Below are positions 1-64,000 of a stretch of 64,000 bases of DNA, in pieces; position 1 is the first letter of the stretch, and each line of letters begins with the position of its first letter. The DNA comes from Arenibacter sp. 6A1. Lineage in GTDB: Bacteria > Bacteroidota > Bacteroidia > Flavobacteriales > Flavobacteriaceae. A model generated the notes under the pieces. The model was given only the letters and a program-made list of their open reading frames with translations. It had not been told where the DNA came from and searched no databases. The stretch lies in contig NZ_JAAXCQ010000008.1 of the NCBI RefSeq assembly GCF_012272855.1, positions 1 through 64,000 on the forward strand, in the 5' to 3' direction. The position numbers were made by a program, and so were the translations under genes.

Positions 1-260
1 CGCCAGATCAGAAATACGCTGTCTTTACAATATGTCTATGAACTTTTTATTCTTTTCTTCTTCGCCCTGTCTCCCAAAGCGGCTGCAAATGTACAGCTTC
101 TTTTTTACCTGGCAAGCTTTTTTGAAAAAATTAAATTCTTTCTTTTTGCTTAGCTGATAATGGAAACAAAACTCAATGAACATCGCGCTCTTAACGCCTT
201 TTCCGTTTGCGCGGCACTGCCTCGCTAGCGGACGGCAAAGGTACGCCACTTTCTAAAACT
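1..260 (-). promoter_or_regulatory. Putative rRNA-operon leader (minus strand, gene outside window)
   Basis: Read on the minus strand, this stretch holds two tandem consensus promoters (listed separately). After them comes GTTCATAGACATATTG, about 23-38 bases from the left edge. Strings like GTTC(A/T)TTGACATATTG are familiar from leaders and spacers of Bacteroidota rRNA operons, where they resemble the boxA antitermination signal. No convincing protein starts here: the only reading frame (25-249, minus) covers the promoters themselves. I infer a leader transcript running left out of the window, most likely toward a 16S rRNA gene. That gene is not visible, so this remains an inference. Confidence 0.5.
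86..115 (-). promoter_or_regulatory. Second tandem leftward promoter (TTG-N19-TACATTTG)
   Basis: On the minus strand a TTG (115-113) precedes TACATTTG (93-86) with a 19-base spacer, identical in layout to the promoter 150 bases upstream. Tandem strong promoters of this kind are typical of stable-RNA operons. Confidence 0.7.
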
Positions 261-265
261 GACAA
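236..265 (-). promoter_or_regulatory. Upstream leftward promoter (TTG-N19-TACCTTTG)
   Basis: On the minus strand a TTG (265-263) is followed after 19 bases by TACCTTTG (243-236). This matches the Bacteroidota -33/-7 consensus TTG-N19-TAnnTTTG exactly. It is the first of two tandem promoters that read out of the left end of the window. Confidence 0.7.
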
Positions 266-883
266 GGTTTTTTACAAGGTTTTTACACCCTTACCCCCAT
301 TTTAATTTTAACCGCTTTAATATAAGTATTTTATAAAGTAATAAAAATCGAAACTCGCTCCGAAAAGTCTCACGACTTCTCGACATACATCATTTTGAAC
401 CTTGAACTAATGCACCGCAAAGTCGGAGACTTTGCGAAACATGCCATTTGCGGAACAGGCTATTCATTAGACTATGGTAAACGATAATAATGTTAAAGCT
501 ACATTACTCATTGCTACTTTAAACAATTGTTACATTGAACAACTGTTACATTTTCACATTACAAAAAGCGTTAGGGATTGCAGCGGCATCCTTTTTTAGC
601 GGCAGCGCCGGCTAAAAAAGATACAGCGGAAAGCCCGACCCGCTAGGGGAACGCCCAAATTCCTATACCTATATATAAGGAGTGCACCTCAACGATACCT
701 AGGGGCTGCCCGCAACAATTTTTGCCGTGCAGACCTATAATCGGTGTTCTTAACCACAGCTCCGCGCACAGCATAAAATGACGGGAAATAAGAAGGCCCC
801 ATAACGAGTATGAGGCCCAAAGGTTTTATCTGCATGGCTTCCTATTCCCTTGTATAGGAACTATGCCGTGGATGATTGTCGGT
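261..883. other. Gene-free stretch between the leftward promoters and the efflux operon end
   Basis: No coding region is supported here. It contains a perfect 9-bp inverted repeat with a 3-base loop (CGCAAAGTC-GGA-GACTTTGCG, 416-436). Short runs resembling ATTGTTACATT at 500-555 lead into the dispersed structured element at 568-656. A 7-bp inverted repeat (TTCCTAT/ATAGGAA, 839-860) lies just past the stop codon of the outer-membrane efflux gene; it lacks a T-run, so it is not a convincing intrinsic terminator. Confidence 0.6.
568..656 (+). repeat. Dispersed structured element, copy 1
   Basis: Begins GCGTTAGGGATTGCAGCGGC and ends AGGGGAACGCCC, with terminal complementarity GCGTT/AACGC. Between the conserved ends lies a hairpin with arms CTTTTTTAGC and GCTAAAAAAG. 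Five further copies lie at 7479-7570, 12308-12387, 23262-23353, 24320-24396 and 52497-52576. It sits beyond the 3' end of the outer-membrane efflux gene, on the opposite strand. Confidence 0.85.
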
Positions 884-2296
884 TTATTTCCATCCGCCGC
901 CCAATGCTGCGTACAAATCTATCACAGATTGCAACTGTCTATTTTTGGCGTTCACCAGATCTAGATTGGTATTGAGCACATTTTCCTGAGCCCGCAATAC
1001 TTCTAGATAATTAGCGAGACCATTGTTCAATAACTCTTGGGAATACTCGGCCGCCAAGGCGTAGGCATCGTATTCTTTCTGCTTGATCGCAATTTTTTCG
1101 CTGGCAGTATTAAAGGTAAACATTGCATCTGACACTTCTTTACTGGCCGTAAGCACTGCCTGCTTAAAGTTTAACCTTGCCTGTTCTTGCTGCACCTTGG
1201 CCACCTCGTACTGGGTACGGATCTTCCGGCCGTTTAAAATAGGTTGGGCCAAGCCGCCTACCAGGTTTGCAAAAAGGGAATTGGCACTAAAAAGCTGATC
1301 GAATTCTAGGCTTTGGAAACCACCGCCTGCCGAGAGGGTCAAGGCCGGATAGAAATTACTCCTTGCCACATTGGTAAGCTCAAAAGTCTGACGCAATTGC
1401 AGTTCTGCCGCGATAACATCGGGACGGTTCGCCAATAACTGCGCCGGTACCCCTGCCACCAGCTCGGTCGTAATCTGTTGCTCTTCTAAAGTACCACGTT
1501 CTTTATTATTAGGCGACTCCCCCAATAATATGGACAAGGAATTTTCTAGCAAAAAAGCCTGATTCTTTAAATCGACCAAAATAGCTTCGGCCGTATAAAG
1601 TTGCGCCTCTGTTTGCTTTACCCCTACCTGGGTAACCGTACCCGCCTCCATAAGAGCCTTGGTCGTTTCCAAGCTATTTCTTCTAGTGGCTACGGTTTCC
1701 TGTGTAACCGCAATCTGCTCATCTACCGTTAGCAATTGGTAATACACCGATGCTATATTGGCAATAAGCCTTGTTTTTACCACTTGGTGGGCGGCAACCG
1801 TTTGCAGATAAGAAGCCTGAAAAGCCCTTTTGTTACTGCGGATCTTTCCCCAAACATCGACCTCCCAAGCTAGGTTGCCCGTAAGTTCGTACTGGTCTTG
1901 AGAACTGCCCATAAATGCGCCCATTGGACTGTTCTTTGCCAATTCCTGATGGGTATACCTCGCATTGGCAGACAGGGTAGGGAAATACCCTGCCTTCGCC
2001 TGTTTAGCATAGGCCTCTGCAGCAACGATCTGTTGCAGGGCTACGCGAATATCGATATTATTCTCTAGGCCCCTCTCTATATATTGGGTCAGTACGGGAT
2101 CTGTAAACAGCTCTCGCCAAGAAACCTCGGCCATGGACAAACTATCTTGCGACAGCTGATCGGTTCTATAGGTAGCCGTTCCCTCGGGAAGGACAGCTTC
2201 GTCCGACTGGACGTATTCCTTTGCCGAGAAGCACGATACCAAAAGTATGGGCATACTGGCAATAATGATATATTTTGTTATTCGTATCGATTTCAT
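884..2296 (-). CDS. RND efflux outer-membrane lipoprotein (OprM/NodT-type TolC family)
   Basis: 470 residues, the normal length for this family. The N-terminus is a lipoprotein signal with lipobox LVSC (Cys22), so the mature protein should be lipid-anchored in the outer membrane. The rest has the two outer-membrane efflux repeats of the TolC family, with typical stretches such as SWRELFTDPVL and LLANRPDVIAAE. It should form the outer-membrane duct of the tripartite pump encoded just upstream on the same strand, last in the order regulator-MFP-RND-OMP. The 66-bp gap to the RND gene contains a short repeat (2322-2360). Substrates cannot be told from sequence. Confidence 0.9.
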   Translation of the reverse strand: MKSIRITKYIIIASMPILLVSCFSAKEYVQSDEAVLPEGTATYRTDQLSQDSLSMAEVSWRELFTDPVLTQYIERGLENNIDIRVALQQIVAAEAYAKQAKAGYFPTLSANARYTHQELAKNSPMGAFMGSSQDQYELTGNLAWEVDVWGKIRSNKRAFQASYLQTVAAHQVVKTRLIANIASVYYQLLTVDEQIAVTQETVATRRNSLETTKALMEAGTVTQVGVKQTEAQLYTAEAILVDLKNQAFLLENSLSILLGESPNNKERGTLEEQQITTELVAGVPAQLLANRPDVIAAELQLRQTFELTNVARSNFYPALTLSAGGGFQSLEFDQLFSANSLFANLVGGLAQPILNGRKIRTQYEVAKVQQEQARLNFKQAVLTASKEVSDAMFTFNTASEKIAIKQKEYDAYALAAEYSQELLNNGLANYLEVLRAQENVLNTNLDLVNAKNRQLQSVIDLYAALGGGWK

Positions 2297-2321
2297 ACGG
2301 AGATATTTATTGTTTTTTAAT

Positions 2322-2360
2322 GGTCATACTTGGACTACGCTCAGTACAGGTATGTAATTC
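2322..2360 (-). repeat. Operon-spacer repeat, copy A
   Basis: The spacer between the RND and outer-membrane genes holds GGTCATACTTGGACTACGCT followed by CAGTACAGGTATGTA. The same string, slightly diverged, recurs at 25816-25882, and a deleted version at 6677-6716. Each is preceded by TATTGTTTTT and each lies between a minus-strand stop codon and a minus-strand gene start. Confidence 0.7.
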
Positions 2361-2362
2361 TA

Positions 2363-5300
2363 TTAGGCTTCTTCAGTAATTTCTAATTCTTGATTCTTTG
2401 ATTTTCTACTCACCTTTTCCTGCAGCCACTGGAATAGTATAAACAAGATAGGAATTACAAAAACCCCTAAAATAGTACCTATCAGTAGTCCACCTACAGC
2501 ACCTGTACCAATTGCTCGGTTCCCTTCGGCACCTACTCCGGTTGCAAACACCAATGGCAACAAACCAAATATAAAGGCAAAGGAAGTCATCAAAATTGGT
2601 CGTAACCTGGCCTTTGCTCCTTCTACTGCGGAATCAAAAATACTATCTCCGTTTTTCCTTCGCTGAATAGCAAACTCTACGATCAGAATAGCATTCTTTG
2701 CCAAGAGTCCGATCAGCATGATCAGCGCTATCTGGAAATAAATGTTATTTTCCAATCCGGCCAATTTGGTGGTAATAAAGGCTCCAAAAATACCCAATGG
2801 CAATGAAAACAATACCGTTAATGGCAGCAAGTAACTTTCGTACTGGGCACTTAACAAGAAGTACACAAATACAATTACCAAGATTAGGATAAGGGTTGTT
2901 TGGTCGCCAGCCTTAATCTCTTCTCTGGTAAGTCCCGAATACGCGGTACTAAAATTCGCGGGGAGCTCTTGAGAAACTTCTTCTACGGCAGCAATAGCAT
3001 CCCCGGTACTGAAACCAGGATTTACGGCCGCTGAAACCTTCGTAGAATTAAATAGGTTGAAACGGGTTACCGATTGCGGTCCAAATACCCTTTCTACACT
3101 TACAAACTGCGTAATAGGGGCCATTTCTCCACTTTTGGTCTTCACAAATAAACTGTTCAAATCTTTAGACTCGGACCTGCTTTCCGGTAAAGATTGTATG
3201 TACACACGGTATTGTTTCCCGAATCTTGAAAAATCTGCCGCATAAATACCACCGATATACCCTTGTAACGTATTAAATATACTGTTGATATTAACACCAT
3301 AATCCTTTGCCAACGGTACGTTGATATCTAGCTTATACTGCGGATACTTGGTACTAAAGGAAGACTGTGCATATTTAAATTCTGGGCGCTGCATCAGGTT
3401 CCCAATAAACTCTTGGTTGACACGATCCAAATCGCTAAAGTTACCACCAGTTTTATCTAAGAGGTTCACTTCTATCCCGGCAGAGTTTCCAAATCCTGGA
3501 ATACTCGGAGGCGAGAAAAATATAATATTAGCATCGGGAATGGTAGCAGCAATACCGAATAGTTTCGCGGTAATGGCCTGCACCGATAGGTCGTCGGTTT
3601 TACGATCGTTCCAATTGTCCAATTTAATAAACCCTAGACCGTAGTTGTTCCCTGCACCGTTAATTAAACTTATTCCGTTAATAAGCGTTACCCCATTAAC
3701 CCCGGGCAAGTCTTTAACTTTGCTATAAATTTCACGGTTTACCTCGGCAGTCCTATCCACAGATGCCCCTGGAGGCAATTCCACGTTGATAAATACCAAC
3801 CCTCTATCCTCATCAGGTACAAAGCCAGATGGGGTGGTGTTCGCTACCCACACAATACCTACTACAGAACCTATAAGAATTAGTCCGGTTACCCATTTGT
3901 TCTTGTACAAGAAGCCCAATGACTGCCCATAGCGTCTTATCGTTGCATCGAAACCAGCGTTAAAGGCTGTATAGAATCGCTGTAGATAGGTTTTTTTCTT
4001 TTCTTCCTCACTATGTGGCTTTAGCAAAAGTGCACATAATGCCGGACTCAAGGTAAGCGCGTTCACGGCCGATATAAGGATGGCCACGATAAGGGTGACC
4101 CCAAATTGCTCATAAAAAACTCCGGTCGGACCGGTAATAAAAGTAACCGGTACAAATACGGCAGCCATTACCAATGTAATAGAAACAATGGCTCCGGAAA
4201 TTTCGCTCATGGCACCAATGGTAGCCTTTTCTATATCCTTAGCACCTTCGTCTATCTTGGCGTGTACCGCCTCAACGACCACAATGGCATCATCTACCAC
4301 AATACCAATGGCCAATAACAAGGCAAAAAGCGTCAATAGGTTTATAGAATATCCAAAAAGGTTTAGGAAAAAGAAGGTTCCTATAATAGATACCGGAACC
4401 GCTATGGCCGGAATTAAGGTAGACCTAAAATCTTGCAAGAAAACGAACACTACTATAAAGACCAATATAAAGGCCTCTATTAAGGTATGGGTAACTTTTT
4501 CTACAGAGGCGTTAAGGAATTCGTTGGTATCATAAGGAATTACTACGTCTACACCTTCTGGAAAATCCTTTTTTAGAACTTCTAATTCAGCCTTTACATT
4601 TTCAATAATCTGTTGCGCATCAGATCCAGGGGTCTGGTAAATAGCCAGCGCCACACTAGGGTGCCCATCGGTATTAGCACTAGTAGCGTAGGACTGTGCA
4701 TCCAATTCAATTTTTGCAACATCTTTTAGGCGTAAGTACTCCCCATCACCCAAGGCTTTTACGACAATATTGCCATATTGCTCTTCGGTACGGTAACGAC
4801 CGTCGTAGGTAATTACATAGGAGAAAGCCTCCCCATCGTTTTCACCGAATGTACCGGCGGCAGCTTCCTGACTCTGTTCGTTTATGGCAGCGGTAACATC
4901 GGAAGGCGATAAACCATAGGCAGCCATTTTATTGGGCTGCAACCAAACACGCATGGCGTAGTCCTTGCTTCCAAATACATTCACATCACCTACCCCTTCT
5001 ACACGCTGAAAAGCAGGCACGACATTTATTTTTAGATAATTCTGCAAGAAAATATCGTTATAATTTTCCGAAGTACTGAAAAAACTAAGGAACATTAAGG
5101 CACTGGTCTGTTGCTTTTGGGTAAGTACCCCCGTTTGTCTTACTGCCTGTGGCAATAATGGATTGGCACGGGCAACACGGTTTTGTACGTTTACCGCAGC
5201 AATATCTGGATCTACATCCTGATTAAAATATACGGTGATGGCAGCAGTTCCGTTATTGGTAGCTGTAGAGGTAAGATAGGTCATTCCCTCTACCCCATTA

Positions 5301-5506
5301 ATTTGTTCTTCGATTGGAATAATAACACTTTCCAAAATGGTCGCCGCGGAGGCGCCAGGATAACTGGCCGTTACCTGAATGGTAGGTGGGGCAATATCCG
5401 GATATTGGGTTACTGAAAGGGAACTCAATCCCAATACTCCCAAAATCACAATTATAATTGAGATCACCGTAGATAATACGGGACGCGTGATAAAAGTTTT
5501 AAGCAT
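2363..5506 (-). CDS. RND efflux pump inner-membrane transporter (HAE1/AcrB type)
   Basis: 1047 residues, the standard length of AcrB/MexB transporters. The N-terminus MLKTFITRPVLSTVI is the usual first membrane helix. The proton-relay aspartates lie in AIGIVVDDAIVVVEAV (TM4), matching AcrB D407/D408. The family's C-terminal half repeats the fold, with LIGLLAKNAILIVEFA. It is a proton-driven exporter of hydrophobic compounds in the inner membrane. It follows the MFP gene by 20 bp, and the outer-membrane lipoprotein gene lies downstream, so all three subunits are in one operon. Confidence 0.95.
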   Translation of the reverse strand: MLKTFITRPVLSTVISIIIVILGVLGLSSLSVTQYPDIAPPTIQVTASYPGASAATILESVIIPIEEQINGVEGMTYLTSTATNNGTAAITVYFNQDVDPDIAAVNVQNRVARANPLLPQAVRQTGVLTQKQQTSALMFLSFFSTSENYNDIFLQNYLKINVVPAFQRVEGVGDVNVFGSKDYAMRVWLQPNKMAAYGLSPSDVTAAINEQSQEAAAGTFGENDGEAFSYVITYDGRYRTEEQYGNIVVKALGDGEYLRLKDVAKIELDAQSYATSANTDGHPSVALAIYQTPGSDAQQIIENVKAELEVLKKDFPEGVDVVIPYDTNEFLNASVEKVTHTLIEAFILVFIVVFVFLQDFRSTLIPAIAVPVSIIGTFFFLNLFGYSINLLTLFALLLAIGIVVDDAIVVVEAVHAKIDEGAKDIEKATIGAMSEISGAIVSITLVMAAVFVPVTFITGPTGVFYEQFGVTLIVAILISAVNALTLSPALCALLLKPHSEEEKKKTYLQRFYTAFNAGFDATIRRYGQSLGFLYKNKWVTGLILIGSVVGIVWVANTTPSGFVPDEDRGLVFINVELPPGASVDRTAEVNREIYSKVKDLPGVNGVTLINGISLINGAGNNYGLGFIKLDNWNDRKTDDLSVQAITAKLFGIAATIPDANIIFFSPPSIPGFGNSAGIEVNLLDKTGGNFSDLDRVNQEFIGNLMQRPEFKYAQSSFSTKYPQYKLDINVPLAKDYGVNINSIFNTLQGYIGGIYAADFSRFGKQYRVYIQSLPESRSESKDLNSLFVKTKSGEMAPITQFVSVERVFGPQSVTRFNLFNSTKVSAAVNPGFSTGDAIAAVEEVSQELPANFSTAYSGLTREEIKAGDQTTLILILVIVFVYFLLSAQYESYLLPLTVLFSLPLGIFGAFITTKLAGLENNIYFQIALIMLIGLLAKNAILIVEFAIQRRKNGDSIFDSAVEGAKARLRPILMTSFAFIFGLLPLVFATGVGAEGNRAIGTGAVGGLLIGTILGVFVIPILFILFQWLQEKVSRKSKNQELEITEEA

Positions 5507-5526
5507 CGTTTCTTACTATTAGTTTA

Positions 5527-6654
5527 TTATTGAAACTCAGTTTTTATAAGCTGCGTTGTTCCGGCAAAGTCTATCTTTTGAGGGGTGATAGCACTTCCAT
5601 TTCTAAGTTTCCCTACGCCTTTAGAAACAATAGTAGCTCCTTTTGGCACCCCTGATTCTAGCACATACAGATTGTCTACACTTGCTTTTATAGTAATAGG
5701 CTGTGCCGATACGGTGTTGTCTTCCGAAACAGTATATAAGAATGTCTTATCCTGTTGTTCAAAAGTAGCCTCCTGAGGAACCACAATGGCATTTTCGAAT
5801 ACCGAGGGAACTTTTATAGTACCGCTATTCCCATTGTTCAACAATCCATTAGAATTTTCAAAAAGCGCCCTGAAGGTAATCGTTCCCGTATTGGGGTTTA
5901 TTTGGGAATTAATAGTTTCTATGATTCCTTTTTGGTCGTATTCCTTCCCATTGGCCAAAACCAAGCTTACTGCCGGAAAATTGGCAATTTTTTCTTCTTT
6001 GGTAGTGCCCTTTGCGTTTTGTATAAAGTTCAGATATTCCTTTTCATTCATAGAAAAAAAGGCATATACCTTACTGGTATTGGAAACTACGGTAAGTGGA
6101 TTTTGGTTTGTAGGGCTCACCAATGCTCCGGTACGCATGCGTATTGTACCCACATAACCATCTACCGGACTCACAATAGTACCATACCCTATATTGGCGG
6201 CAATACTGTTATAACTGCTCTTCGCCTGTTGTAGTTTTGCCTTGGCCGTTTCTAATTGCACCTGACTGATAATGTTTTTTGCAACCAATGGCTTTAGCTT
6301 GTCTACTTCTACCTGGGCAGCATTGACATTCGCTTTTGCGGCCGCTGCCTCTTGGCTCATAGATTGGGTCTCTAATTTAAAAAGAGGCTGTCCTTTGCGA
6401 ACCTTTTCTCCCTCGTCTACCAATACTTCGGTGATATAACCGGTAATTTTTGCACGGACCTCACTATTTACAATACCTTCTATATTCGATTGGTAGGAGG
6501 TAAACGATGTTACCGTTTGGGTGGGCACAGAAATCACTGGGAATGGTAAGGCTGCCCTAGCTGCCGCCATATTTTGCGTATTCTTATCGTCGCCACAGGA
6601 AAGGATAAAGAAAGCCGCGAATAATAAAGATGAATAATTAATAATTCTTTTCAT
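5527..6654 (-). CDS. RND efflux periplasmic adaptor (membrane fusion protein)
   Basis: 375 residues with a lipoprotein signal (lipobox FILSC, Cys20). The order is that of AcrA-type adaptors: first beta strands, a biotinyl-lipoyl half motif (YITEVLVDEGEKVRKGQPLF), an alpha-helical hairpin rich in Ala/Gln/Lys, the second lipoyl half (GTIVSPVDGYVGTI), then barrel and membrane-proximal domains. It should bridge the RND transporter and the outer-membrane duct. It follows the regulator gene on the same strand by 100 bp; that spacer carries a partial repeat. Confidence 0.93.
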   Translation of the reverse strand: MKRIINYSSLLFAAFFILSCGDDKNTQNMAAARAALPFPVISVPTQTVTSFTSYQSNIEGIVNSEVRAKITGYITEVLVDEGEKVRKGQPLFKLETQSMSQEAAAAKANVNAAQVEVDKLKPLVAKNIISQVQLETAKAKLQQAKSSYNSIAANIGYGTIVSPVDGYVGTIRMRTGALVSPTNQNPLTVVSNTSKVYAFFSMNEKEYLNFIQNAKGTTKEEKIANFPAVSLVLANGKEYDQKGIIETINSQINPNTGTITFRALFENSNGLLNNGNSGTIKVPSVFENAIVVPQEATFEQQDKTFLYTVSEDNTVSAQPITIKASVDNLYVLESGVPKGATIVSKGVGKLRNGSAITPQKIDFAGTTQLIKTEFQ

Positions 6655-6676
6655 AGGTAGATGTTTATTGTTTTTA

Positions 6677-6716
6677 GGTCGTATGTAATTCGCATATCAT
6701 CATCCGCGGTTGCGAA
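6677..6716 (-). repeat. Operon-spacer repeat, copy B (internally deleted)
   Basis: GGTCGTATGTAATTCGCATA followed by TCATCATCCGCGGTTGCGAAC matches the outer parts of the longer copy at 25816-25882 with the middle missing. It is preceded by TATTGTTTTT, as in the other copies. Confidence 0.6.
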
Positions 6717-6754
6717 CAATTTATGATTATGCTGATTTTAAAATAAAGAGGTGC

Positions 6755-7240
6755 TTAAGATTGTTCTTGAAATTTTGTGATTTCTTCTATAGTAGTATTA
6801 ATTTTTTCTCGCTGTTCAGTCAAATATTCTTGAAATAAGATTCCCACCGAATTCTCATTGTTAAACTTTTGGGGATTGTATGCCTTATTATAGGCATTGA
6901 TCTTTTTAACCATATCCAATTCCCTCACTATAAGTTTCTCATACTGCTCCATGGCATTTCTAACATAATATTTCGATGTTCTAAAACGACGTTTCCGATC
7001 CCCCGGCTTGGTATAATACTCCACATAATTAAGTTGCACTAAAATGTTTAAGTTGTTAGACACGGAGCTTTTACTTGCCTGGGTTATCGTTATAATTTCT
7101 TCAAACAGCAACCCTTCATAACAGGAAAGAATCAACGCAGCATAGATTCTTGCAGCCAGTGGCGTCAGATCTGCCCGCTCCTCTAGGGTCACCCCCATTT
7201 CCTCGATCAGTATTCTTTTTTCCTTGTATTTATCCAGCAT
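6755..7240 (-). CDS. GbsR/MarR-like winged-helix transcriptional regulator
   Basis: 161 residues from the ATG at 7240. The frame extends a little further to a TTG at 7261, but that codon is part of the promoter -7 box, so the ATG is preferred. The protein has an MarR/GbsR-type winged helix: LTPLAARIYAALILS, then EEIITITQASKSSVSNNLNI as recognition region, then EYYTKPGDRKRRF as the wing, and a helical C-terminus for dimer formation. It heads the efflux operon and very probably controls it. A paralogue of the same architecture is encoded at 9642-10133. Confidence 0.85.
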   Translation of the reverse strand: MLDKYKEKRILIEEMGVTLEERADLTPLAARIYAALILSCYEGLLFEEIITITQASKSSVSNNLNILVQLNYVEYYTKPGDRKRRFRTSKYYVRNAMEQYEKLIVRELDMVKKINAYNKAYNPQKFNNENSVGILFQEYLTEQREKINTTIEEITKFQEQS

Positions 7241-7258
7241 TACATTTGATTTTGGATG

Positions 7259-7294
7259 CAAATATACGATTAGTTCGCAATGATACGAACCAAG
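7259..7294 (-). promoter_or_regulatory. Efflux-operon promoter with palindromic operator
   Basis: On the minus strand TATATTTG (7266-7259) fits the -7 consensus TAnnTTTG. Seven bases upstream lies the palindrome GTTCGcaatgataCGAAC (7273-7290), placed where a bound repressor would block the promoter. The same 18-bp palindrome, with the same placement, occurs in front of the META lipoprotein gene (9561-9578). The likely ligand is the GbsR/MarR-like protein encoded just downstream, or its paralogue. Confidence 0.75.
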
Positions 7295-7478
7295 AAGGTT
7301 TAAATATTTGTTAAATGAAATTACGAGCTTCCAAAAAACCTAAATGCGTACTAATCAAGACCCTTTAGATAACGATGCCCAACGCCCTTACGAGTTGTTC
7401 AGATCAATATAATTGGCAGTAGGAACAAGGGTTCCTAAGGAAATAGGATGATTTTTCACTAGGTAACAATGTTAGTTT

Positions 7479-7570
7479 GGGCGTTCCCCTATCGGGTCGG
7501 GCTTTTCGCTGTATCTTTTTTAAAGGACCACAGGACCTTTAAAAAAGGATGCCGCTGCAATCCCTAACGC
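7479..7570 (-). repeat. Dispersed structured element, copy 2
   Basis: Reverse-orientation copy running from GGGCGTTCCCC to TCCCTAACGC. In its own sense the variable hairpin has arms CTTTTTTAAAGG and CCTTTAAAAAAG. It lies in the gap between the SDR gene's terminator and the promoter of the efflux regulator. Confidence 0.85.
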
Positions 7571-7630
7571 TGAAATCAGTGGGCAGTTGGCAGTAATCGG
7601 TAAACGGTGAACAGTGAAAGCAGTGATTGG

Positions 7631-7692
7631 TGAATAGCACCTCCCACGCCAAAGTGCGGGACTAACGGGCGATATGACTTATGCTAATTAAA
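7631..7692 (+). repeat. Second dispersed repeat (CTCCC-hairpin type), copy 1
   Basis: TGAATAGCACCTCCCACGCC, a small GC-rich turn, then ATGACTTATGCTAATTAAA. This aligns over about 62 bases with 12021-12083. No reading frame is present. Function unknown. Confidence 0.6.
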
Positions 7693-7750
7693 GAACAATT
7701 ACAGTTTTAAAAATATGATAGTTAATTAAACAGGTCCACGGCACACAACA

Positions 7751-7783
7751 AAAAAAGCAGTTGCCGTCGGCAACTGCTTTTTA
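7751..7783 (-). terminator. Intrinsic terminator of the SDR gene
   Basis: Perfect 14-bp inverted repeat AAAAAGCAGTTGCC / GGCAACTGCTTTTT with a 3-base loop, followed on the minus strand by more T residues. It lies 22 bp past the SDR stop codon. Confidence 0.85.
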
Positions 7784-7804
7784 AAATATGTATCACTAGA
7801 ATCT

Positions 7805-8578
7805 TTAACCCAAGGTCTGTTCTCCACCGCCATTCACAAACAACACCTGTCCGCTTACCCAATTAGAAATGGGTGCGGCGAAGTACAATACCGCACCTGC
7901 GATATCTTCTACTTCTCCTAGGCGCTGCAATGGCGTATGGGCCAGCATCCGTTTTTCAATTTCCGGTGTCAACACGGTTTTTAGGGCCTGGGTACGAACA
8001 GCTCCCGGACCAATGGCGTTGATTCTTATTTCCGGACCAAAATCGAAGGCCAAGTTTCTGGTCATGTGGTTTACCGCGGCTTTAGAAGATGCGTAGGCAC
8101 TAATAGCCGGACTCTTATTGATCGATGCCATGGAAGACATATTAATAATACTGCCATAACCAGCCTCTTTCATATGCGGGGCTACCAACTGACATAGGCG
8201 CCACATACTAAAAACATTCATTTCGAATACTTTTTTAAATTGCGACACATCTATCTGATTGGGGTTTTCCCTTCCGGCACCACCTCCGCCAACGTTATTG
8301 ACCAAAATATGTATTTGACCATAAGCCGCTATGGTTTTATCAACCAAATGTACCAGCGCCTCATCTTTGGTAACGTCGCAATCTATAGCGATTGCTTTTC
8401 CACCATCGGCAACAATTTCTTGAGCCGCCTGTTGTGCCGCCTCCAAATTGTAATCGGATACCACCACTTGGGCTCCATAAGCGGCCAGTATTTTACAACT
8501 CGCCTTTCCTATACCGTTCGCACCACCGGTAACGATGGCTATTTTCCCTTTTAAGTCAAAAAATTTAGAAGTGTCCAT
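7805..8578 (-). CDS. hdhA: 7-alpha-hydroxysteroid dehydrogenase-like short-chain dehydrogenase
   Basis: 257 residues, classical SDR. NAD(P)-binding glycine motif TGGANGIG at 18-25, NNVGGGG near 92, active-site Ser in NMSSMAS and the catalytic YASSK. Long stretches agree with my memory of Escherichia coli HdhA: QLVAP, LTPEIE, HTPLQRLG, NWVSGQ and the GGGEQ C-terminus. That makes it closer to 7-alpha-hydroxysteroid dehydrogenase than to a generic SDR. The real substrate in a flavobacterium is unknown; a secondary alcohol or steroid-like compound is a guess. Its neighbours are a META lipoprotein and a regulator, which gives no pathway. A TTGTACAA palindrome lies 54 bp upstream. Confidence 0.8.
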   Translation of the reverse strand: MDTSKFFDLKGKIAIVTGGANGIGKASCKILAAYGAQVVVSDYNLEAAQQAAQEIVADGGKAIAIDCDVTKDEALVHLVDKTIAAYGQIHILVNNVGGGGAGRENPNQIDVSQFKKVFEMNVFSMWRLCQLVAPHMKEAGYGSIINMSSMASINKSPAISAYASSKAAVNHMTRNLAFDFGPEIRINAIGPGAVRTQALKTVLTPEIEKRMLAHTPLQRLGEVEDIAGAVLYFAAPISNWVSGQVLFVNGGGEQTLG

Positions 8579-8631
8579 AGATAAGGTTTTAAGGTAGTAT
8601 TTAAAAAATCTAATCTTGTATCTTATGTAGG

Positions 8632-8639
8632 TTGTACAA
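8632..8639. promoter_or_regulatory. TTGTACAA palindrome upstream of the SDR gene
   Basis: GTTGTACAAA occurs 54 bp before the SDR start and again at 10170-10179 in front of the second GbsR/MarR-like regulator. The core TTGTACAA is perfectly palindromic. A shared operator is possible but the core is only 8 bp. Confidence 0.35.
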
Positions 8640-8696
8640 ATCCTCTAATGCATTTTTTTGATTGGTCTATACATATGTTAGCCCTAGAACCTGTGG

Positions 8697-9509
8697 CTAT
8701 TCCATATAAATCGCCTCAAAAACCGCTAAAGGAGCTCTTCTTCCAACGTTCAACATCAAGGTATCGCCCTGAATAGTATAGTTATCGGCCAATTCAAATA
8801 TTTGTAAAAATTCTGATTCGTTAAAATCAACATCCGGACATGCCATCATAGTCGTGATAAAATTGGAAAAACGAATACGGTTTCCTTCTTCCAAAGTAAA
8901 TGTCCCCCCAAAAGAATTACAGCCGGCAAAACCAGCAACGCTATTTTCTGCTCCGTTTAGTCTAAAAAAGACCTCTTTCTCTTGATTTTCGCCCATTACA
9001 ACCTCTTTCCCTTCCAAGGTCTTTAGTTTCCAATATTTTTCGGTGATGCCGTTGGTTGGAGTTGCTTTTTTAGTAAAAACAGCCAATGGTGCCCTTCTCC
9101 CTACATTTAACATGATAGTATCACCATTAAGGGTATAGTTATCTACCATTCCCAAAACATTTAGTACTTCGGCTTCGTTTACTTCAGCATCTGGACACGC
9201 CATACGGGTCGTGATCAAATTTTCAAAACGAATTCTGTTACCAGCTTCTAGGGTATAAGACCCATTTACGATATTACAACCAAAAAAACCATTTATGGTA
9301 TTGTCTTTGCTATTCAGTACAAAGTGAAGTTCTTTTCCATTTTCGGTAGCCCCTACGGTAGCCCCCTCAAGAACCGTCAACACCCATTTGGTATCGGTGA
9401 TTGCTTCCTTGGCGGTATCGGATACTTCTTCTTTGATTGTCTGTTTAGTAGAATTACAGCTTACGGCAGTAATGGCCAGTAATATAAAAGTAGCTAATTG
9501 TGTTTTCAT
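8697..9509 (-). CDS. Lipoprotein with two META domains (HslJ-like)
   Basis: 270 residues. A lipoprotein signal ends at Cys18 (lipobox AVSC). Two tandem META domains follow, about residues 38-150 and 155-270. Each begins with W-x-L or W-V-L followed by LEG, contains a GCN core (FFGCNIVNG, FAGCNSFGG), then RIRFENLITTRMACPD or RIRFSNFITTMMACPD, and ends LNVGRRAPLAVF. The halves are clearly an internal duplication. META/HslJ proteins are envelope proteins linked to heat or drug stress. The promoter carries the same palindrome as the efflux operon, which suggests one envelope-stress regulon. Confidence 0.85.
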   Translation of the reverse strand: MKTQLATFILLAITAVSCNSTKQTIKEEVSDTAKEAITDTKWVLTVLEGATVGATENGKELHFVLNSKDNTINGFFGCNIVNGSYTLEAGNRIRFENLITTRMACPDAEVNEAEVLNVLGMVDNYTLNGDTIMLNVGRRAPLAVFTKKATPTNGITEKYWKLKTLEGKEVVMGENQEKEVFFRLNGAENSVAGFAGCNSFGGTFTLEEGNRIRFSNFITTMMACPDVDFNESEFLQIFELADNYTIQGDTLMLNVGRRAPLAVFEAIYME

Positions 9510-9545
9510 ATCTCTTGTTACTTTAGTTTAGAATTTTTCTTCACA

Positions 9546-9578
9546 CAAAATTATTATTTAGTTCGTAATGTTTCGAAC
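9546..9578 (-). promoter_or_regulatory. META-lipoprotein promoter with the shared palindrome
   Basis: Minus-strand -7 box TAATTTTG (9553-9546). Eight bases upstream lies GTTCGtaatgttTCGAAC (9561-9578), the same 18-bp palindrome as at 7273-7290 with matching distance to the -7 box. Confidence 0.75.
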
Positions 9579-9641
9579 CAAAAAATGTAAAGTTTAGTTA
9601 AATATTCTAATAAAACACATAAGACACTAAAAATATGTCTG

Positions 9642-10133
9642 TTACGAATTTTCGTTTTCCTTATACTCGTCTAGTTCTACGAGGGTATTCCTTATAAGTT
9701 CTTGGTGGGCTTTTAAATATTTTTGCATAATCTTTCCAAGGGACTTCTCATGGACAAACTTTTCTGGATAATGAACTTCATTAAAGGCAATGATTTTTTC
9801 AATAAGACTAATTTCACCCCCTATAGATTCTTCGTGCTGTTTTAAAAAATTTATCTGGAAGTACTTAGACCCCTTAAAATATCTTTTTCTATCGCCAGGC
9901 TTGGTGTAGTACTCTATATGTTTTAGCTGTAAAAGCACATTTATATTTATAGAGGTAGAACTCTTACTAGCGCCAATAATCTCTCTTATTGCTTCGAAGG
10001 TTAGCCCTTCATAAGACGATAGTATCAATAAGGCATAGATTCTGGCAGCCAAGGGCGATATTCCCATTCGCTCTTCCAAAGCAAGACCTATTTCTTCTAT
10101 AAGTTGTTTTTTATCGTCTGACACATTATTCAT
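9642..10133 (-). CDS. GbsR/MarR-like winged-helix regulator, paralogue of the efflux regulator
   Basis: 163 residues from the ATG at 10133. An earlier TTG at 10178 lies inside a palindrome overlapping the promoter, so the shorter form is chosen; it also aligns with the start of the paralogue (KKQLIEEIGLALEER against KRILIEEMGVTLEER). Shared hallmarks are SPLAARIYALLILSSYEGL, IGASKSSTSININVLLQL and EYYTKPGDRKRYF, then a charged helical tail. It follows no other gene on its strand and precedes the META lipoprotein gene by 132 bp. It may control that gene, itself, or the nearby SDR gene. Confidence 0.85.
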   Translation of the reverse strand: MNNVSDDKKQLIEEIGLALEERMGISPLAARIYALLILSSYEGLTFEAIREIIGASKSSTSININVLLQLKHIEYYTKPGDRKRYFKGSKYFQINFLKQHEESIGGEISLIEKIIAFNEVHYPEKFVHEKSLGKIMQKYLKAHQELIRNTLVELDEYKENENS

Positions 10134-10170
10134 TATGGCACCTAGTTTTTTAAAAAAGTAGTAAAATTTG

Positions 10171-10183
10171 TTGTACAAACATA
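10171..10183 (-). promoter_or_regulatory. Promoter of the second regulator with overlapping palindrome
   Basis: Minus-strand TATGTTTG (10183-10176) fits the -7 consensus and overlaps the palindrome TTGTACAA (10171-10178). The layout would suit autorepression. The same palindrome precedes the SDR gene. Confidence 0.5.
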
Positions 10184-10408
10184 CACAACTTCCCTGTTTT
10201 AAATGGATGTTTCATGTCTGAACTTATCTTAAAAATCTTTTAGAAAACAAATTCAATGCCCATGATGGCACTAAAAGCTAGGTCTCTCTTTTATTAGTCC
10301 CGCTCCCACTCGATTATACCCCCTATAATTTTTAAATTGGGAGTATATTGTTTTATTTGGTACATTGTGACTCGATTTACACTAAAAATATAACAAATCA
10401 TCTATAGT

Positions 10409-11995
10409 ATGCAAGTACGTGAAAAGTTTCTAGTAATCTCGGCACTTACCTTAGTGGTCATTACGGGTATTGCCTTCATTTGGACCCCTATTTTATGGGT
10501 CTTATTATTGGTAGGGCCTTTGGTCTTCATGGGGCTTTTTGATATTTTTCAGAAAAAACATACCATAAGACGAAACTTCCCTTTAATTGGTCGTTTTAGG
10601 TATGTATTAGAATCTATCCGTCCCGAAATCATGCAATATTTTGTAGAGACCGATACCCAAGGAAGGCCATTGAACCGTATTTTAAGGTCTTTGGTATATC
10701 GCCGGGCCAAAGGCACCACGGACACCGAGCCCTTTGGTACCCAAATGGATATCTACCATTCGGGTTACGAATGGATGGAGCACTCTATGTACGCCAAAAA
10801 CAATCCCAAGGAAATTGGTAAGTTCCCGCGTTTGGTCATTGGCGGCAAAGATTGTAAGCAACCGTATTCTTCGAGTCTCCTGAATATTTCCGCGATGAGT
10901 TTCGGCTCCTTGAGCAAGAATGCTATTTTGGCGATGAACAAAGGAGCAAAAATGGGAAATTTTGCCCATAATACCGGGGAGGGCGGCATTAGCGATTACC
11001 ATTTAGAGCACGGCGGGGATTTGATATGGCAGATAGGAACCGGGTATTTTGGCTGTAGAAACGATGACGGCACCTTTAACCCCACCACTTTTAGGGAAAA
11101 TGCTATTCGGCCACAGGTAAAAATGATAGAAATAAAATTGTCCCAAGGAGCCAAGCCCGGACATGGGGGAATTTTGCCGGCCTCTAAAAACACCGAGGAA
11201 ATTGCCAAGATCAGACATATAAAACCACATATCGCAGTGCATTCCCCACCGTCGCACTCCGCATTTTCCAACCCTATACAATTCATGTACTTTATTCACA
11301 AGCTACGGGAACTGTCCGATGGGAAACCTATTGGGTTTAAACTGTGTATAGGCCGTAAACAAGAATTCATGGATTTTTGTGAGGCTATGATCCATACGGG
11401 AATACGCCCCGATTTTATCACTGTCGACGGCGGTGAGGGCGGTACCGGTGCCGCGCCGGTAGAATTCTCCAATAGTATGGGAATGCCGTTGAGAGAAGGG
11501 CTGATTTTTGTCCACGATACCTTGGTAGGATTTGGACTTAGAAATGAAATAAAAGTTATTGTGGCCGGAAAGATCATTACCGGCTTCCATATGGCCAGGG
11601 CCATTGCCTTGGGTGCCGACGGTTGTAATAGTGCCAGAGCCATTATGTTATCGGTTGGTTGTATCCAAGCCTTAAAATGTAATACCAATGATTGCCCAGT
11701 TGGAGTGGCCACGCAAAAGAAATCACTGGTAAAAGGTCTTGTAGTAGAAGATAAAGCACCTAGAGTGAAAAATTACCACGAAGCTACCATCCACAGTTTC
11801 CTGGAGCTGGTCGCTGCTGCCGGACTCAATGGTCCACACGAGCTGACGCGTAACCATATTAGCAAAAGGGTGGGCATGTATAATGTAAAGACCTATGACG
11901 AGATTTATCCTTATATAAAAGAAGGCTCCTTGCTACATACGGCCACCATTCCAGAAAGTTATCAGCGATTCTATCAGCTTACCAGAATCATGTAA
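10409..11995 (+). CDS. FMN-binding glutamate synthase-like protein (GltB synthase domain)
   Basis: 528 residues. The first ~50 form one or two membrane helices; the remainder is the FMN-binding glutamate-synthase barrel. Visible hallmarks are SAMSFGSLSKNAI, NTGEGGIS, KPGHGGILPA and FITVDGGEGGTGAAP. The 3Fe-4S ligand pattern C-x5-C-x4-C is present in CIQALKCNTNDCPVGVATQ. There is no amidotransferase domain and no small subunit next to it, so it is a stand-alone membrane-anchored member of the family rather than a full GOGAT. Its electron donor and substrate are unknown. Upstream 230 bp hold no gene. Confidence 0.88.
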   Translation: MQVREKFLVISALTLVVITGIAFIWTPILWVLLLVGPLVFMGLFDIFQKKHTIRRNFPLIGRFRYVLESIRPEIMQYFVETDTQGRPLNRILRSLVYRRAKGTTDTEPFGTQMDIYHSGYEWMEHSMYAKNNPKEIGKFPRLVIGGKDCKQPYSSSLLNISAMSFGSLSKNAILAMNKGAKMGNFAHNTGEGGISDYHLEHGGDLIWQIGTGYFGCRNDDGTFNPTTFRENAIRPQVKMIEIKLSQGAKPGHGGILPASKNTEEIAKIRHIKPHIAVHSPPSHSAFSNPIQFMYFIHKLRELSDGKPIGFKLCIGRKQEFMDFCEAMIHTGIRPDFITVDGGEGGTGAAPVEFSNSMGMPLREGLIFVHDTLVGFGLRNEIKVIVAGKIITGFHMARAIALGADGCNSARAIMLSVGCIQALKCNTNDCPVGVATQKKSLVKGLVVEDKAPRVKNYHEATIHSFLELVAAAGLNGPHELTRNHISKRVGMYNVKTYDEIYPYIKEGSLLHTATIPESYQRFYQLTRIM

Positions 11996-12020
11996 TACAC
12001 AAGGTAGAAACAATAAACGC

Positions 12021-12083
12021 TGAACAGTATCTCCCCCGCCAGATCGGGGGATTTACCCCCTAAAATGACTTTTGCCAACTAAA
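12021..12083 (+). repeat. Second dispersed repeat (CTCCC-hairpin type), copy 2
   Basis: TGAACAGTATCTCCCCCGCC, then AGATC and GGGGG (a 5-bp stem), then ATGACTTTTGCCAACTAAA. It aligns with 7631-7692 along its full length. It begins 25 bp after the stop codon of the preceding gene. Confidence 0.6.
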
Positions 12084-12307
12084 TATTGCAACATTATAAA
12101 GGCTTCAGAAATTAGCAATGCGCTATTCTAAGGTATATACCAATGAAGGATTGGTCCTACCCGAATAACCTATCAACACTCACTTGGGAAGTGCAATGCT
12201 ATATTACAAATTGCCACATTTCCATCCTTGAATCATTTTAAATCATGGTTCTCATTTCCCATTAGCCATCCACTAATGGTTACATTGATTCATTGCTACA
12301 TTAAATC

Positions 12308-12387
12308 GCGTTAGGGACCGCGGCGGCATCCCCGCAGCGCAGCAAGGGATATAGCCAAGTGCCCGCCCGACGCAGGAGGGAACGCCC
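12308..12387 (+). repeat. Dispersed structured element, copy 3
   Basis: Conserved ends GCGTTAGGGA and GAGGGAACGCCC. The internal hairpin is of the second type, with arms ATCCC and GGGAT around CGCAGCGCAGCAA. Same strand as, and downstream of, the glutamate-synthase-like gene. Confidence 0.85.
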
Positions 12388-12481
12388 AAAAAAAAATATG
12401 CGATATCCAGCATTTAAATTTTCGTTTTAAGAAAGTATTGTTAAAAAGGGTAATCCCTTGGTTGAAGCTTTTAAAATGAAA

Positions 12482-12489
12482 TACTTTTG
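12482..12489 (+). promoter_or_regulatory. -7 promoter box TACTTTTG of the membrane-protein pair
   Basis: Matches TAnnTTTG, with TTG about 18-20 bases upstream. Because transcription would start near 12496, a start codon at the TTG inside this box is excluded. The TTG at 12529 is therefore preferred for the following gene. Confidence 0.6.
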
Positions 12490-12528
12490 TGCTTCATTTT
12501 TAAAGGCCAGCCGCCAAATAGGACTGTT

Positions 12529-13092
12529 TTGAAAGTAACGATTACCCGTATTCTCCCTTTTTCTTTACTAGCAGTGGTACATGCTTTGTTTATATCGGCC
12601 ATTTTTATGGACAACATAAGCACCAATACTGTGCTATGTATCCTTTTCCTTGTCCTCTGTTTTACTGTTGTGGCCCACCCTAAACTTCCAATATTTCATA
12701 GAACAGCTTTTATAACCGATCTCTCTACGGTCGCATTTGTGGTCTTAGGCGGGGTTCTGACATATTCCATACAGCTTTATTGGTCTCCCGGCCCAGTTTT
12801 TGCCGCCGCTATGGTAGGGACTATCGCTTCTTTTCTTCCCTCCCTCAATAAAAAAAGCAGCCTTTTGCAGTTGGCTCCTACGGCCATTTATTGTGGCTGT
12901 TTTGTGGGCATGTCTCACAAAAGCATTGCCCCAGACTATATGTTTATTGGGGTAGCGGGAATACTATCGGGGCTTGTTCTAGTAATGACCAAGAATGTTT
13001 TTCAGGGGGTTAGCGGTAAGCTGGGCAGCATCGCTTTTGGGGGCGTAACCCTAGCCGCTTTTATAATGTATATACTGGTAGAATGGTTATAG
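12529..13092 (+). CDS. Multi-pass membrane protein, first of an overlapping related pair
   Basis: About 187 residues from a TTG at 12529 (MKVTITRILPFSLLAVVHAL); no ATG is available before residue ~27. Almost entirely hydrophobic, with about five or six membrane helices. It shares a recognisable core with the next protein: FVGM...I...YMFIGVAGILSGL here against FIGM...I..YRFIGITGLVFSL there, followed in both by a glycine-rich GGxLG or SGKLGS stretch. I do not recognise the family. The stop codon overlaps the next start by 10 bp, so the two are translationally coupled and may form a heteromer. Confidence 0.65.
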   Translation: MKVTITRILPFSLLAVVHALFISAIFMDNISTNTVLCILFLVLCFTVVAHPKLPIFHRTAFITDLSTVAFVVLGGVLTYSIQLYWSPGPVFAAAMVGTIASFLPSLNKKSSLLQLAPTAIYCGCFVGMSHKSIAPDYMFIGVAGILSGLVLVMTKNVFQGVSGKLGSIAFGGVTLAAFIMYILVEWL

Positions 13093-13535
13093 AAAATAGT
13101 ATCCTTATTCTCTCTGGCACCCTGGGCGCCGTATTGGCTTTTGCCGTCAGCAACAAGTTAAACCAAGGTCCGGTGAGGGCTTCTGCCATCCTTAGCTTAG
13201 TGGTAGCCGGATTTTTTTATGTCTTTCCCCAACTACTATCGCCACGCTTAACCCAAAACATTCCCATCCTATTCTTTGGGGGTACTTTTATTGGGATGCC
13301 ATCCTCCAGAATCGTATCGGGTTACCGATTTATAGGGATTACGGGACTGGTATTTTCGCTTTTCTTCCTTCATACCAGCAATTATTTTGAGGGGTACGGT
13401 GGTGCTTTGGGCACGGCAGCCAGCATTTCGTTCCTAGTGACGTTCACTATTTACAAAATTACCCGCAAACGGAAAATTGCCTACGCCAAGGTATACCTAC
13501 GACGATACTCTCCTACAAGCTACCGAAAAAAATAG
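13083..13535 (+). CDS. Multi-pass membrane protein, second of the overlapping pair
   Basis: 150 residues, four or so membrane helices and a basic cytoplasmic tail (KITRKRKIAYAKVYLRRYS). Starts at the ATG inside the last codons of the upstream gene. It carries the same FGGTFIGMPSSRI...YRFIGITG core and a GGALGTAASISF segment. It looks like a shorter paralogue of its partner. No catalytic motif is visible and I assign no function; possibilities include a transporter or channel made of two unlike halves. Confidence 0.75.
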   Translation: MVIENSILILSGTLGAVLAFAVSNKLNQGPVRASAILSLVVAGFFYVFPQLLSPRLTQNIPILFFGGTFIGMPSSRIVSGYRFIGITGLVFSLFFLHTSNYFEGYGGALGTAASISFLVTFTIYKITRKRKIAYAKVYLRRYSPTSYRKK

Positions 13536-13538
13536 TGT

Positions 13539-14711
13539 TTAGGCAGGCACCGATTTGGTGAGCCTATTAACCACTAGGGCAATGGCACCATCGCCGGTAA
13601 CATTACAAGCCGTACCAAAACTATCCATAGCAATATACAAGGCAATCATAAGTCCTTGCATTTCTGCATCGAAACCTAACATAGACTGCAATATACCTAC
13701 AGCGGCCATAATCGCTCCCCCAGGAACCCCTGGTGCTGCAATCATCGCAATGCCAAGCATAAATATAAACCCGGCAAACAAGGTAAAGGTAAACGGAATG
13801 CCCTGTAAAATCATTAATGCCATGGCACAGGCCGTAATTTTCATAATACTCCCCGAAAGGTGAATGGTAGCACATAAGGGCACCACAAATCCAGATATTT
13901 TATCGGACACCCCGTTCTTTAAGGTTTGTTCTAAGGTAACCGGTATGGTTGCTGCCGAGGACTGAGTTCCCAAAGCCGTAAAATAGGCCGGCATCATGGT
14001 GACCAACAAACGTACAGGATTCTTTTTTGTAAGCATTCCGGCGATACTGTATTGCAACAACAACAATAGGATATGCAGGGCAAAAATGACCCCTATAATG
14101 GTGACAAAGACCGATAGTACCGAAAATACCGTTCCATTATAGGCCATACTGGCAAAGATTCCCAAAATATAAAGTGGCAAAAGAGGTACGATGACCTTTT
14201 CTATTAGCTGCATGATAATGAGCTGAAAATCCTTTACCATATCCCCTAAGGTCGACTTCTCTTGATAAGACAAGCCTAAACCTATCACAAAAGCCAGTAC
14301 CAAAGCCGTCATCACATCGATGGCAGGTGGAATATTGATACTAAAATAAGGCAGTAGTTCTATACCAGAATCGGCAATACTAGCGGCATTATTGGCATGG
14401 GATTCCAGGAGGGTTGGGAAAATTTCGGAGGCGGTAAAGTAGGTCATAAAGCCAGAAAAAAGCGTAGATCCGTAGGCAATAGCAGCCGTTAACAACAACA
14501 GCTTTCCGGCACCCTTCCCAAGGTCTGATATCGCGGGCATAATAAGTCCCATTATAATCAAGGGAATAGAGAAGTTTAGAAATTGGCCAAAGAACGCATT
14601 AAAGGTTGCAAATACCCTGCTCACCGATTCGGGCAACACGAGTCCAAAAATGATTCCCAATACAATGGCTAAAAAGACTTTAAATAATAGGTTCGAAAAA
14701 AGACGTTTCAT
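13539..14711 (-). CDS. Dicarboxylate/amino acid:cation symporter (DAACS family)
   Basis: 390 residues with about eight membrane helices and two re-entrant loops, as in GltP/DctA. Characteristic stretches are ALGTQSSAATIPVTLEQ (serine-rich first hairpin), MIAAPGVPGGAIMAAVGIL (second hairpin) and DSFGTACNVTGDGAIALVVNRL (substrate and cation site in TM8). It should import glutamate, aspartate or a C4-dicarboxylate with sodium or protons. Convergent with the membrane-protein pair, with only 3 bp between stop codons. The Asn-Val-Thr-Gly-Asp motif supports the family but does not decide between amino acid and dicarboxylate. Confidence 0.9.
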   Translation of the reverse strand: MKRLFSNLLFKVFLAIVLGIIFGLVLPESVSRVFATFNAFFGQFLNFSIPLIIMGLIMPAISDLGKGAGKLLLLTAAIAYGSTLFSGFMTYFTASEIFPTLLESHANNAASIADSGIELLPYFSINIPPAIDVMTALVLAFVIGLGLSYQEKSTLGDMVKDFQLIIMQLIEKVIVPLLPLYILGIFASMAYNGTVFSVLSVFVTIIGVIFALHILLLLLQYSIAGMLTKKNPVRLLVTMMPAYFTALGTQSSAATIPVTLEQTLKNGVSDKISGFVVPLCATIHLSGSIMKITACAMALMILQGIPFTFTLFAGFIFMLGIAMIAAPGVPGGAIMAAVGILQSMLGFDAEMQGLMIALYIAMDSFGTACNVTGDGAIALVVNRLTKSVPA

Positions 14712-15036
14712 TTGTAATTTATGCGATATAATATGAAAAAGGATGTTTAAAAAGTGGCTTTATCCGCTTTTCCCAGAGGGGCCGTTTCAAAGTAAAAGGC
14801 CTTTTTGCCCCCTACCCGATACCTGCCGAAACACCTAAATGTCCTCTTTTTATAAGCTAAAGCAATGATATACTTTTTAAAATCCCTTCTTACTTAGTAA
14901 GTTCGCTAAGATACATCCAATGGGATAGAAATCATTCCAAAAATTTTACTAATCTAAAATTTAACACTTCGGGGCTAGGGTTTGAAAAGGGGACAGATTG
15001 CCACACTGTACTTCGTTCCGTTCGCAATACCCATTA
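14712..15036. other. Gene-free stretch upstream of the DAACS symporter
   Basis: No coding region is supported. A GGGGC/GCCCC inverted pair around 14775-14815 and a REP-like repeat at 14992-15030 are the only structures seen. Confidence 0.5.
14992..15030. repeat. REP-like repeat, diverged copy
   Basis: CAGATTGCCACACTGTACTT then CGTTCCGTTCGCAATAC resembles the clustered copies at 17455-17549 and 17941-18030 (CAGATTGCCGCGC...CTCGCAATGAC). As in those copies it is followed directly by an A-run and a terminator hairpin. Confidence 0.7.
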
Positions 15037-15073
15037 GGAAAAAAAAGAGCTACACTTTCGTATAGCCCTTTGT
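15037..15073 (-). terminator. Terminator downstream of the AGCS symporter gene
   Basis: On the minus strand AGGGCTATAC-GAAA-GTGTAGCTCT forms a 10-bp stem (two G-U pairs) followed by a T-run. It is nearly the same hairpin as the terminators after the tRNA-Asn genes at 17558-17593 and 18039-18073. Confidence 0.75.
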
Positions 15074-15142
15074 AAAGATTAATGATGTATTTGGAACGGC
15101 ATATTCTTAAGAAGCTACCCCCACTTATTAATTATTTTCTAA

Positions 15143-17266
15143 TTACTCTGAAACACTTTCACTAAGCACTTCTTCTTTTTCGCGGAACTTAGGATTGATA
15201 TAGAGTTTTCCTTGCTTCAGTTTTTCCCAGTACACCTTCATGTCGGCACTTATTTCGGGCGACAGAATATACAGTCCTATAATATTGGGAAATGACATCG
15301 CTAGGATCATCATATCTGCAAAGCTCAATACTGCCCCAAGGCTCACAGATGCCCCTAGCACCACAAATACCAAATACAATACTTTATAAACCATCTCTAG
15401 TTTTTTGCTTCGACCAAATAAATAGGTCCACGAGCGCATCCCGTAATAAGACCAAGACACCATTGTAGAAAATGCGAACAACAATACCGCCACGGCCAAC
15501 ACCATTGGGAACCAAGAAACCACGCTACCAAAAGCATCGGAGGTGAGCTCTACCCCTCCCAGGCCATATACTTCGTGCTTCCCTGTAAAAATCAACACCA
15601 AAGCAGTCATAGAACACACCAACATAGTATCTATAAAAGGCTCCACCAAGGAGGTAAATCCATCAGCGATGGGATTGTTGGTCTTTGAGGCACTATGGGC
15701 AATGGCTGCGGAACCAACCCCGGCTTCACTAGAAAAGGCAGCCCGTTGCAACCCTATGATCAGTACTCCTATGAATCCACCTTTTAAGGCTTGGGCAGAA
15801 AAGGCCCCATCTATAATAGAGCGAACCGCCCATCCAATATTTTCTATATTAGTCCCTATGACCACCAAACAGCCCAACACATATAGGATTGCCATAAACG
15901 GAACGACTTTCTCCGTTACCTTGGCAATACTTTTAATTCCACCAATGATGACCATCCCTACTAGGAAGGCAAACCCCACTCCAAACCAAAAACCGTGTTC
16001 TTGTAAAAAAGGAAGCTGTTCGGATACTATTTTAAATGCCTGGTTAGATTGCAGCATATTGCCCCCACCAAAAGAAGCACCGATTCCCAAAATAGCAAAA
16101 AGGGCTGCAAGAAATTTTCCTAGCTTCTTATAGTTTCGTTTTTCCAATCCATAGCGCAAATAATTCATCGGTCCGCCAAAAATCCGCCCCTCATCATCGA
16201 TAAAACGATATTTTACGCCCAAGGTACATTCTGCAAATTTTAGGGACATGGCAAAGAAACCGGCGGTAAACATCCAAAATGTTGCCCCTGCACCTCCTAA
16301 GGAGATCGCTACGGCCACCCCTGCAATATTTCCTAGGCCTACTGTGGCCGATGTAGCGGTTGCCATCGCTTGAAAATGGGTGATGGTACCGGGAGCGTTG
16401 GGGTCGTCATATTTCCCTTTTGCCAGATCTATAGAGTGTAGAAACCCTCTTATATTGATAAATTTTAGTCGGAATGTAAAGAATATACTTCCTAGAATTA
16501 ACCAAATGACGATAAAGGGAATCGTTGTGGTTTTTATATCTCCATTCGGATAATACAATGGCTGCGGCGTCTCATATTGAATGTCCGCTATCTTAATAGC
16601 ACTCATGGAAAGTCCATCTCTAGTGTCAGCGATAAGAGTCCCTTCCTTTACTAGCTGCCCTACAACTCCATTTGCGGTTGCATAAACAACTATTTCCTTA
16701 GCATCATCACCCCTTAGAAGAGCAACTTCCTGTCCTTTTTCAACAGTCGCCCCTTCGGACACCAACCATTTTTCTAAGGTAAAATTTTCATTGGTAGCTT
16801 CCTCCAAAGGAACTACTACGGTACTTTTATCACTATATACCACCGGGTCATAAACTCCTATAGCCGCAAAGGGATCCCAAAATAAAATAGCGCCCAAATA
16901 ATCTACTGCCGGCTGCACATTGCTATTAAATATCTCCGTGATGGATTTTGCCGGAATAGTAAATGTTTTAGAAAAGGTATTCCCGTCCGCATCGGTAACA
17001 CTAACAGCATGTTCCATACCTTCTATTAACCCTGCAGCGGTGTTTTCGTCCAATGCTGTTTGGGGATCACTCCATTTGTACTTATAAGGTGCTTTGCCCC
17101 CTGTAACTTTTACCTCCGCTATTCCGTTGTTTATTTCCTTGGATGGATTGGAAAGTGCTATATCAACCATCATTTGGCTGACTGAGCTAACACGTTCCTG
17201 TGCTATAACAATGGTAGTTAATAAAGAGATTAGTAAAGTGGGGAAAAGTCTTGTTTTTAACATCAA
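15143..17266 (-). CDS. AGCS sodium:amino acid symporter with extracytoplasmic N-terminal extension
   Basis: 707 residues, about 250 longer than a plain alanine/glycine:cation symporter. Layout: signal-like helix 1-24; residues ~30-105 resemble an SprB-type repeat (GGKAPYKYKWSD, then VSVTDADGN); residues ~135-230 resemble a biotinyl/lipoyl-like barrel (WLVSEGATVEKGQEVALL, then ATANGVVGQLVKEGT) without the usual modified lysine motif. From ~250 comes the AGCS transporter core, with ATSATVGLGNIAGVAVAIS, FGGPMNYLRYGLE and SSEAGVGSAAIAHSAS. It should take up alanine, glycine or similar with sodium. The extension probably lies on the periplasmic side. Confidence 0.88.
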   Translation of the reverse strand: MMLKTRLFPTLLISLLTTIVIAQERVSSVSQMMVDIALSNPSKEINNGIAEVKVTGGKAPYKYKWSDPQTALDENTAAGLIEGMEHAVSVTDADGNTFSKTFTIPAKSITEIFNSNVQPAVDYLGAILFWDPFAAIGVYDPVVYSDKSTVVVPLEEATNENFTLEKWLVSEGATVEKGQEVALLRGDDAKEIVVYATANGVVGQLVKEGTLIADTRDGLSMSAIKIADIQYETPQPLYYPNGDIKTTTIPFIVIWLILGSIFFTFRLKFINIRGFLHSIDLAKGKYDDPNAPGTITHFQAMATATSATVGLGNIAGVAVAISLGGAGATFWMFTAGFFAMSLKFAECTLGVKYRFIDDEGRIFGGPMNYLRYGLEKRNYKKLGKFLAALFAILGIGASFGGGNMLQSNQAFKIVSEQLPFLQEHGFWFGVGFAFLVGMVIIGGIKSIAKVTEKVVPFMAILYVLGCLVVIGTNIENIGWAVRSIIDGAFSAQALKGGFIGVLIIGLQRAAFSSEAGVGSAAIAHSASKTNNPIADGFTSLVEPFIDTMLVCSMTALVLIFTGKHEVYGLGGVELTSDAFGSVVSWFPMVLAVAVLLFAFSTMVSWSYYGMRSWTYLFGRSKKLEMVYKVLYLVFVVLGASVSLGAVLSFADMMILAMSFPNIIGLYILSPEISADMKVYWEKLKQGKLYINPKFREKEEVLSESVSE

Positions 17267-17557
17267 ATATCTTTTTCTTTTTCGTTTAAAATTTAAAAAT
17301 CCCCAATTTAACGATAAGAATAAGGCTTCCCAAGGGATTGGGCATATTTCTCTAGGAGTTACCCAGGAAAAAATGGGTTAAAAGCAGGGTATTTAGTAGT
17401 GATTTTCTAGTGTAGGGCCCCTTCACTGCGTTTTGTGTGCTATGACTCTTTCTACTGTCATTCCCAAGAAGGAACGACGCGGCAATCTGCTCCTTTCGTG
17501 TCCTAATTCAACAGATTGCCGCGCTTCACTGCGTTGCGCTCGCAATGACCCTTAGGC
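17267..17557. other. Gene-free stretch with REP-like repeats
   Basis: Between the AGCS gene start and the tRNA-Asn cluster. It holds REP-like sequence at 17455-17549 and a degenerate copy around 17420-17446. No coding region is supported. Confidence 0.55.
17455..17549. repeat. REP-like inverted repeat pair
   Basis: GTCATTCCCAAGAAGGAACG followed by ACGCGGCAATCTG is opposed, 22 bp later, by CAGATTGCCGCGCTTCACTG and CGTTGCGCTCGCAATGAC. The two halves are inverted copies of one palindromic unit. Related single copies occur at 14992-15030 and twice at 17941-18030. Confidence 0.75.
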
Positions 17558-17593
17558 AAAAAAAAAAGAGCTACACTTTCGTGTAGCTCTTTG
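17558..17593 (-). terminator. Terminator after the tRNA-Asn remnant
   Basis: Minus strand AGAGCTACAC-GAAA-GTGTAGCTCT, perfect 10-bp stem with a GAAA loop and a run of ten T residues. Identical to the terminator of the intact tRNA-Asn at 18082-18155. Confidence 0.85.
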
Positions 17594-17601
17594 TAAAGCT
17601 G

Positions 17602-17617
17602 CTCCCCCTCTTGGGCT
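17602..17617 (-). pseudogene. tRNA-Asn 3' remnant
   Basis: CTCCCCCTCTTGGGCT (plus strand) is the last 16 bases of tRNA-Asn in reverse. The sequence between it and the downstream terminator is also kept. The rest of the tRNA is gone, replaced by a CCCTTCGACTACGCTCAGGG repeat at 17618-17637. It is the stub of a third gene copy. Confidence 0.8.
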
Positions 17618-17637
17618 CCCTTCGACTACGCTCAGGG
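17618..17637. repeat. TTCGACTACGCTCAG-type repeat inserted at the tRNA stub
   Basis: CCCTTCGACTACGCTCAGGG has CCCT/AGGG ends and the TACGCTCAG core found in the operon-spacer repeats at 2322-2360 and 25816-25882. Confidence 0.55.
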
Positions 17638-17666
17638 TAAACTTCTCGCCCAAGATTTTCAAAATG

Positions 17667-17696
17667 AAAAAAGCCACTCAAATGAGTGGCTTTTCG
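17667..17696 (-). terminator. Terminator of tRNA-Asn copy 2
   Basis: AAAAGCCACTCA / TGAGTGGCTTTT, a perfect 12-bp stem with a two-base loop, followed on the minus strand by more T residues. It lies 10-35 bp past the tRNA 3' end and differs from the GAAA-loop terminator used by copy 1. Confidence 0.85.
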
Positions 17697-17704
17697 TCGC
17701 TATG

Positions 17705-17778
17705 CTCCCCCTCTTGGGCTCGAACCAAGGACCCTCTGATTAACAGTCAGATGCTCTAACCAACTGAGCTAAGGAGGA
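17705..17778 (-). tRNA. tRNA-Asn (GTT), copy 2
   Basis: 74 bases without an encoded CCA. Acceptor arms TCCTCCT and AGGGGGA pair over 7 bp (one G-U); the D-arm starts GCTCAGTTGGTTAGAGC; the anticodon loop is CTGTTAA with anticodon GTT between CTGA and TCAG stems; the T-arm is CTTGG-TTCGAGC-CCAAG. Identical to copy 1 at 18082-18155. It has its own promoter (17803-17832) and its own terminator. Confidence 0.97.
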
Positions 17779-17802
17779 GTGTTATATTTGCCTTAGCGGC
17801 TG

Positions 17803-17832
17803 CAAATATAATAGGAATTTTAAAACTACCAA
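17803..17832 (-). promoter_or_regulatory. Promoter of tRNA-Asn copy 2
   Basis: Minus-strand TTG (17832-17830), 19-base spacer, TATATTTG (17810-17803). It matches the consensus exactly, 25 bp before the tRNA. Confidence 0.75.
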
Positions 17833-17940
17833 TCGAATCCAAAATAATTTTACGCCTTATTTTTGTTAAAGTTTTTTAAAGTGAATTTAGTCAAGATAGT
17901 AAGGGATCAAGCAAGCTGTATAATTCTTGTTCCAATTAAA

Positions 17941-18030
17941 CAGCTTGCCGCGCTCCACTCTGTTCCGATCGCAATGACGGTCCATTCTCGAACAGATTGC
18001 CGCGCACCACTGCGTTCTGCTTGCAATGAC
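17941..18030. repeat. REP-like repeat, two direct copies
   Basis: CAGCTTGCCGCGCTCCACTC...ATCGCAATGAC (17941-17979) and CAGATTGCCGCGCACCACTG...CTTGCAATGAC (17992-18030) are direct copies of the same unit seen at 17512-17549. They follow the T-run of the tRNA-Asn copy 1 terminator. Confidence 0.75.
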
Positions 18031-18038
18031 TATTGGGC

Positions 18039-18073
18039 AAAAAAAAAGAGCTACACTTTCGTGTAGCTCTTTG
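18039..18073 (-). terminator. Terminator of tRNA-Asn copy 1
   Basis: Minus strand AGAGCTACAC-GAAA-GTGTAGCTCT plus T-run, starting about 10 bp after the tRNA 3' end. Confidence 0.88.
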
Positions 18074-18081
18074 TAAAGCTG

Positions 18082-18155
18082 CTCCCCCTCTTGGGCTCGA
18101 ACCAAGGACCCTCTGATTAACAGTCAGATGCTCTAACCAACTGAGCTAAGGAGGA
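18082..18155 (-). tRNA. tRNA-Asn (GTT), copy 1
   Basis: Base-for-base identical to the gene at 17705-17778, with the same acceptor, D-, anticodon and T-arms and no encoded CCA. The upstream copy in transcription order. Confidence 0.97.
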
Positions 18156-18181
18156 GTGTTATTATATTGCCTTAGCGGGTG

Positions 18182-18212
18182 CAAAGATAGAAGCTTTTTT
18201 AGATTCCCCAAA
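18182..18212 (-). promoter_or_regulatory. Promoter of tRNA-Asn copy 1
   Basis: Minus-strand TTTG (18212-18209), 19 bases, TATCTTTG (18189-18182). The -33 element is embedded in the left arm of the rseP terminator. Confidence 0.75.
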
Positions 18213-18252
18213 CAAAAACCGAAACTTTTTTAAAAAATATCGGTTTTTGTTT
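18210..18252 (-). terminator. Intrinsic terminator of rseP
   Basis: AAACAAAAACCGA / TCGGTTTTTGTTT, perfect 13-bp arms around a 17-base AT-rich loop, beginning 7 bp past the rseP stop codon. Confidence 0.8.
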
Positions 18253-18258
18253 CCAGGC

Positions 18259-19575
18259 CTAAATAAATCGCTTCACAATATTCCAGATATCGTTCCCAAA
18301 CACTACTGCCATTAGCCCCATAAGGATCACAAAACCAATAATTTGTCCTGTTTCCAATACTTTTTCACTTGGTTTACGACCCGAAATCATCTCGTATAAC
18401 AAAAACATCACGTGTCCACCATCCAAGGCCGGAATCGGCAGAATATTTAAAAATGCCAACCATACCGAGAACATCGCCATAAAATTCCAGAAGAACAACC
18501 AGTTCCAAGTTTCTGGCATCAGCTCTACAATTCCGATAGGTCCTTTTACCTGCTTATAAGCGCCTGTTTTGGTATTAAAGATTACCTTAAACTGTCGTAT
18601 CTGATCTGTCAGTACTTGTATGGTTCTGTTATAACCTGCAGGGATGGCCGCAAAAAAGCCGTACTCATCGGTAACCCATAGGTCTTCTGTATCTGATAAT
18701 ACCCCGATAACGCCCTCTTCTGGCACCTGTAATTGCAATTCCTTAATGCCACCATCGCGTTTTACCTGAAGCGCCAAGGATTTATTAGGCGATGCCTTGA
18801 TGATTTTGGTAAACTGGTCCCAATAGATCACTTCCTCGCCATTGACCGCTAAAATCTCATCTCCCACCAATATTCCGGCCTTTTTGGCTGCCATAGTATC
18901 TACTACCGAAGCTATTTTAGCCTTGGACCTGTACCCTAGGAAATTCTTGCCCAAAGTAGAAAAGACCGTTTCTTTCCCCTCATCCGATAATGGAAAGGTT
19001 AATTGTTCTCCATCTCTATTTACCGTAATCTTGTCTCCAAGGATGATATCTAACTTGGCATCGGTAAATTTTTTGGTCTTTTTATCATCGACCGCCAAAA
19101 TCTGATCTCCGGTCTTCAGTCCCAATTGCTCACCAATAGAATCTACTACGATTCCATATTTTAAGTTGTCAGACGGAATATAGCTGTCCCCATTGCTAAA
19201 CAATAACACCGTATAAATTCCCCATGCCAACAAAAAGTTTACAATAACTCCACCGGTCATTATAATTAAACGTTGCCAAGCTGGCTTAGAACGGAACTCC
19301 CATGGTTGGGGCTCTTGTTTCATCTGTTCGGTATCCATGCTCTCGTCTATCATTCCCGAGATCTTGACATAACCGCCCAAAGGCAACCACCCGATACCGT
19401 ATTCGGTATCGCCTATTTTCTTTTTGAAAAGTGAAAACTTTACATCGAAAAACAAATAGAACTTCTCTACTTTGGTTTTAAAATATTTTGCTGGAAGAAA
19501 ATGGCCCAATTCGTGAAGAATGACCAAAATGGATATGATGAGTACAAACTGTACTATCTGAATTGCTACTGTCAT
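18259..19575 (-). CDS. rseP: Site-2 zinc metalloprotease RseP
   Basis: 438 residues, normal length. Zinc site HELGH at 21-25 in the first membrane helix; the third ligand lies in PALDGGH near 384-388, just before the C-terminal membrane helices. Two PDZ-like segments sit between (around SIGEQLGLKTGDQILAVDD and KAGILVGDEILAVNGEE). It cleaves membrane-spanning substrates such as anti-sigma factors within the inner membrane. No rasP-linked genes (dxr, frr, cdsA) are adjacent; it is monocistronic with its own promoter and terminator. Confidence 0.95.
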   Translation of the reverse strand: MTVAIQIVQFVLIISILVILHELGHFLPAKYFKTKVEKFYLFFDVKFSLFKKKIGDTEYGIGWLPLGGYVKISGMIDESMDTEQMKQEPQPWEFRSKPAWQRLIIMTGGVIVNFLLAWGIYTVLLFSNGDSYIPSDNLKYGIVVDSIGEQLGLKTGDQILAVDDKKTKKFTDAKLDIILGDKITVNRDGEQLTFPLSDEGKETVFSTLGKNFLGYRSKAKIASVVDTMAAKKAGILVGDEILAVNGEEVIYWDQFTKIIKASPNKSLALQVKRDGGIKELQLQVPEEGVIGVLSDTEDLWVTDEYGFFAAIPAGYNRTIQVLTDQIRQFKVIFNTKTGAYKQVKGPIGIVELMPETWNWLFFWNFMAMFSVWLAFLNILPIPALDGGHVMFLLYEMISGRKPSEKVLETGQIIGFVILMGLMAVVFGNDIWNIVKRFI

Positions 19576-19604
19576 TAAATCTCTGTTTAATTTTATAAAA
19601 CAAA

Positions 19605-19612
19605 CAAAAGTA
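19605..19612 (-). promoter_or_regulatory. -7 promoter box TACTTTTG of rseP
   Basis: CAAAAGTA on the plus strand, i.e. TACTTTTG on the minus strand, 30 bp before the rseP start. Confidence 0.55.
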
Positions 19613-19697
19613 CATTTTTAGAAAGTCTTAAAAAAAGAAACTATGAAGGCGTACTAATTTTTAAGAAACAATTAGCAGCAAAACACCCCCCTTTTCC

Positions 19698-19728
19698 TTG
19701 AAATGTCGTACCGTGTAGTCTACCTTTG
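19698..19728 (+). promoter_or_regulatory. Promoter of the SCO-family gene
   Basis: TTG (19698-19700), 20-base spacer, TACCTTTG (19721-19728). The start codon follows after only 11 bases, so the transcript has almost no leader. Confidence 0.7.
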
Positions 19729-19739
19729 TAAAAAAAAAC

Positions 19740-20417
19740 ATGCTTTCTTATTTCAGTAAATTAAAATCTAGGGGGATAGCCCTTTTTATTGTTTCTTCCA
19801 TCATCGTTTTTTTGTTCTATCACGCCCTGCAGCCCCAGAAAATACTACCGATCTACCAACCTGCCATGGTAAACTTTGAGTTGGTAGACACTACCATGCA
19901 GCACATTAAGAAATACCATACCGTAGCCGATTTTTCCTTTGTGAACCAAAACGGAAAAGAGATTACCCAGGCAGATTATGAGGGCAAGATATATATAGCC
20001 GATTTTTTCTTTACCACCTGCCCTACCATTTGCCCTATTATGACCAAAAATATGGCCGACATCCAACAAAAGATCTTAAATGATGAGGAGGTGATGTTGC
20101 TTTCACATACGGTTACCCCGGATATCGATTCTGTACCCCAATTAAAAGAATATGCCCTGGAACAAGGCGTCTTGGACCACAAATGGAACTTGGTCACGGG
20201 CGATAAGAAAGAACTCTACGAAATGGCAAGAAAATCGTATATGGCGGTTAAAACCGATGGCGATGGCGGTCCCTACGATATGATCCATACCGAGAACTTT
20301 ATCCTGGTCGACAAGGAAAGAAGAATCAGAGGTTTTTATGACGGGACAAAATCCGAGGATATAGAAAAATTATTGGAAGACTTGGAAATCCTAAAATCGT
20401 CTTACCAGAAAAAATAA
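19740..20417 (+). CDS. SCO1/SenC-family copper chaperone-like protein
   Basis: 225 residues. One N-terminal membrane anchor (about 14-30) followed by a thioredoxin-fold SCO domain outside the cytoplasm. The metal/redox motif C-x3-C is in TTCPTICPIM, and the third ligand His is in DMIHTENFILVDKE. These proteins deliver copper or reduce thiols during cytochrome oxidase assembly. No oxidase genes lie beside it here. It precedes the feo operon by 117 bp but has a separate promoter between them, so a shared role is not implied. Confidence 0.92.
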   Translation: MLSYFSKLKSRGIALFIVSSIIVFLFYHALQPQKILPIYQPAMVNFELVDTTMQHIKKYHTVADFSFVNQNGKEITQADYEGKIYIADFFFTTCPTICPIMTKNMADIQQKILNDEEVMLLSHTVTPDIDSVPQLKEYALEQGVLDHKWNLVTGDKKELYEMARKSYMAVKTDGDGGPYDMIHTENFILVDKERRIRGFYDGTKSEDIEKLLEDLEILKSSYQKK

Positions 20418-20497
20418 AATAGCAATACATTCCCCATAAATGGAGAAATTTTAAGAATTCTTTAATTTATTTTCCCCCTTTAATGGCGCTTTTTGTT

Positions 20498-20505
20498 TAT
20501 TTTTG
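20498..20505 (+). promoter_or_regulatory. -7 promoter box TATTTTTG of the feo operon
   Basis: TAnnTTTG box 30 bp before the TTG start codon of feoA. No Fur-type palindrome was recognised around it. Confidence 0.55.
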
Positions 20506-20534
20506 CTCTTAATTAAAATCAATCTAAATAAAAA

Positions 20535-20780
20535 TTGATTACAACCGTAGCACATTTAAAACGAGGGCAAAGGGGAATCATCAAAGAATTTGCCGAAGGA
20601 ATACTTCCCATAAAACTATTGGAAATGGGATGTTTGCCCGGCAATGAAATAGAATTGGTTCAGGTAGCCCCTTTAAAGGACCCCATTTATATTAATGTCA
20701 ATGGATCGCACATCGCCATTAGGCGTGCCATGGCAGAATTAATAGAGTTAGAAATCATTGAAGATTCTCCCTTACTATGA
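20535..20780 (+). CDS. feoA: Ferrous iron transport protein A
   Basis: 81 residues, SH3-like FeoA domain, starting at a TTG codon: no ATG occurs until residue ~37, and the TTG gives the expected N-terminus (MITTVAHLKRGQRGII). Core motifs are ILPIKLLEMGCLPGNEIELVQ and PIYINVNGSHIAIRRAMA. It modulates FeoB, probably through its cytoplasmic domain. Its TGA overlaps the feoB ATG (ATGA), so the two are translationally coupled. Confidence 0.92.
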   Translation: MITTVAHLKRGQRGIIKEFAEGILPIKLLEMGCLPGNEIELVQVAPLKDPIYINVNGSHIAIRRAMAELIELEIIEDSPLL

Positions 20781-23014
20781 GTAAACAGATCAAGGTTGCA
20801 TTAATAGGCAACCCCAACACTGGTAAAACCTCCGTTTTTAATCAACTTACTGGCTTAAAACAAAAGGTGGGCAACTACCCGGGCATCACCGTAGAGAAAA
20901 AAGAAGGTGTTTGCAAACTGCCAAGGGGCGTAAAGGCCCATATCCTGGATTTACCCGGGACTTATAGCCTTAATACGACCTCTTTGGACGAAAGTGTGGC
21001 GGTAGAATTATTGCTGAACAAGAACGACAAGGACTATCCGGATGTTGCCGTCGTAATTAGCGATGTAGAGAACCTAAAGCGTAACCTGTTACTGTTTACC
21101 CAAATAAAGGATCTTAAAATCCCTACCATCCTAGTCATCAATATGGCCGATAGGATGAGCCGTACCGGGATTTCCCTGGATATAGACCTCCTAGAAGAAA
21201 AACTAGATACTAAAATTGCCTTGGTCAGTACCAGAAAAGGTACGGGTATAGACCGTATAAAGGAACTAATAGCCGATTATAAAAACCTTTCTGTAGGGCC
21301 GGTGATCGATACTACCGTTATTGCTCCCGCCTATTTTGACAAACTAAAGGACACCTTCCCCAAGGAAGATTTATATAAGTTGTGGCTGGTCATCACCCAG
21401 GACGTCAACTTTATGCCCATAGAGAAGACCCCTATCAAGATACCGTCCGATTTTGCTACCAAATCCAAGCCAGAATTAAAGCGCTTACAGCAAAAGGAAA
21501 CCATCCTACGATATCAATTTATAAACGGCATCTTAAAACAGGCCTATAAGGTCGATATTAATGCCGCCAAAGGCCTACGGGCCAGTTTGGACAAGATTTT
21601 GACCCATAAGGTTTTTGGGTACTTGATCTTTTTTGTGATTTTGCTCACTATTTTCCAAGCGATCTACGATTGGAGCAGCTACCCAATGGATTTCATAGAC
21701 GAGCTTTTTGCCTCTTCCAGTGAATGGGTAAAAGATACGTTACCGCCTGGGGTCTTCACCGACCTAGTCGCCGAGGGTATCCTCGCCGGTATTGGGGGAG
21801 TCGTTATTTTTATCCCTCAAATTGCCTTTTTATTCCTTTTTATAGCCCTCTTGGAAGAGTCGGGCTATATGAGTAGAGTGGTATTCTTAATGGACCGTTT
21901 AATGCGTCCCTTTGGATTGAGCGGTAAGAGTGTGGTACCGTTAATTTCCGGTACCGCCTGTGCTATCCCGGCCATTATGGCCACCAGAACCATTGAAAAC
22001 TGGAAGGAACGCCTTATCACCATATTGGTCACTCCCTTTACCACCTGTTCTGCCCGTTTGCCGGTGTACCTGATTATTATTGCCCTGGTCATTCCCGAAG
22101 GCCGATTCTTGGGACTCAGCTATCAGGCATTGACCCTTATGTTCCTGTACCTTATTGGGTTTGGGGCGGCGATTGTTTCGGCCATGATCCTCAATAAAAT
22201 CATGAAAATAAAAGGGAAGTCCTTTTTTGTGATGGAAATGCCCAATTACAAACTCCCCCTACTAAAAAATGTGGTCTATACCGTTTGGGAAAAGACTAAA
22301 AGTTTTGTCCTAGGGGCTGGTAAAATAATCTTGGCTTTTTCTATTATCCTATGGTTCTTGGGCTCTAACGGCTATGCAGACGACTTTGAAAATGCCGAGA
22401 CCATTGTAGCGAACAGGATTGAAAAAGAAGGCTTTACCGATTATAACAACAATAATATAACCGAAAACCTTACGGCATATAAAGCAGCCTTACAAGACAG
22501 CATACAACAAAAAACTTATACTATTACTGCCCAGGCCCTTCAAGATTCCCTAGCGTTAAAGCAAGAAATCTTGTTCCAAAAGGCCAAAAACCAGGAAATA
22601 GCAGGCCATAAATTAGAGAATTCCTATATGGGATATATGGGCAAGGCCATAGAACCTATTGTACGCCCCTTGGGATACGATTGGAAAATTGGTATTGCCG
22701 TACTGACTTCCTTTGCCGCAAGAGAGGTGTTTGTAGGTACCCTGGCCACTATTTACAGTGTGGGTAGCGACGAGGAAGAAACCATTAAAAACAGAATGGG
22801 CGCCGAAATAGATTCGGTTACCAAAAAGCCATTGTTTAACCTGGCTTCCGGTATTTCCCTATTGCTGTTCTACGCCTTTGCCATGCAGTGTATGAGTACC
22901 TTAGCCATTGTAAAACGCGAAACGGGCACCTGGAAATGGCCAGCCGCCCAACTAGTATTTATGAGTCTTTTTGCGTATATTATAGCATTAATAGCGTATC
23001 AACTATTAAAGTAA
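20777..23014 (+). CDS. feoB: Ferrous iron transporter B
   Basis: 745 residues. N-terminal G domain with GNPNTGKTS (G1, residues 11-19), DLPGTYSL (G3) and NMAD (G4). A membrane domain follows from about 275 with two Gate motifs, containing CAIPAIMATRTI and CSARLPVYLIIIALV. A ~90-residue charged insert before the last helices is common in Bacteroidota FeoB. It imports Fe2+ across the inner membrane in a GTP-dependent way. Coupled to feoA by ATGA and to the next small gene by TAATG. Confidence 0.97.
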   Translation: MSKQIKVALIGNPNTGKTSVFNQLTGLKQKVGNYPGITVEKKEGVCKLPRGVKAHILDLPGTYSLNTTSLDESVAVELLLNKNDKDYPDVAVVISDVENLKRNLLLFTQIKDLKIPTILVINMADRMSRTGISLDIDLLEEKLDTKIALVSTRKGTGIDRIKELIADYKNLSVGPVIDTTVIAPAYFDKLKDTFPKEDLYKLWLVITQDVNFMPIEKTPIKIPSDFATKSKPELKRLQQKETILRYQFINGILKQAYKVDINAAKGLRASLDKILTHKVFGYLIFFVILLTIFQAIYDWSSYPMDFIDELFASSSEWVKDTLPPGVFTDLVAEGILAGIGGVVIFIPQIAFLFLFIALLEESGYMSRVVFLMDRLMRPFGLSGKSVVPLISGTACAIPAIMATRTIENWKERLITILVTPFTTCSARLPVYLIIIALVIPEGRFLGLSYQALTLMFLYLIGFGAAIVSAMILNKIMKIKGKSFFVMEMPNYKLPLLKNVVYTVWEKTKSFVLGAGKIILAFSIILWFLGSNGYADDFENAETIVANRIEKEGFTDYNNNNITENLTAYKAALQDSIQQKTYTITAQALQDSLALKQEILFQKAKNQEIAGHKLENSYMGYMGKAIEPIVRPLGYDWKIGIAVLTSFAAREVFVGTLATIYSVGSDEEETIKNRMGAEIDSVTKKPLFNLASGISLLLFYAFAMQCMSTLAIVKRETGTWKWPAAQLVFMSLFAYIIALIAYQLLK

Positions 23015-23169
23015 TGATGAACATAATTCAACATATTCTAGTCTATATTACCTTGGCCCTGGCTGTAGGATATATCACCAAGAAATTCTTCTTGCCCAAG
23101 TCTTTATTTGCCGGCAAAAGAAAGAACAATAAAAAGAATTGTGGCGACGGCGGTTGCGGTTGTTCCTAG
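23014..23169 (+). CDS. FeoB-associated cysteine-rich membrane protein
   Basis: 51 residues: one membrane helix (IIQHILVYITLALAVGYI), a basic stretch, then a Cys-rich tail KNCGDGGCGCS. The start ATG shares its A with the feoB stop (TAATG); a second ATG follows directly, so 50 residues is also possible. Small proteins of this kind close many feo operons in Bacteroidota and resemble the FeoB-associated Cys-rich family. The cysteines may bind iron or form a cluster; that is inference. Confidence 0.85.
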   Translation: MMNIIQHILVYITLALAVGYITKKFFLPKSLFAGKRKNNKKNCGDGGCGCS

Positions 23170-23523
23170 TATCAGTAGTAGGAACAAACCCACCCTGCCC
23201 ATTTTCTTGGCCTATAGACAGCTCTGCCAATTGTGGTGAATAATACCCCTTTTTTTAAGTTGGGCGTTCCCCTAGCGGGTCGCTCTTTCCGCTATATCTT
23301 TTTTAAAGGCCCCTTGGCCCTCTAAAAAAGGATGCCGCTGCAATAGCTAACGCGGGATTCTGTGAAAAGAGAGAAGAGAGAAAAGAAAAAAGAGGATCAC
23401 ACCTCAAATACACCGAGTTGCATTTGCCGTGGGTGGCCAGCCAAGCGATGTCTATGCCATTATTCTACAAATAGAAAGATTTTTTAATACTATATCTTAC
23501 TCTAACTACAGTGTTAAAAAATG
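23170..23523. other. Gene-free stretch after the feo operon
   Basis: Apart from the dispersed structured element at 23262-23353 nothing is recognised. Purine-rich sequence around 23360-23395 has no reading frame. Confidence 0.55.
23262..23353 (-). repeat. Dispersed structured element, copy 4
   Basis: Runs GGGCGTTCCCC to AGCTAACGC in reverse. In its own sense the hairpin arms are CTTTTTTAGAGGGCC and GGCCTTTAAAAAAG. They differ from copy 2 at several positions on both sides. Confidence 0.85.
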
Positions 23524-23558
23524 TTTGTTACCATATTGGTAACTATTTAGTATCTTTG
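23524..23558 (+). promoter_or_regulatory. Promoter and operator of the higBA locus
   Basis: TTTG (23524-23527) and TATCTTTG (23551-23558) form the promoter. The palindrome GTTACCA-TAT-TGGTAAC (23527-23543, perfect 7-bp arms) lies between them, the expected place for HigA autorepression. Confidence 0.7.
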
Positions 23559-23573
23559 AGTGAAAGAATTGTG

Positions 23574-23869
23574 ATGCGAGAGTAATCGCTAAACGAATTT
23601 TACGAGATTTTTGGGTAAAACATGCTGATTGCGAACAGCAACTAAAATCATGGTTCAGAGAAACCGAAAAATCTAATTGGAATAACATTAATGAATTAAA
23701 AAGTGAGTATCCAAGCGCAAGTATTCTAAAAGACAATCGAATAGTTTATAACATAAAAGGCAATAATTATCGTTTGATTGTAAAATTCAACTTTGAATAC
23801 CAAATATGTTGGATACGTTTTATTGGTACTCACGCGGAATACGATAAAATAGATTCAAACAACATCTAA
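23574..23869 (+). pseudogene. higB: HigB-like RNase toxin, frameshifted at its start
   Basis: From 23576 the frame reads ARVIAKRILRDFWVKHADCE and continues without interruption for 97 residues to IDSNNI and a TAA at 23867-23869. This is the full HigB-type fold, with the typical KSWFRETEKSNW, NRIVYNIKGNNYRLIVKF and RFIGTHAEYDKID. No ATG, GTG or TTG stands in this frame at its start. The only ATG (23574) reads ATG-CGA-GAG-TAA. Removing one GA from GAGA restores ATG-CGA-GTA-ATC (MRVIAKR, the usual HigB start). I therefore read a 2-bp slippage insertion, probably inactivating. Confidence 0.8.
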
Positions 23870-23871
23870 TC

Positions 23872-24228
23872 ATGAACATAAAACCTATTAGAAACGAAGA
23901 AGACTATCAGAACGCTCTCGACCGCCTTGAGATAATTTTTGATGCTAAAAAAGGATCTGAACATGGCGATGAATTAGAAATCCTTTCCATTCTGATTGAC
24001 CGCTACGAAAACGAACAGTTTCCCATGGCCATGCCTGACCCTATTGAGGCCATTAAATTCCGAATGGAACAATTAGGCATGAAACAAAAAGACCTGGTAG
24101 CCGTTGTAGGATATAAAAGTAGAGTCAGTGAAATTCTAAGTAAAAAACGCAAACTGACTTTGGATATCATTAGAAAACTGAACACAAGCCTACATATTCC
24201 GACTGAAGTTTTAGTTCAAGAGTATTAA
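23872..24228 (+). CDS. higA: HigA antitoxin (XRE-family helix-turn-helix)
   Basis: 118 residues. N-terminal part (NIKPIRNEEDYQNALDRLE) and acidic linker typical of the HigA group that follows HigB. The C-terminal XRE helix-turn-helix is MKQKDLVAVVGYKSRVSEIL followed by KKRKLTLDIIRKL. It starts 2 bp after the toxin stop codon. It should bind the palindrome at 23527-23543 and repress the locus. The toxin frame next to it is broken while this gene is intact, as expected if toxin loss is tolerated. Confidence 0.92.
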   Translation: MNIKPIRNEEDYQNALDRLEIIFDAKKGSEHGDELEILSILIDRYENEQFPMAMPDPIEAIKFRMEQLGMKQKDLVAVVGYKSRVSEILSKKRKLTLDIIRKLNTSLHIPTEVLVQEY

Positions 24229-24319
24229 AAATAAGTAACAGCTACTCTGTAGTCATTATACATCCTACCTTATTTCTTTCTTGGCAGATTGAGTCATTGC
24301 CAAATTGTTTATTGTAGAT

Positions 24320-24396
24320 GCGTTAGGGATCGCAGCGGCATCCCCGCAGCGGAGCAAGGGATATAGCGAAGAGCCCGACCCCTTAGGGAAACGCCC
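24320..24396 (+). repeat. Dispersed structured element, copy 5
   Basis: GCGTTAGGGATCGCAGCGGC to TAGGGAAACGCCC. Hairpin of the ATCCC/GGGAT type, like copies 3 and 6. It lies between the convergent higA and DUF423 genes; the rest of 24229-24471 shows nothing else. Confidence 0.85.
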
Positions 24397-24471
24397 AAAA
24401 CTTTTACAGTAAACAGCAACGAATTAACAATGTCTAAAAACGGCCAACCTTCCTCAGGAAAGTACGCCTTC

Positions 24472-24858
24472 CTAGACTATGTTTTGGATAAAGGAATATA
24501 GCAACAGCCCCCAACCGATCACTAATAAGAGTCCGCCCAATGGCGTAATAGGGCCTAAAAACCGCATTTTTTTTCCTTTGGCAGCACTTAAACAAAGTCC
24601 GTAAATGCTGAAGGAAAACAAGAACACTCCTAGGATAAAACAATAGACCATGCTGCGTTCTAAAGAGGTTTCCAAATTGAAATTAAACCCTAAAACCAAT
24701 AACACTATGGCGTGGTACATTTGATATTTTACACCGGTTTCAAAACTTTTTAACTGCTCTTCGCTCATGATCTTTTTTAAAGCATGCGCCCCAAAGGCAC
24801 CAAAAATTACTGCCAATAAACCATAAAGTGCGCCGATAAACTGTGCCAAAAGAACCAT
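24472..24858 (-). CDS. DUF423 family membrane protein
   Basis: 128 residues with four membrane helices. The N-terminus (GALYGLLAVIFGAFGAHALKK) and the Tyr-His pair in KYQMYHAIVLL are typical of DUF423 (YwdK-like) proteins, widely conserved and of unknown function. C-terminal ITPLGGLLLVIGWGLL is also standard. Likely its own transcription unit or joined with the DUF2141 gene 38 bp upstream. Confidence 0.9.
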   Translation of the reverse strand: MVLLAQFIGALYGLLAVIFGAFGAHALKKIMSEEQLKSFETGVKYQMYHAIVLLVLGFNFNLETSLERSMVYCFILGVFLFSFSIYGLCLSAAKGKKMRFLGPITPLGGLLLVIGWGLLLYSFIQNIV

Positions 24859-24896
24859 ATATTTTTTTAGGGATAAATATAAGGAAAGGAAGCAGG

Positions 24897-25307
24897 CTAA
24901 TTAAACCAAACTTTTATATTCATATCCCCGTGCACCTCAAAGGCACAATCTTTAAAGCCAGGGGGACCAAAAGTTTTCATTTTAGCCATGGAAAAACCTA
25001 TGGCTTCCTTGGGAATCCCCAACCAATTGGTGTCTAGGGTATCATTGCTATTTTCGTCGTGGAAAACCGCTACCGCATATTCCCCATTGGGCAAATCGTC
25101 TATCACCACTTTGGTTATTTTTTCCTTGGCAACCGTACTGTCTGTCTTAAAAACCTTGTCGAATTTTAAAAATCCGTTCGCCTCATTATATACGGCAACA
25201 CTGATCTTGCCTTTGTCCGAGGATACCCCCTGCACCTCTACCGAGAGCTTGTATTGAGACATCGCCACCAAGGGCAAGAATAGAAAAAGAAGCAATAATT
25301 GTTTCAT
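24897..25307 (-). CDS. DUF2141 family secreted protein
   Basis: 136 residues. Signal peptide (LLLLFLFLPLVAMSQ) followed by one DUF2141 beta domain: VSSDKGKISVAVYNEANGFL, LPNGEYAVAVFHDENSNDTL, then NWLGIPKEAIGFS. Function of the family is unknown; it is common in Bacteroidota envelopes. Its -7 box TATATTTG lies 26 bp upstream. Confidence 0.9.
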   Translation of the reverse strand: MKQLLLLFLFLPLVAMSQYKLSVEVQGVSSDKGKISVAVYNEANGFLKFDKVFKTDSTVAKEKITKVVIDDLPNGEYAVAVFHDENSNDTLDTNWLGIPKEAIGFSMAKMKTFGPPGFKDCAFEVHGDMNIKVWFN

Positions 25308-25332
25308 GGCTTTATAGTAACTATTTGATTTG

Positions 25333-25340
25333 CAAATATA
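25333..25340 (-). promoter_or_regulatory. -7 promoter box TATATTTG of the DUF2141 gene
   Basis: CAAATATA on the plus strand, 26 bp before the start codon, fits TAnnTTTG. Confidence 0.55.
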
Positions 25341-25359
25341 AAGCCAAAATAAACCCGAT

Positions 25360-25788
25360 TTACTCCTTGGCCAAATTAATTTTTTGCGCTAAAAAATCGT
25401 AGGTTGCTTTTGTTTCCGTACTGTCCGAAAAATTAAGGAACAGCTGTAACGAATCTTGGTACACCACCCTTATTTTGGGCTGGGAAAGCTTGTCTACATA
25501 TACATACACCTTCTTCTCCCCTATGCTGTCCTTAAACACTCCCTTTTCTGTTTCCTTGACCGAAAATCCGTTGATGCGTTCCAAGGAGGGGATCTTTTTA
25601 ACCATGCTTATACTATCCAATTCTGCAAAGGGAATTTCCAAAAAATAAATCCCGGACAAGATCTGAAAGGAGTCTTTCTCTATCTTGGTCCAGTTTTTAA
25701 CATGTGCCGTATAGGCTATGGCAACCACCAATAGGGTTACCACAATAAGGATATTGAGCAACCAGGGTCTTGTTTTAGTTGGTTTCAT
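25360..25788 (-). CDS. Hypothetical membrane-anchored protein, possible bacterial PH-like domain
   Basis: 142 residues: a short basic start, one membrane helix (LLNILIVVTLLVVAIAYTAHV), then a ~110-residue mostly beta domain with one C-terminal helix. The pattern (ILSGIYFLEIPFAELDSISM, NGFSVKETEKGVF, YVYVDKLSQPKIRVVYQDS) resembles bacterial PH-like domains, but I cannot name a family with confidence. It precedes the DUF2141 gene on the same strand by 52 bp. Confidence 0.7.
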   Translation of the reverse strand: MKPTKTRPWLLNILIVVTLLVVAIAYTAHVKNWTKIEKDSFQILSGIYFLEIPFAELDSISMVKKIPSLERINGFSVKETEKGVFKDSIGEKKVYVYVDKLSQPKIRVVYQDSLQLFLNFSDSTETKATYDFLAQKINLAKE

Positions 25789-25815
25789 ATGTAATATCTA
25801 TTGTTTTTTTTTAGC

Positions 25816-25882
25816 GGTCATACTTCGGCTGCGCTCAGTACAGCTATGTACTTCGCATATCGTCATTCGTATTTGCGACCGG
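25816..25882 (-). repeat. Operon-spacer repeat, copy C (longest)
   Basis: GGTCATACTTCGGCTGCGCT, CAGTACAGCTATGTACTTCG, CATATCGTCATTCGTATTTG, CGACCGG, in order. Ends are near-inverted (GGTC/GACC). It lies between the S9 peptidase stop codon and the next gene start, both on the minus strand, after a TATTGTTTTTT run. Confidence 0.65.
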
Positions 25883-25905
25883 TTTTCGGTATTGCTCATT
25901 TAACA

Positions 25906-27942
25906 CTACTCTTGGGTAGGCGTCTTATATTTTTCGAACCAGGCTAAAATGTTCGCCACTTTGGTAATCAGATTACTTGGTCTACTGGCGATTCCGTGGC
26001 TTGCTTCTGGAATTTCGATCAGTATGGTTTCTATTTTTCGCAGCTTTAAAGCATGGTACAATTGCTTGGCTTCACTAGGAGGAGTCCTTAAGTCGTCCAT
26101 TCCGACCATCACCATGGTAGGGGTCTCTATATTCCCTACCAAGGACAGTGGCGAAAATTTCCAATAGTCCTCAAAGTTTTCCCAAGGTTGCCCCGGTAAT
26201 CTAGAATGGGCATAGCCAAAATAATTATCGGCCACCAAGGTTTTGCTAATCCAGTTGATCACGGGCTTTATCACCGCTGCGGCCTCAAACCTGTTATTTT
26301 TTCCTATCATCCATGTAGACATAATACCCCCTGCACTACCGCCGGTAACGAACAACTGCTCTTCGTGGGCGATCCCCATGGCTATACAATGGTCTACCCC
26401 ATCCATCACATCGTTATAATCTTCTCCTGGGTAATTATGGTACAAAAGATTCCCAAATTCCTCTCCATAACTAGTACTTCCTCTAGGGTTTGGATAAAAA
26501 ACAACATACCCAGCGGCGGCGAAAAGCTGCATCTCTGCCGAAAATCGGTCCCCATAATTCAAAATAGGTCCCCCGTGGTTCTCTACCATAAAAGGATACT
26601 TTTTGGTAGGGTCATAATTCGGTGGATACACGACCCAGCCTTGTAATTTTCGCTGATCTACCGAGGAGGTGTACCATACTTCTTTGACCTCTCCCAAGGT
26701 TCTAAATCCTAGTAGGGCCCCGTTAAGATCGGTGATCTTTGTAGGCCGTTTGTCCTTTGGAGCTATAACGGCCAATTCTGAGGGATATTGTGGCCTTGTT
26801 TGGGTAAAGGCAATGCTTCCCTTATCGGACACGCTAAAAGAGCCGCTGGCATAGGGGCGCCCTAAGGTGGTCCCCCCCATATTATCGGCAAGTTTCTGTA
26901 CCTTCCCTGTCAAGGAAATATAGCCTATTTTACTGTTTCCATATTCGTCATACGAAAAGTAGAGCCCTTTGCTATCGGCGGCCCAAATAATATTGCTGAT
27001 ATCCCTATCCAGTGCTTCGGAAAGCACTCTTTTGTTGTTTCCATCAACATCCATCAGCTGTAAGCGGGTCAGTTGATAGGCTTGTACCTTATCTTCATAG
27101 CCCAAATATGCAATATACTTTCCGTTAGGCGATACCGAAGGATTTTTGTCGGGTCCCGGCCTATCGGTCAGCTGTTTTATGGTCTGGCTAAATACATTCA
27201 CGGAATAGAGTTCGCTATTTCTAAAATCGTACTCCCAATCTTCATGTCTATTGGCCGTAAAAAAGATCTCCTGTCCGTCTACGGACCAAGACAAGGATCC
27301 CCTATGGTGATAATCGCCACTGGTAAGTTGACGTACTGCACCCCCGTCGGCGGGAATCACAAAAACATGGTCGAAACCAGGGTTTATATATCCTCGTCCA
27401 TCGCCTTCGTGATACACTCTATCGGTAATTCTCGGTGCCGCTGCCCATTTTGCCCCCTTTGGTTTTTTGGGCATTTTTGCCGCTACAGGAGCCTCCTTTT
27501 CTACATTCATGGTAAAGGCCAAGGCAGTGCCTTGAGGCGACCATGTTAGGGAAGCCGGACTAAAAGGGAGCTGGGAAATCTTGGCCAGCTTGCCAGAAGT
27601 TACCCAATAAATATATATTTCGGCCCCTTCCTTGGTAGCACTGATAAACGCCAACCGGTCGCCCTTAGGGGACCAAACCGCCTGGGATTCGCTCACCTCG
27701 CGAGCGGTAATCTTTTGATGTTGGGAGCCGTCGGGTTTTATCATCCATAAATTACCCACTGCCTTATCCTCCATAATATCAAATCCCATCCTGCGATATA
27801 CGATCCAATCGCCTTGGGGAGATATCTGAGGGTCCGATACGTATTCTAAATCAAATACATCTAAATAAGAAAATACCTTTTCCTGCGTCTGGGCAAGGCT
27901 TAACAAGGGAATTAAAAGAAATAACAAAAATCTACATGACAT
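25906..27942 (-). CDS. S9 family prolyl-oligopeptidase-type peptidase, secreted
   Basis: 678 residues. A signal peptide ends about residue 17 (LLSLAQ). Residues ~30-400 form a WD/TolB-like beta propeller with repeated WSPKGDRLAF, WSPQGTALAF and VSPNGKYIAY units. The alpha/beta hydrolase domain follows, with catalytic Ser at about 536 (VTGGSAGG), Asp near 617 (GMDDLRTP) and His near 649 (EASHGI). It probably trims peptides in the periplasm or at the surface. Closest types are dipeptidyl or acylaminoacyl peptidases; specificity cannot be read. Confidence 0.93.
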   Translation of the reverse strand: MSCRFLLFLLIPLLSLAQTQEKVFSYLDVFDLEYVSDPQISPQGDWIVYRRMGFDIMEDKAVGNLWMIKPDGSQHQKITAREVSESQAVWSPKGDRLAFISATKEGAEIYIYWVTSGKLAKISQLPFSPASLTWSPQGTALAFTMNVEKEAPVAAKMPKKPKGAKWAAAPRITDRVYHEGDGRGYINPGFDHVFVIPADGGAVRQLTSGDYHHRGSLSWSVDGQEIFFTANRHEDWEYDFRNSELYSVNVFSQTIKQLTDRPGPDKNPSVSPNGKYIAYLGYEDKVQAYQLTRLQLMDVDGNNKRVLSEALDRDISNIIWAADSKGLYFSYDEYGNSKIGYISLTGKVQKLADNMGGTTLGRPYASGSFSVSDKGSIAFTQTRPQYPSELAVIAPKDKRPTKITDLNGALLGFRTLGEVKEVWYTSSVDQRKLQGWVVYPPNYDPTKKYPFMVENHGGPILNYGDRFSAEMQLFAAAGYVVFYPNPRGSTSYGEEFGNLLYHNYPGEDYNDVMDGVDHCIAMGIAHEEQLFVTGGSAGGIMSTWMIGKNNRFEAAAVIKPVINWISKTLVADNYFGYAHSRLPGQPWENFEDYWKFSPLSLVGNIETPTMVMVGMDDLRTPPSEAKQLYHALKLRKIETILIEIPEASHGIASRPSNLITKVANILAWFEKYKTPTQE

Positions 27943-28021
27943 GCCAATAAATTTATAAGGTGATGAAGATCCTAAAAGATCAACCCAAAAATAATGGCTA
28001 ATTCCTTCTAAAAAAAAACTA

Positions 28022-29182
28022 TTATCCCCTAAACAAAAAGAATCGCTCTTTCATGTCTTCAATGGCGGCACTTTTGTTGGTAATAATATAATTAATAGCC
28101 TCGGTAGTAAAGATTCTTCCTTTCTCGGTCAGGGAAATGATATGGTCGTCAATGGTAATCATATTATTCTTCAAGGCCAGGTCTACTACGGATGTGGCCC
28201 GAACCTTATGCCAGTTGATATGCTCGTTTAGGTGATTGATGTGTCGTTCCGATTTTTCCTGATGATTTTGCAAGTGAAGCAAAAACGTCAGTAAATGCAC
28301 TTCTATTTTTTGTCGTTTTTGACGATGCAATACAGAGATCAACCCGCTATTGGGAGCGAAGAGGTAGATTATTAAAAACAGCATTCCCAATACCGTGGTT
28401 ATAGACCCTGCGATAGAGGCATCTAACCAATGTGCCATCCAATACCCCGCAAGTGCCGCGATGACCCCAAAAATACAGGCCAATACCAGCATTTTTTTAA
28501 GGTCCTTTATCAGCAAATACGCCATGGCAGGGGGTGCAATCATTAAGGCTACCACCAGTATGGCCCCTACGGCATCAAAGGCCCCTACCGTGGTCACAGA
28601 GGCGATGCTCATAAGACCATAATGCATTAAAACCGGCGAAAACCCAAGGGTAGCCGCCAATTGCTTGTCAAAAGTACTGATCTTAAGCTCCTTGAAAAAG
28701 GAAATCAATAGCCCTAAGGTAATGAGCAAAATGGTCCCGATGACCCAAAGCGATTTAGGCCCTACATCGGTTCCGCCAATCAACAACCGGTCAAAAGGAG
28801 CAAAGGCCAACTCCCCCAACAAAACGGCGTCGACATCTAAATGTACATCCCCGGCATTCTTAGCGATTAGGATCACCCCAATACTAAAGAGAGCCGGAAA
28901 AACTAGCCCAATGGCGGTATCTTCCTTCACCAATCCCGTTTTCTGAATGTATTCTACCATCACCACGGTGATGATACCACTAAGGGCTGCCAATAATATC
29001 AACCAAGGGGAGTTTAAATCCTCGGTCAGAAAAAAACCGATTACGATTCCGGGAAGGATAGAATGACTAATGGCATCACTGATCATGGCCATTTTACGGA
29101 GTACCAAAAAGGCCCCGGGAATAGCACAGGCAATAGCGACGATACAGGCTATAAGTTGTATTTCTATTTGGGCGCTAGTCAT
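28022..29182 (-). CDS. Metal ABC transporter permease with winged-helix-like tail (distal)
   Basis: 386 residues: about eight membrane helices of the MntB/ZnuB type (MAMISDAISHSILPGIVIGF, GAFDAVGAILVVALMIAPPAMAYLL), then ~95 cytoplasmic residues after position ~290. The tail reads like a DtxR-type winged helix (HINWHKVRATSVVDLALKNN then MITIDDHIISLTEKGRIFTT). Its start overlaps the preceding permease gene by 8 bp. Plain permeases of this family end near residue 280-290, so the tail is an added domain. Confidence 0.9.
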   Translation of the reverse strand: MTSAQIEIQLIACIVAIACAIPGAFLVLRKMAMISDAISHSILPGIVIGFFLTEDLNSPWLILLAALSGIITVVMVEYIQKTGLVKEDTAIGLVFPALFSIGVILIAKNAGDVHLDVDAVLLGELAFAPFDRLLIGGTDVGPKSLWVIGTILLITLGLLISFFKELKISTFDKQLAATLGFSPVLMHYGLMSIASVTTVGAFDAVGAILVVALMIAPPAMAYLLIKDLKKMLVLACIFGVIAALAGYWMAHWLDASIAGSITTVLGMLFLIIYLFAPNSGLISVLHRQKRQKIEVHLLTFLLHLQNHQEKSERHINHLNEHINWHKVRATSVVDLALKNNMITIDDHIISLTEKGRIFTTEAINYIITNKSAAIEDMKERFFLFRG

Positions 29183-30305
29183 TTAACAAATTGTCTTGTT
29201 GGTTATATAAATTGATGGCCTTTTCATACCCTTTTGGTGTTAAGGACCACATAGGCCCATCGACCGTAATGTACTCCCTATCGGCAAGGCTTTTAAGGGA
29301 GTTCTTGGTATAGCCTTGAAAATTATTTAAGATCTTAACCGCATGGGGATGGGAAATATCCTGATGGGTTTTGGCGATCTCGTACATAAAATGCAATGTT
29401 TTATGCAGTTGAAGGTCATTTCGATTTTTCCATTGCCTGATTTGTTTAAACAACAGGCCTCTACCTGGGGAAAAAATAAAGGAGACCACCACAAAAAAAG
29501 CAGCGATCAACACAATCACCGGACCTGTAGACAGGTTGTTGGAAGTGGCACTTATCGCAGTTCCGAAGATCCCGGACAAGGCCCCAAATACCGCTGCCAA
29601 GAAAATCATGACGGCTAAATTATTGGTCCATTGCCGTGCAGCGGCCGCCGGCGCCAATAACATGGCACTCATAAGCACTACCCCTACTGTTTGTAATCCT
29701 ATGACGATGGACAAAACGATTAATGCGGTCATGACCACATCTAAAAAACGGGTATTGAACCCTAGGGATTTTGTGTAATCGGCATCAAAATGCTGCAGTT
29801 TAAATTCTTTCCAAAAGACCACCAATACTACGAGGGCAATAAGCATTACCCCGCCCATTAACCATACGTCGCTTTCTACCAAGGTTGCGGCCTGCCCAAA
29901 AAGATATTTGTCCAATCCGGCCTGTTGGGCATTGGGCATTTTTTGAACAAAAGTGAGCAACAACATTCCAAACCCAAAAAACAAGGAAAGGATAAGCCCT
30001 AAGGCAGTATCGGATTTTAAATGGGTTTTTGTTATGATTCCCTTGATCCAAAAAGTCCCTATCAGTCCGCTTATCAAGGCCCCTACCAATAAGGTGTTGC
30101 TATTTTTTGCCCCGGTAATTAGAAAGGCAATGACAATCCCCGGTAAGGCGGCATGGGAAATAGCATCTCCTAGCAGACTTTGTTTTCTAAGCACGGCAAA
30201 ACTCCCCAACATACCGCAAACAATCCCGAGAATAGCAGTCCCCAGGGTAATGGTACGCAGGGTATAGTCGGTAAATACTAAGGAAAAATATTCTTGTACA
30301 GACAT
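29175..30305 (-). CDS. Metal ABC transporter permease with winged-helix-like tail (proximal)
   Basis: 376 residues. Permease core 1-275 with AVLRKQSLLGDAISHAALPG and GVVLMSAMLLAPAAAARQW, then a C-terminal region resembling a winged helix (PHAVKILNNFQGYTKNSLKS then REYITVDGPMWSLTPKGYEK). It pairs with the 28022-29182 permease to form the membrane channel. The ATPase gene ends 6 bp upstream. Confidence 0.9.
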   Translation of the reverse strand: MSVQEYFSLVFTDYTLRTITLGTAILGIVCGMLGSFAVLRKQSLLGDAISHAALPGIVIAFLITGAKNSNTLLVGALISGLIGTFWIKGIITKTHLKSDTALGLILSLFFGFGMLLLTFVQKMPNAQQAGLDKYLFGQAATLVESDVWLMGGVMLIALVVLVVFWKEFKLQHFDADYTKSLGFNTRFLDVVMTALIVLSIVIGLQTVGVVLMSAMLLAPAAAARQWTNNLAVMIFLAAVFGALSGIFGTAISATSNNLSTGPVIVLIAAFFVVVSFIFSPGRGLLFKQIRQWKNRNDLQLHKTLHFMYEIAKTHQDISHPHAVKILNNFQGYTKNSLKSLADREYITVDGPMWSLTPKGYEKAINLYNQQDNLLND

Positions 30306-30311
30306 ACGCTA

Positions 30312-31049
30312 TTATTGTAAAACGCTCACCTTATAGTTAATACCATAGGTCTTGGTAAGGTTGTCGTCGTTAAAGATATCCTTTACAGAGCCCGTGGCTA
30401 TTTTTTTGACATTCAAGAAAGTCACCCAATCAAAATATTCAGGGACGGTTTGCAGATCGTGGTGCACCACCACGACCGTTTTCCCTTCTTTACGCAATTC
30501 CTTCAGAATATTGATGATCGCTTTTTCGGTGGTGGCATCGACCCCTTGGAAGGGTTCGTCCATAATATAGATACTCGCTTGTTGCACTAAGGCCCTTGCT
30601 AAAAATATCCGTTGTTGTTGTCCCCCGCTGAGCTGACTGATCTGACGGCTCCTAAATTCGAGCATCCCTACTTTTTCCAAGGCCTCCAAGGCCTCTTTCT
30701 TCTGTTTCCGCCCCGGTCTTTTAATCCACCCCAAACTGCCGTAGGTTCCCATCATCACTACATCTAGTGCGGTGGTAGGAAAATCCCAGTCGACACTTCC
30801 TTTTTGAGGAACATAGGCCACCTCTTTGTATTGTTTTTTATAAGGCTTTCCAAAAATTTCCACGGAACCGGCAATAGGCTTAATAATATCGAGCATTGCC
30901 TTTATCAGCGTAGATTTTCCGGCCCCATTAGGCCCAACAATAGCCATAAGCACTCCTTCTGGAACAGAAAGGTCAATATCCCATAATACAGGCTTAAAGT
31001 TGTAGGCTACAGTAAGGTCGTCTACTTTTATAGCTATTTTTTCCTTCAT
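30312..31049 (-). CDS. Metal ABC transporter ATP-binding protein
   Basis: 245 residues with Walker [11 protein letters not shown]-loop [12 protein letters not shown] (the W-D-F-P variant typical of manganese/zinc importers), signature LSGGQQQR, Walker B IYIMDEP and switch His in VVVHHDLQ. It powers the two permeases encoded directly downstream. It follows the binding-protein gene by 21 bp. Confidence 0.95.
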
Positions 31050-31070
31050 TTTAAATGCTGTATTACACTA

Positions 31071-32051
31071 TTATTTTAAGGCGCTAACGATGGTATTGAC
31101 GTTGTACTTAAACATCCCTATATACGTACCTTCTATAGTTCCCCTTGTCCCCAAAGCATCGGAATACAAACTGCCCCCAATAGTTACTTGGTGCCCTTTA
31201 GAAGCTACCGATGCCTGCAAGGCTTCGATGGTCCTTCTTGGTACCGAGGTCTCTATAAATATAGATTTCACCTTATTTTCAATAATAAACTCGGACAGTT
31301 GCTGTACATCTTGTACCCCTGCCTCTGTAGCCGTAGAGATCCCTTGAAGCCCCAATACCTGAAAGCCATAGGCCTCCCCAAAATAATTGAAGGCGTCATG
31401 GGCGGTCACCAAAATGCGCTTTTCTGCTGGCAGCGTGCCAATGATATCCTTAATTTCCTTTTCCAGTACCTCGAGCTCTTCTAGGTAACGAGCACTGTTT
31501 TCAGCAAACAAGGCTGCATTTTTAGGATCGGCTTCCTGCAATTTCTGAGCCGTATATTGGGTTATTTCTTTCCAGAAATCGATATTAAACCAAATATGCG
31601 GATCGTAGTTAGAGGCGAAATATTCCGAGGCCAACAAACCCTTTTTATCCAACACATCAGTTACCGCCACCGTTTTCTTGTGCTGTTTTTCCATTTTTTC
31701 GAAAATCTCTACCAATTTCCCCTCTAAATGGAGTCCGCTATAAAAAACCATATCGGCCGTAAACAACTTATTGACGTCGCCTTCGCTTGCCTTGTACAAG
31801 TGAGGATCGACCCCACTGCCCATAAGACCTTGAATTTCTATGGCATCGCCACCTATTTGCTGCAACAGATCGGTGAGCATGGAGGTGGTGGTAACCACCT
31901 TAAGTTTTCCGTTCGAATCTTTTTTTGGACTGTCCTTACACCCCATCATCATTCCAAACAAGAGTAGTACTCCTATAATTACTTTTCCCTTTCCCATAGC
32001 TAATAGCCCTTGTCGATTCGTCATTTCTTTATGCTGTATGTGCTTCCCCAT
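31071..32051 (-). CDS. Metal-binding lipoprotein of ABC transporter, probably manganese type
   Basis: 326 residues as given, with the ATG overlapping the mntR stop (TAATG). A later ATG at 31997 would start directly at the lipoprotein signal (MGKGKVIIGVLLLFGMMMGC) and is a serious alternative. Cluster A-I fold with metal ligands in VDPHLYK (His), TAHDAFNYFG (His), FIETSVP (Glu) and LYSDALG (Asp). A His-His-Glu-Asp set is usual for manganese or iron binders; zinc binders normally have a third His and a His-rich loop, which is absent here. Confidence 0.9.
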   Translation of the reverse strand: MGKHIQHKEMTNRQGLLAMGKGKVIIGVLLLFGMMMGCKDSPKKDSNGKLKVVTTTSMLTDLLQQIGGDAIEIQGLMGSGVDPHLYKASEGDVNKLFTADMVFYSGLHLEGKLVEIFEKMEKQHKKTVAVTDVLDKKGLLASEYFASNYDPHIWFNIDFWKEITQYTAQKLQEADPKNAALFAENSARYLEELEVLEKEIKDIIGTLPAEKRILVTAHDAFNYFGEAYGFQVLGLQGISTATEAGVQDVQQLSEFIIENKVKSIFIETSVPRRTIEALQASVASKGHQVTIGGSLYSDALGTRGTIEGTYIGMFKYNVNTIVSALK

Positions 32052-32710
32052 TATTGTTCGTTAATTTTAATATAGAGGTTCGATGCAATCTGATGCGATA
32101 TCTGCATGTTGTTTTGGTTGATGCTAATGTTTAAAGACCCATCAAACTCTTCTATTTCCAATACTTCTATTTGATGCCCCAAAGCAATATGATTTCGGTC
32201 CAAGAATTTTAAAAAACTTGCCGAAGAATCCTTTACGCCAACACAGACCCCTTTGGTGCCTATTTCCACTTCACTCAACAACTTCCTATCGCGTTCCTTA
32301 AAATCGCCGTTCTTGTCCGGAATGGGGTCGCCGTGCGGATCAAACTTGGGATAATCTAACAACTTATCTAGCCTATCTATTAGCTTATCGCTCTTTATAT
32401 GCTCTAATTGCTCGGCTATATCGTGAATTTCATCCCAGGAAAAATCTAATTTCTCCACTAAAAACACCTCCCAAAGCCTGTGTTTTCTAACAATCCCCAA
32501 GGCGGTTTGCGTTCCCAAATCTGTTAAGGATACCCCTTGGTACCTCTTGTAGTTTACCAAGTCTTTTTCCGACAACTTCTTAATCATATCCGTTACCGAA
32601 GAAGGTTTGGTCTCCATTAGTTCGGCTATCGCATTGGTAGACACAGCTTCCATTCCTTGCCTCCCTAAATGGAATATTGTCTTAATATAATTTTCCTCTG
32701 ACCGTGTCAT
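32051..32710 (-). CDS. mntR: DtxR/MntR-family metal-dependent repressor
   Basis: 219 residues from the ATG at 32710 (MTRSEENYIKTIFHLG). The open frame continues upstream through the promoter but lacks family similarity there. N-terminal winged helix (VSTNAIAELMETKPSSVTDMIKKL), dimerisation domain with metal-site residues (LSFSWDEIHDIAEQLEHI type, KFDPHGDPIP), and a C-terminal SH3-like/FeoA domain (GVCVGVKDSSASFLKFL). First gene of the metal-import operon, which it should repress when metal is plentiful. TAATG overlap with the binding-protein gene. Confidence 0.88.
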   Translation of the reverse strand: MTRSEENYIKTIFHLGRQGMEAVSTNAIAELMETKPSSVTDMIKKLSEKDLVNYKRYQGVSLTDLGTQTALGIVRKHRLWEVFLVEKLDFSWDEIHDIAEQLEHIKSDKLIDRLDKLLDYPKFDPHGDPIPDKNGDFKERDRKLLSEVEIGTKGVCVGVKDSSASFLKFLDRNHIALGHQIEVLEIEEFDGSLNISINQNNMQISHQIASNLYIKINEQ

Positions 32711-32789
32711 TAAATTATTGTTTACACAAAAATACATTTTTAAATCTAAAAACAAATTTTTAGCTTTGCCTAAATTATTATTTACACTA
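32711..32789. promoter_or_regulatory. Divergent control region between mntR operon and TonB receptor
   Basis: 79 bp between two start codons. Minus-strand -7 box TATTTTTG (32734-32727) for mntR and plus-strand TAGCTTTG (32761-32768) for the receptor. A near-palindrome TTTAGCTTTGCCTAAA (32759-32774) overlaps the latter and resembles DtxR/MntR boxes. TAAATTATTGTTTACAC (32711-32727) and TAAATTATTATTTACAC (32771-32787) are direct repeats, one next to each start codon. Confidence 0.7.
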
Positions 32790-35090
32790 ATGAAGAAGAT
32801 AAGTTTTTTAATCCTAATTCTATTGCCTGTCACCTTATTGGCACAAACAAGCACTATTGAAGGACGGGTAAAAGCCGACGGAGAGCCCTTGGCATGGGCA
32901 AGCATACAGTTAGAAGGAACCACTTTAGGGACTACCACGGACGAGGACGGGTATTATACCTTAAAAGCTCCAAAGGGTTCCTACACCCTTTTCTGTAAAA
33001 GTATTGGATACACTACGGGAGAAAAGAAAATTCAACTGCAGACTGCCAAATTAAAGGTTGACTTTAATTTAAAAGAAGACGTCATGGGCTTGGAACAGGT
33101 CGTCGTTACCGGTACCAGAACGGATAAAAGACGGACAGATTCCCCAGTAATCGTAAACCTCATCAACAGTCAAACCCTAGACAATGTGGTGGCGACCAAC
33201 CTTTCGGAGGGCCTTCGTTTTCAGCCGGGATTACGTGTAGAGACCGATTGCCAGACCTGTAATTACACCCAATTGCGAATGAACGGCCTGCAGGGTGGTT
33301 ATTCCCAAATCTTAATCAACGGCCGCCCTATCTTCAGTCCACTTACCGGACTCTACGGTATGGAACAGATACCTTCTAATATGATAGACCGTATAGAAGT
33401 GGTCCGTGGCGGGGTATCGGCACTCTATGGCTCTAGTGCCATTGGGGGTACGGTAAACGTTATCACAAAAATCCCAAAAAACAATAATTACAACCTTACC
33501 TATACCTACCAGAGCATAGACGGGGCTACCAACGATCATATTATAGATGGAAATGCCACGGTGGTTAACGAAAAACGAAATGCAGGAGCTACCTTCTTTG
33601 TCAACAAACGAGACCGAGGTACCTACGATGCCAATGGCGACAATTTTTCGGAATTGCCCCAATTAAAAACCAACTCCTTTGGTACCAACCTTTTTTACCT
33701 TCCGGCAGAAAATCAAAAATTAGAAGCCAGTATCAGCAGTATTAACGAATACCGCTATGGTGGTGAAATAGTAGACAAGCCAGCCCATATGGCCCAACAA
33801 TCCGAAGAAAGAACCCATAATGTACTTATGGGAAGCTTGGATTATCAGATAAATTTTAACGAAGAAAAAAGCTCCTTGATCTTTTATTACGGCGGACAAC
33901 ATACCGATCGCGATCATTATACCGGGATTATTCCGGATGATGAAGAGGAACGCCAAGACTTTTTCGTCTCTCCTCCGTATGGTACCTCTGCGGTTACCAC
34001 CCATCAGGGAGGCATACAGTACAATCATAAGGTAAACACGTTTTTAGGCGGAAAAACCGTCCTTACGGTGGGTGCCGAATATGTATATGACGATGTGTTG
34101 GATATTATAGAGGCTTATAACTATAACATAGACCAGACCACAAAAAACTTCGGTGGCTTTTTTCAAAATGATTGGGATATAACACCAGACTTAAACTTTC
34201 TTAGTGGGTTTAGGGTAGACAAACATAATTTGCTAGAGAAGGCTATTGTTAGCCCAAGACTTTCCCTGCTCTACAAATGGAACAAGGAAACCCAGTTTAG
34301 ACTAGGATGGGGAACCGGATTCCGCGCCCCACAGGCTTTTGATACCGATTTGCACATTGCTTTTTCCGGTGGCGGGATATCTAGGATTTCCCTGGCCGAT
34401 GACCTATGGGAAGAACGCTCTAACAGCTTTACGGCTTCTATTAATTACGATAAGGCTACGGAACATTTTATTGCAGGTTTTACCTTGGAAGGATTCTATA
34501 CCAATCTAAAGGATGCTTTTTATTTATTTCCTTTGGGTGAAGACCAGTTTGGCGAGCAATTTGAAAAAAGAAACGGTAGCGGCGCTACTGTGAAGGGTAT
34601 TACCTTGGAAACAAGGGCCAATTTTGACTATGTGCTACAAATAGATGCCGGAGTAACCGTACAGTCGAGCCTTTTTAAAGATGCTGTTCTTAATATAGAC
34701 GGCTTGGCCCCAAAAAGGGAGTTTTTAAGGACGCCAGATACCTACGGGTATGCGACCCTCACCTATACGCCTACCAAAAAGATTAACATAAGTACCAATT
34801 TGGTATATACTGGCACTATGGATATCGCTCATTTTGGAGGAGAAGGCACTGGCCAATTGGTAGATGAGTATGTTAGCTCGCCCTCCTTTACAGAATTAAG
34901 CCTCAGAGCGGGCTACACTTTCGAATTTCCCAATACAAGTACTGCGGTGGAATTATTTACTGGGGTAAAGAACCTTACCAATGCTTATCAGCAAGATTTT
35001 GATCTGAACAAAAACAGGGATAGCAATTATATATATGGACCAGGATTACCAAGAACCATATTTGCCGGAATTCGCATAAAATCTTTTTAA
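32790..35090 (+). CDS. TonB-dependent receptor in the metal regulon
   Basis: 766 residues from the ATG at 32790, which begins a signal peptide (KKISFLILILLPVTLLAQ). Carboxypeptidase-like regulatory domain ~22-105, then a plug domain (SEGLRFQPGLRVETDCQTCN; IEVVRGGVSALYGSSAIGGT) and a 22-strand barrel ending in the aromatic-rich IFAGIRIKSF. The plug contains a DCQTC pair, unusual and possibly metal-related. Divergent from mntR with shared control sequence, so manganese (or iron) uptake across the outer membrane is the best guess; the substrate is unproven. Confidence 0.9.
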   Translation: MKKISFLILILLPVTLLAQTSTIEGRVKADGEPLAWASIQLEGTTLGTTTDEDGYYTLKAPKGSYTLFCKSIGYTTGEKKIQLQTAKLKVDFNLKEDVMGLEQVVVTGTRTDKRRTDSPVIVNLINSQTLDNVVATNLSEGLRFQPGLRVETDCQTCNYTQLRMNGLQGGYSQILINGRPIFSPLTGLYGMEQIPSNMIDRIEVVRGGVSALYGSSAIGGTVNVITKIPKNNNYNLTYTYQSIDGATNDHIIDGNATVVNEKRNAGATFFVNKRDRGTYDANGDNFSELPQLKTNSFGTNLFYLPAENQKLEASISSINEYRYGGEIVDKPAHMAQQSEERTHNVLMGSLDYQINFNEEKSSLIFYYGGQHTDRDHYTGIIPDDEEERQDFFVSPPYGTSAVTTHQGGIQYNHKVNTFLGGKTVLTVGAEYVYDDVLDIIEAYNYNIDQTTKNFGGFFQNDWDITPDLNFLSGFRVDKHNLLEKAIVSPRLSLLYKWNKETQFRLGWGTGFRAPQAFDTDLHIAFSGGGISRISLADDLWEERSNSFTASINYDKATEHFIAGFTLEGFYTNLKDAFYLFPLGEDQFGEQFEKRNGSGATVKGITLETRANFDYVLQIDAGVTVQSSLFKDAVLNIDGLAPKREFLRTPDTYGYATLTYTPTKKINISTNLVYTGTMDIAHFGGEGTGQLVDEYVSSPSFTELSLRAGYTFEFPNTSTAVELFTGVKNLTNAYQQDFDLNKNRDSNYIYGPGLPRTIFAGIRIKSF

Positions 35091-35092
35091 AC

Positions 35093-35578
35093 ATGTACAA
35101 AAAAGCAACATGTCTATTATTTATTATGACCAGCCTACTGTTCTTCAGTACGGCTGGTCTTGCTCAAACGCAAGGACAGATAAATTGGCTAAGCTTTGCA
35201 CAATTGGAAGATTCCCTTAGGGTGGCACCCAAAAAAGTATTCATCGATTTTTATGCAGACTGGTGCGGCCCTTGCCTAAAAATGCAAGAAGTAGCCTTTA
35301 AGGACCCAGAAGTAATTCGAATTATAAACTCCGATTTCTATGCCGTACAAATGAATGTAGAAACAAGGGACACCATTTATTTTGGTCAACAAATTTTTGT
35401 CAATAAAAGATGGAAAAAACGCAATCCAATACACGAAATCCCGTTATTAATGGCCAGTAGGAAAGATGCTCCTTTTACCCTGCCTGCCCTAGTATTCCTC
35501 GATGAGAATTTTAAGGCGACGGCCCGGTATTTTCAATATTTAGACCCCCAACAACTACTTGCTATTTTACAAAAATAG
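35093..35578 (+). CDS. Secreted thioredoxin-like protein
   Basis: 161 residues. Signal peptide ending about residue 24 (FFSTAGLAQ). Thioredoxin fold with active site DWCGPC in DFYADWCGPCLKMQEVAF, and the cis-Pro region FTLPALVFLDEN. It follows the TonB receptor by 2 bp, so it is co-transcribed. It may keep the receptor's CxxC pair or another periplasmic thiol reduced; that link is inference from adjacency. Confidence 0.88.
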   Translation: MYKKATCLLFIMTSLLFFSTAGLAQTQGQINWLSFAQLEDSLRVAPKKVFIDFYADWCGPCLKMQEVAFKDPEVIRIINSDFYAVQMNVETRDTIYFGQQIFVNKRWKKRNPIHEIPLLMASRKDAPFTLPALVFLDENFKATARYFQYLDPQQLLAILQK

Positions 35579-35638
35579 TACAGTCCCACTTCCAGACAAT
35601 CTTATGGAACTATTGGGGAGCACCAAGATTATAATTTG

Positions 35639-35646
35639 TATTTTTG
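35639..35646 (+). promoter_or_regulatory. -7 promoter box TATTTTTG of the lycopene cyclase gene
   Basis: TAnnTTTG box 73 bp before the ATG at 35719. It rules out starts in this region and supports the chosen start. Confidence 0.55.
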
Positions 35647-35718
35647 AAGGGATCACAGCGGTTTAGGACAAACATATCTCCTGAGATTGCAAGAGTACAT
35701 TATACAGATTATATTTTC

Positions 35719-36861
35719 ATGACCACATACGATTATATTATTGTTGGCGCTGGCGCAGCCGGATTAATGCTTGCCGATGCCCTGGGAAAAGACCCTTTTT
35801 TTTCCAATACCACTATTTTAATCCTAGAAAAAGACAGTAAACAGCACAATGATCGCACTTGGTGTTTTTGGGAACCGGGTGAAGGTAGCTTTACCCCTAT
35901 CCTTCACAAAAGCTGGAACCAGCTCTTTTTTGCCGGCAAGGCCTATTCTGAAAACATGGCCACAGCGCCTTACACATATAAAATGGTCCGAGGCAGGGAC
36001 TTTTATATTTCCTATTTGGAGCGTTTAAAAAAGTATCCCAATATTTCCTTTGCCAACAGAACGGTTACAGGCATAAAAGATAAAACCACCGAAGTGGAGG
36101 TCGCTACCGATAAAGAGACTTTTACGGCCAAAAAGGTATTTAACAGTGCATTTGATTATCACAAGTTATTGCAGCAAGACCAATACCCTGTTCTACAACA
36201 ACACTTTTTAGGATGGTTTGTAAAAACCGTAAAACCCACCTTTCATCCAGACCGAGCTACCTTTATGGATTTTTCCATTCCACAAAATGGGAATACCAGG
36301 TTTATGTACGTATTACCAAGCTCGGAAACGGAAGCCCTCATAGAATACACCCTTTTCTCTAAAAAAGTGTTGTCGCAAAGCGAATATGAAGATGCCCTAA
36401 CAACCTATCTTAAAGAAAACCTGGGGTGCGATGACTATGAAATAACAGCCGTTGAAAAAGGGAATATTCCAATGAGCTGTTTTGACTATAATACTTTTAA
36501 CAGCCAAAATGTATTGCATATAGGAATTGCCGGAGGCTGGGCAAAAGCCAGTTCTGGTTATACTTTTATGCCTTCCTTTAAAAAATCGAAGCAATTGGTG
36601 CAGTTTCTAAAAACGGAAAAGCCCTTACATACCTTCCTTAAAAAAGATCGCTTCTGGTTCTACGACTTGCTGTTATTAGATATTTTGGACCATGACAATA
36701 GTCAGGGCCGTTTAATTTTTGAGCAGCTTTTTAAAAACCAAACTCCCAAAAAAATCTTTAAATTCCTGGATGAGGAAACAACCCTATGGGAAGACCTACA
36801 AATTATTGCTGCCTGCCCTAAATTACTATTTATTAAAGCGCTGTTGCGCAGGTTGCTGTAA
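35719..36861 (+). CDS. crtY: Lycopene beta-cyclase
   Basis: 380 residues from ATG 35719 (MTTYDYIIVGAGAAGLMLAD), which places the dinucleotide-binding motif VGAGAAG right at the N-terminus; an earlier TTG lies inside the promoter. The CrtY-type signature DRTWCFWEPGEG is present, and GWAKASSGYTFMPS late in the protein is the usual second motif. It cyclises lycopene ends into beta rings, giving beta-carotene for zeaxanthin-type pigments of flavobacteria. Convergent with a polyprenyl synthase gene whose stop codon is 7 bp away. Confidence 0.93.
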   Translation: MTTYDYIIVGAGAAGLMLADALGKDPFFSNTTILILEKDSKQHNDRTWCFWEPGEGSFTPILHKSWNQLFFAGKAYSENMATAPYTYKMVRGRDFYISYLERLKKYPNISFANRTVTGIKDKTTEVEVATDKETFTAKKVFNSAFDYHKLLQQDQYPVLQQHFLGWFVKTVKPTFHPDRATFMDFSIPQNGNTRFMYVLPSSETEALIEYTLFSKKVLSQSEYEDALTTYLKENLGCDDYEITAVEKGNIPMSCFDYNTFNSQNVLHIGIAGGWAKASSGYTFMPSFKKSKQLVQFLKTEKPLHTFLKKDRFWFYDLLLLDILDHDNSQGRLIFEQLFKNQTPKKIFKFLDEETTLWEDLQIIAACPKLLFIKALLRRLL

Positions 36862-36868
36862 CCTCTTT

Positions 36869-37843
36869 TTACACCTCTCGTTGCATAAGGGAGGTTCCAA
36901 AGGCCCTTAGCAGTTGTTTTTTATCCTCGCTCACGTTCAGTAATTCTAAAGTTTTAAACGCTTTTTCGGTATAGTCCTCTATTTCCTGAAGGGTACGGGT
37001 AACGGCATTGGTGTCTACAAACAATTCCTTCACCGTGGCTATTTTATGGGCCGCATCTTGTGGCTTTATAGAAAATAGGTGCTCTAGTTCCCTTTTTTGT
37101 TCAGGACTCCCCATTTCCAAGGCTTTTAAATACAAGAAGGTCTTTTTATTTTCAATAATATCACCTCCTACCTGTTTCCCAAAGGTCTTTGGATCACCAA
37201 AGGCATCTAAATAGTCGTCTTGTAATTGAAAGGCGATTCCAAGGTTTTTCCCAAAATCGTAAATAAGGTCCTGACTATCTTCCCTAGTTTCGGCAATAAT
37301 AGCCCCCATTTTCATGGCCGCAGCCACCAATACGGCTGTTTTATAGGCAATCATCCTAAGGTATTCGGGGATACTTACATCGTCTCTTTCCTCAAAATCT
37401 ACATCGTATTGTTGTCCTTCACATACCTGCATAGCAGTTTGGCTAAACAAATGCATCAATTCTTTGAAGGCTTGTGGCGGATAACTCTCAAAAAGTTGGT
37501 AACTATAAATAAGCATGGCATCACCAGACAATATTCCGGTATTCACATCCCACTTCTTATGTACAGTTTCCTTTCCCCTTCGCAAAGGAGCCTCATCCAT
37601 GATATCGTCATGTACCAACGAAAAATTATGAAAAACTTCAATGGCCAAGGCAGCATCAAAGGCTTTTTTGTAATCGGCGCCAAAAATTTCGGCCGACATA
37701 AGGGTTAGCACAGGACGCAAACGTTTCCCGCCCAATCCAAGAATATAGGTGATGGGTTCGTATAAGTTTTTTGGTTCCTTGGTCGCTATCTTAGTTTCCA
37801 TATAGGAAAGAAAATCTTCGCGGTACTGTTCGATGCTGTGCAT
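36869..37843 (-). CDS. Polyprenyl diphosphate synthase (farnesyl/geranylgeranyl type)
   Basis: 324 residues. First aspartate-rich motif VHDDIMD with following RRGK, second motif QLQDDYLDAFGD, and the substrate residues GGKRLRP near the N-terminus (about residue 34). It condenses IPP with an allylic diphosphate in the cytoplasm. The chain length (C15 or C20) is set by residues before the first Asp motif and cannot be decided here. Next to crtY, a geranylgeranyl product for carotenoids is plausible. Confidence 0.92.
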   Translation of the reverse strand: MHSIEQYREDFLSYMETKIATKEPKNLYEPITYILGLGGKRLRPVLTLMSAEIFGADYKKAFDAALAIEVFHNFSLVHDDIMDEAPLRRGKETVHKKWDVNTGILSGDAMLIYSYQLFESYPPQAFKELMHLFSQTAMQVCEGQQYDVDFEERDDVSIPEYLRMIAYKTAVLVAAAMKMGAIIAETREDSQDLIYDFGKNLGIAFQLQDDYLDAFGDPKTFGKQVGGDIIENKKTFLYLKALEMGSPEQKRELEHLFSIKPQDAAHKIATVKELFVDTNAVTRTLQEIEDYTEKAFKTLELLNVSEDKKQLLRAFGTSLMQREV

Positions 37844-37859
37844 AAAGCCAATTTTTTTT

Positions 37860-37867
37860 CAAAAATA
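37860..37867 (-). promoter_or_regulatory. -7 promoter box TATTTTTG of the polyprenyl synthase gene
   Basis: CAAAAATA on the plus strand, 17 bp upstream of the start codon, reading left. Confidence 0.55.
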
Positions 37868-37966
37868 CACTAAATCAAATCACTTCCAATTCTAAAGTAA
37901 AATCCTTTCCCTTGCTCCCCAATTATCATTCCTTTCACCAAAACTAAAATACTCTGGAAACTTTTA

Positions 37967-37995
37967 TTGTTTTTTTAGTTTCCTTCGTATCTTTG
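37967..37995 (+). promoter_or_regulatory. Promoter of the TetR-led efflux operon
   Basis: TTG (37967-37969), 18-base spacer, TATCTTTG (37988-37995). The ATG of the TetR gene follows after 9 bases, i.e. a nearly leaderless message. Confidence 0.65.
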
Positions 37996-38004
37996 CAGCC
38001 TGTT

Positions 38005-38610
38005 ATGAAAGAAATAATTTTAGATAAGGCCACAGAGATGTTTTTGAACCTAGGGTTTAAAAGTGTTACCATGGACGATTTGGCCCAGGAATTGGGAATT
38101 TCCAAAAAAACCATTTATACCCACTTTAATAATAAAACCAAACTGATAGAGGCCTGTACTATGCAGGTATACGGCGCCATAACCCAAGGGATAGACACTA
38201 TATGTGCTTTGAACAAGGATCCTATTTCTGAACTGTACGAGATTAAAAAGTTTGTGATGATCCACCTGAAAAACGAACAGTCTTCGCCCCAGTACCAGCT
38301 ACAGAAATACTACCCAAAAATTTATGACACTATTCGGCAAAAGCAATTTGAACACGTACAGGATTGTGTCGTCGAAAATATGGAAAGAGGAATTGCAGAG
38401 GGGATCTATCGAAAAAATTTAGACGTAAATTTTGCTTCTAGGATATATTTTTCCGGGATTACCAGCATTAAGGATCACTCCATTTTCCCCACCGACCTTT
38501 TTCTTATAACCGATTTAATGGACAATTTTTTGGAATACCATCTTCGCGGTATCATCAATAAGGAAGGCCGTAAAATTTTAAATAATTTAATAGACGCTAA
38601 CATCGATTAA
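38005..38610 (+). CDS. TetR-family transcriptional regulator of the second RND operon
   Basis: 201 residues from ATG 38005; a TTG four codons earlier lies in the -7 box. N-terminal TetR DNA-binding domain (ATEMFLNLGFKSVTMDDLAQ; LGISKKTIYTHFNNKTKLI), then an all-helical ligand and dimer domain. It heads the operon TetR-TolC-MFP-RND and presumably represses it until a substrate binds. No clear palindrome was found in the short promoter region. Confidence 0.9.
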   Translation: MKEIILDKATEMFLNLGFKSVTMDDLAQELGISKKTIYTHFNNKTKLIEACTMQVYGAITQGIDTICALNKDPISELYEIKKFVMIHLKNEQSSPQYQLQKYYPKIYDTIRQKQFEHVQDCVVENMERGIAEGIYRKNLDVNFASRIYFSGITSIKDHSIFPTDLFLITDLMDNFLEYHLRGIINKEGRKILNNLIDANID

Positions 38611-38653
38611 TAAACACTACATGCTTCATTTAGACAATCAACAATTAAAACAC

Positions 38654-39991
38654 ATGAGGAATAGCATATTTGCCTTTGTGGCGCTTTTCACCGTCCTTCT
38701 TGGTAATTCTCAGGAACAACCCCATAGTTTCACCTTAGAGGAAGCTATAAGTTTTGCCTTGGAAAACAATTATCAGACCATTAATGCAGATAGGGATTTA
38801 TTGGATGCCAAAAAGCAAAAATGGGAAACTATAGCCACAGGGCTCCCTCAGATAAACGGAGATATCGGCTATCAAAACCAGCTGAAACAACAAGTTTCCT
38901 TGATTCCTGCCGAGTTTGGCGGGGGAACGCCAGGAACTTTTATTCCGGTCGTCTTTGGACAACCACAAACGGCCAATGCCAAAGTTACCCTAAAGCAACA
39001 AATTTTTGACGGCTCTTATATCGTTGGGATACAGGCTGCAAGGACCTTTATTAATTACAGCAAAAACAATAAGGAAAAAACAGACCTTGAGGTCCGTAAG
39101 GCAGTAGTAGAAGCCTATGGCAATGTGTTATTGGCACAAGAGAGCATTAGCATATTAGAAAAAAACAAGGTCAACTTGGAAAAGAACCTCTTGGAGTCAC
39201 AAAAACTATTCGAGAACGGTTTGGGAGATGAAGAAAGTGCTGAGCAGTTGCAAATCACCCTCTCTTCGGTAGACAATCAACTTAAAAACTCCATCCGTCT
39301 AGAGGGCATTACCCAGCAGATGTTAAATTTAATCATGGGGATCGATATTGAAGCGCCAACACAACTGAAAGATAACCTCAACGATTTGGCACAGAACCAG
39401 ATCCGTTTAGATTTATTGGATTCCGATTTTGTGATCGATAACAATGTCGATTTTAAAATAATCACTAATCTAAACGAACAAAGGGCTTTAGAGCTAAAAC
39501 TGCAAAAAAGCATGGCCTTGCCAAAACTTAACGCTTTTATCAATTATGGCAGCACCTCCTATAGCGATAGCTTCAACTTTTTCAGCAATGATGCCGAATG
39601 GTTCGATGCCTCCGTATTTGGGGTAGATTTAACGATTCCTATATTTAGTTCTCTAGGAAGATCGGCCAAAACACAACGTGCCAAAATTGCTTTGGATAAG
39701 GCAAAAACACAGCTGAAAGAAACAGCACAAAACTTAAGGCTAGAACACCAAAGTGCCAAAAGCAACTATTTGTTCGCTATTGAAGAATACCAAACCGCCA
39801 AGGAGAACTTAGGTTTGGCAGAACGCATCGAACATAAAAATCAGATAAAATTTACAGAAGGACTTGCCTCTAGTTTTGAACTACGACAGGCCCAAACCCA
39901 ACTCTATACGGCCCAACAAGAATATTTACAATCCATGGTAAATGTCATCAATCAGAAAACAGCCTTGGAAACCGTATTGAATAAAAAATAA
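38654..39991 (+). CDS. TolC-family outer-membrane efflux protein
   Basis: 445 residues from ATG 38654, directly preceding a signal peptide (MRNSIFAFVALFTVLLGNSQ). An in-frame ATG at 38621 adds 11 residues that would bury the signal, so the shorter form is preferred. No lipobox, unlike the outer-membrane protein of the first pump. Two outer-membrane efflux repeats with long coiled-coil helices rich in Gln, Lys and Ala (LEVRKAVVEAYGNVLLAQES; GLASSFELRQAQTQLYTAQQ). It forms the exit duct for the MFP and RND proteins encoded downstream. Confidence 0.9.
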   Translation: MRNSIFAFVALFTVLLGNSQEQPHSFTLEEAISFALENNYQTINADRDLLDAKKQKWETIATGLPQINGDIGYQNQLKQQVSLIPAEFGGGTPGTFIPVVFGQPQTANAKVTLKQQIFDGSYIVGIQAARTFINYSKNNKEKTDLEVRKAVVEAYGNVLLAQESISILEKNKVNLEKNLLESQKLFENGLGDEESAEQLQITLSSVDNQLKNSIRLEGITQQMLNLIMGIDIEAPTQLKDNLNDLAQNQIRLDLLDSDFVIDNNVDFKIITNLNEQRALELKLQKSMALPKLNAFINYGSTSYSDSFNFFSNDAEWFDASVFGVDLTIPIFSSLGRSAKTQRAKIALDKAKTQLKETAQNLRLEHQSAKSNYLFAIEEYQTAKENLGLAERIEHKNQIKFTEGLASSFELRQAQTQLYTAQQEYLQSMVNVINQKTALETVLNKK

Positions 39992-40041
39992 GATTGAAAC
40001 ACAATCAAAAACTAACACTATCTATCTCTAATACTCATACA

Positions 40042-41211
40042 ATGAAAAAAATAGTATCCTTATTCGTTACTGGAATTTTACTTTCCTCTTGCGGAGATAC
40101 CCCATCATCATCCATAGAAAACTTAATTTCCGAAGGAAACCTTGAGGCCATTCGCCAAAAGAAAACCGAAATTTCGGCACAACAGAAAGAATTAAACAAA
40201 GAAATAAGACAATTAGATTCTGTCATTGCTCTACTCGACCAGAACAATAATTTTCCCTTGGTTACTACTGTAGTGTCCAAAACGGAAAAATTTAATCACT
40301 ATCTAGATCTACTAGGCGATGTAAAAACAAAGCAGAACGTATTGATCTATCCAGAATCCCAAGGCCTATTACAAAAGGTATATGTCACAAAAGGACAACA
40401 GGTAACTAAGGGCCAACTATTGGCTACCATAGACGATGGTGGTCTAAGCAGCCAATTGGCACAGTTAAAAACCCAGGCAGCCCTGGCACAAACAACTTTT
40501 GAGCGTCAAAAGCGTTTATGGGAACAAAAAATAGGATCCGAAATTCAGTACTTGCAGGCCAAAGCCAATTATGAAGGAACCAATAACAACGTAAAACAAT
40601 TGGAAAGCCAATTGAGCAAATCTAATATAAGAGCTCCTTTTTCGGGTATTATAGATGATGTAATCAAGGATCAAGGTACGGTTGTCGCTCCTGGTCCCGG
40701 TTCCGAAATATTTAGGATTATCAATCTTTCCGAAATGTATATAGAGGTAGAAGTTCCCGAAAACTATATCAATACGGTCACCAAAGGGAAAGAAGCCATC
40801 GTTTATTTCCCCATCTTGGGCGATAGTGTTGTGACCAGTATCCGTGAAACCGGAAACTACATCAACCCTAGCAATCGTTCCTTTGCCATAGAAATTCCGG
40901 TTCCCAACAAAAATGGGATGATAAAACCCAACCTCAACGCCAAGGTGAGCATTAACGACTATACCAATGAGAATGCCATATTACTGCCACAAGGTATCAT
41001 CTCAGAAAATGCCATGGGCGAACAATATGCTTATGTGGCACTTTCTCCCAATGCAGACGGTGAAGCTAGGGCCCAGAAGACCGTTATTGCTACCGGAAAA
41101 ACCCAAGGGGCTTATATAGAAGTGCTTTCTGGCATTGACGCTGGCATGCACGTGATCAAAGAGGGAGCAAGAAGTGTAAAAGACGGACAAATCGTAAAAA
41201 TATTAAACTAA
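40042..41211 (+). CDS. RND periplasmic adaptor lipoprotein (membrane fusion protein)
   Basis: 389 residues from ATG 40042, which gives a lipoprotein signal (lipobox LLSSC); the frame is open further upstream to a TTG. A coiled-coil segment (residues ~30-70, EISAQQKELNKEIRQLDSVI) precedes the usual adaptor domains: lipoyl half motifs (LLQKVYVTKGQQVTKGQLLA and RAPFSGIIDDVIKDQGTVV), helical hairpin, beta barrel, membrane-proximal domain. The extra N-terminal coiled coil is common in Bacteroidota adaptors. Followed after 6 bp by the RND gene. Confidence 0.92.
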   Translation: MKKIVSLFVTGILLSSCGDTPSSSIENLISEGNLEAIRQKKTEISAQQKELNKEIRQLDSVIALLDQNNNFPLVTTVVSKTEKFNHYLDLLGDVKTKQNVLIYPESQGLLQKVYVTKGQQVTKGQLLATIDDGGLSSQLAQLKTQAALAQTTFERQKRLWEQKIGSEIQYLQAKANYEGTNNNVKQLESQLSKSNIRAPFSGIIDDVIKDQGTVVAPGPGSEIFRIINLSEMYIEVEVPENYINTVTKGKEAIVYFPILGDSVVTSIRETGNYINPSNRSFAIEIPVPNKNGMIKPNLNAKVSINDYTNENAILLPQGIISENAMGEQYAYVALSPNADGEARAQKTVIATGKTQGAYIEVLSGIDAGMHVIKEGARSVKDGQIVKILN

Positions 41212-41217
41212 GGGTCC

Positions 41218-44200
41218 ATGAGCAATCAAAATAAAAAAACTGAAAAAGAGTTTAAACTATCCTCTTGGGCCATAGACAACCCTTCGGTCATCTATGTGAT
41301 GATAGGGCTATTTCTATGGATTGGCTTTAACTCCTATTTTTCGATGCCCAGGGAAGATTTCCCTGAAATAAAGGAAACCAAGATATATATTAGTACCGTT
41401 TACCCCGGGAACACCGCCGAAGACATAGAGCGGTTGATTACAGACCCCTTGGAAGAAAAGCTTAAAAATTTAAGCAACCTGGTAGAGATCACCTCTAATT
41501 CTCAAGAAGACTATTCCCTTATTACCATAGAGTTTGATGAGGAAATCACCGTAGATGCTGCCAAACAAAAGGTAAAAGACGAGGTCGATAGCGAAAAGGC
41601 CACGGAAGATTGGCCTATTTTTAATAATGCCAAGGTAGATCCCAATGTTTTTGATTTAAACCTTTCCGAGCAGTTCCCTATCATGAACGTTAACTTTACG
41701 GGAGACTATCCGGTAGAAAAACTGAAGGAATTTGCCGAATACCTGCAGGATGAGATTGAAGACCTTCCAGAAATAAAACAGGTAGATATTAGAGGAGCGC
41801 AGGAAAAAGAAGTGGAAATTGCCGTAGATGTCTATAAAATGATGGCTGCAAAGGTTAGTTTCGACGATGTTCTTGGTGCCATTCGCAATGGAAACGTAAC
41901 CATGTCCGCAGGAAATTTACAGACCAGTGGGCAACGACGTACCATTCGTATTTTGGGAGAAATAGACACTCCGGAAGAACTTTATCACTTTGTGGTAAAG
42001 GCCGAAAACGGGAATGCGGTTTATTTAAAGGATATTGCTTCGGTACGTTTTTCGGAAAAAGAAAAAACCACCTTCGCACGTGAATTCGGCGAAAGCGTGG
42101 TGATGCTCGATGTTAAAAAACGAGCCGGTAAGAACATGATCGAAGCGGCCGATAAAATCAAAAGCATCGTAAAAGAAGCCCAGAAAAATTACTACCCCGC
42201 AGACCTTCATATTTCCATTGCCAACGATTCATCGAATAGAACCCTGAACCAAGTAGACGACTTGGTGAACAATATTATTTTCGGGATTATTCTGGTGGTC
42301 ACCGTATTGATGTTCTTTTTAGGTTTTCGAAACGCTTTGTTCGTAGGTTTTGCCATTCCTATGTCCATGTTTATGTCCTTCATGATCTTATCCCTATTAG
42401 GCTATACCTTAAATACCATGATTTTATTTGGTATGATCATGGGCTTGGGAATGTTGGTAGATAACGGTATCGTAGTAGTAGAAAATGTGTACCGATTAAT
42501 GGATGAAGGTATGTCGCGGACCCAAGCGGCAAAAAAAGGGATAGGAGAGATTGCCTTCCCGATTATTATTTCGACGGCAACAACCGTAGCGGCCTTTGTT
42601 CCTTTAGGGCTTTGGCCAGGGATATTTGGACAGTTTATGATCTATTTCCCAATTACCTTATCCGTTGTTCTAGGATCGTCCCTATTTGTGGCCATCTTTA
42701 TGAACTCCATGTTGGTTTCTTCTTTTATGGATACCGGGGAAAAGGACCTTTCTCCAAAGCAACTGATCAGACTTAGTATTATTCTAGGGGGTATTGGAAT
42801 ACTTATCCTAATTTTCGGTGGAGCCATGCGCGGATTGGGATCGGTAATGATTTTTACCGCTGCCATGTTCTGGATCTACAAGTATTTCCTTAAAAGATGG
42901 GCGATCACTTTTCAAAGAACCACCATGGTACGCTTCGAAAACTGGTATGAAAAAAGGCTGATGCACGCCTTAAAAGGCAGTAATGTATATTGGTATTTTG
43001 GAGTGACCGTTCTATTATTAATAGGTGCTTTTATGCTGTTCGGACTCTCTATTGGGTCTCAAAGAACCAAAATTGAGTTCTTCCCCGATACCATCCCCAA
43101 TGAGATCTATGTATATATAGAATATCCTCAAGGGACTTCCATTGAAAAAACCAATGAACTCACCATGGCCATTGAGAAAAGGATCTATGGGGTGATCAAT
43201 GACAAAAAATATACCTCGCCCGACGGATCCGTCAATTATTTGGTAGAATCTGCCGTTTCCCAGGTTGGGGAAGGTGCCGGAAACCCACAGACCGATGGTG
43301 GATCGGCCGCAGAAATGCCCCACCGTGGCAAGCTGACCGTTTCTATGAGGGAATTTAAATACCGAAATGGACTGGATACGGAAGAATTGCGTACCCATAT
43401 CCAAGAATCCCTAAAAGGTATATACCCAGGGGTCGCTATTTCGGTAGAAAAAGATGCCGCAGGACCCCCAGCAGGATACGCCATTAATATAGAACTGCAA
43501 GGGAAAGATTATGACCAATTGATCAATACCGCAGAAGATATGCGGAACTTTATCAATACCAAGAACATTCCTGGCATTGAAGAGTTGAAAATTGATGTCA
43601 ACAAGGGAAAACCAGCCATGCAGGTAGTGGTCGATAGGGAAAAAGCAGGAGAATTAGGCGTTTCCGTAGGCCAAGTGGGCAACCAATTAAGACGTTCCCT
43701 CTTTGGGGAAAAAGCAGGGGTCTTTAAAAAAGATGGCGATGATTACAATATCAATGTCCGCTTTGAAGAAGCGCTGCGATACGATAAAAATGCTTTGTTC
43801 AACCAAAATATCATCTTCAGGGATCAGTCGACAGGTACCATCAAGGAAATTCCTGTTTCGGCCGTGGCCCAACAAAGAAACACTTCCTCCTTTAGTGCCA
43901 TAAAACACCGAGACAATAAGCGTGTGGTAACAGTATACTCTGGCCTAAAACCAGGGTTTACAGATGCCGCTGCCATCGTAGCGGAAATCCAGAAGGAAAT
44001 GGAAAACTATACAGGCCTGCCCAAGGAAGTGACCATAGACTTCACAGGACAGATTGAAGAGCAAAACAAGCAGATGACCTTCTTGGTAGGCGCCTTCTTC
44101 TCTGGACTTGGACTCATTATGCTGATCTTAATATTTCAATTCGGAGGGATTTCTAAACCTACTATTATTATGATCGCTATTTTCCTAAGTTTTATCGGTG

Positions 44201-44745
44201 TCTTCGGAGGACTAATTATTACGGGGAAACCCTTTGTTATTATGATGACCATGATGGGTATTATTTCATTAGCGGGAATTGTGGTGAACAATGGGGTGGT
44301 ATTGTTAGATTATACCCAAATCCTCATAGATAGAAGCAAACAAGCCTTGGGACTAGGCGAAAAGGATCTGTTGACAAAAGCAGATGCCACCGCCGCGATC
44401 ATTAAAGGAGGAAAAGCTAGGTTAAGACCAGTGATATTAACGGCAATTACTACCGTGCTGGGATTAATACCGCTCGCCATCGGACTCAACATCGATTTCT
44501 TTGGCCTATTCTCTTCCTTTGATCCTAATATTTATGTTGGGGGAGACAATGTTATTTTCTGGGGACCTTTGGCATGGACGGTGATCTACGGCCTTATGGT
44601 GGCTACCTTCCTAACCTTAATCATCGTTCCGGTATTATTTAGTATCGTGTACCGCTTTAAAATAAGGTTTAAAGGAACAAATGCCGACCAACAAACAAAT
44701 GAGCAAGATTCCGTCACGGTTAGTCCTGCTAGTATAGTAGATTAA
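41218..44745 (+). CDS. RND efflux transporter (AcrB superfamily, long form)
   Basis: 1175 residues, longer than AcrB by over 100. N-terminal SSWAIDNPSVIYVMIGLFLW is the first helix; PREDFPEI near residue 45 and YPGNTAEDIERL are the porter start. Proton-relay region GLGMLVDNGIVVVENVYRLM has Asp-Asn instead of the Asp-Asp pair, as in several Bacteroidota RND proteins. Extra helices lie around residues 520-560 (ILGGIGILILIFGGAMRGLG). Final gene of the TetR operon, with a terminator 22 bp beyond. Substrate unknown. Confidence 0.93.
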   Translation: MSNQNKKTEKEFKLSSWAIDNPSVIYVMIGLFLWIGFNSYFSMPREDFPEIKETKIYISTVYPGNTAEDIERLITDPLEEKLKNLSNLVEITSNSQEDYSLITIEFDEEITVDAAKQKVKDEVDSEKATEDWPIFNNAKVDPNVFDLNLSEQFPIMNVNFTGDYPVEKLKEFAEYLQDEIEDLPEIKQVDIRGAQEKEVEIAVDVYKMMAAKVSFDDVLGAIRNGNVTMSAGNLQTSGQRRTIRILGEIDTPEELYHFVVKAENGNAVYLKDIASVRFSEKEKTTFAREFGESVVMLDVKKRAGKNMIEAADKIKSIVKEAQKNYYPADLHISIANDSSNRTLNQVDDLVNNIIFGIILVVTVLMFFLGFRNALFVGFAIPMSMFMSFMILSLLGYTLNTMILFGMIMGLGMLVDNGIVVVENVYRLMDEGMSRTQAAKKGIGEIAFPIIISTATTVAAFVPLGLWPGIFGQFMIYFPITLSVVLGSSLFVAIFMNSMLVSSFMDTGEKDLSPKQLIRLSIILGGIGILILIFGGAMRGLGSVMIFTAAMFWIYKYFLKRWAITFQRTTMVRFENWYEKRLMHALKGSNVYWYFGVTVLLLIGAFMLFGLSIGSQRTKIEFFPDTIPNEIYVYIEYPQGTSIEKTNELTMAIEKRIYGVINDKKYTSPDGSVNYLVESAVSQVGEGAGNPQTDGGSAAEMPHRGKLTVSMREFKYRNGLDTEELRTHIQESLKGIYPGVAISVEKDAAGPPAGYAINIELQGKDYDQLINTAEDMRNFINTKNIPGIEELKIDVNKGKPAMQVVVDREKAGELGVSVGQVGNQLRRSLFGEKAGVFKKDGDDYNINVRFEEALRYDKNALFNQNIIFRDQSTGTIKEIPVSAVAQQRNTSSFSAIKHRDNKRVVTVYSGLKPGFTDAAAIVAEIQKEMENYTGLPKEVTIDFTGQIEEQNKQMTFLVGAFFSGLGLIMLILIFQFGGISKPTIIMIAIFLSFIGVFGGLIITGKPFVIMMTMMGIISLAGIVVNNGVVLLDYTQILIDRSKQALGLGEKDLLTKADATAAIIKGGKARLRPVILTAITTVLGLIPLAIGLNIDFFGLFSSFDPNIYVGGDNVIFWGPLAWTVIYGLMVATFLTLIIVPVLFSIVYRFKIRFKGTNADQQTNEQDSVTVSPASIVD

Positions 44746-44765
44746 TCACTCTATTGATATGTACT

Positions 44766-44806
44766 AAAAAAGAGATGGCCCAAATCTGGACCATCTCTTT
44801 TTTTAT
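44766..44806 (+). terminator. Terminator of the TetR-RND operon
   Basis: AAAAAGAGATGG / CCATCTCTTTTT, 12-bp arms around a 12-base loop, with a T-run on the plus strand and an A-run on the other side. Confidence 0.85.
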
Positions 44807-44869
44807 TATAGCTTTTGAAGGATTCTAAGAAATATTTTCCTTTAAAAAACCCACAATCATTGTCTGTAA

Positions 44870-45214
44870 TTAGTTGTACACTACAGGGTTTTTATCCCAT
44901 TCGGTAATACTGCTTATAGCATTCGCATTAAAATCGACTTCCCTAAGTACTTTTTGATCCCAAAAGAACCATTTCCCCGTTTTTGTTCCCTTTTCATATT
45001 TTCCGGCGGCCAACTTCTCTCCCTTCTCGTTGTACATATTCCATTCCCCATGCAGCTTGCTATTTAAAAAATGTCCTACTTGGGCAATTTGGCCGTTTTC
45101 ATGGAAATAAGTAGCCTTGACCAGCTTTCCTTCTTTTTCAAAAACAGGTTTAACTTCTTGAGCATTGATGGCTATCGAAAATATAAATGCGAAAATTAAT
45201 GTTATTGCTTTCAT
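44870..45214 (-). CDS. Secreted MORN-variant repeat protein
   Basis: 114 residues. Signal peptide (ITLIFAFIFSIAINAQ) then three or so MORN-variant units: ATYFHENGQIAQVGHFLNSK, LHGEWNMYNEKGEKLAAGKY and TGKWFFWDQKVLREVDF. Such proteins are frequent in flavobacteria; their role is unknown, and structural or toxin-immunity roles have been suggested for relatives. A 28-bp palindrome lies 67 bp upstream. Confidence 0.85.
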   Translation of the reverse strand: MKAITLIFAFIFSIAINAQEVKPVFEKEGKLVKATYFHENGQIAQVGHFLNSKLHGEWNMYNEKGEKLAAGKYEKGTKTGKWFFWDQKVLREVDFNANAISSITEWDKNPVVYN

Positions 45215-45280
45215 AGAATTATAGTTTTTAGGTGGTGTATTATTGTTTTACCTAAATATACATATAATTTACATAGATTC

Positions 45281-45308
45281 AATGTTAAGTTTACATTAGC
45301 TTAACATT
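45281..45308. promoter_or_regulatory. Palindrome upstream of the MORN-repeat gene
   Basis: AATGTTAAG-TTTACATTAG-CTTAACATT: perfect 9-bp arms with a 10-base spacer and no T-run, so more like an operator than a terminator. It partly resembles the TTAAC repeats of the phosphate locus, but the arms are inverted here. Confidence 0.5.
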
Positions 45309-45335
45309 GGAAAGGGTTCGTTCTTTGTATAAGGG

Positions 45336-45374
45336 TCAAAAAAAATCGCCTAAAATTTCTTTTAGACGATTTTT
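45336..45374 (-). terminator. Terminator of the 45393-48026 TonB receptor gene
   Basis: 15-bp arms AAAAATCGCCTAAAA / TTTTAGACGATTTTT with one G-U pair and a TTTC loop, T-run on the minus strand, 19 bp past the stop codon. Confidence 0.85.
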
Positions 45375-45392
45375 AAAATAGTTACGCACTTC

Positions 45393-48026
45393 TTAAAACT
45401 TAAGGGTTATCCCAGCGTTTATAATCGTTCCTGCATACCCAAACTGATTCACTTCCCAAGGATATCTGAATCGTCCTCCAAGGTCGGTTACAACATCGCC
45501 TTTTGGGTCCAATTCATCGGGATACACATTTAATAAATTGTTAATGGCAATGTTTGCCGATATTTTTTGAGAGAAATCATATCCCAAGATCAGATCGGTA
45601 ATTACCTTTCCTGCAAACACCTGATCTTTTTGTGGGTCCGACCCATGATCCCAGGACACCTCCCCAAAATAAGTATTGTTCAAGATAAAATTCCACTTTT
45701 CAATTGCATAGTCTAGCCCTAAAAGCACTTTCGATTTTGGACGGACCTTCGTAATCCTAGCTTGTTCCTTACGGTTAAACATCTGATACCCGTTGGAAGC
45801 GAGTATAGCGGGTGTTTTTATTTCTCCTTCTATCTTTGTATTGTTAAAATTCGCCGCTATATTAACTCCTAAATTGCCATTTCCCATAGCAATATTTGAA
45901 TAACTGGCCACTACATCAACCCCTGTGGTATTAGTATTTACAGCATTTATAAAGAATTTTAAACTTGTAATGTCATTGGCCAACAAAATTTCTTCCACAG
46001 GATTATTGGTGGTATCATCGCCGTCAAAACCGATTTCATTGGTAAACAATACCCTGTCATCTATTTTTACATTATAAAAATCTACCGCAAACGATAGGTT
46101 TTCAATGGGTTTATAGGTAAATCCGGCCGTAATATTTTTGGAAGTTTCGGCGGTTAGTTGTGGTACCCCTAAACCATCCCTGATAATGGGATCTACATTA
46201 TTAAAGGTTCCCTGATTAGAAATAGTACCTCCGGATACCAAGGTTTGTATGTTGCTCAAATAAATTTGATGCAAGGCAGGAGCTCTAAATCCTGTACTAT
46301 AGGAAGCCCTAATAGCACCTTGGTTGTCGCCCAATAAATATCTTCCGTTGACTTTCCAGGAAGTGTTATCTCCAAAATCGCTAAAATCTTCATACCTCAC
46401 AGCACCTCCGAGTAGTATTCTATCGGTAGGCTCCCATTCCAATTCTCCATAAAGTCCAAAATTTTCTCGGGTCGCTTCTACGGCATTACTCGGCTGTAAT
46501 CCAGGGAATGATTGGGTACCTGCTCCAAAATAAGATGCAGGTTCCCCGGCCATAGCAGTAAAACGTTCGCCTCTAATCTCGGCACCAAAGGCAATACTTA
46601 CGGTTCCCAAATCTTTGGAGAAATCTAAATTTGCCAAGGTATTGCTAAAGGTATAGGCACCTACGTCAAAGGTGGTTGGACTATTGGCGCCTAAATCGAC
46701 ATTAATAGAGTTGCTAACATCGTAATCTACGGCATTACGGCCATAAGTACCACTAAGATCGACATCCATGGTGAACAATTTCCATTTTACACCCACCGTT
46801 GCATTATTATCCCTGACATCTGTTTCAAAAGTAGGCTGAAACCCTTGGTAAGTAGTTCCTGGTGCGTGCAATAAATTAAATGGATCCGGAATCCAATAGG
46901 GTGTTCTGTACAAGGCAAAACTTGTACCCTGTCTATAGGTTAAGCCTCCAAAAGTATAAAATTCGCCATTTCCATTTTTAAAAGGTACCCCGGCATTAAA
47001 AAACATATCTATCTTTTTTAGTTCTGGCTGTCCAACATTCATCCCTAAATCTGGGTTGGCCGCCAACCAAGTGCCCCAATCAGGATCATTGGCCGGAACA
47101 CCGAATAAGGTATCCTCCCCGGGGGTACCGGCCCTATTGGTTTTCTCTTGTTTATAATATCCTAGGGTTAGGTTTAAGTATCCGCCATCTTCTCCTAGGT
47201 TGATGCTACTATTGACATCGGCAGCAAAATTAAATCCATCCCCTTCCGTGGTAATGCCAGAACTGGCCCCTACCGTGGTGTATTCTACATTTCTTTTTAA
47301 GACCATATTGATCACCCCGGCAATGGCATCGGAACCGTATTGTGCAGAAGCACCATCCCGTAAAACCTCTATCCTTTCTATGGCCGCAGAAGGCACACTC
47401 TTTAAATCTACCCCTACTTCTCCCTTTCCGGGCGTATCATTAATATATACCAAGGAACTTAGGTTTTTACGCTTGCCATTCACCAAAACCAATGTTCTAC
47501 TGGGCCCCAAGCCCCTAAGATCGGCTGGGTCAAAATGTGCCGTTCCATCAGACACCGCCTGGGTAGAAGAGTTAAATGATGGCACCTTATAGGTCAACAT
47601 TTTATCTACCGTAGGCTGACCCGTATTCTTAAGTTCGGCAACCCCTATATTGTCAATTGGTACGGGCGAACCGATAACCGTTCTAGGTTTAGATCGGTTC
47701 CCTAGTATAATCACCTCTTGTAGCATAAGCCCTTCGTCCAACGTTACATTGACCGTTCCAGCAGAGGAGACCAAAATTTCAATGCTTTTAAAGCCAATCG
47801 ATGAAAACACCAAAGTAACCGGTAAACTACTCACACTAAGTTCGTAATTTCCATCAAAATCTGTGGTTGTTCCGGTAGTTGTACCCTTAACCACCACGTT
47901 TACTCCAGGGAGTAGGTCTCCGTTTCCCGAATCGCTAACTTTTCCCTGTATAACATTTTGTCCCAACACTAGCACGGGAGCCAGCATTAACAACAGCAAA
48001 ATGTGTTTTTTAAAAATGTGTCCCAT
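45393..48026 (-). CDS. TonB-dependent receptor, stand-alone
   Basis: 877 residues. Signal peptide (HILLLLMLAPVLVLGQ), carboxypeptidase-like domain (IQGKVSDSGNGDLLPGVNVV; GTTTDFDGNYELSV), plug domain (LVLVNGKRKNLSS; IERIEVLRDGASAQYGSDAI) and outer-membrane barrel ending ATIINAGITLKF-like. No SusD-type gene lies next to it, so it is not a polysaccharide-utilisation pair. It is monocistronic and divergent from aspS. Substrate unknown. Confidence 0.92.
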   Translation of the reverse strand: MGHIFKKHILLLLMLAPVLVLGQNVIQGKVSDSGNGDLLPGVNVVVKGTTTGTTTDFDGNYELSVSSLPVTLVFSSIGFKSIEILVSSAGTVNVTLDEGLMLQEVIILGNRSKPRTVIGSPVPIDNIGVAELKNTGQPTVDKMLTYKVPSFNSSTQAVSDGTAHFDPADLRGLGPSRTLVLVNGKRKNLSSLVYINDTPGKGEVGVDLKSVPSAAIERIEVLRDGASAQYGSDAIAGVINMVLKRNVEYTTVGASSGITTEGDGFNFAADVNSSINLGEDGGYLNLTLGYYKQEKTNRAGTPGEDTLFGVPANDPDWGTWLAANPDLGMNVGQPELKKIDMFFNAGVPFKNGNGEFYTFGGLTYRQGTSFALYRTPYWIPDPFNLLHAPGTTYQGFQPTFETDVRDNNATVGVKWKLFTMDVDLSGTYGRNAVDYDVSNSINVDLGANSPTTFDVGAYTFSNTLANLDFSKDLGTVSIAFGAEIRGERFTAMAGEPASYFGAGTQSFPGLQPSNAVEATRENFGLYGELEWEPTDRILLGGAVRYEDFSDFGDNTSWKVNGRYLLGDNQGAIRASYSTGFRAPALHQIYLSNIQTLVSGGTISNQGTFNNVDPIIRDGLGVPQLTAETSKNITAGFTYKPIENLSFAVDFYNVKIDDRVLFTNEIGFDGDDTTNNPVEEILLANDITSLKFFINAVNTNTTGVDVVASYSNIAMGNGNLGVNIAANFNNTKIEGEIKTPAILASNGYQMFNRKEQARITKVRPKSKVLLGLDYAIEKWNFILNNTYFGEVSWDHGSDPQKDQVFAGKVITDLILGYDFSQKISANIAINNLLNVYPDELDPKGDVVTDLGGRFRYPWEVNQFGYAGTIINAGITLKF

Positions 48027-48169
48027 ATTCTATAATTTAGTTGATATTCCTACTAATTTAACAAATTTTTAGGAATTAATTCATAATCATCTATAAATCA
48101 GCAAAATATTATTTTGATATTTTTTATTTCTGAATCGATTATAATTTTTCAGCTTCCCGTATTACTTCT

Positions 48170-48177
48170 TACATTTG
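48170..48177 (+). promoter_or_regulatory. -7 promoter box TACATTTG of aspS
   Basis: TAnnTTTG box 23 bp before the aspS ATG. Confidence 0.55.
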
Positions 48178-48200
48178 TCCTTTCATTATAAGAACAAAAC

Positions 48201-49949
48201 ATGTATAGAAGTCATAATTGTGGTGAACTGAACCTTTCAGACATCAATAAGGAGGTAACCCTATCGGGTTGGGTAGCAAAAGTAAGGGACAAGGGATTTG
48301 TCATTTGGGCAGATTTACGCGACCGTTATGGAATTACCCAATTAATTTTTGATGAGGAGCGTACCCCTAAAGAAATTATGGAAACCGCAAAAGGCCTAGG
48401 CCGCGAGTTTGTTGTTCAGATTACAGGAACGGTAATAGAACGTACTTCCAAAAACCCAAATATCCCGACGGGAGAGATAGAGGTGTTGGTAACTGCTATA
48501 AAAATTCTAAACCAATCCTTGGTACCTCCTTTTACAATTGAGGACCAGACCGATGGAGGTGAAGATATTCGTATGAAATATCGCTACCTGGACATCCGTA
48601 GGAATCCGGTAAAAGAGAACCTGATTTTTAGACATAAGGTTGCCATCGAAGTCAGGAAATATCTTTCCGATGAAGGCTTTATTGAAGTAGAAACCCCATA
48701 CCTTATTAAATCTACTCCAGAAGGAGCTAGAGATTTTGTGGTTCCAAGCAGAATGAACGAGGGACAATTTTATGCCCTTCCCCAATCTCCACAAACCTTT
48801 AAACAGTTGTTGATGGTAGGGGGTATGGACAAATATTTCCAGATCGTAAAATGTTTCAGGGACGAAGACCTTAGAGCCGACCGTCAGCCAGAATTTACAC
48901 AAATAGACTGTGAGATGGCCTTTGTGGAGCAAGAAGATATTTTAAATGTCTTCGAAGGCCTTACCAGACACCTGTTACAAGAAATAAAAGGTGTAACCGT
49001 AGACTCATTCCCAAGGATGACCTACGACGATGCCATGAAAAAATACGGGAACGACAAACCGGACATTCGTTTTGGAATGGAATTCGGTGAATTAAATGCT
49101 GTTGCCCAACACAAAGAGTTTGGGGTATTTAACGATGCCGAACTAGTTGTCGGAATTGCTGTACCGGGTGCCGCAACCTATACTAGAAAAGAAATCGATG
49201 CCCTTATCGATTGGGTTCGTAGACCACAGATAGGTGCCAAAGGAATGGTATATGTAAAATACAATGCCGACGGCTCCTTAAAATCTTCGGTAGATAAATT
49301 CTACGATAGTAACGACCTTGCCGAATGGGCAAAAATTACCGGTGCAAAACCAGGCGACCTTATTTGTGTGCTTTCTGGGGATGCCAACAAAACAAGAACC
49401 CAACTGAGTGCCCTTCGTATGGAACTCGCCACGCGACTAGGATTGCGAAAAAACAACGAGTTCGCCCCGCTATGGGTCATCGATTTCCCATTATTGGAAC
49501 TCGATGAAGAAACTGGCCATTACCACGCCATGCACCACCCGTTTACCTCTCCAAAACCTGGCCAATTAGAACTGTTGGATACAGATCCGGGAGCAGTGAA
49601 AGCAAATGCCTATGATTTGGTATTGAACGGTAATGAAATTGGAGGCGGGTCTATCCGTATCCACGATACCGATATGCAAGCCACGATGTTTAAACATTTA
49701 GGCTTTAGTCCGGAAGAAGCCAAAGCACAATTTGGATTTTTAATGGAGGCCTTTAAGTACGGTGCACCTCCACATGGCGGACTTGCCTTTGGTCTAGACA
49801 GATTGGTCGCTATCTTAGGAGGTCAGGAAACCATCCGAGATTTTATTGCCTTTCCAAAAAACAACAGCGGTAGGGATGTGATGATCGATGCCCCTTCCCC
49901 TATTGATGAGGAACAACTAAAAGAACTAAAACTAAATATTTCTTTATAA
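48201..49949 (+). CDS. aspS: Aspartyl-tRNA synthetase
   Basis: 582 residues, the usual bacterial length. N-terminal OB anticodon-binding domain ([20 protein letters not shown]), class II catalytic core with motif 2 [18 protein letters not shown] and motif 3 [13 protein letters not shown], and the bacterial GAD insertion around residues 280-420. It charges tRNA-Asp. A single gene with its own promoter and terminator. A tRNA-Asn pair lies 30 kb away in the window; whether this enzyme is discriminating cannot be told from sequence reading alone. Confidence 0.97.
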
Positions 49950-49953
49950 CTTT

Positions 49954-49985
49954 AAAATCCCGTTCTTATACGGGATTTTTTTTTC
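49954..49985 (+). terminator. Terminator of aspS
   Basis: AAAATCCCG / CGGGATTTTT stem with an 8-base loop and a long T-run, starting 5 bp after the aspS stop codon and ending 6 bp before the next start codon. Confidence 0.88.
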
Positions 49986-49990
49986 AACCT

Positions 49991-51784
49991 ATGGCAACAC
50001 TAAAAAAATCTTGGTTGACCAATTTTTTGGTATGGCGTGCAAAGCACATCTCCCAAAAACACTTTATCTATATACTGAGTATCTTGGTAGGCTTCACCTC
50101 TGGAGTAGGGGCGGTAGTCCTAAAAAACCTCACCCATTTTTTTCAGCATTTATTAGAAGGGAATTTGGTTCGCCATTACCATAATGCCTTTTATTTTGTT
50201 TTTCCCATCATAGGGTTCACCCTGGTCTATCTTATTATAAAGTATGTCCTGAGAAACAAGGTCAGCCACGGTATCCCCTCTACCCTTTTTGCTATTTCGA
50301 AGCGAAAGGGAGTTATGAAAAATTATCAAATGCTAGGCTCTATATTAACAGCCCCCATCACCATAGGTTTTGGTGGGTCTGTGGGGCTAGAGGGCCCTAC
50401 CGTAGCCACCGGGGCAGCCATTAGTTCCAACATTTCGAGGGTACTCCATATGAACCAGAGCACCAGAAACCTATTGATAGGCTGCGCAGCCGCAGGGGCC
50501 ATGTCGTCTATCTTTAAAGCCCCCATAGCTGCAATTATTTTTGCTATAGAGGTCTTTAGCCTAGACTTGACCATAGCGTCCATGATCCCGCTATTGCTGG
50601 CATCTATCTCGGCTATCATTACGTCCTATTTTTTCTTTGGCAACGATATATTGCTGCCCTTCAAAATCATAGACGAATTTAAAATTAGCGATGTTCCCTA
50701 CTTTATAATTTTAGGACTGTTTGCCGGGTTGACCTCCATATATTTTACTGAAGTCTACGATCGTATCCAAAAGCTCTTTGACCGCATAAAATCGCCCATA
50801 AAACGCCTCCTCATCGGGGGAACAGGGATCGGGATACTGATTTATCTTATTCCGCCCCTATACGGAGAAGGCTTCGATGTTATCAATAACCTTATCCTAG
50901 GGCAACCAGAAAAAGCCCTTGAAACCAATATTTTTCACTTAGACCTCAGCAATGCATGGGTCGTTATAGCCTTATTAATCGGTCTCATATTCTTTAAAAT
51001 CATTGCTAGCGCCCTTACCTTTGGGGCGGGTGGCGTTGGCGGTATTTTTGCCCCTACCCTATTTATGGGCAGTATCATGGGCAACTGCATTGCCAAAATT
51101 ATCAACCAAATCGGTATATTCCCCCAACAAATTTCCGAAAGTAATTTTACCTTGGTAGGCATGGCCGGTTTAATGGCAGGGGTGCTCCACGCTCCCTTGA
51201 CCGCAATTTTCCTGATCGCAGAAGTCACCGGAGGGTACGAACTTTTTATTCCCCTAATGATTACCGCTACCATCTCTTACGCCATTACCAAATACGTACA
51301 TCCACACTCCGTTTACAATATGGAATTGGGTAGAAAAGGGGAATTGATTACCCACGATAAAGATCATGCCATTTTAACCCTTATGGATATTGAAAAGGTG
51401 GTAGAGACCAATTTCATTCCTATTTATCCAGAAATGAACCTTGGCGATATTGTCCACCAAGCCGTGGTTAAGTCTAATCGGAATATTTTTCCGGTAATCG
51501 ATGAAAAAAACGGCTCCCTGTTAGGGGTTATTCTATTAGACGACATAAGACCCATTATGTTCGACCAATCTATGTACCAAGAAGTAATAGCCAGTGATAT
51601 AATGCAGACCCCACCCGCGATTATTGCGTGGGAAAAGGATAAGATGACCGATATTATGGACAAATTTCAAGATAGTGGCGCATGGAACCTTCCCGTAGTT
51701 AAGGACGGCAAATACTCCGGATTCATTTCTAAATCAAAACTATTGACCTCTTACCGAAGAAAATTAATTAATTTTACACGATAA
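49991..51784 (+). CDS. ClC-family chloride channel/transporter with CBS domains
   Basis: 597 residues. ClC membrane domain ~25-430 with SHGIP at 92-96 (in place of GSGIP), GSVGLEGP with the gating Glu at about 134, and GAGGVGGIFAPTLFMG (third selectivity segment). Two CBS domains follow (~450-590, FPVIDEKNGSLLGVILLDDI and LPVVKDGKYSGFISKSKLL). The external gating Glu is kept, which permits proton coupling; whether it is a channel or an exchanger is not decided. Downstream small membrane gene is 16 bp away. Confidence 0.93.
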   Translation: MATLKKSWLTNFLVWRAKHISQKHFIYILSILVGFTSGVGAVVLKNLTHFFQHLLEGNLVRHYHNAFYFVFPIIGFTLVYLIIKYVLRNKVSHGIPSTLFAISKRKGVMKNYQMLGSILTAPITIGFGGSVGLEGPTVATGAAISSNISRVLHMNQSTRNLLIGCAAAGAMSSIFKAPIAAIIFAIEVFSLDLTIASMIPLLLASISAIITSYFFFGNDILLPFKIIDEFKISDVPYFIILGLFAGLTSIYFTEVYDRIQKLFDRIKSPIKRLLIGGTGIGILIYLIPPLYGEGFDVINNLILGQPEKALETNIFHLDLSNAWVVIALLIGLIFFKIIASALTFGAGGVGGIFAPTLFMGSIMGNCIAKIINQIGIFPQQISESNFTLVGMAGLMAGVLHAPLTAIFLIAEVTGGYELFIPLMITATISYAITKYVHPHSVYNMELGRKGELITHDKDHAILTLMDIEKVVETNFIPIYPEMNLGDIVHQAVVKSNRNIFPVIDEKNGSLLGVILLDDIRPIMFDQSMYQEVIASDIMQTPPAIIAWEKDKMTDIMDKFQDSGAWNLPVVKDGKYSGFISKSKLLTSYRRKLINFTR

Positions 51785-51800
51785 TGTTCATTCCATACCA

Positions 51801-52052
51801 ATGAAGTATCTTATTATTCTAATTTTTGTAGGCTCCCTGGCCTCCATTACTTACGGATTCACCATCAACGAAGAAAACCTGGTCCTAGCAAACAAGTGTA
51901 TTGGCTTTGGCACCGTAGGTATCTTTTTGGTTGCCATGCCGCTTTTTTTAATTAAAGTCAGTAAGGGTAAAAACATGAAGGACTATATGCTGAACGAGGA
52001 AAACATTAAAAAAATGCAGGCAAATGAAAAGAAGAAGCCTAAAAATCAATAA
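51801..52052 (+). CDS. Small two-helix membrane protein, unknown
   Basis: 83 residues: two membrane helices (LIILIFVGSLASITYGF; CIGFGTVGIFLVAMPLFLI) and a basic, Lys-rich tail with a DYMLNEENIKKMQ helix. No family recognised. It follows the ClC gene by 16 bp on the same strand and is probably co-transcribed; a role as its partner is only a possibility. Confidence 0.75.
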   Translation: MKYLIILIFVGSLASITYGFTINEENLVLANKCIGFGTVGIFLVAMPLFLIKVSKGKNMKDYMLNEENIKKMQANEKKKPKNQ

Positions 52053-52145
52053 GTTTTACCCCATTTAAAATTAATTCCGCTTGGTTTTGCATTAAAATAA
52101 ACATAGCTTAGTAAGCTAATCAGTTATTATTTTAATCTTAATGGA

Positions 52146-52340
52146 ATGACAGGAACAGTAAAATTTTTCAATGAAACCAAAGGTTTTGGATTCATTACAA
52201 ACGACGACACAGGACAAGACATTTTTGTTCACGCCACGGCACTGAACGGAACCGAGCTTAACGAAGGTGACAAAGTAGAATATCAGGAAGAAGAAGGGCG
52301 CAAGGGCATCGTTGCCGCACAAGTGCAGGTAATAGGCTAA
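52146..52340 (+). CDS. Cold-shock domain protein (CspA family)
   Basis: 64 residues, a single cold-shock domain: RNP1 KGFGFI, RNP2 [20 protein letters not shown] start. It binds single-stranded RNA or DNA and melts secondary structure. It has a leader of less than 100 bases and a strong terminator 29 bp downstream, as in other monocistronic csp genes. Confidence 0.95.
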
Positions 52341-52364
52341 TATATTTTATTTTGAAAAAATTGC

Positions 52365-52393
52365 AAAGCCCTTAGTTCGCTAAGGGTTTTTTT
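52365..52393 (+). terminator. Terminator of the cold-shock gene
   Basis: CCCTTAG-TTCG-CTAAGGG, 7-bp stem with a UUCG tetraloop and a run of seven T residues. Confidence 0.88.
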
Positions 52394-52496
52394 ATGGATT
52401 TTATCGAGGGTACAAGCCATTCATCTCGAAACTTATAAAATAGGATTTGTCGTTGTCGACACCTACAAATTCCGAAAGTGTTTAGCAAAATAGTTT

Positions 52497-52576
52497 GGGC
52501 GTTCCCTCCTTCGTCGGGCGGGCGCTTGGCTATATCCCTTGCGCTGCTGCGGGGATGCCGCCGCGCTCCCTAACGC
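52497..52576 (-). repeat. Dispersed structured element, copy 6
   Basis: Reverse orientation, GGGCGTTCCCTCCTTCGTCG to GCGCTCCCTAACGC. Hairpin of the ATCCC/GGGAT type; very close to copy 3. Lies between the convergent cold-shock and tadA genes, 11 bp past the tadA stop codon. Confidence 0.85.
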
Positions 52577-52587
52577 AAAAAAGAACT

Positions 52588-53037
52588 TTAATTTAAATTT
52601 CTTTTTTCAATAAAAAATCGCTTCAAAAGCTGCGCCGTCTCCTTTTCCATCACCCCTTGCACCACCTTTGTCTTAGGGTGTATTTTAGTTCCCATCGTAG
52701 AAAAACCTCTTTCGGTATCCTTGGCACCATAGACAATTTTAGAAATTTGACTCCAATAAAGGGCCCCCGCACACATTTGACAAGGCTCTAAAGTGACGTA
52801 AAGAGTACAATTATGTAAATATTTCCCTCCTAAAAAGTTGGCCGCAGCCGTAATAGCCTGCATTTCTGCATGGGCAGTAACATCGTTTAATTGTTCGGTA
52901 AGGTTGTGCGCTCGGGCAATAATCCTGTCCTCTACCACAATCACTGCCCCTACCGGAACCTCTCCCTTTTCAAAGGCAATTTCGGCTTCTTGCAAGGCTT
53001 TCTTCATAAAATAGGCGTCATCAAACGGTGTTATCAT
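52588..53037 (-). CDS. tadA: tRNA-adenosine deaminase
   Basis: 149 residues from ATG 53037 (MITPFDDAYFMKKALQEAEI); the frame is open further upstream but without similarity. Cytidine-deaminase fold with zinc ligands in TAHAEMQAI (His and catalytic Glu) and LEPCQMCAGAL (two Cys). It converts A34 to inosine in the tRNA-Arg(ACG) anticodon. The N-terminal VPVGAVIV and C-terminal RFFIEKR agree with TadA. A guanine deaminase-like nucleoside deaminase is the alternative, less likely. Confidence 0.9.
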   Translation of the reverse strand: MITPFDDAYFMKKALQEAEIAFEKGEVPVGAVIVVEDRIIARAHNLTEQLNDVTAHAEMQAITAAANFLGGKYLHNCTLYVTLEPCQMCAGALYWSQISKIVYGAKDTERGFSTMGTKIHPKTKVVQGVMEKETAQLLKRFFIEKRNLN

Positions 53038-53181
53038 CCTAAAAAGTTTAGATACAATAGTAAACAATAATGGCCTATGAGCAAAAAAAAAAATGGGTTC
53101 TCCTGTCCTCACCTTTAACAAATATTACTAAAAACCGTTAAGGATACCTTAAGGAATTCTAAATTGAATCCGTAAATACCG

Positions 53182-53189
53182 TAGTTTTG
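53182..53189 (+). promoter_or_regulatory. -7 promoter box TAGTTTTG of dxs
   Basis: TAnnTTTG box 17 bp before the dxs ATG. Confidence 0.5.
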
Positions 53190-53206
53190 TGCTTTAATTT
53201 TTTTTC

Positions 53207-54985
53207 ATGCCTAAAGGTCTCCTTCAACATATACATAGTCCTCTTGAGCTTCGTCAATTAAAACTTGCCGAACTCCATCAACTCGCCCAAGAGTTAAGGG
53301 AGTTTATTATCGATATCGTGGCTACTAAAGAAGGTCACTTAGGCGCTAGTTTAGGAGTCGTAGAACTGACTATAGCCCTACACTATGTCTTTCATACTCC
53401 CAATGACAAACTTATTTGGGATGTGGGCCACCAAGCCTATGGACATAAAATTTTGACAGGTCGCAAGGATATTTTCCATACCAACAGACAAAAAGGGGGT
53501 ATTAGCGGATTTCCTAACCGCAGCGAAAGTCCCTATGACGATTTCGGAACCGGACATAGCTCTACTTCTATTTCTGCTATTTTAGGAATGGCCTTGGCAT
53601 CTGCATTAAAGGGAGAAAAAGAACGCCAACATATTGCCGTCATCGGGGATGCCTCTATTGCTAGTGGTATGGCCTTCGAAGGCCTTAACCATGCAGGGGT
53701 AACAACAGCCAATGTATTAATAGTCCTTAACGATAATGCCATTGGCATTGATCCAAGTGTGGGAGCGTTAAAAAAATATTTGACGAACGTAAAAAAAGGA
53801 ACGGCACGTCAAGAAAATATATTCGAAGCCCTAAATTTTAACTATTCAGGACCTATAGACGGACATGATTTACAAGGGCTTATACGGGAACTAGAAAGAT
53901 TAAAAACCATCCAAGGCCCAAAGTTCTTACATATTATTACCACCAAGGGCAAGGGATTGAAAAAGGCCGAGGAAAATCAGGTCGTATATCACGCCCCAGG
54001 GAAATTCGATAAACTAACCGGCGATCTTTTGCCAAAATCAAGTCGAGTTGAACCGCCCAAATACCAGGACGTTTTTGGTCTATCGCTCGTAGAACTCGCT
54101 AAGGAAAATCAACGAATCGTGGGTATTACCCCTGCTATGCCTACCGGTAGTTCGTTAAAGTTTATGATGGAACAAATTCCAGAAAGGGCCTTTGATGTTG
54201 GCATAGCCGAACAACACGCCGTTACCATGGCCGCCGGGATGGCAGCTGAAGGTTTAGTGCCCTTTTGCAATATCTATTCCACCTTTTTACAAAGAGCCTA
54301 CGATCAAATAATCCACGATGTGGCCTTGCAAAACCTACCGGTGATTTTTTGTTTAGACCGTGCCGGCCTAGTAGGTCAGGATGGGGCCACCCATCACGGA
54401 CTATACGATATTGCTTATCTAAGATGTATTCCCAATCTCATTATTTTTGCGCCAATGAACGAAGTAGAACTGCGCAATATTATGTATACGGCCCAATTGG
54501 GATTACAGCACCCAATTGCTATCAGATACCCCAGAGGAAGGGGAGTAACCATCGATTGGAAACAGAAATTTAAAGAAATTCCTATAGGAATTTCACAAGA
54601 ATTAAAAAAAGGTACGGAAATTGCTGTACTTTCCATCGGCCATATTGGTAATATGGTCTCCCAATTACTGGAAGATCGAAAAGATGCTAGTAAAATTGGT
54701 CATTATAATATGCGGTTTATAAAACCTTTGGATGCCAATATGCTGACAAGTATCCTGGACACCTATTCCCATATTATAACCATTGAAGACGGTTGTAAAG
54801 CTGGCGGATTCGGTAGTGCCGTCCTAGAGTTTTCCAATGAAATTGGGATAAGAAAACCAATAAAAATCTTTGGAATAGAAGATTTATTTATAGAACACGG
54901 TACCGTTGAAGAGCTTCAATCGCTTACTGAAATTGATATGTTGAGCCTTAATAATTACATTAATACTATTTTGAACACAGATTAA
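53207..54985 (+). CDS. dxs: 1-deoxy-D-xylulose-5-phosphate synthase
   Basis: 592 residues, slightly short of the usual ~620. Thiamine diphosphate site GDASIASGMAFEGLNHAG (about residues 146-163), VGHQAYGHKILTGR near 70, catalytic His region GIAEQHAVTMAAGMA and FLQRAYDQIIHDVALQ. It makes DXP from pyruvate and glyceraldehyde 3-phosphate, the first step of the MEP isoprenoid pathway that feeds the polyprenyl synthase and carotenoid enzymes at 35.7-37.8 kb. The next gene starts 1 bp after its stop codon. Confidence 0.96.
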   Translation: MPKGLLQHIHSPLELRQLKLAELHQLAQELREFIIDIVATKEGHLGASLGVVELTIALHYVFHTPNDKLIWDVGHQAYGHKILTGRKDIFHTNRQKGGISGFPNRSESPYDDFGTGHSSTSISAILGMALASALKGEKERQHIAVIGDASIASGMAFEGLNHAGVTTANVLIVLNDNAIGIDPSVGALKKYLTNVKKGTARQENIFEALNFNYSGPIDGHDLQGLIRELERLKTIQGPKFLHIITTKGKGLKKAEENQVVYHAPGKFDKLTGDLLPKSSRVEPPKYQDVFGLSLVELAKENQRIVGITPAMPTGSSLKFMMEQIPERAFDVGIAEQHAVTMAAGMAAEGLVPFCNIYSTFLQRAYDQIIHDVALQNLPVIFCLDRAGLVGQDGATHHGLYDIAYLRCIPNLIIFAPMNEVELRNIMYTAQLGLQHPIAIRYPRGRGVTIDWKQKFKEIPIGISQELKKGTEIAVLSIGHIGNMVSQLLEDRKDASKIGHYNMRFIKPLDANMLTSILDTYSHIITIEDGCKAGGFGSAVLEFSNEIGIRKPIKIFGIEDLFIEHGTVEELQSLTEIDMLSLNNYINTILNTD

Positions 54986-54986
54986 C

Positions 54987-56237
54987 ATGCGTAGTAAAAT
55001 AACTTTCATTGCCTTTTTAATACTTTGTTTTAACCATCTTAATGCACAGGACACAATTCCGCCTGCTCCGGTAACAGATTCTCTTAGGCCAACACCTATT
55101 ATAGACTCGCTAAAACCTGCTCCGGTGATAGATTCTCTTAGGCCAACCCCTATTGTAGACTCGCTAAGACTTGCTCGGGAGATTGATTCTATAAGGCCTT
55201 TTCAGTATTTAGATTCCATGCAGATCGATAGCATGCGCGTTGTTGATACCATTGTCATTAGGACCTTTCAGGATAAGATTAAAAATATCCCAAGAGGCGC
55301 CAACCTTACCAATCCGGTTATTTCTTTTAAAAGAACAAAACCTTTAGACGAACAGTACAAGCGCTTTAGGATCCCGTCTTTTTGGGAAAAAGAAAATAAA
55401 TTAGGAATAAACCTAAGTGAAGTAGCCTTCATCAATTGGAATGCAGGGGGTAACAACTCCGTTTCGGCCTTGGCCAATATCAAATTTGTCCGAAATTATA
55501 AATTTAGATATATAAAATGGGATAATGACCTGGAACTCAGATACGGAATAAACTCCCAAGAAAATGAAAAGCTGCGCAAGACAGACGATGCGATCCGTAT
55601 ATCATCGACCTTTGCATATCGAAGAGACACCATCAGTAACTGGTACTACTCGGTAAGGGCGAATTTTAACACACAATTTTCAAAAGGTTTTAAATACCCC
55701 AATAGAAAAACTCCTATTTCCAGGTTTATGGCCCCAGGTTATGGATTTATTGGAGCCGGAACCTCATTTATTCCCGAAGGCAAAAAACTAAACCTATATA
55801 TTTCTCCTTTTACACAAAAAGCAACCTTTATTTTAGATCAGGATTTGGCCGACAAAGGTGCCTTTGGAGCAAAAAGAGCACAATATGATGCCGATGGCAA
55901 TAAAATAACCGACGGTGAAAATGTGCTCATGGAATTTGGGTTTCTCGTTACCAATACTTGGGAATCTAAAATCTATGAGAATGCAAAGTTAAGGAGCAGG
56001 GCCAGTTTATATTCCGACTACCTGAAAAGCTTTGGAAATATTGATATTGATTGGGAGCTGAACCTTGAACTTAAAGTGAATAAATATGTGAGCACAAATT
56101 TAGGGACCCATATCTTATATGATGATGATATTTTGTTCGATCCTGTAAAGGCCGAAGACGGTACCATTATCAACGAAGGAGTCCCTAAAATTCAGTTTAA
56201 ACAGCTCTTTGCAGTAGGTATCTCCTATAATTTCTAA
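54987..56237 (+). CDS. DUF3078 protein with Pro-Asp-Ser repeat region
   Basis: 416 residues. Signal peptide (FIAFLILCFNHLNAQ), then an N-terminal segment (~22-75) of repeated APV.DSLRPTPI.DSL.P units, encoded by a 54-bp DNA repeat. From ~110 comes the DUF3078 domain, probably an outer-membrane beta barrel (FWEKENKLGINLSEVAFINW; YYSVRANFNTQFSKGFKYPN; IQFKQLFAVGISYNF end). Function unknown; commonly found beside dxs in flavobacteria. Co-transcribed with dxs. Confidence 0.9.
   Translation: MRSKITFIAFLILCFNHLNAQDTIPPAPVTDSLRPTPIIDSLKPAPVIDSLRPTPIVDSLRLAREIDSIRPFQYLDSMQIDSMRVVDTIVIRTFQDKIKNIPRGANLTNPVISFKRTKPLDEQYKRFRIPSFWEKENKLGINLSEVAFINWNAGGNNSVSALANIKFVRNYKFRYIKWDNDLELRYGINSQENEKLRKTDDAIRISSTFAYRRDTISNWYYSVRANFNTQFSKGFKYPNRKTPISRFMAPGYGFIGAGTSFIPEGKKLNLYISPFTQKATFILDQDLADKGAFGAKRAQYDADGNKITDGENVLMEFGFLVTNTWESKIYENAKLRSRASLYSDYLKSFGNIDIDWELNLELKVNKYVSTNLGTHILYDDDILFDPVKAEDGTIINEGVPKIQFKQLFAVGISYNF
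55062..55200 (+). repeat. 54-bp in-frame tandem repeat
   Basis: Units start at 55062 and 55116 (CCTGCTCCGGT...), with a diverged partial third at 55170 (CTTGCTCGGG). 54 bp is 18 codons, so copy-number changes keep the reading frame of the DUF3078 gene. Confidence 0.85.
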
Positions 56238-56243
56238 ATAGAA

Positions 56244-57587
56244 CTAGAGTGTTTTTCCCATAATTTTATTGTGAATATGTACTGCAGCACTATCCGATAA
56301 GCTAGCTACATAGCAACAAGTATTTAATAAAATATTATATACAGAGGTATCGCTCTGCCTGTAAAATTCGGGCAGGGTAGATATCATCAGATGGTCGTAA
56401 TTAGAACTGTTTCCCTCCCGGTCCCTAATCAAGGCGGTAGTATACACCTCTAGAATATCGGATATCACCTTATAACCGGCTATTTCCTTTTCGATCACTT
56501 CTTGCGAATCGTATATCTTTCGTACACTGAGGTCAATGATGTCGTTTATTTGAGCCTTAAATTTGCTCTTTTCTAATAAGGACACCGTAAATTCTCCCTT
56601 TAATATTTCTGCTTCATGGGCCACAAAAACATCGATAGCATCCGTAATTAAGGTATTAATGGCCAAGGCCCTTAAATAGCTTATCCTATCTTCCCGATAC
56701 ACCAACTCGTGGTATTTCTGAATATTAATGGAGTCTTTCACCAATTTTATAAGATATTCCAAGGCGTAGTCCTCTGAAATAAGTCCTAGGTTAATACCAT
56801 CCTCAAAATCTATGATGGTATAACAAATATCGTCTGCTGCTTCTACCAAAAAGGTCAAGGGGTGTCTGCAATAGCCGATATCCTTGCCACTTCTAGTCTG
56901 TATAAGTCCCAATTCCTTGGCTATTTCTTCAAAAGAAGCCACATCAGACTGAAAGAAGCCAAACTTTTTATCGGCAATGTGTTTGGTAGGTTTTATAGGC
57001 AGGGATTCTTTGGGATACTTCATAAAAGCCCCCAAGGTGGCATAACTAAGCCTTAGTCCGCCCGCTACCCCGGTGCGCGATTCCGACAATAGTTTAAAAC
57101 CATTGGCATTTCCCTCAAAATCGGCGATGTCCTGAAATTCTTTTTCCGATAATACCGCCGCATATTGTTGCCCCTTCCCCGTCTTAAAATATTCCCCTAT
57201 TGCTTTTTCGCCGCTATGCCCAAAGGGTGGGTTCCCAATATCGTGTGCCAAAGCCGCCGCAGCAACGATTGCACCAAAATCGTTAAATTGATATCCGTGT
57301 ATCTCCCGTAAATAAGGATGCTTCTCTAATATTTTCCGGCCCGCGATCCGACCAAGACTTCTCCCAACGACAGAAACTTCTAAACTATGGGTTAAACGGG
57401 TGTGTACAAAATCTGTTTTCGAAAGCGGTATCACCTGTGTCTTATCTTGTAAACTTCTAAAAGCCGAGGAAAATATGACCCGGTCATAATCGACCTCAAA
57501 GCCCAAACGGGTTTCGTCCTGTTCCTTTCTAATCCTTTTATGTTTGTCTCCAAATCGTTTTAACGATAGTAGTTGCTCCCAATTCAT
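56244..57587 (-). CDS. dgt: Deoxyguanosine triphosphate triphosphohydrolase
   Basis: 447 residues, HD-domain dNTPase. Metal ligands are in TRLTHSLEVSVVG (His), AALAHDIGNPPFGHSGE (His-Asp plus the catalytic His of FGHSGE) and EAADDICYTIIDFEDGI (Asp). It splits dGTP into deoxyguanosine and triphosphate, controlling dNTP pools. Convergent with the DUF3078 gene with 6 bp between stop codons. Confidence 0.94.
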   Translation of the reverse strand: MNWEQLLSLKRFGDKHKRIRKEQDETRLGFEVDYDRVIFSSAFRSLQDKTQVIPLSKTDFVHTRLTHSLEVSVVGRSLGRIAGRKILEKHPYLREIHGYQFNDFGAIVAAAALAHDIGNPPFGHSGEKAIGEYFKTGKGQQYAAVLSEKEFQDIADFEGNANGFKLLSESRTGVAGGLRLSYATLGAFMKYPKESLPIKPTKHIADKKFGFFQSDVASFEEIAKELGLIQTRSGKDIGYCRHPLTFLVEAADDICYTIIDFEDGINLGLISEDYALEYLIKLVKDSINIQKYHELVYREDRISYLRALAINTLITDAIDVFVAHEAEILKGEFTVSLLEKSKFKAQINDIIDLSVRKIYDSQEVIEKEIAGYKVISDILEVYTTALIRDREGNSSNYDHLMISTLPEFYRQSDTSVYNILLNTCCYVASLSDSAAVHIHNKIMGKTL

Positions 57588-57810
57588 AACTGCTTATTAA
57601 TACATGCAATATACACGATTAACACTTTTCTACATAATTTAAACAAGGTCTTGAAACTCCCTTCTTATTGAGAAAACAGCAAGCTTAATATTAAATTAAT
57701 ATTGAGGTTACACCAACTTTAACAATAAAGGCGAATTTAGCACTCGTCTTAAGACAAAGCTGATTTTCCTTAAATTATTAGTTTTTGTCGACTAAATTAT
57801 TGAAGATCAA

Positions 57811-57842
57811 TAAAGCTACCTCTGGCCAAGGTAGCTTTTTTA
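57811..57842 (+). terminator. Intrinsic terminator without an upstream coding gene
   Basis: AAAGCTACCT / AGGTAGCTTT stem followed by a T-run on the plus strand. The nearest upstream plus-strand gene ends at 56237 with a minus-strand gene in between. Either a non-coding transcript ends here or it shields the phosphate promoter from read-through. Confidence 0.7.
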
Positions 57843-57865
57843 CTTAAAGTAAAATTGTTTTTCAG

Positions 57866-57899
57866 TTAACCTTAAGTTAACATTACTGTTAGTTCTTTG
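57866..57899 (+). promoter_or_regulatory. Pho-box-like direct repeat and promoter of the phosphate porin
   Basis: TTAAC-CTTAAG-TTAAC (57866-57881), spacing 11 bp, followed by the -7-like GTTCTTTG (57892-57899). A nearly identical repeat precedes pstS (59163-59178). 11-bp-phased direct repeats are the pattern bound by PhoB-type regulators. Confidence 0.7.
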
Positions 57900-57920
57900 C
57901 AGCGACAAAAACTAATAAAA

Positions 57921-59123
57921 ATGAAAATTAAGATCCTAGTAATCACATTATTATTTGCTATTTCGACATCCTTTGCCCAGGACAGCAATGCTCCTGCTTT
58001 TGGAAAAGGGTTATTTAATTTAGTTGGAAAAGACAGTACTTTTAGTATGAAGATTGGCTTTAGAATGCAAATTCTAGGCATAGCCAATTGGGAAGAAGGA
58101 AATAACAACGACCTTGTTGATCCCGAGACTCGTTTTATGATCCGCAGATCAAGATTAAAATTTGAAGGGTTCGCCTACTCTCCAAAATTAAGATATAAAG
58201 TAGAGTTAGGCCTATCGAATAGGGATATATCAGGGGCTTCGGAATTCACCAGCAATGCGCCAAGATATATTTTAGATGCCGTTGCCAAATGGAACTTCTA
58301 TGAGAATTTTGACCTTTGGGTGGGACAAACCAAACTTCCAGGGAATTTAGAGCGTGTAGTATCTTCTGCCAACCTACAAATGGTAGACCGTTCTCTATTA
58401 AATAGCAGGTTCAACTTAGACAGGGATATCGGGATACAGTTAAGACACCAGATCAATGTAAGCGATAACTTTGTGATTCGCGAAAAATTTGCGATTTCCC
58501 AAGGTGAAGGCCGAAACATTACTTCTGCCAATTTAGGTGGTTACCAATACACCTCAAGACTAGAGCTTTTACCTTTTGGAACCTTTAAGGGAGATTACCA
58601 AGGAGGAGATTTAGAAAGAGAGCCATCGCCAAAATTAATGATCGGAGCAACTTACGACTTTAACCAAGATGCCGTAAAAAACAGAAGTAACCAAGGTTCT
58701 TATATGACCATTGACGACGAAAGCGGATTTTACTCCACTAACATCAGTACCTTCTTTTTAGACGCCATGTTTAAATATAATGGCTTTTCATTTATGGGCG
58801 AATACGCACATAGAGATGCCAAAGATCCCTTAGCTAAAAATTCTGACGGTACGCTAACGGGTGATGAAGTACAGGTAGGAAGCGGATTAAACCTACAAAC
58901 AGGCTATCTATTTAAGAAAAACTGGGAGGTTTCTGGAAGATATACCAATATTACCCTAGATCAGGATATTACCGGAAAAACACCGGAAAACCAATACACC
59001 CTAGGGTTGTCAAAATATATTGCTGGGCATAAATTAAAGGTTCAGTCAGATATAAGTTACTTATCCCTAGATGCCGGCAAGGACGAACTTATGTTCCGCC
59101 TTCAAATGGATATTCATTTCTAA
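57921..59123 (+). CDS. OprO/OprP-family phosphate-selective porin
   Basis: 400 residues from ATG 57921 (MKIKILVITLLFAISTSFAQ signal peptide). Characteristic family stretches: FSMKIGFRMQILGI, RRSRLKFEGFAYSPKLRYKV, LWVGQTKLPGNLERVVSS and RDIGIQLRH. A 16-strand outer-membrane barrel for phosphate or other anions. Located at the head of the pst locus with a Pho-box-like repeat, which supports phosphate. It has its own promoter; pstS follows after 119 bp. Confidence 0.92.
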   Translation: MKIKILVITLLFAISTSFAQDSNAPAFGKGLFNLVGKDSTFSMKIGFRMQILGIANWEEGNNNDLVDPETRFMIRRSRLKFEGFAYSPKLRYKVELGLSNRDISGASEFTSNAPRYILDAVAKWNFYENFDLWVGQTKLPGNLERVVSSANLQMVDRSLLNSRFNLDRDIGIQLRHQINVSDNFVIREKFAISQGEGRNITSANLGGYQYTSRLELLPFGTFKGDYQGGDLEREPSPKLMIGATYDFNQDAVKNRSNQGSYMTIDDESGFYSTNISTFFLDAMFKYNGFSFMGEYAHRDAKDPLAKNSDGTLTGDEVQVGSGLNLQTGYLFKKNWEVSGRYTNITLDQDITGKTPENQYTLGLSKYIAGHKLKVQSDISYLSLDAGKDELMFRLQMDIHF

Positions 59124-59162
59124 ACAATAATTTACAACCAATCACTTAAGGTCCATAGCTTC

Positions 59163-59178
59163 TTAACCTTCAGTTAAC
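59163..59178 (+). promoter_or_regulatory. Pho-box-like direct repeat upstream of pstS
   Basis: TTAAC-CTTCAG-TTAAC, identical in 15 of 16 positions to the repeat at 57866-57881. It lies 65 bp before pstS. No clear -7 consensus follows, as is common for activator-dependent promoters. Confidence 0.7.
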
Positions 59179-59242
59179 CCGGCCCGACTTTAAAGTATCT
59201 AATTTTAAAAATTATTTATACAATATAAATCCAAAAGATAAC

Positions 59243-60187
59243 ATGAAAAAAGTTGTTTGTATCCTATCCCTGGCCTTGACCTTAGGTGCCTGCGGAAGTA
59301 AGAATGAGAAAAAAGGAGATGCGCACGCATTGAATGGCACCATTAAAATAGATGGTTCCAGTACCGTATTCCCTGTGTCAGAAGCTGTTGCCGAGGAATT
59401 TAGAAATGTACAGCCCGATGTAAAGGTTACCATAGGAGTGTCTGGTACTGGAGGTGGATTCCAAAAGTTTTCTAGAGGCGAAACCAATATTTCCAATGCT
59501 TCGCGTCCTATTAAGGACAAAGAAATTGCCATTTGTAAAGAAAATAACATCAATTACCTAGAGTTAGAAGTAGCTTATGATGGTTTGGCAGTATTGGTAA
59601 ACCCGGAAAACACATGGGTAGACAGCTTTACAATTGAAGAATTAAAGAAAATATGGGAGCCTGCAGCACAGGGAACCATCATGAAATGGAATCAGATCCG
59701 TCCAGAGTGGCCTGACGAAGAAATACATTTGTACGGTCCTGGTGTTGCTTCCGGAACTTATGACTATTTCACGGAAGCCGTTGTTGGAAAAAGCGGTTCT
59801 AGTAGAGGTGACTTTACGGCCAGTGAAGACGACCATGTTTTGGTACAAGGTATTTCTGGCGATAAATATTCGCTTGGATTCTTTGGATTGGCCTACTATT
59901 CTGAAAACAAGGACAAATTAACCCTCATAGGGGTTCATAATGGGACCGAGGTCGTAAAACCGAGCTTAGAAACTGTTAAGAACGGCACGTATTCTCCTTT
60001 GTCTAGACCCTTGTTCGTATACGTTAACAGTACTTCTGTAAAATCGCCTGAAGTAGTTGAGTTTGTAAACTTCTACTTGGAAACTGCAGGAGAATTGGCA
60101 ACGGATGTAGGATACATTCCACTACCAGAAGAAAAGTACACACAACAAAAAGAAAGTTTTAAATCTTTTGTTGCCGACAATCAATAA
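59243..60187 (+). CDS. pstS: Phosphate-binding lipoprotein PstS
   Basis: 314 residues. Lipoprotein signal (LALTLGACG, Cys18). Phosphate-binding loops of the PstS family: [34 protein letters not shown] and [15 protein letters not shown]. It captures phosphate in the periplasm for PstCAB. First gene of pstSCAB-phoU; a strong hairpin follows it inside the operon (60204-60242). Confidence 0.95.
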
Positions 60188-60203
60188 AATCCAGATTTAT
60201 TTC

Positions 60204-60242
60204 GAAAATCAGGAGTTATCCTGCTCCTGATTTTCTTTTTTT
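60204..60242 (+). terminator. Intra-operon terminator/attenuator between pstS and pstC
   Basis: Perfect 12-bp stem GAAAATCAGGAG / CTCCTGATTTTC with an 8-base loop and a T-run, 13 bp before pstC. No separate promoter is seen for pstC, so partial termination would leave more pstS than pstCAB message. Confidence 0.8.
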
Positions 60243-60254
60243 AAACCTGCTTCC

Positions 60255-61133
60255 ATGCGCAAAATAAAAGAGCTTATTATTGAGAAAACGCTTATGACAA
60301 GCGCCTTAATAACCATTGCCGTAACTCTGGGCATTATATTAGTACTTTCTATTGAAGCCATTCAATTCTTCAGTGAGGTTTCCATTTTCGATTTTTTAAC
60401 CGACACCCAATGGACCCCATTGTTTACCGAGAAACACTTTGGGATATTGCCCCTGCTCTCTGGAACCTTGCTCACTTCTTTTATTGCGATATCCGTGGCC
60501 TTGCCTATTGGGTTGACCATAAGTATTTACTTAAGCGAATACGCCCCTAAAGCTTTTAGAAAAGCCGTTAAACCTTTATTAGAGCTATTGGCCTCTATCC
60601 CTACCGTAGTTTATGGTTTCTTTGCCTTGGTAGTAGTAACGCCTTTTTTACAAGGATTCTTTCCCGATCTTGCCGGCTTTAACTCCCTTTCTGCCGGAAT
60701 AGTGATGGGGATCATGATTATTCCTTATATATCTTCTATCAGTGAGGATGCCTTACATGCCGTTCCTGCTTCCCTTCGTGAAGCTTCTTATGGTATGGGT
60801 GCTACAAAATTACAGACGGCCTTTAAGGTCATTGTTCCCGCAGCCTCCTCCGGAATCATCGTCTCCATAATTTTAGCTATTTCAAGAGCTATTGGGGAAA
60901 CCATGATTGTAGCGATAGCGGCCGGTCAACAACCAAGACTAACCCTAGACCCTACAGTACCGGTAGAGACAATTACCGCCTATATTGTACAGGTAAGCTT
61001 GGGGGATGTACAGCACGGATCCCTAGAGTACCGAACGATATTTGCAGCAGGGATCACCTTATTTACGTTTACCTTCTTGTTGAACACATTGAGTTATAGA
61101 ATTAGAAAAAAATACCAGGAGAAATATGAATAA
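60255..61133 (+). CDS. pstC: Phosphate ABC transporter permease PstC
   Basis: 292 residues, six membrane helices. Permease signature loop EASYGMGATKLQTAFKVIVP followed by AASSGIIVSIILAISRAIGE. The N-terminal FLTDTQWTPLFTEKHFGILP is typical of PstC. Its end overlaps pstA by 8 bp. Confidence 0.95.
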   Translation: MRKIKELIIEKTLMTSALITIAVTLGIILVLSIEAIQFFSEVSIFDFLTDTQWTPLFTEKHFGILPLLSGTLLTSFIAISVALPIGLTISIYLSEYAPKAFRKAVKPLLELLASIPTVVYGFFALVVVTPFLQGFFPDLAGFNSLSAGIVMGIMIIPYISSISEDALHAVPASLREASYGMGATKLQTAFKVIVPAASSGIIVSIILAISRAIGETMIVAIAAGQQPRLTLDPTVPVETITAYIVQVSLGDVQHGSLEYRTIFAAGITLFTFTFLLNTLSYRIRKKYQEKYE

Positions 61134-61980
61134 CATTCAAAAAAATAGGTGGAAAGACCAGGCTTTCAAATTCTGGGGTATTTTCTGTACCATGATAGGA
61201 TTGGTGTTGTTGACCATTTTTATCGGCGACATTCTTATTGATGGTATTCGTAGGATCGATTGGGACTTTATAACCGACCTTCCTTCTCGAAAGGCCGAAA
61301 ACTCCGGTATCTATACCGCCTTAATGGGGAGTATCTGGATTTTAGCCCTTACTACCATCATAGCCTTCCCGGTTGGCGTTGCTGCTGGTATTTATTTGGA
61401 AGAATACGCCAAGAATAACAAACTTGCCGGATTGTTAGAAATCAACATCTCTAATTTAGCCGGTGTCCCATCTATCATATACGGGCTTTTGGGATTGGAA
61501 GTATTTGTAAGAATCATGAATTTGGGAGCTAGTGTCCTAGCAGGTAGTTTAACCTTGTCCCTGCTGATACTTCCTATCGTAATCGTATCGACAAGAGAAG
61601 CTATTAAAGCGGTGCCACAATCTATTAAAGATGCTTCCTTTGCCTTGGGAGCCTCCAAATGGCAAACTATCTGGCACCAAATTCTTCCCGCTTCGGGAGG
61701 AGGAATCCTTACCGGGGTCATTTTGGCCCTTTCCAGAGCTGTGGGAGAGACAGCCCCTTTAATAGTCGTGGGAGCTTTGGCCTATGTGCCCTTTGCACCT
61801 CAAAGCCCCATGGATGAATTTTCGGTCATGCCCATCCAAATATTCAATTGGATCTCTAGGCCACAAGCAGGGTTTATAGAAAACGCCGCCGCTGCGATTA
61901 TCATATTATTGGGCATCACTTTTATAATGAACGGTATAGCGGTATACTTTAGAAATAAATGGCAAAAGAAATGGAAATAA
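61126..61980 (+). CDS. pstA: Phosphate ABC transporter permease PstA
   Basis: 284 residues, six membrane helices. PstA signatures: [39 protein letters not shown] and [20 protein letters not shown] as the ATPase-contact loop. Forms the channel with PstC. Overlaps pstC by 8 bp at its start, and its final codons overlap possible early pstB starts. Confidence 0.95.
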
Positions 61981-61982
61981 CT

Positions 61983-62798
61983 ATGGAGAATCCAAAGAAA
62001 AAAGATGTAGTACTAGATAGCATTGTCGATACTAGCCTTAAAAAGACCCCGAAAATAGAAACCAAAAATATTAAGGTATGGTACGAAGAATTTAATGCCA
62101 TCAAAGGCATTAGCATGAGTATTAAACCTAATACAGTAACTGCTTTTATTGGCCCATCAGGATGTGGAAAATCTACTTTCCTTCGCCTATTCAATAGGAT
62201 GAACGATTATGTAGACGGATTTTCTCTAGAAGGAAAAATTAAGATCAACGGACAAAACATTTACAAGAAAAATGTGAATGTAGAAGAGTTGCGCAAGGAG
62301 GTGGGAATGGTTTTTCAAAAACCAAACCCCTTTCCAAAATCAATATTCGACAATGTCGCCTATGGCCTAAAAATACAAGGCATCAAGGACAAACAGTTGA
62401 TTAATGACCGTGTAATTTCTTCTTTGAAACAAGTAGGATTATGGGAGGAAGTTAAGGACGATTTAAAAAAATCGGGACTGGCCCTTTCAGGAGGACAACA
62501 ACAACGCTTGTGCATTGCAAGGACCTTGGCGGTAGAACCTTCCATTATTTTAATGGACGAACCTACCTCTGCATTAGACCCTATTTCTACGGCAAAAATT
62601 GAAGAACTTATATTTCAGCTAAAACAGAAATATACCATTGTTATTGTTACCCATAATATGCAACAAGCCAGTAGAATCAGTGATTATACTGCCTTTTTCT
62701 ACCTGGGGGAACTCATAGAATTTAATAAAACAAAGAATATCTTTACTAACCCAGAAAAAAAACAAACCGAAAACTACATTACCGGTAGGTTCGGATAA
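61983..62798 (+). CDS. pstB: Phosphate ABC transporter ATPase PstB
   Basis: 271 residues from ATG 61983, two bases after the pstA stop; ATGs at 61959 and 61971 inside pstA are alternatives and would add up to 8 residues. Walker [11 protein letters not shown]-loop [19 protein letters not shown] (the PNPFP form is specific to PstB), signature LSGGQQQR, Walker [15 protein letters not shown] ~25-residue extra N-terminal segment precedes the domain. Powers phosphate import. Confidence 0.95.
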
Positions 62799-62809
62799 AC
62801 AATTTGTAT

Positions 62810-63472
62810 ATGGCAAATGCAACCCACCAACGAGACGTTATAAACCAAGCTGGTTTTAAAATGCTTACTCTTTGCAAATCCCAAATGGAAAAAGCAAAGG
62901 ATGCTTTTATGGAGCACGATAGCGATTTGGCAGAGGAAGTCATCACTAAGGAAGCCCGTGTTAACGCCCTAGATCTTAAGATAGAGGAAGATTGTGAAAA
63001 ATTCTTGGCCCTGTACAATCCCGTAGCCATAGACTTACGGTTCGTCATGGCTATCAGGAAAATTAATTTCGACCTAGAACGAATCGCCGACCATGCCTAT
63101 AGTATTTCGCGCTATGTAGACGATATGGACGAGAAAATTAAACCCGAATTACTCCAAGTCCTACAGTTCGAAAAAATGTACAGTACCATCATGGAGATGT
63201 TCGACTATATTACGACCGCCTATGAGGAGAAAGACGTAAGCCTGGCCAGAAAAGTCTTTAAAAAGGATAAGATCCTAGATCAGATCAATAGAGACTCCTT
63301 TGGAATTATCGAAGAGGAAATAAAAAAGGATATTGCAGTCATTAAACAATCCTTGATTTTATTTTCTGTAGTAAAAAAAATGGAAAGAGTAGGCGATCTG
63401 CTTAAAAACATTGCCGAGGAGATAATATTTTATATAGACGCCGAAGTAGTGAAACACAAGAAAAAAAAATAG
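62810..63472 (+). CDS. phoU: Phosphate signalling protein PhoU
   Basis: 220 residues from ATG 62810; a TTG two codons earlier is less likely. Two three-helix PhoU repeats: the first with EDCEKFLALYNPVAIDLRFV and KINFDLERIADHAYSISRYV, the second with VKKMERVGDLLKNIAEEII. It links the Pst transporter to the Pho two-component system and shuts the regulon off when phosphate is plentiful. No phoR/phoB genes lie in the window. Confidence 0.94.
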   Translation: MANATHQRDVINQAGFKMLTLCKSQMEKAKDAFMEHDSDLAEEVITKEARVNALDLKIEEDCEKFLALYNPVAIDLRFVMAIRKINFDLERIADHAYSISRYVDDMDEKIKPELLQVLQFEKMYSTIMEMFDYITTAYEEKDVSLARKVFKKDKILDQINRDSFGIIEEEIKKDIAVIKQSLILFSVVKKMERVGDLLKNIAEEIIFYIDAEVVKHKKKK

Positions 63473-63568
63473 GAATAAAGGCCATGCCCTTGTTGTGTAA
63501 TGTATTGGCACTCTCTATTTTTTTATAAATTAATGCCATTTTAACATCCAAGATTGTTAGGTTTTAAT

Positions 63569-63576
63569 TAGGTTTG
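63569..63576 (+). promoter_or_regulatory. -7 promoter box TAGGTTTG of the PiT gene
   Basis: TAnnTTTG box 25 bp before the ATG. A single TTAAC lies at 63541-63545 but without a proper second repeat, so Pho control is unclear. Confidence 0.5.
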
Positions 63577-63601
63577 CACCGTTGCTTTTTAACAAATAGT
63601 T

Positions 63602-64000
63602 ATGGATAATATATATTTCTTAATGATTATTGCCCTTGTCTTTTTGGCAGCGGCAGATTTGGTAGTAGGCGTTAGTAATGATGCCGTTAATTTCCTGAAT
63701 TCTGCAATAGGATCTAAGGCTATTTCTTTTAGAACCATTATGATCGTTGCCAGCTTGGGAATTGCCATTGGAGCGATTTTTTCGAGTGGAATGATGGAGG
63801 TTGCCAGAAAGGGGATCTTTAATCCGAGTGAATTTATGTTCAGTGAGATTATGATCATCTTTATGGCGGTCATGATCACCGACATTCTTCTCCTGGATTT
63901 TTTCAATACCATAGGAATGCCTACCTCTACTACGGTATCGATCGTTTTTGAACTTTTGGGAGCCGCCGTAGCGATGGCCTTTATAAAAGTTGCCAATACA
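63602..64000 (+). CDS. Inorganic phosphate transporter, PiT family (5' part)
   Basis: The first 133 residues; the gene runs past the window end. It starts MDNIYFLMIIALVFLAAADL and has the PiT signature GVSNDAVNFLNSAIGSKAIS plus GMPTSTTVSIVFELLGAAVA. It is a low-affinity phosphate importer driven by protons or sodium, complementing the high-affinity Pst system directly upstream. Confidence 0.92.
   Translation, partial: MDNIYFLMIIALVFLAAADLVVGVSNDAVNFLNSAIGSKAISFRTIMIVASLGIAIGAIFSSGMMEVARKGIFNPSEFMFSEIMIIFMAVMITDILLLDFFNTIGMPTSTTVSIVFELLGAAVAMAFIKVANT

Follow-up and report, generated by a model that had tools for sequence, protein, structure and literature searches.

Flavo-1 (RF01705) has been listed in Rfam since 2010 with no function assigned. 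Among DNA sites, single-strand promoters or initiation sites of the Frpo, ssi and sso types are known from plasmid leading regions, and Chi is a short unstructured word that acts as a polar border of recombination. Dispersed REP hairpins have as their hallmark a 5' GT[AG]G foot, while atypical structures go with the TnpA_REP subclass 2.6 of Bacteroidetes, both as given in the sections of the source that treat these structures (PMC6006769). For F. psychrophilum, the passages of a report dealing with Flavo-1 describe matches in both sense and antisense orientation, many of them beyond transcribed regions (PMC9723704).

The window analysed here, a stretch of 64,000 nucleotides from Arenibacter sp. 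6A1 (contig NZ_JAAXCQ010000008.1), contains six copies of a dispersed element family that we name E, with a long class A, a short class B and a plasmid class C. Class A is found at 568..656 (+ strand), 7479..7570 (-) and 23262..23353 (-), class B at 12308..12387 (+), 24320..24396 (+) and 52497..52576 (-). All six had been reported by the first-pass annotation and were recovered with the same coordinates and strands; a scan of the whole contig added no others within the window. The fixed ends described there are present in 6/6 copies (GCGTTAG at the start, AACGCCC at the end), as are the inner blocks GCGGCATCC and GATA(T/C)AGC. The idea of one family holds for the shared ends and core, but not in the sense of a uniform class. 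The copies at 7479 and 12308 face outward with genes between them. Those at 23262 and 24320 also face outward and form the left and right borders of an island (interior 23354..24319), inside which lies a 118 aa antitoxin-like HTH_3 gene (23872..24228, +) with a weak domain match (22.1 bits, cut-off 23). The site of the copy at 52497 carries no E in 16 further congeners. The window also carries two tandem tRNA genes of equal score (17705-17778 and 18082-18155, 66.9 bits each).

That the element might be Flavo-1 had been a guess, which was right for three of the six copies: the class A copies at 568, 7479 and 23262 score 54.9, 60.3 and 47.7 bits against a cut-off of 42. The copy at 24320 stays below it with 36.3 bits, and those at 12308 and 52497 were unmatched up to E=1. 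Class B copies have ends and core in common with class A and are relatives missed by the Rfam model.

The fold begins with GCGTT/AACGC, followed by GGG/CCC (or GCT/AGC, GCG/CGC), an irregular helix containing A.G and G.A mismatches, then GC/GC, a 3x3 loop GGC/AYA and ATC/GAT, and is completed by a variable hairpin and a short CCC/GGG hairpin. In congeneric loci L097, L098 and L110 a second palindrome is inserted at the tip of the Flavo-1 hairpin (CCTGCAAGGTTT..AAACCTTGYAGG). The stems covary and the loops are conserved. Across 44 class A copies (L021 excluded), 96.1% of the alignment cells pair and 64 cells carry a double change, compared to 27.1 in shuffled alignments (0/500 shuffles); for the 35 class B copies the values are 92.5% and 17 versus 5.2 (0/500). 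With the class A alignment slid by +1, 34 double-change cells remain. Counted by pairs with a double change, class A is not above chance (6 versus 5.4 shuffled, 237/500) and class B shows a weak excess (3 versus 1.4, 26/500). Folded as RNA, the class A copies at 7479 and 23262 are better than their shuffles, and folded as DNA all three class A copies of the window are; class B and plasmid class C fold no better than shuffles.

Pairwise comparison with A. nanhaiticus (G009), which is ~92% identical to Arenibacter sp. 6A1 (G000) across long runs, provides a measure of constraint. G009 was identified as this species by 3509 bases identical to A. nanhaiticus CGMCC 1.8863. All 18/18 copies on contig C59 of Arenibacter sp. 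6A1 are paired in A. nanhaiticus at the same place and on the same strand; a recent burst of insertion, at which the copy numbers hinted, was rejected on this finding. Elsewhere, on a different contig, the two genomes do not agree in two copies. In 16 of the C59 pairs (one unparsed and one class switch dropped), changes amount to 0/112 at positions 1-7, 8/80 at positions 8-12, 1/192 in the block GCnGCGGCATCC, 6/128 in the GATAYAGC block, 4/128 at the end and 17/354 in the tail. The core shows 1 change in 304 positions, the hairpin 44 in 364. The core of E is kept by selection or homogenisation.

Covariation, conserved loops and a constrained core would all be expected of a structured RNA (small RNA or cis element), as which Rfam files Flavo-1, and some old low-copy sites, for example beside hemE, are kept across the genus. 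The covariance check suggested earlier did yield covarying stems; a consistent strand signal for the RNA reading was not found. The listed strand folds better in 29/56 class A and 11/55 class B copies, so that no strand is favoured, and the share of G.U in the hairpin on the +/- strands is 5.0/2.5% in class A and 1.8/11.5% in class B. Relative to the neighbouring genes, 39 classifiable copies of 40 comprise 16 antisense, 10 sense, 8 divergent and 5 convergent cases. A wrongly assigned Rfam strand, which the first six tandem contexts suggested by being antisense (L013, L014, L171, L178, L181, L182), was likewise dropped with the 16 versus 10 of the 40-copy set. Together with the lack of orientation and the position of many matches outside transcribed regions in F. 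psychrophilum, as the Flavo-1 passages of that report have it (PMC9723704), this leaves the proposal of a structured RNA unsupported, and we regard it as quite improbable. Low-copy Flavo-1 matches of Arenibacter sp. 6A1 lie in or beside cofactor genes (thiE-thiC, hemE-hemF and bioB; L013, L014, L016).

In the 4.67 Mb genome of Arenibacter sp. 6A1, GCGTTAGNNNNNGCNGCGGCATCC with up to 2 mismatches has 116+111 matches, or ~227 copies, well beyond chance, while the reversed-pattern control has 0+0. The A/B pattern count is 227 in this genome, 210 in A. nanhaiticus and 3-14 in the other 16 congeners, with at least one match in 33/60 relatives. Flavo-1 was found in 18/18 genomes of the genus searched, with at least 68 matches in Arenibacter sp. 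6A1, at least 64 in A. nanhaiticus and at least 5-10 in the remaining congeners, counts that are floors from 150 scored candidates per genome. Across the order, with 11 candidates scored each, 137/395 genomes have a match, and Aquimarina has E of the same GCGTT...AACGCCC form. Near-identical class A copies occur near the ends of small contigs (C8, C29-C32; L020 on C30); since C30 starts with an apparent 5S rRNA end, such copies may flank rRNA operons.

Based on crude ORF calls for 82 copies, the gap is convergent for 34, divergent for 13 and tandem for 35, with 2 copies overlapping a called ORF; 19 of 101 copies too near a locus end were left out, and those in five loci overlapping contig C59 were entered twice. 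A position beyond gene 3' ends and never inside genes, as claimed before, is therefore a tendency (34/82 convergent) and not a rule. The median distance to the next called gene is 142 bp from the 3' end of E and 481.5 bp from its 5' end.

The absence of a transposase close to the six window copies was confirmed. In other parts of the genome, a Y1_Tnp gene or its remnant is found within ~1 kb of two copies and one variant. A REP-like or MITE-like nature, also considered in the first-pass annotation, fits the form (dispersed, intergenic, hairpin), but linked transposase, target duplication and GT[AG]G foot are missing. Mobilisation of E as the REP of a RAYT, that is by a Y1_Tnp protein, is a highly doubtful explanation. 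It would draw on weak Y1_Tnp genes ~1 kb from Flavo-1 in 8 congeners and on the atypical structures ascribed to subclass 2.6 in the relevant section of PMC6006769. However, these 8 cases collapse to one syntenic locus with its own repeat, at which Arenibacter sp. 6A1 keeps Flavo-1 without the gene; 0/30 Y1_Tnp loci in genus g40 have Flavo-1, genome G188 has Flavo-1 and no Y1_Tnp match, and E copies start with GCGTTAG instead of the foot. A RAYT partner was rejected on the first two of these points. The order hemE - Flavo-1 - EI24-like gene - RAYT - hemF is conserved in L123, L136 and L137 (G014, G003, G015); the RAYT gene is surrounded by its own repeats there and is missing in Arenibacter sp. 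6A1 (L014). On contig C58 of the latter (L010, L011, L032), a RAYT-like Y1_Tnp gene occurs twice, accompanied by an array of GC-rich repeats of its own (GGCACGAGCGTGACCCTCGCGCTAGCG), and a broken version of the gene adjoins an E.

The two sides of E differ. DNA rich in short words like ATTGTTTATTGTTCACTG and CATTGTTACATTA and carrying a ~100 bp repeat with AAATGCAACGACTTGCATTTGCAGTAAGGGGCC, referred to here as junk, lies near the copies at 568, 7479 and 12308 and at many other loci. When 77 copies, most of them chosen by Flavo-1 matches, were compared pairwise, the 5' flanks shared sequence in 555/2926 pairs and the 3' flanks in 1. In register with E, sharing was found for 125 pairs of 5' flanks over 22-298 bp and for 0 pairs of 3' flanks. 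The asymmetry persists where at least 100 bp (142 versus 1 of 1485 pairs) or at least 200 bp (35 versus 2 of 406) on both sides are noncoding, on an unselected contig (12 versus 0 of 136) and in the A. nanhaiticus set (11 versus 0 of 78), with a background of 10/20706. The junk word TTGTT.A.TG is present in 36 of 87 flanks on the 5' side and in 0 on the 3' side. The 16 A. nanhaiticus loci picked by pattern, mostly lone class B copies, show no polarity and 8 copies from Aquimarina nearly none (28 pairs; 1 versus 0), hence polarity concerns copies with junk. A polar border of E is undescribed within the open-licence papers searched; the flank polarity is new, the Flavo-1 family itself being already catalogued.

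Between the two species the 3' sides of E break as well, which counts against a one-sided border. Followed outward from E, collinearity is lost within 41 bp at 12/17 sites for the 5' side and within 64 bp at 6/18 sites for the 3' side; by site, breaks are only 5' at 9, only 3' at 2 and on both sides at 3. At site 220807 the class has switched between B and A, with the 5' flank replaced and the 3' flank kept. At two sites (L053, L055) the two species have different DNA as far as the first base of a class B copy; there collinearity restarts, and E and its 3' side are kept. In L053, A. nanhaiticus has a lone class B copy and Arenibacter sp. 6A1 an arrangement <-A interior B->, in which the B resembles the orthologous one. 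Its interior, the A and 55 bp beyond the A match another A. nanhaiticus locus (<-B interior A->; 94% and 85%), whose counterpart in Arenibacter sp. 6A1 is a lone A. The 85-94% identity of this tract is about the species distance and so gives neither the direction nor the age of a transfer; an old duplicate that was lost differentially would fit as well. In L055, A and B are common to both species and the interior comprises 324 non-collinear bp in Arenibacter sp. 6A1 versus 3317 bp in A. nanhaiticus, where the two termini of a receptor gene are present (CarbopepD_reg, Plug, OMP_b-brl_3; 317 bp mid-part excluded). With a repeat-rich and replaced 5' side and a 3' side that stays, E resembles a border of exchangeable DNA more than a small-RNA gene.

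Spacing and orientation of neighbours bear on a transposon reading, in which A and B mark either end of a non-autonomous <-A...B-> element that moved whole and decays fast inside. Among 97 listed copies, neighbour pairs less than 2 kb apart are outward in 8, inward in 2 and same-strand in 0 cases (2-10 kb: 10, 3 and 3; >10 kb: 11, 25 and 17), and 7/8 close outward pairs join A with B, which speaks for this reading; on contig C59, 15/17 neighbours alternate in strand. Close pairs, mostly outward, bracket junk islands, an antitoxin-like gene (window 23262-24396) or a receptor gene (A. nanhaiticus). Sites were also gained in the lineage of the two species; at the feoB site, a single class B copy, oriented like the class A copy of Arenibacter sp. 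6A1, is present in G015, and six others have none. Nevertheless, target duplication among 88 copies does not exceed the shuffled expectation (4 bp: 6 seen, 7.6 expected), lone class B copies without junk occur, the L053 tract extends 55 bp past A while B stayed, and no ORF is common to 55 neighbourhoods (largest cluster 3 loci). We therefore consider transposon ends unlikely.

Some introns and IS elements insert at hairpins, and other mobile repeats might accordingly land beside folded E, always on its 5' side. The 5' flanks common between copies in register with E would fit, as would ATTGTT[CT][AC]CTG, which lies within 12 bp of E 15 times and elsewhere 14 times. With such a landing pad, register-anchored matches of widely varying length, up to 298 bp, are less expected, and the receptor gene occupies the same slot; this explanation appears distinctly unlikely. 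In the integron attC consensus, RYYYAAC stands before GTTRRRY. The order is reversed in E, with GTT first and AAC last, and attC was rejected as a candidate.

Relatives of E were also found outside chromosomes. Queries with the classic and class B forms returned zero plasmid or phage matches, and the class A query three partial plasmid matches. The latter, and then 90 plasmid and 3 phage records with class C, refuted a restriction to chromosomes. The 90 plasmid records, 80 of them covering at least 80%, were retrieved with a Phocaeicola copy as query and belong to Bacteroides (62), Phocaeicola (12), Parabacteroides (11), Moraxella (2), Butyricimonas, Vibrio and Acinetobacter (1 each). Conjugative plasmids account for 48/90; many of the matches listed (30 of 90) are one plasmid kind, so the independent cases are few. 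One of the 3 phage records matches across most of the query. Full copies with both ends are present in Phocaeicola, B. ovatus, Moraxella ovis (two), M. catarrhalis and viral contig L377, whereas a pattern match on viral contig L227 was discarded as chance. Plasmid copies score 27-30 bits with the Flavo-1 model, below the cut-off. The mobilizable plasmid pMOV1 of Moraxella ovis has two same-strand copies of 156 bp each (L376 2876-3031, 5790-5945); downstream of E comes an operon that comprises a small gene and the genes for a coupling protein and a MobF relaxase. In pBF9343, E has an ArdC-like ssDNA-binding gene on one side and a recombinase gene, with its 3' end towards E, on the other, and in the M. 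catarrhalis plasmid an antirestriction gene is ~0.7 kb away. The B. ovatus copy is beside an IS942 transposase without a transfer or anti-restriction gene. The plasmid sites may represent leading regions. An E variant of the plasmid class is also found in Arenibacter sp. 6A1 (L011 2699-2780, contig C58).

Taken together, E has a high copy number, a constrained core, covarying stems, a sharp change of flanks and plasmid relatives with the same ends; its 3' (AACGCCC) side is unique, stabler DNA and its 5' (GCGTT) side shared and fast-changing. We tentatively propose that E functions as structured, single-stranded DNA and forms a one-sided border, a reading to which we assign a probability of a little under 0.4. 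Copying would start in or at folded E and run into the DNA 5' of it, the only direction open to a strand primed on the E strand. Alternatively, a broken end resected to E may pair with another E and copy the donor's 5' flank. In either form, E would anchor one-sided ectopic repair or template switching. If copying passed through an E of opposite orientation, that copy would be carried along, producing the outward pairs <-A...B->, which may be slots with exchangeable contents. No enzyme acting on E was found.

A broader version, in which E sites are cross-phylum ssDNA start sites that swap cargo slots without an integrase and Flavo-1 is DNA misfiled as small RNA, is speculative and, as a whole, unlikely to be right. 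In conjugative plasmids of Bacteroides and Moraxella, E might initiate synthesis or transcription on the entering strand, and the hundreds of copies on flavobacterial chromosomes might send copying one way; one-way copying would turn outward pairs into cargo slots, with junk, antitoxin-like and receptor genes being swapped. A polar border in the DNA itself would give Flavo-1 a testable role and fit the missing orientation in transcriptomes. Flavobacterial intergenic DNA, sometimes with genes, would then be exchanged without a known transposase, and plasmid relatives in two phyla would connect E to conjugation. The 555-to-1 flank asymmetry calls for an explanation even if the mechanism is wrong.

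Among the described systems nearest to E is Flavo-1 (PMC2864571): class A passes the model, and core, loops, variable hairpin and occurrence in Bacteroidota are in common. Classes B and C are below the cut-off, however, and Flavo-1 is filed as a small RNA, whereas the evidence here points to DNA. Like REP/REPIN sequences with their RAYT, E forms dispersed intergenic hairpins, often as outward pairs, but it is 80-90 nt long, has internal loops and one-sided flanks, and lacks the GT[AG]G foot and a linked Y1 gene. The plasmid copies resemble the leading-region sites Frpo, ssi and sso in being hairpins by transfer and anti-restriction genes and in the polar synthesis these sites direct; the likeness is one of context, and E differs in its hundreds of chromosomal copies. 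Finally, E appears to act like a polar border of recombination, as do Chi sites and break-induced copying, with the difference that Chi is an unstructured word and E a hairpin found about every 20 kb.
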